A stretch of 64,000 nt of DNA from Xanthostigma xanthostigma. Lineage: Eukaryota > Arthropoda > Insecta > Raphidioptera > Raphidiidae. The stretch lies in NCBI GenBank assembly GCA_963575645.1, contig OY754465.1, positions 35,971,501-36,035,500 on the forward strand, read 5' to 3'. The notes beneath the pieces are model-generated. The model worked only from the letters and a program-made list of their open reading frames with translations. It did no database searches and was not told where the DNA came from. This document shows, in pieces, positions 1 to 64,000 of the stretch (position 1 is its first letter; each line of letters begins with the position of its first letter). The position numbers were made by a program, and so were the translations under genes.

Positions 1-332
1 GGTTCATTTGTTCACGAGATACCGTGAACGAAAAAATCGTAAAAAAGTGTTTTTTTTTTAAATTGCTCGTAAAATTCCTATGAGATCGATTTTTCTGTAA
101 TAAATTATTTTTTTAGGTTAAAAAATTGCGTCGACTACCGCAAATCGCATCAAAATCGGTTCATTTGTTCATGAGATATCGTGAACGAAAATTTCGTAAC
201 AAAGTGTTTTTTTTTTTTTGGGCTCGAAGAGCTAAAAAATAAACTTCTTGCTATATTTTATATATTTTTGAGCGTTTTGAACTCGAAAATAGCGGGAAGT
301 TACAGGGATGGCCTGCAGGGTCAAACTTCTTT
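1..332 (+). repeat. Dispersed repeat family A, 3' part, cut by window edge
   Basis: This is the 3' end of a repeat seen again at 11549-12441 and 28641-30090. Two internal monomers are present, each with the motif TTCATTTGTTCA near positions 1 and 159, followed by the family's shared end (GCGGGAAGTTACAGGGATGG, then a T-rich tail). The reading frame across it (181-444) follows the repeat and is not a gene. The left part lies outside the window. Confidence 0.85.
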
Positions 333-974
333 TCAAATTTTTATTTATGCAACTGTATTAGATTCCATAGCTCATAAGTTGGCTAATAGTTGTGTCACTG
401 TGGTCTGTGGAGTAAAGAAACTCAGTCATAAATTAAATAATTAAATAAATAATATATAAAACAAATAATGAAAGTCCTATATTTTTGCAACTTTAAAAAA
501 ATACTTTTTTTTTCGAAAAAAAGGTGGCAACCCTAATTGTAACAAACAGTACCTACTGTATTATAGTTATTATTATGAATATACAATACATTTTTTTCCA
601 TATTTTTGTGACATTTAACATAATTCTATTTTTTGTAAACTATTTCTTTGCAGATAAATTATATGTTGTAAAGTTTTGTAATTCTGGATATAAAATGAAT
701 ATAGCACATCCCTATTTGATATCTGCAGTCTATACGTGTCTGTGTTAGTATACTAACACATGTAATAGTATGTATATCACTATAACGAGGCATATAATAA
801 TTCGGTTCTCTTTGTCAATCCTTCTCACATGTGTGAAAGATAGAGAGAGAGCATTCAATTCTCATAGACCACAATAATTAGGTGTACTATTATGAATGGA
901 ATGTTTCAAAATGTTTCCTCACCACACGCCGCAAAATACAGCTTCCCCTCTGTGATCGGCAAACGGGCTCTTAA
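333..974. other. Unassigned AT-rich stretch
   Basis: I see no gene, no RNA gene and no structured repeat here. The frame at 524-748 begins inside low-complexity sequence and resembles nothing I recognise. Confidence 0.5.
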
Positions 975-1199
975 AGCAAACTAAAAAATATAAAATAATT
1001 TTTTTACACACAGATTTTTAACTTGTAGGATTTGAAATGAAAAATGTGGACCGCATTCGACAATTATATAGAGAGTAGCTAGCAATGAAAAAATCTATTT
1101 ATGAGATAAAACGAATAATGCGCCCCGCGTTTTTCGTTAGAAATCCTACAAGTTAAAAATCTGCCTGTAAAGAAATTATTTTATACTTTTTAGTTCCCT
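975..1199. mobile_element. TTAA-flanked MITE (piggyBac-like target site)
   Basis: Inverted arms of about 65 bp (975-1037 and 1141-1199) start with AG(c/g)(a/g)AACTAAAAA and continue through a shared core, ACTTGTAGGATTT. TTAA lies directly outside each end (971-974 and 1200-1203), as expected for piggyBac-type insertion. The 103-bp centre has no coding potential. Assignment to piggyBac rests only on the TTAA site. Confidence 0.65.
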
Positions 1200-1203
1200 T
1201 TAA

Positions 1204-3370
1204 ATCGTGTTATATGAAAAAAAAATATTTCTTTTATTATTGTTGATACCATGGTAAATTGATAATAAATTTGAACATTTTGATGATTCATTAAATATTT
1301 ATACGCGAATAAACTCGCTTCATGTAATTATTATAGACAAAAGTAATAATCACATTAATCGACTTTCGTGAAAATAAATTTGTCCGTCAGTATCAGTAAA
1401 ATTCGACTCGATATTATGTGAAAATATGAATGACATGATAAACACAAACTGCGATCACATTCACAGTTTAAAATCACTGATATTGAAAGCAGCAATCACG
1501 AATCGCGATGTGATCGAAAAGTAGCAGTTTGGCTCATCACTAGTATATAAAACTAGTTATTCTATTAGCGACTTTACGACTGACATTTTATGTTTGAAGA
1601 TCAATAAGTTCTGTATCAGCTCAAGGAAAACCTCTGTCTTTCCTAAGTCAACCGGTGATATATTAACACATATTGAGAACGAGTATAATTTATTAATGTG
1701 CAACCGTCGTTATTGGCGCTGCTGGGCGCATATTTGAATACCATATGATTATTAGATACAGTATTGTTGATTTAGTAATATCACAGACGTCATTTAAGGT
1801 ACTCGTCTTTCTAAAGACAAAAAATACCCAGTTGTCATGTTAATAATCTCAGAACTGGTAAAAGTAATAACTGAATTTTATAGTTATCAATATCAATGCA
1901 GATAAATAAAATAAAAGTGTCTATTATTTTTTAATTTTGAGCTTTTAAATGCTTTTTTGCACGATTCCCTATAAAATAGTTGCTTGTCATGCCTGTATAG
2001 GGGTTGTAAAATGGCCCCGTTTTTACGTAAGTGAAACAAAAGTACCTAAATTTTACCAATCCAATAGTACCTATCTAATATCTTTGTCAGCTGCCATTGA
2101 AATCCTTATGAGCAACAGATATGCATAATAGGCGTTACTATAACGTATAATTTCAATATGGCTGAACTGAACTGTAAAAAATGTACGTGAAAAAATGGTG
2201 GTCTAAATCTCGACCATACAATGCTTTTATGACTCGTGTGACTGTTACCGTTCGTATTAATTTAGAGACGATTTATTGAAAATAATATTTTAATGTTACT
2301 GTCGGACCATAAGACGCACCCAAAATTTGAATCCATTTTTCTATATAAAAAGGTGTATCTTATAGTCCGAAAAATACGGTATATGCTAGATATTAAACCT
2401 GGAACTAACTTAGTTTCATCGTGGTTATCTCAATCCATTCTGAAGATATGATGACAACCAGGGCTGTATAGGTATTGAATTCCGTGAAGCGGATAATAGT
2501 AAAGAAGCTGTTTAGACAAAATTCCACAGGGTGTCGTCATCTATGTATGGTGCAATGGCAGAAATCGAATGACTCAAATTAGAACATTTAATTGATATAG
2601 TTGGGCGAAATAGGAACTAAGAAAATATAACAAATGAATACTATTGTTCCTTGATGACCATGCGATAGATAGATGGATTGATTATAGATGCTCAACACCT
2701 GAGGTCATCAGCGTCTATTATTGCTAGACCATGCGGTGTGTCTATCATTATCCATCATGACATTCAGAAATAATTATGTAAAGGTTACCTATCGAAAATG
2801 TTAGGCACCTTATGAAAAAAAACCGGTTAAGTAAGAACGTACACCGTACATTATTCGCGGAGTGTAGGGGTCCCAAAAATCTTTTTTCATACTAAGGGGC
2901 TCGCGCTTTGAAAAATATTGAAAAATACTGCTATAAATAACACAAGACGCATGAATGACGCAAGGCTAAAGACGCATGAATGACGCAAGGCTAGAGACTC
3001 ACTTACGTCGTCTTACCTAAAAAAAATGTTTTTTTGCCGCAGTATAAATTTACGGGTGACTGCAGACGTGCCTTTCACTGCGCTGCAACGCCTACTACAT
3101 CTTAACATGCATGAAAAGGTGCATCGTGTAAAGCTATATCATATGCAATCAATAAATAGTGGTGTAACAGTAGGTAATTAAATTATAATTTTGTAAAAAT
3201 TTGGCTTTTGCTATAATAGTTCTGTAATTTTTAGACATAACACTTTTAGAAATAAGGAAGGAATTACATTTTTTAATAGATAGCTGGTGCATTTTTATAA
3301 AATTGCACAAAAACACGTCAAAATATTTTTAATAACAAAAATGTTAGGAGCACTGTGGTTTGAACCTAAT
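1204..3370. other. Unassigned intergenic DNA with two small repeats
   Basis: No gene was found. It holds a short inverted-repeat element at 2298-2380, whose arms share GGACCATAAGACGCACC-like sequence, and a 25-bp direct duplication at 2945-2993 with core GACGCATGAATGACGCAAGG. The rest shows nothing I can name. Confidence 0.5.
2298..2380. mobile_element. Short MITE with 'CGGACCATAAG' ends
   Basis: The left end reads TCGGACCATAAGACGCACC. The right end is its imperfect reverse complement and ends in GAAAAATACGGT. It is a small non-coding inverted-repeat element about 83 bp long. No target duplication could be fixed with confidence. Confidence 0.5.
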
Positions 3371-3563
3371 GAAAAATAGAGAATAGTTACTTCTTACCAC
3401 AGCAAGTTTATTAGTGGATGTACATTTCGAGAGCTATGCTCTCATCTTCAGCAATACACTAAACTGAGTTTAGTGTATTGCTGAAGATGAGAGCATAGCT
3501 CTCGAAATGTACATCCACTAATAAACTTGTTGTGGTAAGAAGTAACTATTCTCTATATTTTTC
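3371..3563. repeat. Near-perfect 193-bp palindrome
   Basis: Two arms of about 95 bp meet at position 3466 around CACTAAACTGAGTTTAGTG. The arms match almost base for base out to GAAAAATAGAG / CTCTATATTTTTC, with one small indel and a single substitution (AGCAAG against CTTGTT). There is no coding content. It is either a foldback element or a recent inverted duplication. Confidence 0.85.
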
Positions 3564-4877
3564 ACAAAATATTTTTGTTATATAATTTGATTCCGTACCG
3601 CATTCGTAACCGTTTCCGATGATCCGTAGTTGACTTTTAGGTATCTTAAGGGTTTGATTTTTATCATTTTATTACGGAACCCTAAAAACTCACACTGAAC
3701 TGTATCACGCGGTTAAATAATTAGTCGCATTATTATAATATGCAATTATTACTGACAGAACATTGTAAAATATTCCACGGAAGATTTGGATCAAATATAC
3801 GAAAAACGATAGCCTTAACAAAAAAAATCAACATTTACTTTCGCCTTTAGTAAACATCTAGCCTTGATCTTGTACAAAACAAATTCCATTAAGTTGTTTC
3901 GTTTGTTTTTAAAACATTATTTGTCAAGTTCACGAACGAAAGAAAAAGTAGGTACATATACCTACGATTTAAAAGTTGTCGCGTTGACGGGAACTCTGTA
4001 TATTAACCAGAACAGTACCGGGTAAAAAGTATTCTATACTTCAAGTTTAGGCGCAAATAGATAGTGTACTATACCTATATCAAGTTTCATCAAAATCGTT
4101 TCAGCCGTTTTCGAGTGATGCAACTCGTATCTCATACAAAATTATGGGAAACTCGCAAGAAAACTAAATTGCTGGCAGAGGTCCCGTTATAATTTTGTTA
4201 TGCGGTCAGTAGGGCCATAAGGTGGTTTTGCAAAAGTTAGACGGGCCAGTATATAGCTAGATAAATTGGAGGATAGGAAAATTTGCCAGCTTCATTTAAG
4301 TCACAAGGACTCATTGTGACTCCCTGTCGCTATAATCTGAAGCGCCAATGATATATGAAAATTGCTATCACAAAAAAAATTAAAATATTTTTTTGTATCT
4401 ACAAGTTTCTCCTAACAAAAATAACAATTTAATGGTCTTAATAGGGTGAAATAAATGTTAAATTTCGATTTTATGTCCCAATCTATCGCTCGCAAATGAA
4501 ATTATTGAAGTCTAGCGGCCCATCCTGGTTTCACCCGGGTGCAAAAGTGTTTTGGAAATATTACATTGACCTTCCCATCTACACAGCAGAACTATCAAAG
4601 TATGTACATTGTTTTGATGTATCTCTAAAGAATTGGCCAGCGTTTTGCCATATAAAGCGTACGAAAAGTTTTTTTTTTTTTGACAAAAAACCGTTAAACC
4701 GGTAAAATATTTACAAATTATATATAGAAATCTTCCTCCTTTATCGATATTTCTATTAGTGCAAACCGTATGAAAATCCGTTTGGTAGTTTTTGAGTCTA
4801 TCGCATTCAGTTCAGACAGACAGACGTGGCGGGCTTTGTTATATATTATATAGATGACTGAACAGTTAACAGCTTTA
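3564..4877. other. Intergenic DNA with degraded retroelement-like tails
   Basis: The sequence near 4080-4140 (ATCAAAATCGTTTCAGCCG) resembles the 3' ends of insect non-LTR elements. A CTAGCGG-type element follows at 4512-4857. No gene is visible. Confidence 0.45.
4512..4857 (+). repeat. CTAGCGG-type interspersed element
   Basis: It begins CTAGCGGCCCATCCTGG and contains TTCACCCGGGTGCA. It ends after a CAGACAGACAGACGTGG stretch in an AT-rich tail. The same type of start occurs at 36677, 48626 and, reversed, 24884 and 53205, so this is a common start sequence with differing bodies. It is non-coding here, and the class (Helitron-like or other) is not resolved. Confidence 0.5.
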
Positions 4878-4952
4878 GGGCTAGCGCACATGAAGAGTGT
4901 TCAACGCGCGTTGGGCCAACGCGCGTTTAACTCTCTTCATGTGAGCTAGGCC
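4878..4952. mobile_element. 75-bp palindromic MITE with TTA target site
   Basis: The arms GGGCTAGCGCACATGAAGAG and its imperfect reverse complement surround a GC-rich centre, CAACGCGCGTTGG. TTA lies on both sides (4875-4877 and 4953-4955), which fits a PIF/Harbinger-type duplication. It is almost entirely stem. Confidence 0.65.
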
Positions 4953-5118
4953 TTACTATTCTGATGATCGATAGCAAAAAATATTATATAATCATTATAA
5001 AAATTCTAATTTATTCAACTAGGGCGGAACATAATCCATGTCATAGACATATCAGTAAAAAAAAACAATGGTAGTGTTTTCATGAACGTCTCATGTCCTC
5101 TGATGATTGAGTATTACC

Positions 5119-6153
5119 TATTAGGCTAGACGGCGAGGAGGTAAAAACATTAAAAAGTGTATTATTCGGGCACAGGCGAGATTATTGTTGGAATCGCTTC
5201 GTTTTAGGGTGTAGTTCAACCCCCTAAGTTTGCTTACAAATTGTTGTGCTTGATTTTATAATTAACAATTAGTGACGAAAATAGTGTTTTTTTCTCTTTT
5301 TCCTTAAATATCTTCGTTCCTCTTGACTTTTAGTATAGCATATGCATTGAAAAAGTTGTTCCTTATGAAATTTCCTAAAAAATGAGCACTGACAGAGGTC
5401 GCTAAGTGCAATAATTGTTAACTTGCAAATAGCCCCGAATTTTTGGAAAAAATTAATTCTAACCGATTTTATAACGATTGAATATTGGAAAAGTTATATG
5501 GTTTTATACGTTTGTCTAAAATTGGTATCGCTAAAGAAACCGTTATAAAATAGGTTAGAAATAATTTTTTCCAAAAATTCCAACGGGATACTAAAGTTGA
5601 ATGGATTTGTGATTTTTCTGGCTTGGTCCGACCAGCGAAATCCGTTTGTGAAAAAAATGGCGCAATTTGCATTTAAGGAAACAAAAAAAGTGATTGTTAA
5701 TTACTCGAGAAGTAGTTGACCGATGACGCTAAAATTATTCATGCATGTTTGGGTCAACATAGACATCATTTTTCAGAAATTTCAGTCATCTATGTGCGGT
5801 CATTTTTTATTAAAAAAATAGTGAAAAAACGTGTTTTTTTAACTTTCGGGGCTATTTGCAAGTTAAAAATTGAACTTAGCGACCTCTGTCAGTGCTCATT
5901 TTTTAGGAAATTTCATAAGGAACAACTTTCTCAATGCATATGCTATACTAAAAGTCAAGAGGAACGGAGATATTAAAGGAAATAGAGAAAAAAACACTAT
6001 TTTCGTCAATAATTGTTTATTATAAAATCAAGCACACCAACAATTTGTAAGCAAACTTAGGGGGTTGAACTACACCCTAAAACGAAGCGATTACAACAAT
6101 AATCTCGCCTGTGCCCGAAAAATACACCCAAAACTCCTCGCCGTTTAGCCTAT
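5119..6153. mobile_element. Long-TIR foldback element with nested palindrome
   Basis: The left arm (about 5119-5445) and right arm (about 5842-6153) are reverse complements at roughly 93% identity over some 320 bp by eye. Both hold GGGCACAGGCGAGATTATTG and AATGAGCACTGACAGAGGTC. The roughly 400-bp middle carries a second inverted pair, 5443-5480 against 5543-5583. The frames at 5469-5672 (-) and 5716-5976 (+) lie inside and look like by-products. No transposase was recognised, so the element is probably non-autonomous. Confidence 0.8.
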
Positions 6154-6595
6154 ATATTATATAGAAAATGTATTAGTTATCTTTACTAATGTTGATTATT
6201 GTTTAACGCAGATTTCAATGACAAAGGTCTGCATACCTATATATATTTTGATTTGGAACTTTCGGGTATCCATTTAAAGTTTCTCAAAATTCACTATAAG
6301 TGTTCATAACTTCTCAAAGAGATACATAAGTTTGCTTTAATGCTCATTACAATCAGCATGCTTTTCTCAGAACTTTTTGAAACTCTCCATTCTTGTTAAA
6401 AAGCCACGCTGATTCCAATTAGCACAAGCAAACTTATCTGTCTTTTTTGGTTTAGAAGTAAAGTGTCTCAAAATTCGCAAATATATCTTCAAGTACTCTA
6501 CCTACCCAACCATAGCTTTCAAACCAAAAGAGATATGCCTATTTATGCGTTAGTGTAGTCATAAAGTCGCTCGAATAAAATATAATCGAATATTA
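6154..6595. other. Unassigned AT-rich spacer
   Basis: Nothing recognisable lies between the two foldback elements. Confidence 0.5.
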
Positions 6596-7076
6596 TAAAA
6601 CTTTTTAACAAAAAAATTAAACCGCCGAAAAACTGAAAAGCAAAAAATAATAAATCTTTTTATTTAACTAAGTTCTATCTGAGTAGTTGAACGTATGTGA
6701 AAGTCTAGTATATCTAAGTAATTTTGAGTCGGCGTCAACAATCCTTCGCCGGAAATCTCTGAGCGTTCACGAAGTTAATATGAGCGACAGAGCAACCCTA
6801 ACGGGCACACGTCTTTGCGAGTGGTCGTGTGGAGAGCGCATGTTTAATGTTAATGTTTATCGCTGGAGATTTCACGTATCATTGTTAATTTGATTTGATT
6901 ATTTCTTTTAGTGATCTTTGTTCATTGATGGTTTGACGCCGACTCAAAATTACTTAGATATACTAGACTTTCACATACGTTCAACTACTCAGATAGAACT
7001 TAGTTAAATAAAAAGATTTATTATTTTTTGCTTTTCAGTTTTTCGGCGGTTTAATTTTTTTGTTAAAAAGTTTTTA
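6596..7076. mobile_element. Foldback element with ~146-bp arms
   Basis: The arms at 6596-6741 and 6931-7076 match almost perfectly and both include TTGAGTCGGCGTCAA or its complement. The 189-bp loop is slightly more GC-rich and holds a frame of 68 codons (6687-6893) that runs into the arm, so it is unlikely to be a gene. Near-identity of the arms suggests recent origin or correction. Confidence 0.8.
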
Positions 7077-7119
7077 TTTAATAATTTTTTGTGGCTATAT
7101 AATTTATAATTGTAATATA

Positions 7120-7555
7120 CACAACTCAGCATGAAAATCTGTGAGTGAACAATAAATCACCCCTATTTTCCCACCCTTAGGGTAGGAATTTTTTTTCCAA
7201 ATTTATATGAGACGAGCCTCGAGGTATACCCTATCCAATAAAAAAATAATTATCAAAATTGGACCACTCTGTAAAAAGTTATGTGTGGTCATACATTACA
7301 ATCAGTGAGTGAACAATCAATCATCCCCTGTTTTCCTACCCTTAGGGTTGGAATTTTTCTACGAAATTTATATGGGACCAACTTCGGGGTATACCCTTTC
7401 AAACAAAAAAATAATTATCAAAATCGGACTACTCTGTAAAAAGTTATGCGTGGTCATACATAAATAAAAAAAAAAAAAAAAATAAAAAAAAAAAAAAAAA
7501 AATATACGCGTCGAATTGAGAACCTCCTCCGTTTTTGTTTTTCGTCGGTTAAAAA
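7120..7555 (+). mobile_element. RTE-like LINE 3' end, duplicated, with poly(A)
   Basis: Two direct copies of a roughly 165-bp unit (starting near 7139 and 7303) share GTGAGTGAACAAT, CTACCCTTAGGG and the ending AAAAAGTTATG(t/c)GTGGTCATAC. The second copy runs into an A-rich tract (7464-7500) and then GTCGAATTGAGAACCTCC, a sequence I associate with RTE-type non-LTR 3' tails in insects. No coding part remains. Confidence 0.6.
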
Positions 7556-9394
7556 TTCACATAATATAATGAATTATATATCTAATGCAGGACATTTTCT
7601 CTAATGCGGGACATTTTCCGGGACACATATTGATCGAGACTGTCGCGGATAATCCGGCACGTTTGGTCACCCTATAAATAGTCTTAAAATGTATTATCTC
7701 AGTCTAAGATCATTAAATATATTTTTTTGACAATGCTTTCTCAATCCCTGCAGTAATAGTATTTGTGTTGATTTTAGAAATCTCAAATACTGATTTGAAT
7801 AAGAAAAAAATAGTAAGCAGTATCGGATTTAATGAATAATAAAAATATAAAATTAGAAATAGGCTGGTATTGATCTTGTTATAAACAGCAGCTAAGCAAA
7901 CCAATTAATTTATTACAGTTGTAATTAGAATTTTATAAGTGATTATTAAGTAATAATCAAATATATTTTGTAAATTGTAATTATTTATGAGTTATTTAAG
8001 ATTTTGATACCTATCTTGATAACCTTTAAAGGTAATAACATTGTTTATAAGTTATAATTATTGCTATTGCAAGATTATAATTAAAACAAAATATAACACA
8101 ACAAAAATTTCGGTAGAGTGAACAAAATGAAGGTATATACAGAATTATTTAAAAAAGAATGATCAAAAATGTTCCTTAAAAAATCACTGCTCTTTACGTT
8201 TTATGGCCATAGGACATTTTCTAAGACTTCATCTGGGATAAGATTTTTTGACCCTATCACCACTCTAATTCCATTTCCTTGCGAGATATGATAGTAAAAC
8301 GGTGCAATGAAAATCTATATCAAATTTTCATTAATTCATGACCTTGGAACGCTGATGATATAGAAAGTGTTCAGATGTCCTGATGAAAGATACACAACTG
8401 CAGATTTGCACAAATATTTTCCTTTTGTTTCTTTATAATTAATAGTTATATCCAGGGATAGGTTTAATGTTCTGGCTGTCCCAGGGTCTATCAGATTTTT
8501 GATTATTTTTAAGAAACATTCCTGAAACCATAAATAACGGTTCCAAAACTTACTGAAGTTAGGTATACTTTCTTTGGCGCGTTATGAAAAAAATCTGAAA
8601 GTGAATTTTTACGGCGCGCGCGCACACTCGCAGACAAAGGTTACCAACAGACTAGAAATAGAAGTAGAAAAATCACTGACTGACACTAATGAACATGCCA
8701 TCGCTATATGAATATCGTTGTAGTTGTTTTGCGGTTCACTGAGTGAGGAGGATAGAGTACGGTAGAGACCATGTTTGCATGCGCGTAGCGTCCAATAGCT
8801 GTGTTTATGCTAATTTCACGTCAGTTCTTTTATTATGTTTTATTTGAATAAATTATTGGTATGCAAATTAATAATTAGTTTTATTATCACATCCGAGAAA
8901 TATAACTTCTAAAGCATGCTATTCTTTCTAGTTATAATGTAAAATTTTTCACTTCCGAAACGCTTTAGACGCTATATTCTACCCTGGCTATATACCTACA
9001 TAGGACATAGTGAACGATCGTTGATCACACAGAATTCTCTTAATTTATAAACAGTCTTTATATATGAATTAAACAATAACGATTTACGACATCTAAACAA
9101 ATTTAGATTTCATTTCATCTACCAGTTTGACAAGAACCTATACCTATGTGTGTGATAATAATTATTATTGACAAACTCTCAGTCAATTCATAGACAGTAA
9201 AATCCAGACACCCGGGGACAAACATATTAATCTGTATGCTGTTGCGTATATGTGTGGTATACAAGTATATTCAAGTTTAATCGTTCTTTTATTAATGTTG
9301 ATCTGAGCTCAATAATAAAGACCGATTTCTATAACTGTTAATATTATAAATTATATTTTTATATTTTTTTTTCATTTTAGTAGGTATCTACATT
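7556..9394. other. Unassigned intergenic DNA
   Basis: No gene was recognised. There is a short GC-alternating stretch near 8613-8630 (GGCGCGCGCGCACAC). The minus frame at 7713-7904 is AT-driven and hydrophobic, with no family resemblance. Confidence 0.5.
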
Positions 9395-9396
9395 TA

Positions 9397-9432
<36 letters not shown>

Positions 9433-9680
9433 TTATTCCCACAATAAAATGTTCATATACAATTTGCTTGTCTAGTTACATTATGGAATTAACCTTTCCA
9501 ACTTGGAAGAGCCAGTGTTAGGATAGGCTAATAACTAATAGTAATCTAATCTATATATAATAGGTAATTGTGTAGTGTGTAGTCGTTCGTGTGTCGAGGG
9601 TGTGTTTGGTGTGTGCTGGGTGTATTGGTGCATGTGTTTAGTATTGTAAGGTGCATAATATGTAGGGGAGGGGGGTGTAT
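9395..9680 (-). mobile_element. LINE 3' UTR and (ATT)n tail
   Basis: Read on the minus strand this ends TTTTATTGTGGGAATAAATT followed by (ATT)n, with the microsatellite at 9396-9433 on the plus strand. That is the usual 3' signature of Jockey/CR1-like non-LTR elements, and the reverse-transcriptase-like frame lies upstream on the same strand at 10387-10830. A MITE (9688-9941) and a palindrome (10313-10387) separate the tail from the coding part. Confidence 0.65.
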
Positions 9681-9687
9681 TTGTATG

Positions 9688-9941
9688 TGAAGGGTACACG
9701 GGAAGAAAGCGATTTGTCAGTAAAAATTCGAAATTAATTTTTTTTTATGTCATCTTGTAGCGAAAAGTCGTACCTTTCTGTTGGTGTATTCATTTTAGAC
9801 AAGAATACGCTAGGTCAAAAGTTATCAGCGTTGAAAGAAATGCATCAGCAAGTAAATGGTACGATCTTAAACACTTCAAAATGCTCTCCTGCACAATTTA
9901 CATTTTTTGACAAACCGCCTTCTTCCCGTGTACCCTTCATG
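9688..9941. mobile_element. ~254-bp MITE inside the LINE 3' region
   Basis: The ends TGAAGGGTACACGGGAAGAA and TTCTTCCCGTGTACCCTTCA are perfect inverted copies, with weaker pairing inward. It splits the minus-strand LINE 3' region. The frame at 9747-9944 runs through it and stops at its end, so it is not taken as a gene. Confidence 0.75.
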
Positions 9942-10312
9942 TGATTGTCTCTATGGTAACTATTTCGATGAGTGTAGATATATGAAAAGAAAATAAAGAA
10001 AAAATAAATAAATAAAAGAAAAGTGACAGTAAAGATAACAAAAAAGATAAATTAGAATTTAGAAGCGAGAAGTGAGAAGAAAGTAGCGGCAATCGAGAAG
10101 CAATGAGAGTCTATCATATTCTCAGATGAGAGCATGATAGGCTCTCCTATGCTTCATCTGTTACTATAACTATTTGGTCAAACATCTGTTAAACCTTTTT
10201 ATATAATGTTTTACAGATCTGATATCGCTGGGAATGAGATTACCTATATATTTTTGGAGCTATAGATAGGTCATATGTCTCTGGCCAAAGGTCTTCGACA
10301 TTTTCGGTGGTT

Positions 10313-10387
10313 GTTCATAGTTTTGAATTTGAGATCTAGTATCATGCCATCCTCATGATACTAGATCTCAAATTCAAAACTATGAAC
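10313..10387. repeat. Perfect 34-bp hairpin at the end of a LINE frame
   Basis: The arms 10313-10346 and 10354-10387 are perfect reverse complements (core TTTGAGATCTAGTATCATG) around a 7-base loop. The right arm begins exactly at the end of the minus-strand LINE reading frame, so the left arm may be an inverted copy of LINE sequence made at a breakpoint. Confidence 0.85.
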
Positions 10388-10830
10388 TAAACTAAAAACG
10401 GATTTTGTAAAGATGGAGTTCGGAGGTGTAGGTTTAATATGGGTTTTATGTATAGCTGTGAGATATCTAGAACTCGTAATTCTTTGAACAACTGTGCTGT
10501 CGGAAACACTGGATTTTTTCTAGATATGACTCTTAGGATCAGTTTTTGAGCGTTTTTTATCGGTACTAGGGTCGTTCCATAAGCACAACCCCATGATGTA
10601 CCTATGTGAATAAGGATTGGCAAAGAGCATAATATACATTTTTAATTAATGTCGTTGTCAATATATCGTAACGGTATAAATATATAAGTTAGTTTGCGTA
10701 TTTTTTTCGTCATTTCATGTATATGCATGTCCCACTTTGATCTATATTGTCTATAATAATTAATTAGTCCTAAGTACTTGATATTGTCGACTCTGGTAAG
10801 TGCAGTAGGTACAGTCACAGTTACTTTTTT
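10387..10830 (-). pseudogene. LINE ORF2 C-terminal fragment (non-LTR reverse transcriptase), broken
   Basis: The minus-strand translation starts with a threonine- and valine-rich stretch, then IKYLGL, a W-x-x-H-I segment and KKIRKLTYIF. An in-frame stop follows near 10645, then GTSWGCAYGTTLVPIKN, QKLILRVISRKN, a PTAQLF segment and LRVLDISQLY, ending at 10387. This order (KYLG, W..H, a 'WG..Y' block, 'QK..LR', 'LF...L.D') is typical of the region after the polymerase domain in Jockey/CR1-type LINEs. Catalytic motifs upstream are absent, so it is a 5'-truncated, dead copy. The exact clade cannot be settled by eye. Confidence 0.75.
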
Positions 10831-11548
10831 TTTGTTTGCATAAAAGCTTGTCTTTAAAAAGTTTTTTATTCTATTTGAGTTTCAAAAATTTTATTATTAA
10901 AACAATAATTCTAAAAATGAATTAATCATGTGTATTGTCGTCGGGAATACATATTATATAGGTGTATGTATCTTCAAAATTTGATAACGATCGGATATGT
11001 GACGTCCGCCATATTGGGTGTACAAAGACATCACATAGCTTATTGTATTGTCAAGCTCGTTCATTTGATACCCATACACGTCTACAAAATTTAAGCTCAA
11101 GCTTCATTAGATCTAGGTAGTCTAAATTTTGATTGCAAGTTTTTACCCAAACTGACACACTGATAGACCAACCGACAGACAGACAAACATGGTAAATTTA
11201 ATAAAAGCTTGTAAAAAGCACGACTAAACACAACGTTTCACTTTTATTATTATTATCCGTACCTATTATTTACTAACGTAATAGGTAATCAGCTTACAGC
11301 TATTCCTATTCCTATTATATCTATTTGCATGCCTAAGAATAATTTAGTCTTACAAACTATAGGTAGGTACTGCCATAATTAAATTGCAAGTCTATTGTAT
11401 CTCATCAATTGAATACAAATATCAATTAATGGTTAAAATTTGTCTTTTATTCCACATGCATCTCAATAAATTGGACGCTTCAAAATAAATGCGGTGCAAT
11501 AATTTCAGGTGCGATTTGAAAACGACTGACGTTAATTCAACACCTTTT
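10831..11548. other. Degraded retroelement-like tail region
   Basis: The sequence 10930-11225 has the look of a non-LTR 3' region (GACCAACCGACAGACAGACA, then an AT-rich end) but no coding part. The rest is unassigned. No gene was seen. Confidence 0.4.
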
Positions 11549-12441
11549 TTAACTTCCCGCTTTAAAAAAAAAAAAAAAATTTTTTTTTCAAAAATCGGGA
11601 AGTTATTGGTTTCACCCCGATTTTCGAAAATCGAGTTTTCGCCAGATCTCGACGTTTTGTGTGTGACGTGTGTGTGTATGTATGTATGTAAACCTTTTAT
11701 ATCTTTTGAACGGAGTGTCCGACTGAAACGCGGTTTGCGGCATCTGACGTGATCTTGGTGAACTTAGACTTCCTGAAAATTTGAAACGATTCGGCCCAAA
11801 AAATTTTGAGAAATCTTAAAAAAACAAGTTTCAAAAATTTTTAAAAATTTGTTTTTGTAAAATATTTTCTAAACTACTAAACCGAATAATTCCAAAATCT
11901 AATCAGCTCTTCTCCTTAACAAACTGCGTCGATTTCCGCAAACCGCATCAAAATCGGTTCATTTGTTCACGAGATACCGTGAACGAAAAAATCGTAAAAA
12001 AGTGTTTTTTTAAAATGACTCTTAAAATTGTTATCAGATCGATTTTTTTGTAATAAATTACTTTCTCAGGCTAAAAAAACTGCGTCGATTGCCGCAAACC
12101 AAATCAAAATTGGTTCATTTGTTCATGAGATAACGTGAACGAAAAATTAGGAAAAAAGTAATTTTTTATAATTACTCGTAAAATTCTTATCAAACCGATT
12201 TTTTTGTAATAATTTACTTTCTTAGGTTAAAAAATTGTGTCGACTGCGGCAAATCGCATCAAAATCGGTTCATTTGTTCATGAGATATCGTGAACGAAAA
12301 TTTCGTAACAGTGTTTTTTTTTTTGAGCTCGAAGAGCTAAAAAATAAACTTCTTGCTATATTTTATTTTTGAGCGTTTTGAACTCGAAAATAGCGGGAAG
12401 TTACAGGGATGGCCTGCAGGGTCAAACTTCTTTTCAAATTT
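11549..12441 (+). repeat. Dispersed repeat family A, full copy with 3 monomers
   Basis: It opens AACTTCCCGCTTTAAAA and closes AAAATAGCGGGAAGTTACAG, so its near-terminal sequences are inverted. Three internal monomers of about 155 bp are marked by TTCATTTGTTCA at about 11957, 12112 and 12268. Each holds a small hairpin of the type GTTCACGAGATACCGTGAAC. The frame at 11489-11752 runs into it and is not a gene. No transposase or reverse transcriptase is encoded. Confidence 0.8.
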
Positions 12442-13493
12442 TTGTAAGTTAATATTGCATTTCAAAACCGTGCTTGTTTGGAAGCAATCATAGACATAGT
12501 GTTAAATAACTCTGGAGGCAATAGTTCCTCTCAATGAATGCACAATTGGAAATAGGCCGTCCGTATGCAGTGTGGCAGATCGACCAAATGCTTGATGGGC
12601 CGGTCTGACCGTTCGACGTTGTCTAAATTTCCGATCATTAATGCCGTGTGAATGCCTTGTTTTTCAAAGAGAACTATTATTTTAACTGAATGTTTGTGAT
12701 AGTTCTATTGTCACGCCCGGGAATTTCCAAAAGTCATTGACTAATTGTTAAAGATAATAAAAATAAATGATTCAAAATTTTTATTTATAGTTTTTCTTTC
12801 TTGTGGAGATAGAGGACCGACCGTGTCTTAAATGCCCGGGCCGGTTTCAGGTTCAGTCCAAGCCTCGCACTCAGTAAATCTTTCTCCGAACATACTCGTC
12901 CACGACCGTTTGATGACTTCAGACTTGCCCTGATTTCATTAGAAAACAAAGCAAGCTTCTAGTCCCGTTAATCTTTCAGTAAAAAAAAAATATAGAAGAA
13001 AAACTGACTGGTGCGTTTATTTTTGAGTGTGTATCGTGACTTACGTTTGCTATTGACCGCGACATTTTGTGCAGGTATGTTTTTGGTTACAGACGATGGG
13101 TTACGTATGTTTGTTGTGTGACAGTCGATTCGATTGAGAAGGTCGTTTGCGTTATCATCATAAGTATATTTAATAATTTACTATATGAATCATTGTCTAT
13201 CTACTCAATGTGCGTGAGCGAAGGCAACAAAGCGTATCGAAAATATATCTGCGTCTCTTTCTTCGATGTAATTTCCTGATTTCTCCGATGATAGGATTGG
13301 TCGATGTACTTGCATTCAATCTGAATAAAGTATCTCTGTTTCAAAAACTTTGTCTTTTTCTATGACGTTAACATGGGCGTACCCAGCTTTTGGCCCAGGA
13401 GGGAGCAAATTAGAAATTTCTTAAGCCGGGTCCCCCGTGCTTGTTTTGCCCTCCTGGATACACTGGCCACAATAAAAGTATATGGTTATCATA
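12442..13493. other. Unassigned intergenic DNA
   Basis: GC is somewhat higher around 12530-12660 and 12800-12960. I could not connect any frame there to a protein family. The frame at 13067-13279 (plus) has no recognisable domain. Confidence 0.45.
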
Positions 13494-14304
13494 ATCTATA
13501 TATATAAAGGGAGAAGCTGACTGACTGACTGACTGACATATCAACGCAGGGCCTAAACTATAATGGTTTATAACCTATTCAACAGATCACAATGATGCTG
13601 CTCAATTAGTGAGTAGGTATAGTGCAGTCCACGAAATATAGATTAAAGGAGTTCAAACGACATAGGCTTTTTCATGATTTTTGCGTCCACAAGAACGAGT
13701 TCACTCGATAATTCATTTTTTGGACACTAATAGCGCTGATGGTCAGGAGCTACTAAAGTCTCTAGATTTGACAAAGTAACGCAATCGTCCACCATTTTGA
13801 GGCACACGATTCATCTTCTAAATATATACAGATTTTTCACGCGATTGGGACCAAACACGGATGCATTCTCATTATTTGGCATACTTACTCCTTTCTCGAC
13901 GTAGACCCCCTAATAAATTTCAAAATTGATGACATTCACGTGATCAATGTCCTGGCAAACCTTGAAAATGACACCCATGTTGATTTTTAGACTATTTACA
14001 TATTTTCACGCTCTGGAAGGCTTGTTTTTGAAAAAAAATGAAACACGTGTTTTATGCTTTTTGTTGACAGGAGTAATCATGCGCAATTGATACATAATTT
14101 TTTTTTAATTTCTCCATGCAAATTTTGAACCCCCGTTACACCCTTTTAGGGATTGAATTTTCAAAAATCTGTCCTTAGCAGATGCCTATGTTTTAATAAC
14201 TATCTGAATGCCAAATTTCAGTCCAATCCGTCCAGTGATTTTTGCTGTGCGTTGATAGATCAGTCAGTCAGTCAGTCGCGGTTTTCTTTTATATATATTT
14301 AGAT
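13494..14304. mobile_element. Element with 'CTGACTGACTGACTGA' inverted ends
   Basis: The left end has ATATATAAAGGGAGAAG followed by four CTGA units. The right end is the complementary arrangement (CAGTCAGTCAGTCAG, then a T-rich stretch with TATATAT). Length is about 811 bp with no coding part. A related end with GACTGACTGACT occurs near 61084. The family is not resolved. Confidence 0.55.
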
Positions 14305-17300
14305 GATTTATTGCGGGAAATATAATTTATTTATTATAAATGAAATAAATAAAAATCGTGCACGGTAGCGTACTCTAATTTGAAGTTACTTTTTAACATT
14401 GCGTTTAAACTCCTTATACCTTCCTTCGAGGTGAAATCTATCTATATCAATTATTGCAGTGTGCTGATGCATATTTGTACATCGTGACGTATTGTCTGTC
14501 TGTTTTTCAATTTGTTTCTAATGACTCGAAAACTATTGAACCGATTTTGATCGACTTTCTGTATGTCAACAATCGATAATTAGCGGGCCGAGCGGTCAGA
14601 TCCGAATCTAGAAAATAATTCTTCTGCGCCCGGGGCTAAATGAGTGAGCACTGTATGACGTAGGGGCGGAACGGATAAGGGTATAGAATCTCATTACATT
14701 AACTTGTGCATATTCGGATTAATAAAAATAATTATTAAAAAAAAAAAACAAACAGCCCGCGACTGCACAAAAATGAAATTCATAGATAAAAAGAGGAAAA
14801 CAAGTCAGAAAATCTCAGCATGCAGCAGGTGGACACTTATTTACATACATATATGTATACCCACATACAATAAATGCATACACTCGAAAAACATTACCTT
14901 CCTTCTGGCGCAGTCGGGTAAAAAAGGTAAATATAATAATTGTTTCGGGTCGTGAAATGTTTTGATATGAGCTGATTGTAATACGTTATTACATTGGAGA
15001 ATAGGACAAGTTATCATATCACACTTCTACAAAGACTACAAGTAGCAGTCAAAAACACTGAGTTCCCAGTACTCTCAAGATAATTTCTGTGTAAATATTC
15101 AGACTCGCACTAATACGTAACTTCAAAACGTTTGAAGCAGAAATTTGGAGAAAGGTGCCAGTAATAGTAAAGATGTTTACGCATAGCACAAACGCTTTTA
15201 AAATAAATTAAAAATCTCATGTTTTCATCGGATTAGATTTGTGGGTTCTGAAGGGTTTGTATACTATAGATCAGCCATTATAACAGTATTTATGTCTTCT
15301 TGACAATTGTTAACATATTCTTAAGCTTTTGTTTTGTTTCTGTTATAGAGCAGAGGTTCAAAACACTTGAATGTTTATCATAATTTAACTTTAACGTTAT
15401 AAATTAATCCTTATATAAGTGATTAAAAACAACAAACGACTGCAATGTCTTCGTGAGCTGATTGAGAATATTGATGACGGAGGAACTCCTTAAAGCTTAA
15501 CCTTGACGTGGCCATAGAGGTCGATGCTTCCTTGAACACACGTTCTCCGCAGGGCAACCACTTCTTAATAGTATATTATCTTCTATACAAAATACACGAA
15601 TTTTTATATAACGTGTTCTAAAAATCGTGGCTAAGTATAACTGAAGAAAAAATTGTAAAGAGAAAAATTACACTGACATTGAAAAAAATAAGTTCAAGAG
15701 ACAATAAAGAAAAAGGTTTGGATGAGGATCATTGAAAAGTTACAATAATCTAGTAATTTCCCTGTTTTTAGATCTCAAGAACAGTTTTAGGCCCTCGCAG
15801 AAAGCAAGGTCAAAATGTTCAAACAATTTGACAAGACGTATGGAAACCTATAAGAGAATCCTACCAGGGATCCATAGTGGGCAGATTTAAATATGGAGAA
15901 AATTTAAATTAATTGGATGAAATATCATGTATTGATATTTGTTAAAAACCCTTATACATAATATGCTCTGCTGAGCACTACTTATAAAGCAGCAAAATGA
16001 TAAGATTGATTTTAATGAAATTTAGTACGCTACCAATCGGTATTGTCAAGCTTTTAGCCGACTATGTTAGGATTGTAGTAAGGTATGATATCTAACCGGG
16101 ATATTGCATTTATAGATTGTTTTTACTGTTTAAATCGCCATAAAACAAGAACGGTAGGCCATATTATATTCTCATTAAGAAAAGAGATTTTAAGCAGTGA
16201 AAAAATGTTTCAAATAGGTTCAGTGGTTCTCGAGTTTTGAGAAGATAACACAGATACAAACTCCTTGTGGTAAATTATTGCGCTCCAAGAAAAAGAGCAT
16301 GAGTAGGGTACGAAAATATCGATTTTCTCCAAATCTAAGACGGACTGGACAGCTACAGTAAGAAATAAAATATAGAACACTTGTAACTAACAATTTTAGT
16401 AGTCCAGCTTATTTATTGATTTATACTTTTTTGTGGCCACCAACGGGCAACACTATAGTTATTTGTACCTAGCACCAATCAATATTTTCAATTTAATATT
16501 TTTGAAGTAAAACTTCTTAACGCACACTTGACTTGGGGAGTAAGCTGGTGAATGCCTGACGAGAGATTTACGGAAGTGTGATCGGGCGAGGCGAACTGAA
16601 GTTGAGAAGGAGATATTAGTTAGTGAAGATAGAAAGAGGATGACAAATACTCACTGGCTAATGGCGCCATCAGATGGCCGAAACAAATACGTCACTGGCT
16701 AGTGGCGCTATCGGGTGACAGAAAAAAGTTTTGTAAACCTACTTTAAATAATATTTCATAAAGATTTACGCTTAAAATCCAACGAGAGCTAAGTAATTGC
16801 AATGTATTACTCTTGTTTTCATTATCTTTATGCTTATATTTCTTTCTCTTACATTAGACTGTTCATTTCGTTCTTGAACAATTTTATAAATTAATATTTT
16901 GTTCAATAAATTAAATATTCTACGTTTAAAGTGAATAATTTCATATTTTGTGTATTTTCGGGTGAATAATACAAATTATGTCAGGAAGAAGTTTTACTTC
17001 AGTCGTGTGGTCTAAAGCACACTCGTTTTTTTTAAATAAATTGAATATCCACTTCATACTTTTATCAGAACCTATAGGAAACTGGGGACACGGAAACGCC
17101 GTGTTCTCTAGCCCATTACTTATATACTGGTTTGCAGAAAGCATTGCTAGAAAATCTAATTTTAAATAGATTCAGACCAAAAAATAATAATTAATCGATT
17201 GGAACGATACAGAAACAGTCTAGTGTCGTTGAGAAACGCCCTATCATGTACAACATTACATTGTACTCAAACACAAAAAGATCGCTTTTCAAGCTAAATT

Positions 17301-17499
17301 TTTATCACAATGCATAGAAAAACTTTGTTTCGAAGTGAAAATTGTAAAAAAAACTATGTTAAAATAATATAATAGTACTTACACTTAAAAAAAATATATA
17401 GTTTCAATCGATTAATTATTTTTTGATCTGGATCGATTCAAATTCTACTATGCTTTTCTTATGGCGAAAAATGTGTGGTCACTATCTAAGGTTATTGTC
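14305..17499. other. Unassigned intergenic DNA
   Basis: No gene was recognised. The region 16500-16740 is locally richer in G and contains two near-repeats, ACTGGCTAATGGCGCCATC and ACTGGCTAGTGGCGCTATC, 43 bp apart. The sequence at 16984-17030 (GAAGTTTTACTTCAG, then CTAAAGCACACTCG) has the look of a repeat end. The overlapping frames at 16941-17169 on both strands are by-products. Confidence 0.45.
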
Positions 17500-17646
17500 A
17501 TTTTACACTACACAGTACAGAAGTAAAAATGGTATAATTGTGAAATAAAAAACAAACAAAAAATACGGCACCGACCGCCGGGATCGAACCTGCAATGTGT
17601 AGTTTACGAAGCAACTGTTCTATTTCGCCGCCACCTTAGCTTGTAA
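17500..17646 (-). repeat. tRNA-derived SINE-like copy
   Basis: On the minus strand it holds GGTTCGATCCCGGCGG, a match to an RNA polymerase III B box. An A-box-like GTGGCGGCGAAAT lies about 50 bp earlier. The flanking 3' part is A/T-rich. It does not close an acceptor stem, so it is not a working tRNA gene. A second, internally deleted copy lies at 25272-25363. Confidence 0.5.
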
Positions 17647-18294
17647 TATAATAAATTGTAATTATTTGATCTCAGCCTGCAGAGGTCATTGTCATATCAC
17701 ATTTTTTGACCATGCTTTCTGTAACACATCATAAATCTATATTTATTGTTTCACCCTGTATTTATGTATACATATATATTAAATATGCGGGAGATGCAAA
17801 TAATTAACGTTGCTGGTATAGAAAAATAATTTATAGTCACTGATATTCAAGTTATTTGTTGATTCGTGCAGCGCACAGGTGCTTGTGGGAAGTTCTGAGA
17901 TAAATAGTTTTTTTTCCCGTAAATTATTATTTGTCTGAAAATGTGTGGGGTAATGACCTATAATATTTATTTGGAAATGTTGAAAAAAATAATTTTATTC
18001 GTTTTAAATGTCAAAAAACGATTTGGTGAGTTCAAGCGATTAAAATTAATAGATATGGGATTATTTTTTTTTTAAATCTACGACCGCACATTTATCGGTG
18101 TAAATAAATATAATATACAATATATATTGTACCTTGTTCCTTTTATCTTGTTTATTTTCAAACAAATAAATTTTTATTGGATTGACTTTGAAATTTACGA
18201 TAACTTGCCTTTTTTAACATGCCGCTTTTACAAATAAAATAAAAAAATAAAAGCATACATAAATTTTTGAACAATAATTTGTATATATCAATAG
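17647..18294. other. Unassigned AT-rich stretch
   Basis: Nothing firm was found. A possible 5' splice site (G|GTGAGT) lies near 18025 after a short open frame from 17953, but its phase does not join to the frame at 18295. Confidence 0.35.
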
Positions 18295-18717
18295 CTCAGG
18301 ATTCCGTATTCTGATGTGAGACGAACTTCCGACCACAATGTACCTAATAATAGTGCCTCAAAAAATGTCTGCTATTCTAGCATACCCCTTCTCATGCACC
18401 GAACCTCTACTTCTTTATTGGGGGCTGCGGTCGCTGTTAAGCTTTTCCAAATGATATCAAACACCGACATTTTAGGTCCCAACATGCTTTTTTTGTCCTT
18501 GTTTAGTTTGTTATGGAATAATAAATGTCATTTTAGCGTCTCAGAAGGTACGAGAGATTACGGTCGAATATGGAAAAAGCGTAACGGAAGTAATAGTGAG
18601 TGTAAGGATAAAGGAATGTACAACCGCGGTACTAGTATAGACGAATTAGTTAACTTGCTAACAGATAGGAGTAGAAAGCAAATGAAAAGAAGTTCAAATA
18701 TAGCCCCATTTCCTTAA
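18295..18717 (+). CDS. Unassigned reading frame, possible terminal exon
   Basis: I do not recognise this protein. The frame is open from 18295, just after ATCAATAG, a possible splice acceptor. Its first ATG is at 18394, which would give 107 residues. Translation shows a hydrophobic segment (MLFLSLFSLLW, about residues 30-40 from that Met) followed by a long charged, Arg/Lys-rich tail containing DELVNLL and RSRKQMKR. It stops with TAA at 18717, and AATAAA lies about 70 bp downstream. Base use is more balanced than the flanks. It could be a last exon of an uncharacterised gene, a decayed element frame, or chance. No repeat copies were noticed in the window. Confidence 0.3.
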   Translation, partial: LRIPYSDVRRTSDHNVPNNSASKNVCYSSIPLLMHRTSTSLLGAAVAVKLFQMISNTDILGPNMLFLSLFSLLWNNKCHFSVSEGTRDYGRIWKKRNGSNSECKDKGMYNRGTSIDELVNLLTDRSRKQMKRSSNIAPFP

Positions 18718-19660
18718 AAGACTGCACTATAATTTTTAGTGTATGCGTGAATACTGAATAGATGACAGTATAGAAGAGTCAAATAATAAATGGTTTTAGA
18801 GAAAAATGTCATGTTGAAAGATTCTAAAAAACTTCCTAGTGTTAATATAAACATCGGGATTAATAAAATATTTAAAAAGGTAAAAGTATAAAATATTGCA
18901 ATCGGCCATGTTGACTGAAACACCCAATGACATCACGCCTTGTTAAATCAAAGAGAATATAAACACTTAAAGTAAATATTTACCGTGTCGCTTAAATTTT
19001 TGTTGCGATCATTCACTTCTGTATCATTTAATTAGTTGAGCTGTTAATTGTTCGTTTTTTATGTAATAGGTTAGTTAACTTGCAACTAAAGAAAACACTA
19101 CTATTTTTACTACTAAGTACCCACTTTTAAGAAAATACTTAATATAAATCATATCGCTAAGTAAATTTACATATCTTTCAAAAAAATACCTCTGAACCAC
19201 AGCTCTACATCCATAAATACAACATCTAATGTCAGCTGTCACTGAGGCGTGAAGTCACAAGCGAAATAGAAAGATATAAAAATGCAATAATTTGCGCTGA
19301 AATTTAATTTATTGCTGAATTAATTTTTTTTTTCGGAAATAGTAGACGTGTACCTACATAGAACTAGATGTCAAAATCAGTCATCATGCCTTGTGAACGG
19401 GAGAGTGAGCGAAAGAGTTTCACTTCTACCGCGTGTGATCTTAAGTACACACGCAGATTTTTTTTAATGAAAAAAGATATTGCAAATATACTTTGTAAAC
19501 ATCGTAAATTTCAAAGCCTGCACTGATACTTTTAACTATAGTTTTGCATAAATTTCAATAGCATATACATACTCGTATAGCATTTATAGGATACATTAAC
19601 CTTTCCAATACTTTTAATAACAAGGCTTCGGGTCCAAGATTCAAAAGAAGAATTTCTAAC
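18718..19660. other. Unassigned AT-rich stretch
   Basis: I see no gene or structured repeat. The minus frame at 18714-18923 overlaps the end of the plus-strand frame and looks like a by-product. Confidence 0.45.
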
Positions 19661-19664
19661 AACG

Positions 19665-19725
19665 ATCGCGGTATATAAGATGGTGTTGTCGGGGCAGTTT
19701 GTCATCTGTCAGACATCGCGTATTT
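19665..19725 (+). promoter_or_regulatory. Possible TATA-type core promoter
   Basis: GCGGTATATAAG at about 19668-19679 is a strong TATA-box match. Downstream, GTCATCTGTCAGAC holds an insect-style initiator (TCAG) at about 19707, slightly further than usual. The frame that follows (19680-19907) has no recognised family. No transcript evidence is available. Confidence 0.3.
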
Positions 19726-19952
19726 ACACCGTTCAGGTGTGCGAAAGGAATCATATTACCAACACGTTTGAAAGCGTCGACTCAGACTGTATATATACGT
19801 ATAATAACAAGGAAAAAGGACATTTTATTAGCGAAACTAAATTCTACAGCTTTTTCTCAACAGTTCTCCAGTTTGACAAATCAGTATTTGGTTTGATTTC
19901 TAGATAATATTATTGATTTCTTCAAAATAGACTTCCATTAATATGATATAGG

Positions 19953-20146
19953 CAGTGGCGGATCCAGGATTACGGCAAGGGGGGGGGGGTCTTGAAAATT
20001 TTTTACTCCTTTTGCGGAGAACTCATGAAAAACATGAAAAGCTTTTTTTTAAGTGCTCAGTAAGATTTTAATTTGGGATTTTTGATTCTCTGGAAGGGGG
20101 GGGTTTGAACCTGACCCCCCCCCCCCCCCCCGTGGATCCGCCACTG
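19953..20146. mobile_element. hAT-type MITE, 8-bp duplication GATATAGG
   Basis: The element begins CAGTGGCGGATCCA and ends TGGATCCGCCACTG. Identical GATATAGG copies flank it at 19945-19952 and 20147-20154. The 194-bp body is non-coding and holds runs of G (from about 19979) and C (from about 20115). The duplication length and CAGTGGCGGATCC ends support hAT. Confidence 0.9.
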
Positions 20147-20154
20147 GATATAGG

Positions 20155-20998
20155 TATACCTACATATTATTTATGATGATTTTTAAGTTCAAAATGACTT
20201 ATTAATTACTTATTAGCATAGCTGCTTTACATGTACCTACTATGTATACAGCCATGTTAAGTGACCCATTACACCACTAGTGCTTCAAAGTAAAGCAAAA
20301 CAGGTCATGCTATACCAATTCCATAGTAAACCAGTGTCTGTCAGTTGTTTTTAACGACAGCTTATTAGAAGTGGCGTCTGCATCAAAGTGAACTGTCAAA
20401 AGTTTTGGAAATGAAGTGAAAATCAGTTATTTTATAGAAGGTACGTGTAAAAAATACGTATCGACTTGCAAAATCAATTTTATGTAAATTTAACAGCAAT
20501 TTTACAATATGACAATGACATTTGAAAACTACTACAATCATTTTTTGATACGTCACATTGATAAGCCTTAACTGTACAATATGTATATTAAAACTTGTCT
20601 AATTGCTATTATAAGTGGTCAACATATCGTAAATCGATAATATAAAATTAAATAAAGTGCTTTATTATGTAAAATCTTTAAATTCTACTCAACAATAGTA
20701 TCACACATACTTAAAGAGTTGGATGAAGGACTTTTCGAATCAAAATTTCACAATAAATATGTTGCCAAAATCTTTAGCTTGGCGTAAAAAAATATAAAAT
20801 AGAGAAATCGCGTCAAGCATGACGCTTAGACAATTAAAAACAACAGATACCTATCACATCAAGCGTTAATCGTTACGCAATTATTGACAAGTTAGTATAA
20901 CTACGAAATATGGGAGAAATCGCGTCAACCGTGATGCAATTCGTATCAACTTTATAGATTTTGCTAAGCTTAGGCTTTAAGTTTAGACAATTTAAATA
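20155..20998. other. Unassigned AT-rich stretch
   Basis: The sequence GAAATCGCGTCAA occurs twice (near 20805 and 20914) with related flanks, suggesting an old duplication. No gene was seen. Confidence 0.4.
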
Positions 20999-21473
20999 CA
21001 GTAGAGCCTTGATAAGTTAAAAACCTCTATAACTTAAACATTTTTTGAATTTCCTTCTCCTCAAAGCCTAAAACCTCCATTACCTAAAGCACAAAACCTC
21101 GATAATTTAAAAAAATATTTTGAGCGTTGATCCTCGATAATTTAAAATAATATTTTGGTGACCTTCATAACTTAAAGTATTATCAGTGAGTCATCGTGAA
21201 TAAGTATAGGTACAAACAAAAGGTTTTGCCAAAAACTTTATTAATTATCACTTCAAAGATAATTGATGTAGAAAATGAGAAGTGCATGAAACAGAAAGAA
21301 TCTAATTGAATAAATAAATAGATAGATACAAAATTTATTAGAACAGTTGAACCTCGTTAAGTTAGAAATTAAACTTCCAAAACCTCTATAACTTCAACTC
21401 TCGATAAGTAAAAAACTCGAAGATTAAATTTTTCAACGTTTCCCTTGAACTTTAACTTATCGAGGATCTACTG
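20999..21473. mobile_element. pogo/Tigger-like MITE with TA target site
   Basis: The ends are CAGTAGAGCCTTGATAAGTT and AACTTATCGAGGATCTACTG, inverted copies with few mismatches. TA lies on each side (20997-20998 and 21474-21475). Internal sequence repeats variants of ACCTC(g/t)ATAA on both strands. No transposase remains in the 475 bp. The CAGTAGA-CTCGATAA end type is that of pogo-like elements. Confidence 0.75.
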
Positions 21474-22692
21474 TATTAAAAAAATGTCACGCGCGATTCG
21501 ATTTTTGACAGGCTATTGTATTTTGAGTTTAGTAATGTTATATACGTTATTACAAGCTTTTATTTAACTTGTAATGTCTGTACGTTACTTTTTAGTTTAA
21601 GTCAAATCTTGCAAGCTGAATTAGAACCACTTCCCGTTATCCGATTGAGTTGAAATTTTGCATACGTAGGTATGTAGTTCCGATGACAATACGATATTAT
21701 AATAACTAACTGACCAATCTGGCTTTCGTCCGGATAAAAATCACTTTCAATAAAGAACCTTAGAAACTTAAAAATGAAATAGGTCAAAAAGCTTTTTGAT
21801 ATTAAAACTGACTGACCGGTCCTGCTTTCGTCCGGATCTAAATCGCGCTTTTAATAAAGCACACTAAAAACTTAAAAATAAAATTAGTACTAACAAAAAA
21901 TATTTTTTAGAACAAACTTTTATTTGCTGTCAATGATCTAAAAAAAAGAAAATAAATTTTAAAATAAATCAAACCTAAACATTTATTACATTTTACAATT
22001 TATATATGATATAAAATCTTGTCGCGAGATTACCCTGTGTAAATAAACAAGAATACAATGTGTGACTTGATCTTGACACAGATAATTCTAAGAGAAAAAA
22101 TGTATGTACCTATTTCATAAAATAAATTTACATAGGAAAATATCACGACAAGCTTTTATATCATGAAATTGTATAATGTAATATATGGTTGGGTTGGATT
22201 TAATTTAAAGTTTTTTTTCTTCTTTTTAGAGCATTTAAATAAAAGCTTGTTTCTAAAAATGTTTTTATTTATTTTTCATAAACAATTTAAAAATATGAGA
22301 TAAATTCACACATTGACATGCATGCATCGAATTTTAGTCACACTCAGAAAGTTTATTATTACAAGAGTAAAAGATATGTTTATATTAACATGTAATGATT
22401 TTGAAGAAAAGAATTATGTTCTGCGAAATATTCAAAATTATTAACATAATTTGTTGTTACAATCTGTTATAATCGCGCATTGACATCTCCGCCACGTGTA
22501 CTGTACGCGACGTGAATGAAAAACGTTGCACCAAGCGACGCTCCAACACAGAGCGTTGACAATGCAAGTAGCGCGGGTGGCACAGTTGCACAGACAGGAC
22601 AATGGATTTCGTTGTCCGAATTACTGAACTAATTTACAAGAAACGAACATGGTTTCTTATAAATGTTACAATACACAAAACATGCATTTTCA
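21474..22692. other. Intergenic DNA with a small direct duplication
   Basis: CTTTCGTCCGGAT occurs near 21723 and 21826 with related flanks (about 100 bp apart), a degraded tandem repeat. The region 22480-22620 is GC-richer and contains CACGTG-like and GACGTG motifs, but no readable protein. Confidence 0.4.
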
Positions 22693-22935
22693 TTACTTAT
22701 TGTTGAGATAGTACAATAAGCACATTATTTTGAACAAAAAACTGTTATTCAATCCAATAGCAACTTTCAAGTTCCAACAGAGACCTATCAGTTTCCATTT
22801 AATAGCAAAGCAACACAAAGCAGGCGTAGTTTCCGTGAACAACCCAATTGAAAATTGAAATGCAATATAGCCCCACACAACGATGACACCAGCTATCATA
22901 AATATTATTATGAAGTCTTCAGCATAAAGTAGTGT
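22693..22935 (-). CDS. Unassigned membrane-like frame, minus strand
   Basis: This frame is not recognised. It is open upstream of its first Met (22899) for roughly a dozen further codons and ends with TAA. The translation starts with a hydrophobic stretch (IIIFMIAGVIVVWGYIAF), then TETTPALCCF and a second partly hydrophobic part, as in a small membrane protein or the last exon of one. A foldback element begins just upstream on this strand (22952), so the frame could be a truncated exon. A chance frame in AT-rich DNA is equally possible. Confidence 0.2.
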   Translation of the reverse strand, partial: TLLYAEDFIIIFMIAGVIVVWGYIAFQFSIGLFTETTPALCCFAIKWKLIGLCWNLKVAIGLNNSFLFKIMCLLYYLNNK

Positions 22936-22951
22936 TGATCCAATATAATGT

Positions 22952-23123
22952 TACGATGAAGGATGGTTTTGGTTGAGGATCATAATTAACAATTTACCAC
23001 CTTTCGACCAGCTTGAGGCCCTGAAGATGAAAATAAATTTTTCGAAACGTTGGCCACTAGCGAAACATTGGTAAAGCTTATTTATTTATGATCCTCAACC
23101 AAAACCATGCATCCTTCATCGTA
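22952..23123. mobile_element. Inverted-repeat element (~172 bp)
   Basis: The left end TACGATGAAGGATGGTTTTG and the right end CAAAACCATGCATCCTTCATCGTA pair apart from a 4-base insertion. The arms extend through GGTTGAGGATCAT. The centre includes GATGAAAATAAATTTTTCG. It is non-coding. Confidence 0.7.
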
Positions 23124-23355
23124 TTATTATGAAGTGAAAATCAGCTATTTTATACGAGGTACGTCCAAAAATGTAGTATGTATCTCGGATGTGATGATAT
23201 TTTGGTTGGTGTGACTGTTTAAACTCACTATCGCTCGTGTAACATAATATTACTTTAACTCACCTAAAATAAACTTCATTACAACCTAGGTAATATAAAA
23301 ACTACTGTTAAAAAAATGTTAAGCCGTCGTTCATACATATTTTATTTATATTGAA

Positions 23356-23740
23356 ATGATTTATTTGACCGAAGTAACGTCCCACCATAAAACGTCGTCC
23401 CATAAAAGTGTCGCGCCAATTGCATGCTTTTACTGCCAACCAAACGCGCCATTAAATGTTTCACATCTCTGCCATCTAGCTGTCGCCTTTAACAAAAGCC
23501 AAGTTATAATCCAACGCATACACAAAGTAAAAGTTACGCACGTAATACTAGTAACTAAATTTCGCTTTGTTATTTAGATGTCGCCTTCAACTAAAGCCAT
23601 GTTTAATCCGTCGCCCACAAACGTAACGTCCTCCCATAAAATTGTCGCTTCAATTGCGCGGTTTTACTCCCAACCTCACGCGCTATTAGATGTTTCACAA
23701 CTGAACTGTCTTCAAGAAATCCACTAAAAAGAGAAAAATA
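23356..23740 (+). repeat. Degraded ~240-bp direct duplication
   Basis: The two halves share AACGTCC(c/t)CCCATAAAA, CCAATTGC(a/g)(t/c)G, TTTTACT(g/c)CCAACC, CGC(c/g)(a/c)TTA and ATGTTTCACA in the same order. The frame at 23356-23577 lies over the first copy. It has a Cys/His-containing stretch (HLCHLAVAFN) but no established domain and is probably not a gene. Confidence 0.45.
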
Positions 23741-24483
23741 AACTACATTTTGAGGTCGGTCTCAATTTAAAGCCTATACATTTACCTATGTGCTTTTATT
23801 ACATTTGTGTCGACATAAAAACTGTATTATTTTTCTCTTTTTAATAGTGGCTTTGCGATCTGTACATTATTAACCGACTACTTTCTTAATATTTGATTTA
23901 CTAAATTAGAAAAAAAATACTCAACTTATTTCGAAGTTTTTTCACTTTGATCTAAGTTGAAAAATACCTAACTTACGACATCAACGCGTGCGCAGGCGCT
24001 GGTAAAAGCTATAGCCATAAATATTATATTTCATATGCATTTCACATTATTTTGTTTATAAGCATGCATTCACGGTGCATTCATATCTGATGATAAATAT
24101 CTGACATTAATCTTATTGTTGATGTGTGTCGCCAATTTACAATTAAAAAACACACCTTGAGTAATATCACAGAACAGTTTGTGAGTAATATGAATGAGCA
24201 CCACATATTATGTCAAACCGCGGAAAAGCCTGCAAAAAGAGTAAAAGACAGGAGTGGACTTTAAAAGAAATTCTACTGCGGTACTAAAATAGCAGAGAGT
24301 GACTCATCATAATAGAACGCGTTGCTTAATGAAGCGGTGAAGCAATTAGGCAATGTAAAGAGTTATATCCGTCCCACGTATAAGAACTGTGCCGTATATA
24401 ACTTCACAATATAATATTATTACATTGTAAAGTTAAATGTATTAGTCATTACCCAGAATGAGTGAACATTACGTAGATGTTTT
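23741..24483. other. Unassigned intergenic DNA
   Basis: No gene or clear repeat was found. Confidence 0.45.
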
Positions 24484-24884
24484 TGTTCTATCTATATCTA
24501 TATACCTACAAAATTTTGGCCGCGCTAATCTCCGAAAACACAACCGATTTTAATGAAATTTAGTAAATGTGTCTTGCTTAGGATAGTTTTTATTAAATAT
24601 TTTGTACAGGATTACGGTGTTTTCTCAAAAAAAACTGTTTTAGTAACATGCAGCGACATCTGATAGGATTTGTTTAAAGCTATTAGTTCAGAAGCGAACA
24701 AAAAATCTGTTTTTGTACCAAGTAGCAACATCTGATAGAATTAGCTCAAAGCTATTAGTTCAGAAGCAAATCCAGTAGAATTTGCTCAAAGCTATTAGTT
24801 TAGACGCCGGGCTGCAAACAAAATACATTTTTCAGACTTATGTCTATCGCACCCGGATGAACCGGGACGGACCGCTAATATATT
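24484..24884 (-). repeat. Interspersed family C, minus orientation
   Basis: Read on the minus strand it starts AGCGGTCCGTCCCGGTTCA, passes GCAGCCCGGCGTCTAAAC, and has three degenerate copies of CTGAACTAATAGCTTTGA(g/a)C with TCTATCAGATGTC. It ends in an ATTAAAATCGGTT segment and an AT-rich tail. Plus-strand copies are at 43836-44206 and 48626-49045. It is non-coding, 400 bp, and the class is unresolved. Confidence 0.75.
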
Positions 24885-27518
24885 ATAAAATTTTATTTAA
24901 TTTGAACCGTTGAAGTGGTGAATATTTTTTTTAAATTTCCGCCACTAATACCTTAAACACAGCTGTGATAACCGGGCTCTTAGTGGCCTCCCAAACCTAG
25001 TTCATATTAGTTGCTCAGCATGTCGGCACGAATTAGGTTTTACACTTTGAATGATTCAGTTGATATATTTTCTTTAAGTTGCGTTGACTCCATACAAATA
25101 GCAGCAAATTAGCTATCTTGAATTTAAAAAAAATATTCCGAAAAAGTTATTAGCCCACCGTTTACTAATTTTACAGAAAGTAAACCGCATCATGAATAAT
25201 AAATCAATCGGCCAATCGAACTATCGGATAGTAAATAAAAACTGTGTTATAGAAATAAAAGAGACCGTGTATTTTACACTGCACACTACAGAACTAAAAA
25301 TGGTATAATTGTAAAATAAAAAACAAAAAAAATTACGGTACCGACCGCCACCTTAGCTTAATGTTCTACATTTTTTTTATAGTATATGGTATACGTACAT
25401 TGCAACGCGTTCGTTACGTTTCCGATCTCATAAATCAATTTTCCCTACCGTACCAAAAGATAATGACATCGACCGATTTTGTGTCGGTTCATGCGCGCTT
25501 TAACTCGATCAACCGATTAAATACGCGCTCCTAATCAATTGGCAATTATGGATTGACTTGGTTATGAATTTTTATATGAAATACCTGTTTCAAACCAACA
25601 CTGTTCTTTTACATTTTGAATACGATGTTTACGGCAAACATACTAAATTGTCAGTAAATGTCTTATTCACTATGACCTTTCACATTTCGTTATATATAGT
25701 ACATTTAAAATTAATTTCACCAACATGACACGAGGTGACGACATGTTAATATTCCTCTGTTTCACAAAATGGTCTGACCTAAAAGGAATAACCTTTTGAA
25801 ATATTGAAAACGAGACATTCAATAATATGATAAGCCCGATTTTTTTTATTCAGATTTATTCATTTCATCTATAAGTACCTGGGTGACCGAGCTTTGCTAT
25901 CAATTAGTATCAACACGGTATAAGGCAGCATTAATTATATTCATATTATTAATCCTTTAACTTCTTGGTAATATAATTTATGTTCTATTTCTCCTATCTT
26001 CTACATATAATAATTATAATTCGAATCTATGATATTGCATCTTTCGCTTCAAATTTAGGTTAAAAATTTATTTATTAAAGTTACTCACCTATAACAATAA
26101 TTGTTTTTAACTTTCTTTCAAATACGTATTTATTTTAAGTCTCACTTGGATAGTAATTAATTGAAAACGATTGTTTCATTGTTTGTATAAAATTCCAAAA
26201 CCTACTTACAATATTTAAGTATTTTCATACGTCAAAAAATTGATTTTTATAATGATAAAATTTGTAAGAAAACGATTTTTTCGAGAGATGAGACCTAGCT
26301 AAAACGATTTTTTGCCCCCCAAAATCCCTTTTCAGTAAATTTCATCCAAATCGTTAGGGCCGTTTTCGAGAAAATATTTAGGGACATAGGTAGATACATA
26401 TAGGTACATAGATAGATACAAGATTAGCTCGTTTAATAATGTAGGGGATGATATATATTTTTTACATTTTTGAAAATTTGATTCTACTGTTTGATAAACA
26501 ATTAACATTAAAATCCAATGCATGAATGTTATCATGAAATCACGGAATACTTTGGTATATGAAAACATCGTATATTAAAACAGTTAAAAAAGAAAATAAA
26601 ACACCAAACTACTAATAATAACTGGTTAGGTTTATTGTGGTTATTTTTCATAAACAGTCCATGAATGCAATACAAATTTGGAGGTCATATTTGATAAAAT
26701 CAATTTACCCGCGTTTAGAATCTTCAAATTCGACTGTATTTACGGTGGTATTATCATCTACTGTCTGATAAAAGGGTAGATAATATAAAGCGTTTTGTGC
26801 CAGAAACCACAATTCAAATCCCACCTCTCTGAGTTGTTTTGTTTCTTAGATAACTACGATTCTTTAAAATAATAACCCTGCAATAGTCAATTTCTACAAA
26901 AGCAGCTGAATAACTCGAAAAGGGTCCATTTCAAACGTCCTACATGTAATATTCAAACTGAAACTAAAACTAATCAAGAAAGTCAAAAATTCTAAAATAG
27001 GTTCGTTTGAAATAAGAATGTCAGGCTGCTCTTAGACTGTATGGCACAAGTATTTTACAATTAGCATCGCCTTGGAATCAATCCTGCCGGCGTCGTTCAT
27101 CATATTATTAACTAAAGTTTTGTTTCTTCGATACTCTGACGATTCACTGTGTAAAAGAAAAAATGCATTTTTTAAGTAGGAGTAGTGATCATTGTGCATA
27201 ACATACAGTGGCATTAACGAGTATTTGAACCACATTAATTCAGCTTTGAATAAACGAAAATTGTGAAATCAGTTTTGTTTTGTTCCGCCCACACAACATG
27301 AAACTGCAATAATAAATCGCTGTTTGCCATCAAGTGCATATTTTATTTATAGTTAGGGACAGAACAATAAAAGTATGTTAGTTTAATTATTAAAATCAAG
27401 AAAATAGCTCGATGATAACCGACAGCCGACAACGATAATTTGCGTTCATAATGTTATTGATCTTGAAATCCACAGGGAATAATTGACTGTATAATGTGTG
27501 GTATGATGATAATGGATG
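24885..27518. other. Unassigned intergenic DNA with one SINE-like remnant
   Basis: It holds the deleted SINE-like copy at 25272-25363. A non-LTR-like 3' tail (TCATCCAAATCGTTAGGGCCG, then AGATACATA repeats) lies at about 26320-26425. The minus frames at 26332-26568 and 27032-27235 have no recognisable family. Confidence 0.45.
25272..25363 (-). repeat. Deleted copy of the SINE-like element
   Basis: The flanks match 17500-17646 (AAAATGGTATAATTGT and ACCGCCACCTTAGCTT), but the B-box-bearing core between two CCGCC sequences is missing. This is what a deletion between short direct repeats would leave. Confidence 0.55.
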
Positions 27519-27526
27519 GATTAGAC

Positions 27527-27797
27527 CAGTCCTGGGCAAATGGCGGCCCGCGGGCCGGACTCGGCCCGCAGCGCAATTTTATCCGGCCCGCGAAGCATTT
27601 TAGGAAATTTTAGAAAATAGTAGCGGAAATAAAATGCAGGGACCTTTTTTTTTGCTCTCCACATGCGGAAATAGAATGTGAGGGTCTTTTTTTCCGCAAA
27701 TTTTTGGCCCGCGGTGAAATTTTCGTCAGCCATCCGGCCCGCGGTCAAATTTTCATCAGCTATGTGGCCCGCCGATCAAAAGATTTGCTCGCCCCTG
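27527..27797. mobile_element. hAT-type non-autonomous element, 8-bp duplication
   Basis: It begins CAGTCCTGGGCAAATGG and ends with the imperfect complement, ATTTGCTCGCCCCTG. The flanks are GATTAGAC (27519-27526) and GATTAAAC (27798-27805), one mismatch in eight. The body carries repeated GGCCCGCGG(g/t) blocks seen in hAT-derived 'GGCCCGC' elements of many animals. The minus frame at 27521-27748 is a by-product. Confidence 0.8.
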
Positions 27798-27965
27798 GAT
27801 TAAACTATAGAATTATAAGTATAAGTTGCCGAGGAAGTAACAATTAGCAACAAAACGTTCAACACAATTAAGTGTTAATTTGGTCCAAATCGTTGCTCTA
27901 TGACAACATTACTGATTATTCCAGATTTTCTTTTGAGTTGAAATTGTAACAAACGAACAGCAAAT

Positions 27966-28412
27966 TTGAAGCTATTCCTAATATTGGAACACCAATCGCC
28001 ATTGACCGAGAGAAAAAATGAAGAACGACACAGCACTTTTTATCCAACTACGGCAAAGTCAAGAAGAGTAATGCTTGAAATTTTTAATGTTAATACAGTC
28101 CATGCATTTTGGGTAGCTAGTGATTTTTTTTTATTAGTAGGAAGGTTGACTATGTATCTTCAGATATTACAATGTATCGTAGACATTTTGTCCTCAAATA
28201 TTGACAATAAATTGTTTTTAACTTCTGACAAATTTATTATATGGAAATATGAAATTATATATCTAAATAGCCACGGCAACAATGACGTAACTACATGGTT
28301 CCTCGGCCTCAGGGAAACCGCGGCAGCTAACAATAAATGGATGCACAGCGTACTACTCGACAAAGTATTTATTAATTTCAAATTTTTCAAAATCAGTTTT
28401 GTTTTATGTTAA
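27966..28412 (+). CDS. Longest open frame in the window, unassigned
   Basis: The frame is open for 148 codons in sequence of roughly one-third GC, beginning at a TTG. The first ATG is at 28071, leaving 113 residues. Translation has a hydrophobic part (AFWVASDFFLLVGRL, about residues 46-60 of the open frame), an acidic middle and a Trp/Leu-rich later part (DVTTWFLGLRE, then NNKWMHSVLLDK). I know no family that matches. A frame of this length is near the limit of what chance would give here. It could be a decayed element or an exon of a fast-evolving gene. The minus frame 28160-28390 is its shadow. Confidence 0.2.
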   Translation: MKLFLILEHQSPLTERKNEERHSTFYPTTAKSRRVMLEIFNVNTVHAFWVASDFFLLVGRLTMYLQILQCIVDILSSNIDNKLFLTSDKFIIWKYEIIYLNSHGNNDVTTWFLGLRETAAANNKWMHSVLLDKVFINFKFFKISFVLC

Positions 28413-28640
28413 CATTTTTCAAATTGCTTCCTTATTGACAAAATTTTCCTTCCAATCTGCCACTGCATGGTAACATTGGTTTTCCGCAACTTCTGTGATT
28501 AAGCATTTAATTTTTTTTATTTCCAGGTCTGTGGACATTAAGTTTTTATAATTAATATGGTCCGTAATTATTATAATATATTTATTTCTACAACAAAACG
28601 AAAACGGTCAGGATGGCATTTGTTAAAACTATTGTTTTTA

Positions 28641-28809
28641 ACTTCCCGCTTTAAAAAAAATAAAAAAAATTTTTTTTTTTTTTTTCAAAAATCGGGAAGT
28701 TATTGGTTTCACCCCGATTTTCGAAAATCGAGTTTTCGCCAGATCTCGACGTTTTGAGGTCCTAGGAAGCTATTAAAACTATTTTGGCGATGATGTCCGT
28801 AGGGCTGTA

Positions 28810-28859
<50 letters not shown>

Positions 28860-30090
28860 AACCTTTTATATCTTTTGAACGGAGTGTCCGACTGAAACGC
28901 GGTTTGCGGCATCTGACGTGATCTTGGTGAACTTAGACTTCCTGAAAATTTGAAACGATTCGGCCCAAAAAAATTTGAGAAATCTTAAAAAAACAAGTTT
29001 CAAAAATTTTTAAAAATTTGTTTTTGTAAAATATTTTCTAAACTACTAAACCGAATAATTCCAAAATCTAATCAGCTCTTCTCCTTAACAAACTGCGTCG
29101 ATTTCCGCAAACCGCATCAAAATCGGTTCATTTGTTCACGAGATACCGTGAACGAAAAAATCGTAAAAAAGTGTTTTTTTAAAATGATTCTTAAAATTGT
29201 TATCAGATCGATTTTTTTGTAATAAATTACTTTCTTAGGCTAAAAAAACTGCGTCGATCGCCGCAAACCAGATCAAAATTGGTTCATTTGTTCATGAGAT
29301 AACGTGAACGAAAAATTAGGAGAAAAGTAATTTTTTATAATTACTCGTAAAATTCTTATCAAATCGATTTTTTTGTAATAATTTACTTTCTTAGGTTAAA
29401 AAAACTGCGTCGATCGCCGCAAACCAGATCAAAATTGGTTCATTTGTTCATGAGATAACGTGAACGAAAAATTAGGAAAAAAGTAATTTTTTATAATTAG
29501 TAATTACTCGTAAAATTCTTATCAAATCGATTTTTTTGTAATAATTTACTTTTTTAAGTTAAAAAAACTGCGTCGATCGCCGCAAACCAGATCAAAATTG
29601 GTTCATTTGTTCATGAGATAACGTGAACGAAAAATTAGGAAAAAAGTAATTTTTTATAATTACTCGTAAAATTCTTATCAAATCGATTTTTTTGTAATAA
29701 TTTACTTTTTTAAGTTAAAAAAACTGCGTCGATCGCCGCAAACCAGATCAAAATTGGTTCATTTGTTCATGAGATATCGTGAACGAAAAATTTGTAAAAA
29801 AGTGTTTTTTTTAAATTGCTCGTAAAATTCCTATGAGATCGATTTTTCTGTAATAAATTACTTTTTAAGGATAAAAAATTGAGTCGACTGCCGCAAATCG
29901 CATCAAAATCGGTTCATTTGTTCATGAGATATAGTGAACGAAAATTTCGTAACAAATTGTTTTTTTTTTGAGCTCGAAGAGCTAAAAAATAAACTTCTTG
30001 CCATATTTTATATATTTTTGAGCGTTTTGAACTCGAAAATAGCGGGAAGTTACAGGGATGGCCTGCAGGGTCAAACTTCTTTTCAAATTT
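28641..30090 (+). repeat. Dispersed repeat family A, expanded copy with 6 monomers
   Basis: It has the same start (AACTTCCCGCTTTAAAA) and end (GCGGGAAGTTACAGGGATGG) as the copy at 11549, but six TTCATTTGTTCA-bearing monomers at about 29127, 29282, 29438, 29602, 29759 and 29912. Monomers 2-5 share GCGTCGATCGCCGCAAACCA and look like an expansion of one unit. A (TG)n tract lies at 28812-28846. All reading frames across it follow the repeat and are not genes. Confidence 0.85.
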
Positions 30091-30770
30091 TTTTTTTATT
30101 TGCAATTAAAATGTTGTTTCGTACTGTATTTGTAAAAATATGTATAATACCTCATATTAAAGGTGCTTACATAAACAATAAACATAACACCGTTTTATTT
30201 TCAGTAATTTTGCTTGTCCATTGTACCGCAATCTACATCATTTTCGAATTGAATATGACCTTTAAATGATCCCTGCGGCCTTTTTGACTAGTCGCCATTA
30301 TTATTGTTGATTTCGTGGGTAAACTTACTAAACTTATTAATTATTTGTGAAATTCAAAAGCGTGATACTAGATTTGGAAACAGACGTTTAGACTTGACTT
30401 AAACTTGATTGCAAGCGACTTTATTTATTTGTAATGATTGTTTTTTTATACTTTTTCCACAGTTGCCAAATTCTAATCATTGAAACACAAACTGACTTTA
30501 GAATAATACTTTATACCTACATACTTGACCCTGAAAATGCTGGTGCAAAAATGTAAAACTAATAGGGTATATGCACAATTTTTGAAAATATTTAAAATCA
30601 ATTATTGTCATATTAAAAGTTATCAAAAACATGAAATCATTCGTTAAAGCATTCTTATTGAATTAAAAAATAAATATTCTTTTTGAGCAAGATATTTTGA
30701 TTATTCAAACGCGCCGTTTGGCGCGGGATTTTTGTGACGTCATACACCATGTCAACAATTTTGTTTAAAT
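30091..30770. other. Unassigned AT-rich stretch
   Basis: No gene was seen. A short inverted motif, GCGCCGTTTGGCGC, lies at about 30711-30724. Confidence 0.45.
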
Positions 30771-31283
30771 AAAGGACCCCGCACGGAACATACGGGAATC
30801 GCCCCTCGGTTAAAATCTTCCATACTCGGGGATATTATCCAAAAATCGACGCTGATCAAAAGTCTCCATGGGCACGAAGTCCGGAAATGCGATCCCGGGG
30901 AGTTATTATTATTTTGATTGCAATAAAAGTATACTTTTATTGCAATAAAAATAGGGAAAATGAGCAAATGCACCCGTCTCCTTGTGATATTCTATTATAG
31001 AAATATCTACATCACATAGATATATCATATATGCACATATATATGATATATGTCTATAATAGAATATCACAAGGAGACGGGTGCATTTGCTCATTTTCCC
31101 TATTTTGATTGCGATAAAAGTATACTTTTATTGCAATCAAAATAATAATAACTCCCCGGGATCGCATTTCCGGACTTCGTGCCCATGGAGACTTTTGATC
31201 AGCGTCGATTTTTGGATAATATCCCCGAGTATGGAAGATTTTAACCGAGGGCCGATTCCCATATGTTCCGTGCGGGGTCCTTT
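30771..31283. repeat. 513-bp near-perfect palindrome
   Basis: The two halves read as reverse complements from AAAGGACCCCGCACGGAACA to its counterpart TGTTCCGTGCGGGGTCCTTT, meeting near 31030 with almost no spacer. Only scattered differences are seen (for example ATACGGGAATCGCCCC against ATATGGGAATCGGCCC, plus some AT changes at the centre). A smaller palindrome with AAAGTATACTTTTATTGCAA sits in each arm. Frames in the two arms (30752-30973 minus and 31081-31290 plus) encode almost the same peptide only because of the symmetry. No target duplication was found. Confidence 0.9.
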
Positions 31284-33577
31284 GTATTAAAAAAGAGACA
31301 ATTATTCTATGGCAATTGGCAACCATACCAATGGTTATGTTTACATAGTTTTTGACGTCACACTACGGTCTAATCAATAGAATTGCGTTTCGATATTTTA
31401 TATTTCGCGCGTATTTATTGCATTTTTGTTTTAATATTTATTATTTAGCAAAAATTTAAAAAGAAAAAACTATTTAGAGTTTAATCAATTGCAATAAAGA
31501 TTACAAAAAATAATATTTGAACTAAATGTAAGATACATGCATAGCTATATCCAATTGTTAATCTAATTTTTAATAGATTCATAAACAATTTGAATATAAA
31601 ATACCGTTACGTTTATAAACAAGGAATATTTAAACATATATTTTGACAATGATTACGTAGGTGCAGAACCCAAAAAACCAGTCAACGTTCCCCAACCTTG
31701 AACACCATAAGGTGTGGCAATCTAGCAAATGAACAGTGGACATCTGACACAATATAGGTATAAGACAAAAGGTAAGGAATATTAATTAATTGAAAAATAC
31801 AAAACAAAGAGTACACCTCAATTATCAGATATATTTATAACCGTTACAAATTATAATATTATTGACAACAGTAAATTATGGATGTGTTTATTATTTTCAC
31901 AGCAATAAGTAATAATATATCTGTTTCAATACTATAAAAATCAAGTTAATAAAATTTAAATTTTGAAATTATTTTATTTATGGTTATTTAAAATTAATTT
32001 TCAAATACAGTATTTCAATAATAATAATTATTATCATTCTCATTATATTAAAACTGGACAGTGGAGTACCAAATGACTAATTACATATAGTTGAATGAAG
32101 TGTAGCTTACAGATGCACTAAACAGCTGTGGTCATCAGCGTCACTTAGTTGCCAAATAAGTAATACGTTCTGTTTTCCCAATAACTGACTTAAGTTTACC
32201 ACTCTTTTATTTTTATCAACCGACTTCAAAAAAAGGAGGTTATTATGTCCGGCACTTATATTTTATTTTTTTATGTATGTTCAGCCATAACTTTTCGAAT
32301 GCTTAAACGGTTTGAAAAATTTCGACGCCATTTTGTTTAGAATGTTTCCGGATTGGTACCATAATTTTTTTATAAAAATCGGTACAGTCGTTTTTAACTG
32401 CCATCAAAAAAGAATATTTTTTAAATATATTTTACCTTATACCTCTAGCATTAATTGTGAATCGATTTTGATGATTTTTTTCTAATAGAGCATCTACATA
32501 TTATTGCGAGCCGCAAAAAAGTAAAAAAATAAAAAAACTTTTAATTGAATCTTCTTCAAAAAAGTCACTAAAGCGCAAAAATTTTTGACGTTCACGTCAA
32601 TGGATGCGGATTAGAAATATTATTATTTTTATTAAGAAAGTCCTAATTTTCATTACACCTTCATAATCCAGGATTGGTAAAGAGTATTGAAAGAACAGTA
32701 ACATTGCAGCTTTTTCAGGACTAATTCTCATAAGCTATGTATTTAAAGAGAGCTTGTGCACGCATCCAGTGCCCGCCCCGCCTCCAATAATCTTATGTCA
32801 TGACTTAAATTGCATCTGCATTCGCAAAAGTTCCGCAACAACAGTTGCGGATGTGGATGCAGATGTCAAAAATTATGTGAATGCACCGCGGTGGTGAATA
32901 TTGACATCTGCAACATTCTTAAATTAAAACATAATAGCATTGCGGCTCCCTAACTAAAGCTTGACGGCTCCCTAGGCGACCACGGTTCGTGCATTGAGGA
33001 GCACTGATTTAGACGATTACAATTATTATTCAACTAGCAAAGCAGGAAAAGAAAACGTCAAACGATGGTGTTTATATAATAGATTAAGATCAAGAAGATT
33101 GATATTGATCAAATTGACGATGACAAAATGATAAATGGATGACATAATGATCGAAGAGTGCCTTGAACTCACTTGTCACTATACACATCTATATTAGCAT
33201 AATTTATTATCGATGCACTTACTTTAAATTATACCTATCAAGTCAGATGTTATGTCTTAATAGGGTCGTGCGTACTGTGTAACAAATTTTGCGCCTTGGG
33301 CGCACTATAGTTACCTTTCATTCATGTTGGGTTTGGTTTGTCGCAGTCATTCTTAAATAAAGCTTGGTATATCAGTTGCATCGTATGATCCCAAATCCGT
33401 TTATATTATATCTGTTCTACCCAGCTTCGCCCGAATGAAGCTTAAAATGTCAGAGGTTCGCTCATTGCTCATTCTAAATATCGACAGTGTTTCGGAAAAC
33501 CCACTCTTTCGTCGTAAGAAGACTATTTTTCCCTAGTATCACGATTTCAGTATCAGTCATGTCATATTTCGAGTTCA
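31284..33577. other. Intergenic DNA with RTE-like remnant
   Basis: At 32218-32420 the sequence CAACCGACTTCAAAAAAAGG and what follows is the reverse-oriented type of the tail seen at 7500-7550. The remainder is AT-rich and unassigned. No gene was seen. Confidence 0.45.
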
Positions 33578-33581
33578 TTAA

Positions 33582-34000
33582 GAGTATTCGTCCCTGCAAA
33601 TACCCCCTGCACCCTTCATCTCAAATCTTTTCCCCTCGCCTAAAAACGGTTCGCGCTCTCCCGACGCTATTTTTAAAGCTAGAGGGTTCTGGTAAACGCC
33701 AAATGAAAGACAAAGAATCAGACTACAGATCCTTCAGGCGAATTTTTTCAAAAACAGTTTCACCTACGTGTGAAATATTACGTAACTTATTATTTTTTTC
33801 AAAAGGTTGTAAGTTTTTTCAGGAATTTTTTTCAAAAAATTCGCCTGAAGGATATGTTGTCTGATTCTTTGTCTTTCATTTGGCGTTTACCAGAACCCTC
33901 TAGCTTTAAAAATAGCGTCGGCAGAGCGCGAACCGTTTTTAGGCGAGGGGAAAAGATTTGAGATGAAGGGTGCAGGGGGTATTTGCAGGGACGAATACTC
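33582..34000. mobile_element. TTAA-flanked 419-bp MITE, copy 1
   Basis: The ends GAGTATTCGTCCCTGCAAAT and ATTTGCAGGGACGAATACTC are exact inverted copies. The arms run about 180 bp, including GACGCTATTTTTAAAGCTAG. TTAA lies on both sides (33578-33581 and 34001-34004). A second copy of the same length is at 41770-42188. The long frame at 33487-33864 is created by the repeat and is not a gene. Confidence 0.9.
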
Positions 34001-34004
34001 TTAA

Positions 34005-34645
34005 TCAGGCAGTTTCGGATAAAGTCTGTTTTTCCATTCTAATATTTCATTACTTAGGTGGCTCCTTTTACAAAAATACTTAGGTCTGAATGCGTTTATC
34101 CTAAGAGGAAAATGTTTAAATTTTTTATCTTTTCTTTAATAGATGCATGCCACTTTATACGCATTCTCAAAAAAAGTGTTTACAGTGCTGCTCTCGCTGT
34201 CACTACCATGAAACAACCTAAATCTAGCAAAGCCTGTATCATGTAAATATTAACCTCTTTCTTTATTCTTATTGAATAAGTACTACTGGACACAATGCCA
34301 ACTTTCGATTTCTTCACAATATATCGAACGTGATTTGTAAGAATAATGAAATACATCATAGATTTGACATAACATTGATTACAGAAGCAAGGACGTTACT
34401 TCAATAATGCTATTAACCTAATTCAAAACGAGAAATATTTAAATATTCAGAAGATGGTGAACCGACTGCCTCAAAGAAATTATGTTTTTGTAAAGTTGTA
34501 CTGACAATTTAATACACTGAAAATTAGTTGCTGCTATTTTCTTCATTTCCCGTGGGGGTCAAACTTAATATGAAAGATACGTAATAAAGTAACCAATATC
34601 GGAAACAAGACCATATACAGGCCACTATAAAATATATATACATTA
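34005..34645. other. Unassigned intergenic DNA
   Basis: The plus frame at 34058-34246 begins with GTG and has no recognised family. Nothing else was seen. Confidence 0.4.
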
Positions 34646-34877
34646 TACACGGTGTCTCAACGAAAAATTGTACCCCCATAAAACTCGGCAAAATAAGCGT
34701 TTTGACAAAAATCCAAAAAACACGTCGATTTTTATGTCAAAGGTGACCAATTTTTATGCAAAAATCATTTCTACAACTCTAGCCCTGTGCGGGGGGTAGT
34801 AGCCTCCCCCCTCAAATTTTTTAATGGAACGGGGGGTCAAATGATCCATAATTTGGAAGATTTTTTTTTATTACTTA

Positions 34878-35018
34878 CTGCTCTATTATATTTATTTTAG
34901 ATTCTAGTTTTTAATTTTTGTAACTATTTGTCATTTCTTATTGTATGGCTTTGCGGCTTTTACCTAAATTTAATAATAATAATAATAATTTAATAATAAT
35001 AATAATAATAATAATAAC
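34878..35018 (+). mobile_element. Retroposon 3' tail inserted in the transposon's left TIR
   Basis: The uninterrupted right TIR, reversed, reads TTATTACTTACACAACCGTA. In the left TIR the same site reads TTATTACTTAC, then about 140 bp of AT-rich sequence ending in (AAT)n, then AACCGCA. This nested piece has the appearance of a 5'-truncated non-LTR 3' end. The target duplication is unclear. Confidence 0.7.
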
Positions 35019-35258
35019 CGCATTTGGTTTTTTCAATTCGATCGATTTGTTATCGCGAAATTGATTCTTGAATTTTCGAAGTTAAAAAACTAATAAAAGC
35101 ACAAAAAGGTTTAACATGTTTAAACTATCGAATGTATTAGAATGGAAAAGTAAGAAAATCAAGTAAACTAATAAGAATGAAAAGTAAGAATATCAGAATA
35201 AATGTCACAATAAACTCATTCGCTACAGTATAAAATCGTGTTTGTTTGCTAAATCAAA

Positions 35259-36176
35259 ATGGTTTATTCCAAAGAAGAAAGAATTGAAATAGTTGCAATT
35301 TATTTTCGTAATAATTATTGTGCCAATGACGCGGCAAGAGTTTTTAATCACAACCATCCAAATAAAAATGGAAATTACCAATATGTACAACAGTTAATTG
35401 ACAAGTTTCAAACTACGGGTTCTATCAACAACATCAAACGTGAAGTAAATCGTCTAGTTCGAAATGAAGCTATTGAAGTTGCAGTTTTGGGAATTCTAAA
35501 GGCACAAAAACAAAATGACACTAGTTCAAGAGTTGAACGAAGATGATCCGGATCAAAGGCCGGCAGTTTTGCGAACTTTTTAGCGAACAACTGATTAATA
35601 ACCCAAAACTTTACAATATCTGCTTTTCGGACGAGTGCACCTTTATGTTATTGGGGTGATAGCAATCCACATTGGTTTAGGGAAGCTCATAAACAACACC
35701 CTCAAAAGCTCAATGTATGCAGGCCCGGAATTTTGGGAGACCATATTGTTGGACCACTTTTCATTGATGGCAATCTGAATGGAGCAACTTATTGGGAATT
35801 ATTAGAAAATAACATTAACCGAATGATTTTAGAAAACGACAAAAACTTTTTAGAGGATCAGATAGCTTTTCAACAAGATGGTGCACCCCCACATTATGCT
35901 GTTTAGGTTCGAGAGTTTTTTAATGAGCGTTTTCACGGACGATTAGATTCCCAGATTTCAACCTCCTAGATTTCTTTTTCTGAGGTCATCTGAAATCAAC
36001 CGTTTACGTCACTCAACCCGAAAATACACAAGAACTCCGACAAAGAATTATCACTGAATGCCGGTTAATAACTTCTGTGGTCTTGAGACAGATCTGGATT
36101 TGAATCCAGAATGCATTATTGTAGGTATGCAATTGGTGGAGATTATTTCGAGCAATACATTCGATAGTTTAAACCT
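35259..36176 (+). pseudogene. Transposase with DUF4817-like HTH and DDE domain, broken
   Basis: The frame opens MVYSKEERIEIVAIYF and continues AARVFNHNHP to LIDKFQTTGS, the N-terminal helix-turn-helix block (DUF4817 type) of insect IS630/mariner-like transposases. After residue 95 a frameshift leads to DPDQRPAVLRTF and stop codons. The catalytic core then reads YWGDSNPHWFREAH, HPQKLNV, GILGDHIVGPLFIDG and FQQDGAPPHYA (the second acidic-residue block). A stop and a deletion follow, then LLDFFF, GHLKSTVYVTQPENTQELRQ and a decayed C-terminus. The deletion removes the usual PPRSPDLTP segment. Several stops and shifts make it certainly inactive. Confidence 0.85.
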
Positions 36177-36676
36177 TTTTGTGCTTTTATTAGTTTTTTA
36201 ACTTCCAAAGTTCAAGAAGCAATTTCTCAGTAACAAATCGATCGAATCGAAAAAAAACAAATACGGTTGTGTAAGTAATAAAAAACCCTTCCAAATTAGG
36301 GATCATTAAATTTGATCCCCGTCCCATTAAAAAATTTGGGGGGTTACTACCCCCCGCACAGGGCTAGAGTTGTAGGAATGATTTTTGCATACAAACTGCT
36401 CCCCTTTGATATAAAAATCGACGTGTTTTTGGATTTTTGTCGAAACGTTTATTTTGCTGAGTTTTATGGGGGTACAAGTTTTCGTTGGGACACCGTGTAT
36501 AATCTTGAAACAATGGATTTATTACCTGCCTTATTGGTAAGTACTAAGTAGGTACATTACCAAAGCAATAATATTGCTATGTATCAAGCCACCGGTTCCG
36601 CAGAACCGAGCTCCGAACGTAATTCTCAACTGTTTGTCAACGTTCAATTGTTATCAAGTTTGATTTTTATTGTAAA

Positions 36677-37253
36677 CTAGCGGCCCTGTACGTGCTTCGC
36701 TACGTATAAAGTGAAATAATAAAACAATTTAATTGGAACATCTATCTATCTATCTATCTATTTTATTAATTGCTAGCTATTTTAAAATATACATGGGTGT
36801 ATATGTGTGTATGTCGAGCACTCCGGCTGCGCCGTCGTGCTCGATACCTTAACCTCAGCAGCACGTGGTGGTTATGCTATTGAATTGTAGCTTATATGAA
36901 ACGTTGCGCCATCTATTGAATATTCACTCAATCCAGTCAACAGGTATCGCCATCTGTTAGAATCCTTTGGAGCTGAGCACTCCGGCTGCGCCGTCGTGCT
37001 AGCTTATATGAAACGTTGCGCCATCTATTGAATATTCACTCAATCCAGTCAACAGATAAATATGACTGTCAAGGAATAGACAAATAATTTGCAATAAAAT
37101 AATATTGCGACTATAAATTGAAATGTAAGCTATCCTATCTTTCAAGCTGGGTCGAATTGCACACGGTGTGCAAATCAAATTTAAAATCGGTTCAGTAGTT
37201 TAGGAGTCCATCGCGGACAAACATGTGACACGTACTTTTTATATATTAAGATG
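36677..37253 (+). repeat. CTAGCGG-type interspersed element with internal duplication
   Basis: It starts CTAGCGGCCCTGTACGTGC and ends CGTACTTTTTATATATTAAG. A block of about 90 bp (GAGCACTCCGGCTGCGCCG to CACTCAATCCAGTCAACAG) occurs twice, at about 36818-36945 and 36975-37053. An (ATCT)n tract lies at 36741-36762. It is non-coding. The class is unresolved. Confidence 0.6.
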
Positions 37254-37843
37254 AAATATCTGTGATCTAGGAGTAAAATAAGTCAACGCTGATGTTGACT
37301 TTTTTATCTTAACTCGGTTGTAGCCTAATTAAACATTCCTTACTTATATAAGCACTTTATTATTGTTTGGATACCAATTAGCATTATTTTGAGATTTACA
37401 GGTAAAAACAAGTTTTCGAAGCACGTTTTCATAGTAAATACCTGAAAACCTCGCTAAAACGAAACCACAGAGGTCTCGTTTAAATTTAATATATACTTAT
37501 TAAGTTATTATACATGCCGAGAACAGGAGAGCGTCCGGAGGTAAGTTTCGCCCATACATACCTGGGTTGAATTTCGCACGAAATACATTCAAATTGCAGT
37601 TTTTCGAAAAGGGTTTTTTCACTTTTTTTTACTGCCAAAATAGAACTCTACCGAAATTTAATGAAACACGTTGAGTAGTTAAATTGTTATAAACAAAAAT
37701 CTGTTGTTATTATTCAGTGACAAACTTAGCCGCGTGTGTACCCTTGGGCCTTGGCCTTTGCCGACGATTTGTAATGTATTGTAATATCTATCAACAATGG
37801 CACAGTTTTTAATTTGAATTAATTGTTTTACTCCTTACTGTTA

Positions 37844-37931
37844 AGGCCCCCATGGCCGTTGTTCGTGTTTAACCGTACAGTTTTACCCGGCGGTTAAAAC
37901 TGCCAAAAAAGAACGAGGTGTATGGGGGCCT
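37844..37931. mobile_element. 88-bp Harbinger-like MITE, TTA duplication
   Basis: The ends are AGGCCCCCAT and ATGGGGGCCT, perfect inverted copies. TTA is on each side (37841-37843 and 37932-37934). A second short inverted pair (GTTCG..GAAC) lies inside. Too short to code. Confidence 0.8.
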
Positions 37932-38349
37932 TTATAGGCGTGGTTTTCATGGTTTATACGTTTTTCCAATATTGTAATGGAAAACCTGTTTAAAAATAAT
38001 CAACAGCATTTGAGAAGTTATAAAAATAATTAGTAATATTATTCAGGGTTGGTGAGTTCATATTTGATATTTCTGCTCATTTGGATTTATGATCAGATTA
38101 CAATAAACCTGGTGAGTGTTAAATATCAACAAAATACCACTCAATTCGAGATTGACACAGAAATATAAAATGTCCCAACTAAATAAAATAATATGTTGTG
38201 TTCAGATCCGCTGCTAACTATTTATGCGTCCAACAGCATTGAAATTTAAAATATTTTTGAGAAAAGTTTTTGACGTGATAACGTCTTATAAATTGATGAA
38301 TCACCAATCTTATAAATTGATAAAACACCGGCTGCATGTACGAAAAAGT

Positions 38350-38428
38350 GTAACGTTCCTAACGGTCGTAACGTTCCTAACGTAACGTTCCTAACGTAAC
38401 GTTCCTAACGCGTAACGCGTAACGTTCC
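38350..38428. repeat. Minisatellite, unit GTAACGTTCCTAAC
   Basis: About five tandem copies of a 13-16-base unit, GTAACGTTCCTAAC(g), occur with some internal slippage, ending in CGTAACGCGTAACGTTCC. AACGTT is itself palindromic. Confidence 0.8.
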
Positions 38429-40353
38429 GCCTGACCCTGTGCGTGCTTTTTGCTAATTTCTCGCTCAATTTAAATCAAATCGGTTTGAAACCAGTCTTAA
38501 ACGAAAGAGGAGAACATTTTACATAGATTTCGTATAACAGAATTTGCCTAAACAGTTTTTTTATACAAATTTATATAGAAAAATAGCTGTATAAATGCAA
38601 TGTTGTCTAATGCATGGCGCGACGCGGTCGGTCGTCTTTGTTTGCCGTACATGGAAATTAGAAAATAACGTATGTCTTGTCTTAACATGAAAACGGCTGC
38701 ATTTCTAATGTTTATTTCAATTTTTTGACATTAGTATTTTGTGAAATGCAACGCCTTCTAAGTTAAGTATTGGAATAACTAATTATTATTAGAACATAAT
38801 ACTTTGACAGTTGCAAACGTCACTTTTGACATTTCTTATCATTCCGACACCAAGGATAAGCGGATTGAAACCAAATTTTGGGAGGTTTAGGTTATGTATT
38901 ACGGAATACGTTATCACGTAAAACTATCGTCCGTAAACCGACTTTACAGACAACCAATTTTTTTAAAATGTATATTATCCGACGATCAGCAGGATTAACC
39001 GGTAGGTTTACATAGCTGATTTGGGTAATCCCGAATGAGATACTACTGTATCAAAACTGCCGATATTTATAATATTATATTTGATGGGAAAATTGCAAAA
39101 TATAATTACGTATGGGCGGCATATTTGCGGAACAACACCACAAAATGTCCCCAAATTAGTATGTTTTTAAATGATATTTTAATATTTTTGAAGTAAATAT
39201 TGAAGGATACTTGAACTTCTTGAAAAGGCAACATGGTGTTTATATAGCCAATAGAGCGCCAAAACTTAAAAGTGCAGTGGGTATAATTTCTTAACTAAAA
39301 TCCTCTGAACTAATATAATATTAATATTATTTTTTTGGAATTTTTTCTATTTTTTCAATAAAGTCCGTTAAATTTTTTTTTTCTAAACTTTATAGTTTCG
39401 GAAATATTTTGAAAATAAAAAAAAATCAGCCGCTCTTTTGTTTTATGGATCTGTCAGAAATAAACGTGGAACATATTATGTAGGTAACCATGGCAACGAA
39501 TAGCTAACATCATATTGAATACTAGCCATTACCCGCGTCACCTCATGCGATATCAGAAATTAAATTTTCTTTATTATAATCAAATGTCAACATTTTTGAA
39601 GTTGGAATGGTCCCGTCGCCCAATTGGCTGGAATTTTGACCTAAACTAGTACCATTCCCCACTTGTGGGTTGGAATGGTAATATTACTATTAAAAATTGA
39701 AGTTCTACCCTATCACTGTATAGGCATTGTCAAGTTTGGGAATGATCAACGCAGTAACTAGAGCCTGGCGCAATCAGAGATGCAATTATGATTGTTTTAC
39801 TTGAATAATGAATTACCTTTATCAAACCAAGCAAAATCAGAATCTTGTCCTAAGCGCCGATGATTCTAGCTACGGCACTAGGCAGAATATCTCTACTTTA
39901 AATAATTTTGATCTGAATTTTTTGTGTGAGTTGTAAAGGAATAATGGAATTAAATATAGAAAAAATTTTATGAAAAGTTTGAGTGACGGCATTTATGAAA
40001 GCCAAACAGGAGAGATAGCTGAAAAATGAAAAATTTGAAGATCTGACGATTTAGGGTAGGAATACAATTTATATAAAAACTTACAAATGTGGATATTTCG
40101 AAAAAAGGCTGTATATTAATAATGTTCAAATCAGTTTTAATGCCGACATTTCGAAAAATTTATTTTTATCACCAGAGCTATTTGAACAGAAAAATAGTCT
40201 TAATATTAGAGGTATACATTGTTATCAATAAATTAGTATGGTCTAAACTAAAGAATCCAATGCAATAACAACGATTACAAAAATATTTAAATTGCATTAT
40301 GTAACGAACACTATAATATAAAAATTTAATATAATCGCTAAATAAAAACTTAC

Positions 40354-40538
40354 CTCTTTTAGAAATAAGTCCGACAGTTCAATAACACAATATTCAATAA
40401 TCAGATATAAATATTTGATGTGCAACAATTAACGTACAACGATTATTTGTGATAGTGATTAGGCGCACGCGGCACTACAACAACAGTAGGTTGCTTCATT
40501 AGAGCCCACCTGGATAACGCGGACGCTTGTTGACCACT
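40354..40538 (-). other. Predicted 5' non-coding first exon of an unseen gene
   Basis: On the minus strand, 185 bp run from an initiator (TTCAGT, A at 40538) to a perfect 5' splice site, AAAAGAG|GTAAGT, with the last exon base at 40354. The exon carries one short upstream frame of 18 codons starting MKQPTVVVVP and closed by TAA, so it is a leader rather than coding. No matching downstream exon was recognised; the gene body would lie leftward of 40354 and possibly outside the window. It is free of the repeat families seen here. Confidence 0.4.
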
Positions 40539-40563
40539 GAATTGACAATCCGACTGTCTTATA
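40538..40563 (-). promoter_or_regulatory. TATA plus initiator core promoter
   Basis: The minus-strand sequence GGGCTATAAGACAG (TATAAG at 40558-40563) is followed 25 bases later by an insect initiator, TTCAGT, at 40536-40541. Arrangement and spacing are those of a standard arthropod polymerase II promoter, slightly compact. It supports the first exon at 40354-40538. Confidence 0.4.
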
Positions 40564-40897
40564 GCCCTGTCCGTCTAAAAGAAGGCACACACACATTTGT
40601 AAAGAGTACACACAAAAGTGGTTCCGTCAACAAATATTTGCGGAGTCGAAATAACAAATAAAACGAAGGATCTCATCTTTAATATAAAATTCATCTCTCT
40701 TTCAGAAGTTTTTGAAATGAACTCAGGCCGCTTAACAGATGCTATTAATGTCAGCTGTCGAGCGTCTATATATAAGCCATTTAACGCATTAAATATTTAA
40801 CGTTAATGGTGGCAACAAAAAATAAATCACTCGATTATAATAATTGATAGATATTATATTTCTCTGTAAACATCAATTTGTAAAGTTTACTTAAATG

Positions 40898-41455
40898 TAT
40901 GGTTGCCAGGTCGCCAAACCAAATAGCCCTACAGACTAGCCAGTTTGGCCGGACATTTGGGTAAAAAGGCCGGAAAGCCTACATTATTGAGGATTTTGTC
41001 TCAGTATTAATAGGTACAACAGAAAAATTGTATGTAAAATCAAGCTTTTTTATTATTACCATGAATCTTGTTAAATTCTAATGAAATATGAATAACATTG
41101 AATGCCAAATCAGTTCAAGTACTAATCAGCCAAAGTCATCAGTCAAAATTAAATTCTAGATAAACATTTATCAAGATTTAATAAAAGGCAATTGCACAAA
41201 TAAGTCTTATGTACCTGCTATTACTTCCCAAAACAAAATAAAAAACAATCTAAACAAAACAAAACTTATTTTCTTTAAGTTAATAAAAATCATTATTCAT
41301 ATTCTCCTGCGCTCGGCCACGCTCGACGCTCGCTCGTTTGCGAAATGTAAAAAGCCTAACAAAAGCCGGACAAGCCGGACACCGTTTATTTTGACCGGAC
41401 ACGCAATCAAAAAGCCTAACTATGTCCGGCTTTATCCGGACCCCTGGAAACACTA
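40898..41455. mobile_element. hAT-type non-autonomous element, 8-bp duplication CTTAAATG
   Basis: Identical CTTAAATG copies lie at 40890-40897 and 41456-41463. The ends (TATGGTTGCCAGGTCGCC and GGACCCCTGGAAACACTA) pair imperfectly. Internal GCCGGACA and TCCGGC motifs recur near both ends, as subterminal repeats often do in hAT elements. The 558-bp body is non-coding. Confidence 0.8.
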
Positions 41456-41463
41456 CTTAAATG

Positions 41464-41765
41464 GGATTTTGCGTAATTTCTGTAGTGTGTAGTGTAAACA
41501 ACACATAACCACGGTCCGTCACTGTTTGTCGAGCGACGTTCACACAGTTCGGTCGGTCGTTGGTGGCCGAACTGTAGGCTTTGTTCACTTACGAGCTGGA
41601 GTTTCAAATCATCCTCGAATCACTGTTTACCGGACGGCGATCATACAGTTCGGCCGTCGCCGCACGAACTGTATGGTTTAACATCTGTAGTGTGTATAGT
41701 GTAAACAAGACGTCAGAGGCCTACCCGGCTAGAGCTCTATACTAACTAGCTTACGCCTAATTTTT
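41464..41765. other. GC-richer spacer with two related palindromic blocks
   Basis: TACAGTTCGGCC(g/a) and its partner CGAACTGTA(g/t)G recur at 41538-41580 and 41643-41685, together with TGTAGTGTGTA. This looks like a small degraded element. The minus frame at 41416-41607 is a by-product. Confidence 0.4.
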
Positions 41766-41769
41766 TTAA

Positions 41770-42188
41770 GAGTATTTGTCCCTGCAAATACCCCCTGCAC
41801 CCTTCATATCAAATCTTTTCCCCTCGCCTAAAAACGGTTCGCGCTCTCCCGACGCTATTTTTAAAGCTAGAGGGTTCTGGTAAACGCCAAATGAAAGACA
41901 AAGAATCAGACTACAGATCCTTCAGGCGAATTTTTTGAAAAAAATTCCTGAAAAAACTTACAATCTTTCGAAAAAAATAATAAGCTACGTAATATTTCAC
42001 ACGTAGGCGAAACTGTTTTTCAAAAAATTCGCCTGAAGGATCTGTAGTCTGATTCTTTGTCTTTCATTTGGCGTTTACCAGAACCCTCTAACTTTAAAAA
42101 TAGCGTCGGGAGAGCGCGAACCGTTTTTAGGCGAGGGGAAAAGATTTGGGATGAAGGGTGCAGGGGGTATTTGCAGGGACGAATACTC
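41770..42188. mobile_element. TTAA-flanked 419-bp MITE, copy 2
   Basis: It has the same ends, length and internal order as the copy at 33582-34000, with a few substitutions (GAGTATTTG at the left end). TTAA lies on both sides (41766-41769 and 42189-42192). The central part differs most from copy 1. Confidence 0.9.
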
Positions 42189-42238
42189 TTAAGACGCTTG
42201 TATGACCACGCATGCAAAGGCTAGTAAACAATTAGTCA

Positions 42239-42388
42239 GATTTTTTTCAAATTCGGTGCACCGACAGAAAACAACATTCTATAAGTTTAATAAGCACATC
42301 TAGATATCAGCTGTATCTATTACCATTTTGAAAATTAGTCGAACAAAAAAATTGTATTTTTAAAAGCATGTCTAGGCCGTTCAAAAAC
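42239..42388. repeat. Fragment of repeat family B
   Basis: CACCGACAGAAAACAACATTC and TCTAGGCCGTTCAAAAAC match parts of the longer family B copies at 45295-47115. It is cut on the right by a foldback palindrome. Confidence 0.55.
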
Positions 42389-42613
42389 AAATAAAATATA
42401 GTTTAAAAAAAACTAAAAAACACGCTTTATATCGCACTAAAAAGTAAAAAATAATTGTTTTAAAATAAGCTTAAAAAGCGTGGGGCGCTTTGTTCCACAT
42501 TTTCGTACATCGAGCGCCCAACGCTTTTTAAGCTTATTTTAAAACAATTATTTTTTACTTTTTAGTGCGATATAAAGCGTGTTTTTTAGTTTTTTTTAAA
42601 CTATATTTTATTT
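42389..42613. mobile_element. Foldback MITE with ~95-bp perfect arms
   Basis: The left arm from AAATAAAATATAGTTT to AAGCTTAAAAAGCGT and the right arm match almost exactly. The loop of roughly 35 bases contains CACATTTTCGTACATCG between GGGGCGCT and AGCGCCC. No coding content. Confidence 0.8.
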
Positions 42614-42628
42614 TTCACTTTTTAGTTT

Positions 42629-43135
42629 GAGGATCTATAAAAGAATTTATTAATCCTGGGGGTCCTAATAAGGATAATGGGAAACTGTTATCAAATTATT
42701 GCATTGTCATCGGTCCTTGATACGTATGCAAAGTTTCAAATTAATCTGAGGATCTATAAAAGAATTTATTAATCCTGGGGGTCCTAATAAGGATAATGGG
42801 AAACTGTTATCAAATTATTGCATTGTCATCGGTCCTTGATACGTATGCAAAGTTTCAAATTAATCAGACTTCGGGAAATTGGTGAAAATAAAGCGTTTAC
42901 TACAGAGGATCTATAAAAGAATTTATTAATCCTGGGGGTCCTAATAAGGATAATGGGAAACTGTTATCAAATTATTGCATTGTCATCGGTCCTTGATACG
43001 TATGCAAAGTTTCAAATTAATCAGACTTCGGGAAATTGGTGAAAATTATGCTCAAAGATTCCGTTACGGAGTTAGTTACATACATACATACATATTTACA
43101 ACCCAAACTAATATAAAGCGTATAAAAAAAAAAAA
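42629..43135 (+). repeat. Three identical copies of a 118-bp LINE-like 3' unit
   Basis: The unit starts GAGGATCTATAAAAGAATTT at 42629, 42748 and 42905 and ends GCAAAGTTTCAAATTAATC. I see no differences among the three. Copies 2 and 3 continue with AGACTTCGGGAAATTGGTG. Copy 3 runs on into TTCCGTTACGGAGTTAGTTA, then ACATACATACATAC and an A-rich end, which is a non-LTR 3' terminus. Copies 1 and 2 abut at a 119-bp period, and copy 3 follows after 157 bp. Confidence 0.85.
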
Positions 43136-43735
43136 GAGTTTTTGAAAATTTTCGAAAATCAACTATTTTCCCATAATTATAGTCTGAGGGTTTTTTTAAA
43201 GAAAATTTAAAAATCTCTCAAATCTTTTCAAATTCGACATGCTTGGTATAGAAAAAAACGCTAAATTAAAAGAGGCACGTATTGCAATAAATCTATAATC
43301 ATAGACGTAGCAACGATTTTATCCTAGGGGGAGGGCAAATTTTCAACTTTACCTACCATTACCAGCTGCCACATAATTTGAAAACTGTTCATACAAGCGA
43401 AATCGATCAACACGACTCTGGAGAAATTTCACGACAAAGAAAATATGTAGATTATCCCGCTTTCTACGCCAATGTCTATAATAAAGTCAATATATATATT
43501 TTAATTTTAATTGAGGACATCGCAAACTTGAGCTTGTCTTTCAATTTAAATGGTATGGTATTATACGTAGGTACCTACCAAGAATTTTTTGTATAGATAT
43601 GTATAACTGAAAACAATAAATCTATATATCTATTAGTTAAAGACTGTTTAGGCCGTCCGGAAACTAAAAACAAGTTTTGAGTTTTGTCGATAATTGTCTT
43701 TTTTTACCGTTCCGAATGCAGAACTATTCAAAAAA
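43136..43735. repeat. Repeat family B fragment and unassigned DNA
   Basis: 43140-43270 matches family B (AAATCAACTATTTTCCCATA, then AAATTCGACATGCTTGGTATA). The plus frame at 43378-43596 has no recognised family and follows directly. Between 43640 and 43735 lies another family B piece (TTAGGCCGTCCGGAAACTAA). Confidence 0.5.
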
Positions 43736-43830
43736 ATTTGAAAAGAAGTTTGACCCCGCAGGCCATTCCTGAAACTTCCCGCTATTTTCGAGTTCAAAAC
43801 GCTCAAAAATATATAAAACTAGCAAAATGT
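43736..43830 (-). repeat. Family A end fragment, minus orientation
   Basis: It holds the shared 3' end of family A in reverse: CTTCCCGCTATTTTCGAG preceded by GTTTGACCCCGCAGGCC. It is truncated at about 43830, next to a family C copy. Confidence 0.75.
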
Positions 43831-43835
43831 ATTTC

Positions 43836-44206
43836 GTTTGCGGCCCGGCGTCTGAACTAATTAGCTTTGAGCAAATTCTACCAGATTTGTTTCTGAACTA
43901 ATAGCTTTGATCGAATTCTATCAGATGTCGCTACTTGGTACTAAAACAGTTCTTTGTTTGCTTCTGAACTAATAGCTTTTAGTAAATTCTATCAGATGTC
44001 GTTACATGTTACTAATGATTTTTTTGAGAAAACACCGTAATTTTGTACAAAATATTTAATAAAAACTATCATATAGCGTAAGTTGCATCAAGCAAGACAC
44101 ATTTACAAAATTTCATTAAAATCGGTCCAGTGATTTCGGAGATTAGTGCGGCCAAAATTGTGACACGACAATTTTATAAAATATGTATATATATGGATAT
44201 AGGTAG
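43836..44206 (+). repeat. Interspersed family C, 5'-truncated copy
   Basis: It has GCGGCCCGGCGTCTGAAC, the repeated CTGAACTAATAGCTTTGA block, CAAGCAAGACACATTTAC and the AT-rich tail. It lacks the CTAGCGG-type start present in the copies at 24884 (minus) and 48626. Confidence 0.75.
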
Positions 44207-44877
44207 CAAGAAGTTTATTTTTTACCTACGACGGAACGACGAAGGTATATGCGTTTAGCCTGAAAGATTTTTTGTTTGTTTGTTAGTTTGTTGTGCACTC
44301 GAATGTCGCCATTTATCTGGAAAACGGTTTGATCAATTCAGATGCGGTTTTCTGTAAAGGGTTTGTAATTCATCTGCGATGGTTCTTATATAGATATTAC
44401 GATGGTAACGCCCCAGGGGGCGCTAACTGCACAAAAAAATAATCGCAAAAACCATAACAAACGTGCTACGCACGAACAGATCTAACAAGCGTCCGTTACT
44501 AGTGCTTTTTACAGCATTACACTTGTACATTTATTAAAAACACAATTATTATGAGCACTCTCGCACATAACGCGATTCAACAGCTATAGGCTATCAGATA
44601 TAGCTACACTGTGTACGCTGGTTCGGGTAGAGTGCTCGACCATCTGAACACACTTATAAAATCTCTAAAAAGTTTGAAATAAATTAAAATTGAAAATTTT
44701 GAAAACACCTATGGCGAATGTAAATGTTGTAATAGAAAAAAAATTAAATAAAATTCTAAAATCCCCGACTAACGCAGGTAAGTAACCAAAGAAAATCTGC
44801 CGGGGGCTGCAATTCGCTGCCCTGAAGATTAGAATAATATAAATTAGACTACAGTTATTTACGTACCAAACTCAAAA
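44207..44877. other. Unassigned repeat-like DNA
   Basis: The stretch contains GGTAACGCCCCAGGGGGCGC near 44405 and the motif CGTGCTACGCACG, which have the look of a degraded element. No gene was seen. Confidence 0.4.
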
Positions 44878-45270
44878 AAAAAACACTTTCATACGAATTT
44901 TTCGTTCTCGATATTTCGTGAACAAATGAAGCGATTTCGATGCGGTTGGCGGCAATCGACGCAGTTTTTTTAACTTAAGAAAGTATTTTTTTTAATTACT
45001 CTTAAAATTCCTATCAGATCGATTTTTTTCAATAAAATACTTTTTAGGTTAAAAAAGCTGCGTTGACTGTCGCAAACAGCATCAAAATCGGTTCATTTGT
45101 TCACGAGATATCGTTAACGAAAAATTCGTAAGAAAGTGTTTTTTTTTTGAGCTCGAAGCGCTAAAAAATTAACTTCTAACTATATTTTATATATTTTTGA
45201 GCGTTTTGAACTCGAAAATAGCGGGAAGTTTCAGGGATGGCCTGCAGGGTCAAACTTCCTTTCAAATGTA
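44878..45270. repeat. Family A copy with an internal inversion
   Basis: The first monomer (44880-44985) is in minus orientation (GTGAACAAATGAAGCG, GGCAATCGACGCAG). The next parts, from about 44990 on, are in plus orientation (CGGTTCATTTGTTCACGAG) and end with the family's GCGGGAAGTTTCAGGG. This is a rearranged copy. Confidence 0.7.
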
Positions 45271-45840
45271 TTTTTATTTAATTTGTCATTTTCCATTAGT
45301 CTAAGACTATATCACACAAAAATAAGAATTGAGTTTTTTGGCGAAAATCAACACTTTTCCCATAATAATCCCCATAGCGTTTTTTTTTTTTTTTTTGACA
45401 AAATTAGAAAATTTCTCATAACCTTTTCAAATTCGGTATGGTTATAGAAATCGACGCGCCGATTTCAATGAGCCCACCCATTGCGCTCTATCCACTTACC
45501 GTTCCGAAGATAAACGCACATTCGAATTGATTTTCTGGAAAGTCTAGAGTAAATATCGGATTCGGGTACATTCCAAATTTCGTGTACTGACAGAAAACGA
45601 CATTCTAAATTCAAAGATCACACCGAGGTCTATAATACCTATTTCCATTTCGAAGATAGAGCCTTTCAAAAAAATTGCATAAATTTAAAAGAGCTTTAAA
45701 TGGTTACAGATCATAAACTAAAACCTGAGCTTATTTTTTGATTTAATTTGTCATTTTCTGTTAGTCCAATGTTGTTTAGGCCGTTCAGAAACAAAAAACG
45801 TGTTTTGGTTTTTGTGAAAAACCGATGTTTTCCCTATAGT

Positions 45841-46859
45841 CAGTGGCGTAGCTACCCAGGGGCTAGGCGGGGCAGCGCCCCGGGGACCTCAAGCTCAGGG
45901 GGCCCTCGAATCCTTACCAGAAAATCTCGATCGAACTGAACTTTTGAAAATTTCTCCCATTTTCAAAATAAATTTGACAGGTTGCAGCCCGACTTTAATC
46001 ATGGCAACTCAGTTGAGAGAAATTCGAAAGTTATACCCAGGGAAATCCCCTAAATTCTTTCTGTGGGTTGGCAGTGTTGTCAATTTGACGAATAGCGATA
46101 TGTGCGTTTTATTATTCATCGATATGCGTTTTATTGTTAATGTCAATAAACTTTTTAGTACTGGTTAATATAGTGGTTCAATTTTATTTGATTTTACCAC
46201 ATTATTTGAGTCACTATCAATAGAAATATTTTATCCAGAAATACTTGCAGAAGACTGACTAAAAAACTTGTCAATTTTGGGCAATTTTTGTTTACTATCT
46301 TCTCTTTCTTGGCGTTGTTTGCGTTTAAATGCACCACTGGGTTTCTTCTTTTTGTCCATAATTTTAGTTTTCTAAATGTATAAATTTGACACGATTTATT
46401 GACGTGACGGACATCAATATGAGTGGTACTAAAAATTTTAGTACCACTTATATTAATGTCCGCATCAAGCCTGAATTAAACTAAAGCTAGAAAAAGATTG
46501 TAAATATAATTGTTATTTAGTCAGTTGGTAGGTCCGACCTTTATATAATAAACCCTTGAATCTTTTCTATTTCGTTTTATTGCCCAAATCTACACCAAGT
46601 ATTAATTGTAATTTGTGTTGTTACTGTTTAATATTTTTATTACCTGCCCTGCAGTGCACAAAAAAAAGTTGATCATATCAATAAGAGCTTTATCATCGAT
46701 GATAAAGTAGCTTAGCATTTTTAAAGTATTTGTATATTTAATATTTTTACTTGATAAAACCTAACCAGTTTAGATAGCAGTGGAGCCCCATTTTTTAATT
46801 TGCCCCAGGGCCCTTGGTTACCTAGCTACGCAAAAACAGTAAGGCGCATACTAAGGCTA
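45841..46859. mobile_element. hAT-like non-autonomous element inserted in family B
   Basis: It starts near 45841 with CAGTGGCGTAGCTACCCAGG and near its other end has CCTAGCTACG. The left flank reads CCTATAGT and the right flank GCTATAGT, compatible with an 8-bp duplication with one change. The true 3' terminus (CACTG) is missing and replaced by a short inverted copy of the flank (46832-46853). An internal perfect hairpin lies at 46405-46467 (ATGAGTGGTACTAAAA and complement). No transposase was recognised. Confidence 0.6.
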
Positions 46860-46881
46860 TAGTATGCGCCTTACTGTTTTT
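46832..46881. repeat. Perfect hairpin at the element's right junction
   Basis: AAAAACAGTAAGGCGCATAC plus TA, a 6-base loop, then its exact reverse complement. The right half belongs to the host repeat, and the left half replaces the element's normal end. Confidence 0.8.
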
Positions 46882-47115
46882 TTGGACAAAATTCTCAAAT
46901 CCTTTTCACATTTGGTATGCTTATAGAAATCGACACGCTGATTTCTAGTCCACCCACTGCGCTGTACCACTTACCGTCTAGGGTTTTAGACTTTAGAAGA
47001 TTGAGCCGTTCCAAGTTATTTTCTGGAAAGTATAGAATGTCTGTCGGCATAGATCAAGTAAATTTACTCAGTGCTGTGGGATACTTTTCAAATTTGATAT
47101 ACTTATGTTTCCTGT

Positions 47116-47744
47116 GATACACACTGTATATAAATTAATGTTATCGCACCTTTTGATTAGCCAACGAATTCCAAAAAGTTGAATTTTTAATTTTTCCCCT
47201 ATGTGAATCGTTTGTAACATGTTTTATTTTGTTTGGGACTAATAGGTCATATGCATGATTTTTTTTAATATTTTTAATAGATTATTTAGTCAACCATAAT
47301 ACGGAAAAAAATTGATAATCATTTAAAAATGTAATATTATCATAAGAAAAAAAATATTAAATTCCACATTCAAAAATAGACAGTTTAAACAATCGGCCAT
47401 GTTCGCGGGCTTATGGGACGTCATGATATACGATGCATGCCAACCTTGATGTCAAATTGTCAATGTTCTAAATGAAGTTTATTTGCTGTTTTCTCTAAAT
47501 ACTGACATAATCTTACGACACAGTCGTCATGAAAACTGTTGTTGATATATACTCTGACGTCACGATGCGTTTTGAAAATTCGAAAGTAGCGCTTATTTTC
47601 TACATTTCTTTTTTATTATTTGTATTTTTTTCAGTGATTAGATTAATAAAATAACCATTACGTTATGATCAAGAACTAAAATATATTTCGAAATAAAAAT
47701 TTTAACCAATTGAGAGTTTTATGCATATGACCTATTAAATAGGA
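47116..47744. other. Unassigned AT-rich stretch
   Basis: No gene. The phrase GACCTATTA..., with ATGCATATGACC at 47721 and its complement GGTCATATGCAT at 47245, marks a loose inverted pair about 480 bp apart. Confidence 0.4.
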
Positions 47745-48600
47745 GTTTTATTATTGTTAATTAAGGCGCACTGATTAGCCAACATTTTTTTTAACAATTG
47801 ATTGTAACATAGGCCTCCGGGTACTAAATCAATTGTAAATCGTTTGTGAACTCCAAATATATTCATAAAAACGTTTGTGACTACATAATTTTCAAGAAAA
47901 ATTAAAAATATTGACTCTTCATTGCAGTATTACATAATTATTACTACTGATAACACTACCCTGTCCAGAAAGGGCGAATTCGCCGCGAATCGTTACGCGC
48001 GAGTTTCTACGCGCGTTGGCGAGATACTCGGCGTCAATACATTGCGTCCGCAAGCATCGCGCGAATTTAAAATTCGCGCGTAAATCGCGTGCACTACGCC
48101 GGACTCTTGACTCGCGCGTATTGCGCGCGAGTCGAGATACTAGGAACGCCTTGTTAGTTGTCTGTTGTTTGCGTCCAGTTAACGCGCGAACTCAGAGCGA
48201 GTGCACGTATCGAAGGAATGGAGCGGCACCAAATGTTCGCGCGTTGGTAACTTGGTACGCTCTTTCTGGACACAACGTACGCGCGAGATAATCGCGGCGA
48301 ATTCGCCCTTTCTGGACGAGGTCTAAGCACAAGCATGAACGCCAACTAGATCCAGTAGCCGCATAAATCTGCAATGAATTTGAGATAATTTTTCTCTTAT
48401 TTTTTCTTGAAAACTATGTAGTCAAACGTTTTATGTGATTGGGATGATGTTATTAATATTCTAGCCAAACAAGAATACAATAGCTGCAAAGCCACTTATT
48501 CATACAAATAATACCTAATATAATTTATAAACAAGAATAAAAGTATTAAAACTCATACAATTGGCTACTGGCCAGACAAGTCAAGCCAATCAACAATAAA
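47745..48600. repeat. Diverged inverted-repeat element carrying a GC-rich MITE
   Basis: The left part (about 47865-47935: ACGTTTGTGACTACATA, then TTCATTGCAGTA) pairs imperfectly with the right part (about 48365-48435: TCTGCAATGAA, then TATGTAGTCAAACGTT). Between them is the GC-rich MITE at 47961-48321. The element appears older than the MITE inside it. Confidence 0.6.
47961..48321. mobile_element. GC- and CpG-rich MITE
   Basis: The ends CTGTCCAGAAAGGGCGAATT and AATTCGCCCTTTCTGGACGAG are inverted copies extending through CGCCGCGA. The 360-bp body is full of CGCG and internal inverted CG-rich segments, in sharp contrast to the AT-rich surroundings. The Arg-rich frames on both strands (48016-48291, 48154-48374) come from base composition and are not genes. 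The target duplication is not clear. Confidence 0.75.
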
Positions 48601-48625
48601 AAAAAACGTTTTTATGAATATACTA

Positions 48626-49045
48626 ACGGTCCGTCTCGGTTTCACCTGGGTGCAATAGATATAATTCTGCAAAATGAATTTTGTTTGCGGCCCGGCGTCT
48701 GAGACAATAGCTTTGAGCAAATTCTACCAGATTTGCTTCTAACTGATAGCTTTGAGTGAATTCTATCAGATGTCGCAGCTTGGTACTAAAACAATCTTTT
48801 TTGTTTGCTTCTGAACTAATAGCTTTGAGTATATTCTGAGATGTCGCTACATGCCATTAAAACGGTTTATTTTCACAAAACACCGTATTTTGCACAAAAT
48901 ATTTAAACTGTCCTACACTTATCGTAAGTTGGACCAAGCAAGACACATTTACACAATTTCATTAAAATCGTTTGTGGTTTCCGAGATTAGCGCGGATGAA
49001 CATCATGACACGAGATTTTTATATAAGTATATAGATTTGGAATTA
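48626..49045 (+). repeat. Interspersed family C, full copy
   Basis: It begins ACTAACGGTCCGTCTCGG and contains TTCACCTGGGTGCA, GCGGCCCGGCGTCTGAGA and the CTGAACTAATAGCTTTGA block. It ends CATGACACGAGATTTTTAT with an AT-rich tail. The frame at 48851-49102 runs over its 3' half. Confidence 0.75.
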
Positions 49046-49527
49046 ACAAACGATTTCCGATCGACTGAGTACTCGGAAGTCTATGTTACAACCAGTTTTT
49101 AAAACCTCATTAATGAATTAGACACAAACAAAATCAAAAGTGTCACAATTAAACGACTTTTTGAAATTTGTTAGTAATTGGAGGAGAGAGTTGTTATCGC
49201 TGCATAATATTGTAAAGCAATTTCGTTATGTAAATAATTAATTTGTATTACTTACTTTTTCATTGTTTGATAGCATGCACTCTTTTAGTCGTTTGCTAAT
49301 TTCGCAAGGCGCTTCTTCGGAATTGGCTTCAAGCTGAGATTGGAATTAATATCAACAAATTGCGCGAATAAAATTGTGAATTGGTTTGCAACAAAATATC
49401 TCTTTCGGAAAATTTTGGCACTTTTCTGAAACGAGGCCCTAAAAAGAAGCATATAGGTATGTACCGGTACATATTTGATCCGTCATTATTGATATTGAAT
49501 TTGAGCCGATATTTTAACCAAAGTGTG
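49046..49527. other. Unassigned intergenic DNA
   Basis: No gene or structured repeat was recognised. Confidence 0.45.
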
Positions 49528-49535
49528 AGTATTTA

Positions 49536-49867
49536 AAGTGGCGGATTTACAGATTTGCCGGCTGTAGGCTATTTAATTTTTTGCCGCCTCTGAATTTTGA
49601 TACCTTAGTCCGCGATCATACCAATTACATTTTCTATATCAATAAAATTCCAACATTATGATTTGTTCTCCATCATCCTCGTACATCAACTTTTCCCGTA
49701 TGGTTAGTATCATATTTTAATTTGTCTCCAATTTTCGAAATTAGTATTTTGTGTGTGTATATATTTTTTTTAATTTTGTAAATCGAAATAAAAAAATTAT
49801 AAACTAAATCTGTCGCCCCTCAAAATTTGCCGCCCTAGGCTTCAGCCTGCTGGTAAATCCCCCACTG
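49536..49867. mobile_element. hAT-type MITE, 8-bp duplication AGTATTTA
   Basis: AGTATTTA lies at 49528-49535 and 49868-49875. The ends AAGTGGCGGATTTAC and GTAAATCCCCCACTG pair imperfectly, and GGCTGTAGGC / GCCTAGGCTTCAGCC lie just inside. The 332-bp body is non-coding. Confidence 0.85.
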
Positions 49868-49875
49868 AGTATTTA

Positions 49876-51107
49876 TGAGTGCCGGATTTAACGTAAGTTT
49901 CAACATATTGCAGTTTCGGTTTTAAAATCTCCTTTAACTATTTTACAAAAAAATTTCAGTAATAAAAATTTGCCCCTCAGGGTCAAAATATGGCCTCAGA
50001 TTATTCAGAACTTAGATAAACGCTGGGAAAACATGTATTTCATATTAAACACTTTGATCTTGACCGGCACCATTTTTAGCAATTTTAGCACAGAAACTTG
50101 CTTTCGACAATTCCGTGAATGAATGAAATATTATTTATAGTGTTGAAAACTGGAAACTTGAAAGAGTGATAAGGGAGAGAAATGTGGAATTATATTCAAT
50201 GTTTGAAAAATTTGTTTTACCTGTAAAAAATTTATCTACACATATTACAACCGAAATAAATTTTTAATGGCTTTACATCTGACGAGTTACAAACTACCAA
50301 ATAATAATTTATTTTTTAAGTACACAGTATGAAAAAATTAAAGAAATTCACAATTAATAAATTGAAAAGCTATAAATAAAACAGCATAAACTATAACATA
50401 TAAAATCATAAAAAAGTGTAACTACCCAGGGCTGGATTTAAGGAGACGCGGGCTCAAAAAAAAAAAAAAAAAAAACATAAATGACAAAGTAATAATTAAT
50501 TGCACAATGCTTACATATAATTTGACGAATTCGAGTATCTGTTGTTTCTTGAGTGAATAAAACATTGAATTGAATTTAAATCAATAGCGGAGTAAAATCA
50601 GATCTCGGCTGTCGCGCATGCAATGAGGCGTATTATTTAAATAGTTAAAGTGTGTGTTGGCAATAATTCTTCAGACACAACTGCGTGTTTACTGGTAAAA
50701 TTCTTGGATTCTTCGGACTGTTTGAATTTGGTTCAAGTAGTCAGAAGAATCCTAGAATTTTACCCAGTCTAGCAGTTCAGAACCAGTTCAAAATTTACCA
50801 ACAAACAAATTATAGTGGGATTTTTCTCTTCCTGTTTAATTGTATTGGCAATTGGGAATTGACATAAAACAATGCGGCACCTAATTACAGAAATGTAAAC
50901 CATATACACATTAGTAGTATTACAATATATACATCAAGAATGGCGAATTTGACATTACATTTGACTTAAAACTCCTCCCCTACGTCAAATCTCAATACTG
51001 TATTGCTTGAATTACGTTTTCACGCAAAAATAAAGTCCGTAAAAATCGCGGAGGCATCTCCTGAAATCTGGTCCTGTAACTATTACAAAAATAGGTGATG
51101 TACACTA
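49876..51107. other. Intergenic DNA with one small hairpin element
   Basis: A 78-bp inverted-repeat piece lies at 50691-50768 (ACTGGTAAAATTCTTGGATTC against its imperfect complement). An A tract follows AAGGAGACGCGGGCTC near 50456. No gene was seen. Confidence 0.45.
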
Positions 51108-51373
51108 GTGATGGACAAAATAGTAGTAGCTATTACCAAAAACTAACAGTTCCTAAAAAAGGTTGTTACCTGTTATCGATCCAGATTTTATAGGTGTTTG
51201 ACAACAGAGGTCATTATTAATTGTTATTTGACACTTACTAGGAATTCTTTGTAGTTCACCAAGATTTTCAACATAGTTATTTTTAAACAGTTACCTGTAA
51301 CCGGATATTTCCAAATAACAAGAATGGTTGTAAGTACTTCCTATTTAAAAATAACAATTTTGTCCATCAATTG
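51108..51373. mobile_element. MITE with 'TGATGGACAAAAT' inverted ends
   Basis: The ends TGATGGACAAAATAGT and ATTTTGTCCATCA are inverted copies. Internal GTTACCTGTTA and GTTACCTGTAACC repeat. Flanks GTACACTA and GTATACTA are close to an 8-bp duplication but do not abut cleanly. It is non-coding. Confidence 0.5.
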
Positions 51374-53416
51374 TATACTAATTGAAGTGAATTAATTTCT
51401 AGAACACTATCTAGTGGAAAAAGGCACCGGTTTTCGACCAATAACCTGTGTTTCGATTACACTTACGTTCATAATTGATGGAATAGATATGTAACAAAGA
51501 AAATTATGAAATAATATTTTTAAAATCTCTAGTTTCATATTCATAACTGATAATAGACTGTAATTTGCAAGTGAGTTAATTAATTTATTGCCTGATGTTT
51601 AACTCACTTGCAAATTAACATCTTATTTTTCCATTTTAAATATAAAATAGCCAGTTATGTTAGTATTTAAATACTAAATGCAAAATACGTATTCTCAAAA
51701 TATGTTAAATGTGCAAGTACCTATGCATATTTTTTTACACATTTAATTGTTTTTTTAAAACATTATTGAGGAATGTGTGGTCAGACTTATTGGAGCATTG
51801 TCAAAGAAGGTGGCTTCTTTGACTCAGGTTGGAACCTGGTTGATGCCATTCACGTCTACCAGCCCTTCAATATCTTCTAGCCTCAAATATTTGATGATCA
51901 TTTTCACTGCTGAAGCGGTCACATAATCGTTATTGGACGATATTGAACCAGGCTTGACATACTTGAAGCCTAGGCTTTTTGGGTAAATGAATATATAATT
52001 AGATATTTAACATCATAATTTTCTTAGGTTGTACAATAATCTACTCTAACTTTTAAAAAATGGTAGATCAGGTGGTCGAAAACTGGCTCAGCTAAGTGTG
52101 AATTTGTTTAGAATATATACAATTAATTTATCAAATATAATTTATTTTAAAAAACAAATTTTTGCATATTTAATACTGATATCACATCATAGAAGTCAGT
52201 TTACACCGCTTCATTTTATTAAAGCGTGTATTGTTTTACTGTTCAATGAAATAAACACATCAGCAAAATATTAAACTACAATATTTATATTTTTGCTGCA
52301 ATATAATAATATATCCTTTAGAATTATGCATATGTTTTTACATCACTGGCACACTTGAATTTAATATTTTTTATTGTACTATTTGTCTATATTCGATAAA
52401 AATAACTGTATTCATCATGATTTTCCACTTAGAGATGGGATCAAAATCAAATATGCCAAAACAACCTTAGTTTTGTTTTATTCATGCTTGCCCAATGTTG
52501 CTCGGAAATAACAGTTTCATTATAATACCGTAATGATCTACAATTTTCTCAAATATTTTCCCTACCTACCTATTCATTGAATAGTTTACGAAAGTCCATT
52601 ACATTCAGTCAAATAAACAGCAGACAGATGTCGTCTTTTACATGAACACTTCGCGGCTTTTTCATTAAAAAAAAAAAAAGTGGAAACCCGTTGACATGTG
52701 GGCCAACCCTAAAACTTACGTTACAATAAATTGATATTACTGTATTCATAATACATTAAAGAAGATTAAAACCCTTTCCGATATCGCAAATCCAATCTCA
52801 ATCAGCTGATTCGCTTTAAAGATATCATACGAAAATTTGTTTACACACACGCACTCAAACATACAGACGCCCATCCAAACTTAAAAATATTAATACTACC
52901 CACTCGAAACTTTTCTGTTTCCTACAGCGGAACAGATGTCAAAATTTCAATATACTTATTATAAATGAGAAAATCTGTATTTATTATTGTCAGGTCCCAA
53001 AGGATCCATCCATTTTGTGGCTCGACTATAACAGAATGAAACTGACTCCCTACAAAACTTAAAAATCTCAACGAAAAGGCGGTTTAGTTCAAATGCACTA
53101 CGTTTTGCGGTTTCTGTCTAAGGGCTATGGCTAAGTGATGAATTTTTAATGGCGTTCCTATGTTCACGTGAACGGAGCTGTGGGCTAAAGCTAGTAAATA
53201 TATAAAACAAGACATGATATTTGACACACCTGACTATGACACCATTTTAAGTAGGATAAAAATATTTGCAATAATAATTTAATCTTATTCTAACATTTAT
53301 AAAACGCATCTACCTAAAAATTAATCATATTTGTAACCATAACATTGTTAAAATGATAAAACTTCTACTTTCTTAACATAATTGCTGATAGAGGTGCATC
53401 TAGGACTCAGTTATTA
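51374..53416. other. Unassigned DNA with a CTAGC-type remnant
   Basis: The stretch from about 52780 to 53205 reads, on the minus strand, from TACTAGCTTTAGCCCACAGC, resembling the start of the CTAGCGG-type elements. The rest (including 51780-51980) shows no gene I can name. Confidence 0.4.
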
Positions 53417-53424
53417 CTAGTTAT

Positions 53425-53584
53425 CAGCGTCGGTCTGGCCTCAGGGTATACTGGGACTTTTCTCGATGGGCCGCCGGTCCTCCGTGGGCCGGTCTGGTTC
53501 GGATCTTTTTCTTCATAGTTATACGGTCACGTAGAGGCGTTTGACAATTTTTCCGGTAGCTTTTTAGGTCCCAGACCAACCTTG
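53425..53584. mobile_element. hAT-type MITE, 8-bp duplication CTAGTTAT
   Basis: CTAGTTAT is exact on both sides (53417-53424 and 53585-53592). The ends CAGCGTCGGTCTGG and CCAGACCAACCTTG pair with few mismatches. The 160-bp body has GGGCCGCCGG and GGGCCGGTCTGG motifs and is non-coding. Confidence 0.9.
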
Positions 53585-53592
53585 CTAGTTAT

Positions 53593-54782
53593 TATCTGGT
53601 ACTTGGTTCATTCAACCATTTTACCAGTTCAGCTAAATATTAGCAAAGTAAATAAAAAGCAGAGCAATAAAAAAATTCAGTTTTCAAACAAATTGAAATT
53701 TTTAAAAACTTAATACCAAATTCGGTAGTCGAAATACCAATCCGTGTTAATTTTAAAAAGTTCCGTGATCTACACTGCGATTCGGAAATAACTGTGAGTG
53801 AGTCTTCATTATAGTGCTTTTCGCTTAATGAAGCAATTAAAGCATATCATTTCGATGCATGAAAACTGTGCTACTTATATTGTGAAGTATAAGTGTGTTT
53901 AGTCATTGTCAAATATTTCCATATCTCACTATAGGTAGATAGATATTGTAAATAAAGAGAACCTTGATATAGTTGAAACTAGAAGCCTATAAATGGACAA
54001 GAAGGTTTCAGACTACAAAATACAAGAAGAATACAAATGAACAAAATTATTCTACCCCCCCCCCCCCTCAAAGTAGTGTAAACGGGACAGATAGTAAAAC
54101 TACGCAGTATCAAATTACTCAACCGAGTACCTTTCTTTATCTATGGTTTTTCACATCGATATACTCCCAGTATTTGAGAAATGAGTCCACCGTGCATCTT
54201 AAATTACTGATAATGAAATTAAAATTTGCTATATACTAAAGAATGTGGAAGATATTTCCACAAACAGATTATAATCACAAAAAAAAACGTAAGAATTTAT
54301 TTTATGACAATACAAACATAAAATACTATTAGCATTAGTATTTTATGTATAATTGTACCTTTGAAACAATTCTTCCTGCCAATTATTTACCTATTGTGCA
54401 TAAGGTGCTGCTTAAGTATTACGCAAATACATTTTCGTTAATTTTGGACCCCCTCCCTACTATATATGAAAATAATAGGCCCCCAATCCTCAAAGAATAA
54501 GACGTAAAGAATATTTTTTTATTATATTCATATTTTTTTTAATTTTCATTTAGTTTACACAATTTATTTTATTTTTTGCTTAACATACGATTTTGTATTT
54601 GCCTTTGTCATTAATTAGGAAAATCAAAACTTCTCCATCCCTTAAACTCGCTGACGTAATACTTGAACAGCCCCTAATGACTATTATAAAAATATTGAAT
54701 AAATTAAAATACTGCATAAACCGTTCAGAAAAACAAAAACAAATGAAAAAGTCGAAAAATACAACATGTTCTCGATACATAT
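53593..54782. other. Unassigned DNA beyond the predicted 3' end of TTD14
   Basis: It contains a C tract at 54054-54067 and low-complexity AT. The frames at 53973-54239 and 54580-54799 (both strands) have no recognised family. Confidence 0.45.
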
Positions 54783-54788
54783 TTTATT
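54783..54788 (-). terminator. Candidate polyadenylation signal of TTD14
   Basis: The first canonical AATAAA on the minus strand after the TTD14 stop (55048) is here, giving a 3' UTR of about 265-290 bases. It lies just beyond a small MITE that would be part of that UTR. Confidence 0.4.
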
Positions 54789-54796
54789 TTAATAGG

Positions 54797-54890
54797 TGAC
54801 AGCACATGTCAAGAGAGAGCGATTAGTGTCTACAAATCTTTTTACTAAGATTTTTTAGCACTAATCATCTTCTTTTGACCTGTATTGTCA
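54797..54890. mobile_element. 94-bp MITE in the predicted TTD14 3' UTR
   Basis: The arms TGACAGCACATGTCAAGAGA to AGCGATTAGTG and their imperfect complement (CACTAATC to TTGACCTGTATTGTCA) fold around a T-rich loop with AATCTTTTTACTAAGATT. It is non-coding. Confidence 0.65.
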
Positions 54891-55047
54891 TTCATTAAAA
54901 ATAAGATAGGCAAACCGGGAATACCTTGCATAATACCATACCAGGTTTTTCAGATTTAAATACAAATACATAGTCTGAAAATTATGTATACCATTTTATA
55001 AAAGTGGATGAAATTATTTTCGGTATTAAAGTAACATACATTTCGAA

Positions 55048-55340
55048 TCAGTGTTTTTTTACATTTTTGCCATTTCCTATACTATTAACGGAACCATTTG
55101 TTTTCTTCACATCTCCGTTTACTTGTTTAACATTTAAATTAACTTGACCATTAGTTTTTAAAACGGTTTCTTCAGACTTTTTGTGATCATTTCGTCGACT
55201 ATTGTTTGTAACCGCAACGCCGTTGCAATTAGTTTCAGATTTACTATTTACCCTCGGTGCACTTTGATTGTTCTTGTCAACGCCATTAGATAAGATGTGG
55301 CCGTCGGTGGAACTGTTAGCTATAGATGGTTCTTCTACAA
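55048..55340 (-). CDS. Ttd14: TTD14 orthologue, last coding exon (tail and stop)
   Basis: This exon starts after the acceptor ATATGCAG and completes a valine codon begun in the previous exon (phase 1). It adds 96 further residues and ends in TGA at 55048. The tail begins VVEEPSIANSS and is rich in Asn, Lys, Ser and Gly, with repeated short NG motifs (SNGVDK, TNGQVN, VNGDVKK, TNGSVN) and a basic end, KNVKKH. It has no hydrophobic core and looks disordered. Such a tail lies outside the conserved P-loop and CYTH-like parts and is expected to vary between species. The frame joins the upstream exon cleanly with no stop, which supports it being coding despite low complexity. An earlier stop would be used if the intron before it were kept. 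Confidence 0.8.
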
Positions 55341-55647
55341 CTGCATATTAAAATTAATTTTAATCTTTGTTAAGATTAATTTTGCGGTATTTGTGTACCT
55401 CGACTTATCATAACTTAAGGAGCTTATTCACTGTTTACTTATAAATGTAAAGCAGCAACGGAGACCAAATTGCGCTTTGCGAGCCGCATGCGGCTCAAGA
55501 GCTTAATTGTGGTTCAACTAATAAATAAAAAATATTGAAATATTTGCTGTTTTCTTAATTTCCGTCTTCCAAATACAATGATCCTCAGTAGATTAGTCAT
55601 TCGGTTCAGTTCGACATACATCGGTGCGATCTTCGCAACATATAGCT

Positions 55648-55785
55648 CAGTCCCAAGCTGAGAACGGTAACAGAACCGTCACAGTCTTGCGTAGTAGTTA
55701 AAAAACCGATACAAACAGTTGCGTTTTAGCTACTACACAAGACGGTGACAGTTCTGTTACCGTTCTCAAGCAGCTTGGAACAGGG
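55648..55785. mobile_element. MITE in a TTD14 intron
   Basis: The arms GAGAACGGTAACAGAACCGT (with CCCAAGCT outside) and the complement (ACAGTTCTGTTACCGTTCTC, with AGCTTGG outside) flank a 40-bp centre. It lies in the 759-bp intron 55341-56099 and is non-coding. Confidence 0.7.
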
Positions 55786-56099
55786 CTTATGTAATCTATT
55801 CTATTCTATTTTAATATGATTCCAATATAGTATAAGAACCTTCTGCAGTAGATTGTTATTTCATCATTTGCGTAATCAATGGTATTTAAATATATTTTTA
55901 CTTTTACCCTTGGCATATACATTTCTGATTAAAATTAATGCATCTGTGTTTCTGTTAAATTTTTAATATTATAGTAATTATCGTACTGGATTCACGCACT
56001 GTGTTTCAGGATTGAATCACCAGGTGCTCATGAATGAGTATATCGAGGAATAAGCTCCAAAAGTCACGTTCTAAACCGCAATAGCAATTTGCATTTTAC

Positions 56100-56281
56100 C
56101 TTGCAATGTTCGGCAGTACTTTTTTGTTGTATGCCATTCTTCTCTGAGCGAAAGATTAAACATTGAATAATCTGGATTTCCTGTCACATTTTCCAGAATG
56201 GTTAAAAACTGAGGTACGATTTTATACAGTTGATCTTCGGCCACAGCACTGTAAGTCTCCAATAAAATCAAACCTTTGCAC
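56100..56281 (-). CDS. Ttd14: TTD14 orthologue, penultimate exon
   Basis: The exon follows acceptor TTTTTGTAG, finishes an Arg codon and encodes [11 protein letters not shown], then [30 protein letters not shown] and KKYCRTLQ. These blocks match the conserved end of TTD14 proteins as I know them from flies ([16 protein letters not shown] and W..T.KYC). It belongs to the C-terminal CYTH-like region. It leaves through CAAG|GTAAAA, a weaker donor than the others. If that intron is retained, translation ends after nine more residues (GKMQIAIAV). So two protein endings are possible. The intron downstream is 759 bp and holds one MITE. Confidence 0.93.
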
Positions 56282-56783
56282 CTACAAAAAACGACTTGTA
56301 AATTACCTGAACATCTGTTTTTAAGGCCACTAAACGCTAGGGTTATTTGGTTCCAGCACAAATTCCCCTTTTCAATTTATTATACTTATATCGAAGAACT
56401 CAATTGTATATTAAGTTCACAATGACCTTGTATGGTCGTCGCATACGTAGAGTAATTATATTTGTTTTAAATAAAATTGCAGACACATATTATGCGTTCC
56501 TTTCCCTTATAACAAGATCTGTATTGCTTTTCCATCATGTAATTAAAAAAAGTGTGCTCTTTCTGCTATAATATGTAAAAAAAACAACCCCGTTTAACTT
56601 CGATACGATACGAGCTAGTAAAAAAATTATTGTAGGTTTGTGCGTCAATTCATTACCTTTGGGACAGGTTTAATAAAAATTTGAAGATCAACTCGATATT
56701 TTTATCTATTACCAAATTTTTATATCAGGGATATTAGAGAATTTACGATTTTTCTTATTTGTATTGTTTTTTTAGTTTCTCAC

Positions 56784-56991
56784 CTTGGATGCGCAGGTTC
56801 TTTATAGATGTCAAGTTGGAAATACTGATTATTGACCAAGAAACAGCGCCGTTTCTTGAATATGGTGAAATGTGAATCGTCTCTTTGCGTCAACAAATTT
56901 AGATAGTCCCTGTGGGTCAATTGGGTTCTCACCTCGACGATCTGCCCGCAAAGCCTCGGCTTTCTGATTGTGTGAATGTAACTCCAGTGAC
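56784..56991 (-). CDS. Ttd14: TTD14 orthologue, exon of the CYTH-like domain
   Basis: The exon is bounded by acceptor ATTGTGTAG and donor CCAAG|GTGAGA. It completes a Gly codon at its start and leaves two bases of an Arg codon at its end. The translation runs [20 protein letters not shown], then [39 protein letters not shown] and IYKEPAHPR. The VEVRTQL and CF(L)..N.YFQLDIY segments are highly conserved in TTD14 proteins. In flies the protein binds GTP and phospholipids and is needed for TRPL channel traffic in photoreceptors; the C-terminal half is classed with CYTH-like folds. Introns of 3076 bp upstream and 502 bp downstream isolate it. Confidence 0.95.
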
Positions 56992-57530
56992 CTACACAAT
57001 GGAAAAAAACACGCTAGTCTTCAGTCAGTTATATCTTTCGACTAGTCATGGAACCATTGACTATAGATAATCTGAATAGTCAAAGGATAGGACGACATAA
57101 CATTAATGGTTATTTACCTACGTACTGTTATCGAAAAAGAACCCGTTCTAAAAATAATAGTCCTGAGAATTATGCGGTTCAACACAAATAGTTACTAAAG
57201 AACTGGTATACAATTTTCTGCACAACATTCCGCGCTAGTATAATACAATATCTAAACTCTAATGTAACGAGTTCTCTTGAACTTGCTGGTTCTATTAAAA
57301 ATACTATTTTTGTTCTAGGCATATATTATAATAGTATATAACATGCCACTAGCTACTAGAAGATGGTTGACAGACCATTTTCGATAGAAACATATTTTTT
57401 GTTGCAAGTGTTAACTACACGAGTTAACATCTACCATAATATTTCTTAAAACAATAATAAACACTGAAAACTGACAGTAAAACAAAACTAATCTAATAGT
57501 TTCTGCCTTTACTTGATGAAAATCCATTAT

Positions 57531-57700
57531 AAAATAAAATAAATAAAACAATTAAGTTAAAAAGATTTTCACTTTATTATAAAAATATGACATATGTTTC
57601 GCTGTCACAGCAGCTTCATCAGATATACAGTTTGTAAACTGTATATCTGATGAAGCTGCTGTGACAACTTAATTGTTTTATTTATTTTATTTTATTAGTA
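57531..57700. mobile_element. Foldback element in a TTD14 intron
   Basis: A perfect hairpin at about 57602-57665 (arms CAGCAGCTTCATCAGATATA and complement, meeting at AGTTTGTAAACT) sits inside outer inverted ends, AAATAAATAAAACAATTAAG and complement. About 50 bp of the left side has no partner on the right. Confidence 0.75.
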
Positions 57701-58773
57701 AAACAAAAAGAAAACAAATCTCAATTAATTTTTACTACTGTAAAAAAATTACTGTGAACTACGCGCACTACAAAATTGATTACCAATACAAAACTACAGT
57801 AAATACTGAAAACTAAAATAAAATAATGAAAACAAAAAGGAGAAAAAAGAAAAAAATGTAGTAAAATAAAAACTAAAATGCCGTTTCACCAAACAGAACC
57901 TTTATTCATTTACTGTAAGTTACAATGAAATAATATGATTTTTTGGAAAGTATGACGTATTAAGTACAAATACACATTAGGTAATATTAACAGGGGCGCT
58001 TTAACGTTAAGGCGGTGCAAGTGCTTACTTGAAAATAAAAAAAGAACTAGTTAGTTGCAACAAAGCAAAAGTAATTTAAAATAAAAAAAAAGGGATTCTC
58101 AAAATCATAATAATTTGGGACGAATGCATTTAATTTGACTTATGAGTGCCAAAACAGTTAAAGCGTCCTTGAGTCACTAAATAAGTATTGATTTGATGTT
58201 GATCTGAGTTTTTATAATTACTAGCATTTGTTCTTCATGCAATTATTCACTACATAATATTTAAAAAAATGAAAATGTAAAAAAAAAACAAAACAATAAA
58301 TGTCTTTACACAATGATATCAAATCGTTTAAGCCTTTAAGATTTGCTAAAAAAAAAACTTAACATGACTGAGTTATTTTATGAGCAAAGTAGGTAAATCA
58401 GATATTAAATTCAAAGCAAATATTTTTTAAGCTTTTGATATCAGTAGATGTATAATAATAATAATAATAATAAAACTAAGTTTCAAGGAGCTAGTAGCTA
58501 ACAGATGGCGATACGTACGAAACAGCAATGTATTACCTACACTGCATTTAAAAAAAGGATGGTGTTCAATATTAATGTTCTGTACTAAAAAAAGTCCGGT
58601 ATCTAGTCTAAATCTGTTCTAAACTTAAGAGAAAAAGGGGGCTAATTAATAGTGTTATTTAGTTTTAAAATAAACAGTTTAATACATTGTACTTACACGG
58701 TAAGTATTTATGTAACTATTGTGATATAATGAAATAAATATGAATTGGACGTTTTACCACACTGACTTATTAA

Positions 58774-59096
58774 CACGTTGACCGCCACGCTTTATTTAAA
58801 TTTTGGGTCTCCAGGACCACCACCGTATTTTATAAAATACAGCTTAGTATCATCTTTCTAAGTCTAAACATGTTAGGGTTTAGTTTCTGAAAAACATTTT
58901 CGGCGGGAAACGAGCATGCAAGACCACCGCGCCGAGCTTTAAATGTTCCCATATAAATACATGCTCTGCATGGCACAACTGCAAAGCCACGAGTGGTTTA
59001 AACCTAGTCGTGCCAGTGGCACAATATTTGTGCCACGCGGCCTCTATAGCAAATTTACTCATGGCACATACGTCATGTCACATGGCAGTCTACGTG
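58774..59096. mobile_element. TTAA-flanked MITE in a TTD14 intron (piggyBac type)
   Basis: The ends CACGTTGACCGCCA and TGGCAGTCTACGTG are inverted copies with two mismatches. TTAA lies on both sides (58770-58773 and 59097-59100). The 323-bp body, GC-richer than the intron, contains GTGGTTT and GCACAA pieces but no transposase. The minus frame at 58880-59062 is a by-product. Confidence 0.85.
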
Positions 59097-59692
59097 TTAA
59101 ATCAAAATATTAAATTATAAAATTTTGACAGAAATGCTTCTCTATACAACATGCAATTATTTTCAATTAAATACATCCGGAAACCTCTACAAGCAAGTAA
59201 AAATTGGACAAAACTTACAAAAAGAACACCATTAATTTTGAAAACATTTGTCAGTATCCAGAAAAACGTTCCGTACAAAGTCGTGTGAATACTATTTACT
59301 AAACTAGTATACGAAAATATGAAGCGTATTGCCATCTCTTGGCAACTAAAGAAGCCTCAACCGCGTTTTTTACTAGATCCACCTACATAACCCATTTCTT
59401 TGCCAAAGCTAACACTAATGAGTATAAAAAACAAAACAAACAATAATAACATTGTTTTTAAATATTTCTAATTGGCACAAGTGCCTTCCGTGATGATTTT
59501 GCCTTTTCATGTAAGGCAAGTTTATCTGTCGAAAAAAAAATTGAATAAATATACTGCAAAAAGTCAACGAACAGCAAATATTGCCACGTCACATTAAAAC
59601 CATCGGCAATATCTATATAAAGACCGTTTTAAGTCCGTGAAGACAAATAACCGCACACTTATAAATGTTTGTGTGTATGAAAAATGTCTTAC

Positions 59693-59818
59693 ATCTCCGT
59701 CGCATGCATCTGTCTCATCTGGGGATAAATTAGTTCGCGAATCGCGTTTCCATGGAAAAAGTAACAGAACCGCATATATAGCAAAAATAAGTATTTCCAA
59801 GAAAACATCAACGTCCAT
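59693..59818 (-). CDS. Possible nested first coding exon with signal-anchor
   Basis: I do not recognise the protein. On the minus strand, ATG at 59818 opens 42 codons that end exactly at a good donor, GGAGAT|GTAAGA (59693), in phase 0. The peptide starts MDVDVFLEILIFAIYAVLLL (a signal peptide or membrane anchor), then FPWKRDSRTN and an acidic, Asp/Glu-rich end, SPDETDACDGD. It lies in the 3076-bp intron of TTD14 on the same strand, so it could be a nested gene's first exon, an alternative TTD14 exon or chance. The start context is weak (T at -3). No second exon was identified. The region has no repeat signature, and overlapping frames in the other phases are shadows. Confidence 0.3.
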
Positions 59819-60067
59819 ACAATATAACAGATGAATGTGTGTAAATGCGCGGCCGAGATGCGCACACAAAATTTGCATAGAACGTTGAGTGCGTGATTTT
59901 GAATCACGGAGTTGTCATCTAAATAACCCGTGCTTAAAACTATGGATTTAGGAAATTGTGGTCTGTTATCCAAAAGCGAAGACTACAGTGTAAAAAAAAA
60001 ACATATCCTTAACACGTTTTAATATGTAGATAATTCACTACGGATGGTTCTAAATTGAATCGCATAC

Positions 60068-60404
60068 CTTTCTGTCCTCGTTTCCTGAGCCTAGCCTGCA
60101 TTTTGGGCGTTCGTGTCTGTAAATAATTGTGGACCACGTCGAAATCTTGAAACGGTGGAAACACAGATTCCGGAGGTAGTGGACTCTTCACTAAGAACTT
60201 CAACTTTCTCGAATTCGTCAGCAGTCGATCGCCGGTGTCTATGCCGATCTTCTGACACACGCATTCGATCATTCTGTTCATTTTGGTCTCAAAATCGGTC
60301 GAGTTGTCTATAACATCGAAATACGGATGTCCGACCCATGCTGCTGCTGCGTTGTAATCCAATTCGCGGGCTAATTCGACGCCTTCAGAACGACAAACGT
60401 GGTC
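60068..60404 (-). CDS. Ttd14: TTD14 orthologue, exon spanning the end of the P-loop domain
   Basis: The exon starts after acceptor AAATTTCAG with [16 protein letters not shown], continues [20 protein letters not shown] and [17 protein letters not shown], then [32 protein letters not shown] and ends RLRKRGQKG at donor AAAG|GTATGC (phase 1). The R.E...A..LD...W.GHP....IDN...F..K pattern is the end of the NadR/TTD14-type AAA (P-loop) domain. The [14 protein letters not shown] segment starts the second, CYTH-like half. Residue-for-residue resemblance to fly TTD14 is high. An open frame continues a short way past the donor in this phase (to 60009), but splicing at 60068 is needed to join the next conserved block. 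Confidence 0.96.
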
Positions 60405-61375
60405 CTGAAATTTCGTAAAACTAATTAAAATTTACATACTTAGCAGGTTACGCAATTTTTGCGAACTCTGCGGGTTTATCAGTGCAAAACTACTTCAGCA
60501 TTTTGTTAAAGCTTTCACTTAGATCTAGACACGCGGCAGCGTGTCAAGCCCAGTTCAACAAAGAAACAGGAAGCAGCAGCCGTGTGTTATATTACAAGAA
60601 CCATTTGGAGGCACTTTTAACCCCTTAATAACTCAAAATCTATTTATCATAAACACATGAAATTTGGTTTTTTTATTAAAACCCCTTAGATTAACTAGAA
60701 TCCCAAATTTCATAAATACAGCTTAAACGGTTAATGAGATATTAACGTCTAAAAATCGGAAACTTTTATTCTATCGCCCCGAATTTTTCTGGCCGTCTGT
60801 TGCATGTCGCATTACAGGCGGCCGCGGAGTAGGGGTAAAGTGAAAGGCCAATATGGCGGCGTCCATGGTTAGCATCAGCTGACCGTGTAGTATGTATAAC
60901 ACATAGTCAGTCTGTCATGCGGGCAAGTGCTGTACAGTGTTCACATGTTTTATTCGTGTATTCATGTGAATATTGTTGTTTATAATTAATCGTGATGGAT
61001 AAGTGTCTACAATCCAACGCCTACAATCCAACAAAAGTTTCACTTGCGTCGAGGTTTCTTAAAACCACACAACTGTTTTTTATCACTGACTGACTGACTC
61101 ACTCACTGACAAATAGATCAAAAACCTAACCCACTTCCAGATAACCTAAAAAGTTGAAATTTGGCGTCCAGCTAGGTAATTGTGTGTATGCAAAGGACAC
61201 AAATCCGAAAACAGCGAATTTTTAAGATTTGAAATATTTTCCAAGCATTCGATTTTTATTAGCACCTAGTGCCTTTCGAAAAAGAAAACTATAGATACTT
61301 ACAGAAAAAAAGATTAATTTTGCAAGTCACTTTTGAATGACAAATAATAATCTTTACAAAATTTAATGATAGCCT

Positions 61376-61593
61376 ATCAAAAACATAAATGTGAAAAAGG
61401 GAGCCAAGTTCAATATTCGATACAAAAAGAATTGAAATCTAAAAGGGTACACATATAAACATGAAGTTTAGGTATAAATCATAATATAAAACACGAAAAA
61501 TTGCGAAGTGAAAACTTGGCACCTTTTTAGATCTCAATTCTTTTTTAATTGAATATTGATCTTGGCTCCCTTTTTCACATTTACGTTTTTGAT
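61376..61593. mobile_element. Inverted-repeat element, ~75-bp arms, in a TTD14 intron
   Basis: The arms ATCAAAAACATAAATGTGAA to GAAATCTAAAAGGGT pair with the right side (CACATTTACGTTTTTGAT end) with small indels. The loop is about 65 bp. The minus frame at 61534-61728 begins outside it and is not considered a gene. Confidence 0.75.
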
Positions 61594-61793
61594 GGGATAT
61601 ACAAAATACTCGAGAAATTCGTCAGAAAAAATTAAGAGATAGGTAGCATTAAAGGCTGGTAACACATCAGTACTGTAGGTAATATATAAACATGAAACGA
61701 TGTTTTTGTTATTAGTCAATAATGCCAAAGCTGCTGAAGCGATTTGAAAAAGTCTTTCGCTGGTTAGACTACTTCTTCCCGATTAACATAGTA

Positions 61794-62779
61794 GCTGCAG
61801 AAAATGTGTCGTCATAAGGTGGACGAACGAAAAAATTAGAGATGATAGTTAAGACCATAATTAAGAAAGATCGCTAAGGTTGCCTGCGAAAATCCTGCCG
61901 AAACAATGTTTTTTTAATTTGTTTACAGTTAATAGACCAGTGAAGTAAGCTTTTGACAAGGACAAAATTAATAACAGAAAACGAATGATGAGGAAGGGAA
62001 GAAACTGCCGTCAGAAATACAGAAACCAAAAATTCAAATGCGTAAAAGGCCGGAGGGCTGTGGGGGTGCATTTTAGGGGTCAAACGCGGTTTTTCGTTAT
62101 TTCCGGCGAAAGTTGACCTCCAATCGAAAAATGTTGTTTGGCAATGTTGTAGGTATTAAAAGGATCTGCAACTTTTATGAAAATAACTTTTTCACATAAC
62201 CTTAAAGATTCAAAGAAATATTGAAAAAAACGTGTTTTTCGTTTTTAATTTTTTTTCTCCTGCAAATTACAGTTTATTTAGGACATAGAGAGGTAAGTCT
62301 CCTGAAAATTTCATGAAAAAAAAATTAAAAACGAAAAACACGTTTTTTTCAATATTTCTTTGAATCTTTAAGGTTATGTGAAAAAGTTATTTTCATAAAA
62401 GTTGCAGATCCTTTTAATACCTACAACATTGCCAAACAACATTTTTCGATTGGAGGTCAACTTTCGCCGGAAATAACGAAAAACCGCGTTTGACCCCTAA
62501 AATGCACCCCCACAGCCCTCCGGCCTTTTACGCATTTGAATTTTTGGTTTCTGTATTTCTGACGGCAGTTTCTTCCCTTCCTCATCATTCGTTTTCTGTT
62601 ATTAATTTTGTCCTTGTCAAAAGCTTACTTCACTGGTCTATTAACTGTAAACAAATTAAAAAAACATTGTTTCGGCAGGATTTTCGCAGGCAACCTTAGC
62701 GATCTTTCTTAATTATGGTCTTAACTATCATCTCTAATTTTTTCGTTCGTCCACCTTATGACGACACATTTTCTGCAGC
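61794..62779. repeat. Long inverted repeat, two ~464-bp arms, 57-bp spacer
   Basis: The left arm 61794-62257 and right arm 62316-62779 are reverse complements with no difference that I could find in the parts compared. Outer ends are GCTGCAGAAAATGTGTCGTC and its complement; inner ends are the T-rich/A-rich tract next to AACACGTTTTT. The two mirror frames (61874-62083 minus and 62490-62699 plus) encode exactly the same 69 residues. These are a result of symmetry, not evidence of a gene. The spacer contains CAGTTTATTTAGGACATAG. It sits inside a TTD14 intron. Confidence 0.92.
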
Positions 62780-62945
62780 CGTCTCTTGGACTATAGGATG
62801 TGCACCAAAACGGAGATAAGCGGTGAGGGAACATACTAGCGACATGAAAAGTTGCCATTTTTGTTTATTCACGATACTTTGCAGCTAGAGTCAAAATACT
62901 AACATTCGACTAGTGACGTTTACGAATCTATGCTTATTCATAATG

Positions 62946-63345
62946 TAGTGGAATCTCAATAACTCGAATTTTAAGGGAAATGCTAAAAAGATCGAGTCAA
63001 TGAGTTTTGAACTTAAGAAGTATCTCGAGATATAAAGGATTTAATTACTAAAATTTCGACTTAGAAAAGCATAAATTATTTGATGTTAGTGTTATGAATT
63101 CGGGGAATTCCAATCATTATATTTTACTAACTTCGACTTACGGAGTCTACTTTATGAAATTTGAGTTGTAGAGTATCAATATATATTATCAATACCTCGC
63201 GGGGAAATAACATTTTGTTCGAGATACAGAGTCTAAATAATTCGAGGTACGGCGTATTTAGAGGTTCAACAAAAGGGAATAACAATTTTTATCGACTTAC
63301 TGATGGATACGACTTAACGCGATTCGAGTTATCGAGATTCCACTG
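62946..63345. mobile_element. pogo-like MITE in a TTD14 intron
   Basis: The left end TAGTGGAATCTCAATAACTC and the right end GAGTTATCGAGATTCCACTG are inverted copies. TA follows on the right (63346-63347) and TG, a mutated site, precedes on the left. The inner sequence carries further GAGTTATCGAG-like pieces. The plus frame at 63161-63421 runs over it and is not a gene. Related in type to the element at 20999-21473. Confidence 0.7.
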
Positions 63346-63445
63346 TATAAAACCTTCTAGCTGGAGCGAAAATTTAGTCTGGATCTCATTACGTTATTTA
63401 CATGCAACGTCGCGTAAATAATGCCTAGTAATAAAATTGACTTAC

Positions 63446-63582
63446 TTCAGTTGAATAAAACTGTTCAGCTCCGTTAGCCGCCGAAACCATGTGAACAATC
63501 TGATTGTAGCGATTGTCTCTTAATTCAACATTGTTCCAATTGTTGGCTGCCATCATCTGGTCCCATTTTTCTTTGGAAATAA
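63446..63582 (-). CDS. Ttd14: TTD14 orthologue, exon of the P-loop domain (first one in window)
   Basis: The exon begins after acceptor TTGACAG with two bases of a split codon and encodes [20 protein letters not shown], then [20 protein letters not shown] and FYSTE. It ends at a perfect donor, ACTGAA|GTAAGT, in phase 0. The block [22 protein letters not shown] is a hallmark of the TTD14 P-loop domain, and the next exon continues with DHVCRSEG as expected. The Walker A lysine loop and the true start lie upstream, to the right of 64000, so the gene is partial here. About 90-100 residues should be missing, judged from the fly protein's length of about 475. Confidence 0.95.
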
Positions 63583-64000
63583 CTGTCAATACAAAATTAT
63601 AATGAAAACAAACAAATAAAACAACAAAGTGTTAAGATTTACGAAAGTAACGCCCGTCTTCTCTGTAGCATGTCTCCGTTCATTAAAATTACATCTGCAT
63701 AAAGACAATCAAAAAAACGTTTTTTTTAAGAGGACACATGCTATTTGTAAAAGACAAAGTCTGAATACGATGTAAAAAAACGGGCATGGGCGTGTTGGGC
63801 ACACACATGATAGGGTTCCATAGTGTGCGTATAATGTAATGTATGAGCGAATTTATTATTGGCCGCATTTGTTGGTTGGCAAATATCTTCCCAAATTTAG
63901 AAATGCGTCATTGTAATATGTGACTATGTCGTTGTCGACACAGTTTAGTATATTATTAATTAAAAAACAAGTTAAGTATCCGTGAGTTATTATTTGCACT
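63583..64000 (-). other. TTD14 upstream intron, running off the window
   Basis: No further conserved TTD14 block was found before the window ends. The stretch holds only AT-rich sequence and a possible small inverted motif (GTAGCATGTCTCC near 63666 against GGACACATGCTA near 63732). Confidence 0.55.

Follow-up and report, generated by a model that had tools for sequence, protein, structure and literature searches.

In the 64,000-nt stretch of DNA analysed here (the window), an intron of a gene which we take to be TTD14 holds a long-armed foldback MITE, a type of non-autonomous DNA transposon, with a 3-bp target-site duplication (TSD). It belongs to a family of dispersed copies, and its two arms are identical to each other while both carry the same uncommon mutations. 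We consider it likely, with a probability of roughly 0.75, that this is an ordinary MITE in which one arm was copied onto the other in the element's own history.

Repeat detection in the window located the left arm at 61794-62256 (plus strand) and the right arm, its exact inverse, at 62317-62779 (minus strand). The arms are each 463 nt long, 100% complementary and separated by an asymmetric spacer of 60 nt (62257-62316, plus strand). A sequence-only reading of this DNA had described apparently identical arms of about 464 bp with a 57-bp gap; the identity stood, and the lengths were corrected to 463 and 60 nt. This pair was the longest of 47 inverted pairs detected in the window, which is rich in them: among the 25 pairs listed, ten had arms of at least 90 nt and a spacer below 1 kb. 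Chance cannot account for an inverted pair of 463 nt without a mismatch. The left arm showed 94-98% identity to the other full-length arms listed, and the spacer is common to other copies at 87-97%.

The full element extends from 61792 to 62793, with its true terminus beyond the limits given in the sequence-only reading. By the 3-bp TSD rule it is flanked by TAG on the left (61789-61791, letters checked) and by TAG on the right (62794-62796). The two ends are unequal. The right terminus is intact (62780-62793, TAGTCCAAGAGACG on the minus strand) and has 12 nt missing from the left, where the terminal TA (61792-61793) is present and the next 12 nt of the family terminus (GTCCAAGAGACG) are absent. 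Exact matches genome-wide to an end with these 12 nt gone, the terminal TA and the 3-bp duplication being retained, were found only at window position 61792 and at locus L028 (C2:51631258). The 100 bases to the left of the element had one full genomic occurrence and ten more partial ones at 79-88%.

We compared the arms at 76 loci (the window and L009-L083). Eleven dropped out because a spacer or arm could not be located, 27 of the remainder offered under 400 shared columns, and the other 38 were scored as two-armed. The sampling was non-random, as the first 20 and last 35 loci were chosen by likeness to the window arm or to the hairpin centre and the middle 20 mostly via paired ends on contigs C1 and C2. 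The window copy alone among the 38 had identical arms; in the other 37 the arm-to-arm identity was 84.0-97.6%, and the median of all 38 was 96.0%. Relative to the arm consensus the window copy had T133-, T155A, A346T, A376G, T390A and C438A in both arms and no difference confined to a single arm. The substitutions lie at 61947, 62138, 62168, 62182 and 62230, with the 1-nt deletion near 61925, and the mirror places of the substitutions are 62626, 62435, 62405, 62391 and 62343. C438A is common in the family, which leaves five uncommon variants that are mirrored and none that is unmirrored. The mirrored variants span at least columns 133-390, and the identity runs across all 463 nt.

In the arm pile-up, T133-, T155A and A346T each occurred elsewhere in one or two single arms, and A376G and T390A in none. 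Across the genome (623 Mb), the stretch with T133- and T155A had no match outside the two window arms when up to 1 mismatch was allowed, nor had A376G together with T390A at 0 mismatches; A376G without T390A occurred at 5 other genomic places and T390A without A376G at 1. The load of uncommon variants per arm in other copies was of the same order as the five of the window copy. The sequence-only reading had offered a very young foldback element as one alternative. As worded, this does not hold for a copy with five uncommon variants per arm; it is the match of the two arms with each other that appears recent. Independent mutation would not plausibly give five mirrored changes, a deletion among them, and none unmirrored. 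As all five are mirrored and none is unmirrored, arm copying is required, either here or in a parent copy.

In the reading we prefer, the MITE inserted into the TTD14 intron with a 3-bp target duplication, and its arms would then have paired within one strand as a hairpin or cruciform. Template switching in replication, or mismatch or gap repair (gene conversion), probably copied one arm from the other, so that both arms ended up with the same uncommon mutations. We infer both the place of the copying, the window locus rather than a parent copy, and its machinery. Against this reading, the published template-switch tracts are far shorter than 258 bp in the parts of those papers available to us. 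No site was found at which the left and right arms differ in a fixed way, which would have shown the direction of the copying.

The same identity might instead be youth: a recent jump of a perfectly palindromic parent that is now lost or unsampled. The variants are uncommon rather than each unique, which makes it conceivable that a parent had the full set of five in each arm, and A376G, standing alone at its 5 other places, indicates that some of the variants are standing in the family. Left-arm and right-arm frequencies stayed within 0.3 of each other at every site, from which the family founder looks palindromic; moreover, a cut-and-paste element need not leave a parent behind, and the TSD is intact. 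The five variants would still need mirroring under this account, however, which merely shifts the copying to the parent. The tested variant combinations occurred at no other place, and 12 terminal nucleotides are missing on the left. We regard such a parent as rather doubtful.

Mirrored variants were also found beyond the window copy. Among the 38 two-armed copies, 75 variants were common to both arms of a copy, against 24.2 ± 4.3 when the right arms were dealt anew (2000 times, maximum 40). With the window omitted, 69 shared variants were counted against 24.1 ± 4.2 in the shuffled pairings. A set of 53 copies whose arms shared 150 columns or more gave 58 uncommon mirrored columns and 888 unmirrored variants, where 1.6 mirrored columns were expected from a simple chance formula for substitutions only. 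Twelve of the 58 were in L046 and 8 in L033, largely columns of shared indels. Ten sites with common variants were also scored: five had at least 3 double carriers (F 0.34-0.69), two had one double carrier (F 0.28 and 0.36) and three had none. Mixed copies were frequent at these sites, 52 against 36 double carriers. A second foldback family in the window, with 1 mirrored difference in 9 variable columns, gave no replicate support. This general signal is inflated by hot spots of mutation and by subfamilies, and likeness to the window copy largely guided the choice of copies. Arm copying thus occurs in the family, but in most other copies the unmirrored uncommon variants greatly outnumber the mirrored ones, and copying on the whole-arm scale of the window copy is therefore rare.

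The strongest support for arm copying comes from the copy L046 (L084:4167-4834; C1 around 45609887-45610234). Its arms have a single internal deletion in common, and it lies in the middle of a palindrome reaching 160 bp into the flank on each side. This flank is an exact inverse match across the element; its other 35 genome matches are partial and less alike. The outer 3-mers are TGA on the left and TCA on the right, which are reverse complements, and a TSD is absent. We rejected the idea that the element had jumped into the middle of an existing palindrome, which would leave a duplication, whereas these 3-mers are reverse complements. Copying of the left flank, inverted, over the right flank would give what is seen. 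Three diverged matches start at query 16-17, outside the mirrored part, which starts at 28, and the left side is thereby weakly marked as the native one. We tentatively suggest, at rather less than even odds, that long hairpin MITEs are self-templating palindromes, in which the arms may copy each other again and again and the copying may overrun the end of the element, mirror the flank and seed growing palindromes. Under this suggestion, and just as tentatively, the window copy may be a whole-arm event and L046 an escape into the flank.

Homogenisation has been suggested for another foldback element, Tetris, where its authors propose it for the TIR repeats in two of the three complete copies (PMC4079207, in the part available). 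Template switching in which one arm serves as template for the other and perfects the repeat is described in the available parts of PMC8604942, PMC8794818 and PMC3820800. Published quasipalindrome correction differs from the present case in its short arms, the largest named being 59 bp in the accessible text of PMC8794818, whereas at least 258 columns are involved here. Arm-to-arm gene conversion is known in large palindromes and in inverted repeats of Caenorhabditis: the arms evolve in concert (PMC1803023, in part), and multi-kilobase conversion tracts are given for a Y palindrome (PMC3723533, in part). Unlike the dispersed transposon here, those concerted palindromes are single-locus and carry genes. 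The components, as far as the available parts of these sources go, are already known: MITEs, template switching at short repeats, concerted arms and the Tetris hint of foldback homogenisation. A literature search of partial coverage returned no case of a 463-nt perfect dispersed MITE with its own mirrored variants and a flank-mirroring sister copy. Arm identity is easily taken for youth. The two window arms match each other exactly, yet both depart from the other copies compared, which makes arm identity an unsafe clock. With hundreds of dispersed ends, the family offers many natural replicates in which arm copying and the growth of palindromes could be measured within an animal genome.

The sequence-only reading had proposed a search of the genome for other copies and their flanks, and the result bears out its foldback-element alternative as a family of dispersed copies with a TIR and a TSD. 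The arm as query gave 69 matches, which come from scoring 40 of 1073 first-look candidates. The outer terminal 18-mer occurred at 593 genomic places at up to 1 mismatch, and the reversed control at 0. The family TIR is TAGTCCAAGAGACGGCTGCAG, and other copies have the same order of arm, spacer and inverted arm. Partial arm loss is common, as 11 of 21 exact end pairs enclosed less than 900 bp; these 21 are the pairs that could be formed among the matches listed (C1 and the start of C2). Among 57 end pairs, exact TAGTCCAAGAGACG before GCTGCAG was present at 37 left and 48 right ends, and most others were 1-2 bases off. Of 37 distinct flank pairs, 31 had the same 3-mer beyond both ends and 0 had the same 4-mer, in a count of copies with unmutated ends. 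The 31 identical 3-mers comprised 14 TAA or TTA, 5 ATA and 12 others. For one host repeat, the empty site reconstructed by the 3-bp rule gave 52 matches with up to 2 mismatches allowed and 33 with up to 1; the control gave 0. With 3-bp duplications, empty sites and many dispersed copies, the family has been mobile. Coding capacity is absent: the longest stop-to-stop frame listed in the arms was 93 aa, and 4 frames inside the arms matched 0 Pfam families.

A Tc1/mariner element with TA duplication was considered and rejected. The TA is part of the element, which explains why 31 of 37 flank pairs had it at both ends, and the TA-based empty site had 0 matches at up to 1 mismatch. A search with PF01359 gave 19 genome matches, none tied to the family TIR; with the TSD corrected to 3 bp, this was the wrong transposase family to ask. 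PIF/Harbinger elements have a 3-bp TSD, typically TWA, and by analogy the 3-bp TSD here may point toward that superfamily. A matching Harbinger-type transposase would be flanked by the family terminus TAGTCCAAGAGACGG. Like PIF/Harbinger (Tourist-like) MITEs, the element is non-coding, about 1 kb or less, bounded by TIRs and high in copy number, with an A/T-rich 3-bp TSD in which TAA and TTA are common. Unlike them, it has TSDs beyond TWA, inverted repeats that span nearly the full length, and a terminal TAGTCC with no linked transposase and no autonomous partner found. Very long inverted arms and a short middle are shared with the foldback transposons (Drosophila FB, Galileo, Tetris). Drosophila Foldback (FB) has a 9-bp TSD and tandem-repeat arms, whereas the TSD here is 3 bp and no TRF tandem array was found within 61794-62779. 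No account of the family was found in a literature search of partial coverage.

Seven loci (L010, L011, L017, L018, L020, L021 and L027) had one full arm with the common outer flank TATCATTGAGAATTAA and a near-identical foreign inner sequence ending GGTAAATCCGCCACTG. Here the arm is apparently carried inside another amplified repeat, which looks hAT-like. At L036:167-1575 a family copy is split by an insertion of about 1.4 kb, by eye another foldback element.

The host intron is 3,041 nt long (60405-63445, minus strand, GT..AG). The exon upstream of it (63446-63582) and the first 330 nt of the next exon (60075-60404), both on the minus strand, are placed by splice and Pfam evidence; 63446-63582 and the sequence from 60404 downward splice in frame over the intron. 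These two exons together with an upstream exon from L091 matched Pfam AAA_28 (E 7.5e-8, passing the cut-off); without the L091 exon the match reached an E of only 0.047 and missed the cut-off. The TTD14 intron proposed in the sequence-only reading is supported, with the gene name itself a putative assignment. The AAA_28 match agrees with the P-loop domain of TTD14 in the available part of PMC4624897. The same intron holds two further inverted-repeat elements, one at 61369-61600 with 80-nt arms at 89% and one at 62947-63344 with 23-nt ends AGTGGAATCTCAATAACTCGAAT at 96%.

The minus-strand transcript of the stretch was predicted to form a single hairpin of -835 kcal/mol, as should be expected of any perfect inverted repeat this long. 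Transcription of TTD14 would join both arms in one RNA, and a long hairpin should form within the pre-mRNA. Effects of such double-stranded RNA on TTD14 through Dicer, ADAR or the spliceosome are possible, and the insertion is expected to be tolerated. That selection keeps the inverted repeat as an intronic source of hairpin RNA (siRNA) or as a regulator of TTD14 splicing would accord with this fold and with the pairing preserved by the mirrored variants. We think it very unlikely, since hundreds of family ends lie elsewhere, Rfam gave 0 matches in the window and copying without selection explains the mirrored variants, the 1-nt deletion included. Very unlikely as well is an assembly artefact, a second arm made by a fold-back read, as the sequence-only reading had raised, or by consensus collapse. 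It would suit 463 nt of perfect identity judged from the assembly alone, but both arms and the asymmetric spacer were found at 65 of the 76 loci compared, a TSD lies on both sides, and one end is 12 nt longer than the other. The same assembly also preserves arm divergence of 2.4-16% in the other 37 two-armed copies, and a fold-back read would mirror the window flanks rather than yield a shared asymmetric spacer, a TSD and unequal ends.

Other repeats were seen in the window. Two copies of another foldback element lie in opposite orientation at 33577-34005 and 41766-42192, with arms 98% identical in each copy. A perfect inverted pair (142 nt at 100%, 194 nt apart) is located at 6597-7074, and nested inverted pairs (98% and 95%) at 5157-6127 build up a foldback some 970 bp long. 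Short arrays or single pieces of a 156-bp repeat unit with GGTTCATTTGTTCATGAGATA, partly inverted, lie at 11915-12322, 29090-30017, 1-346 and 44836-45275. TRF also detected a tandem array at 42628-43051 with units of 119 and 157 bp and 100% matching.
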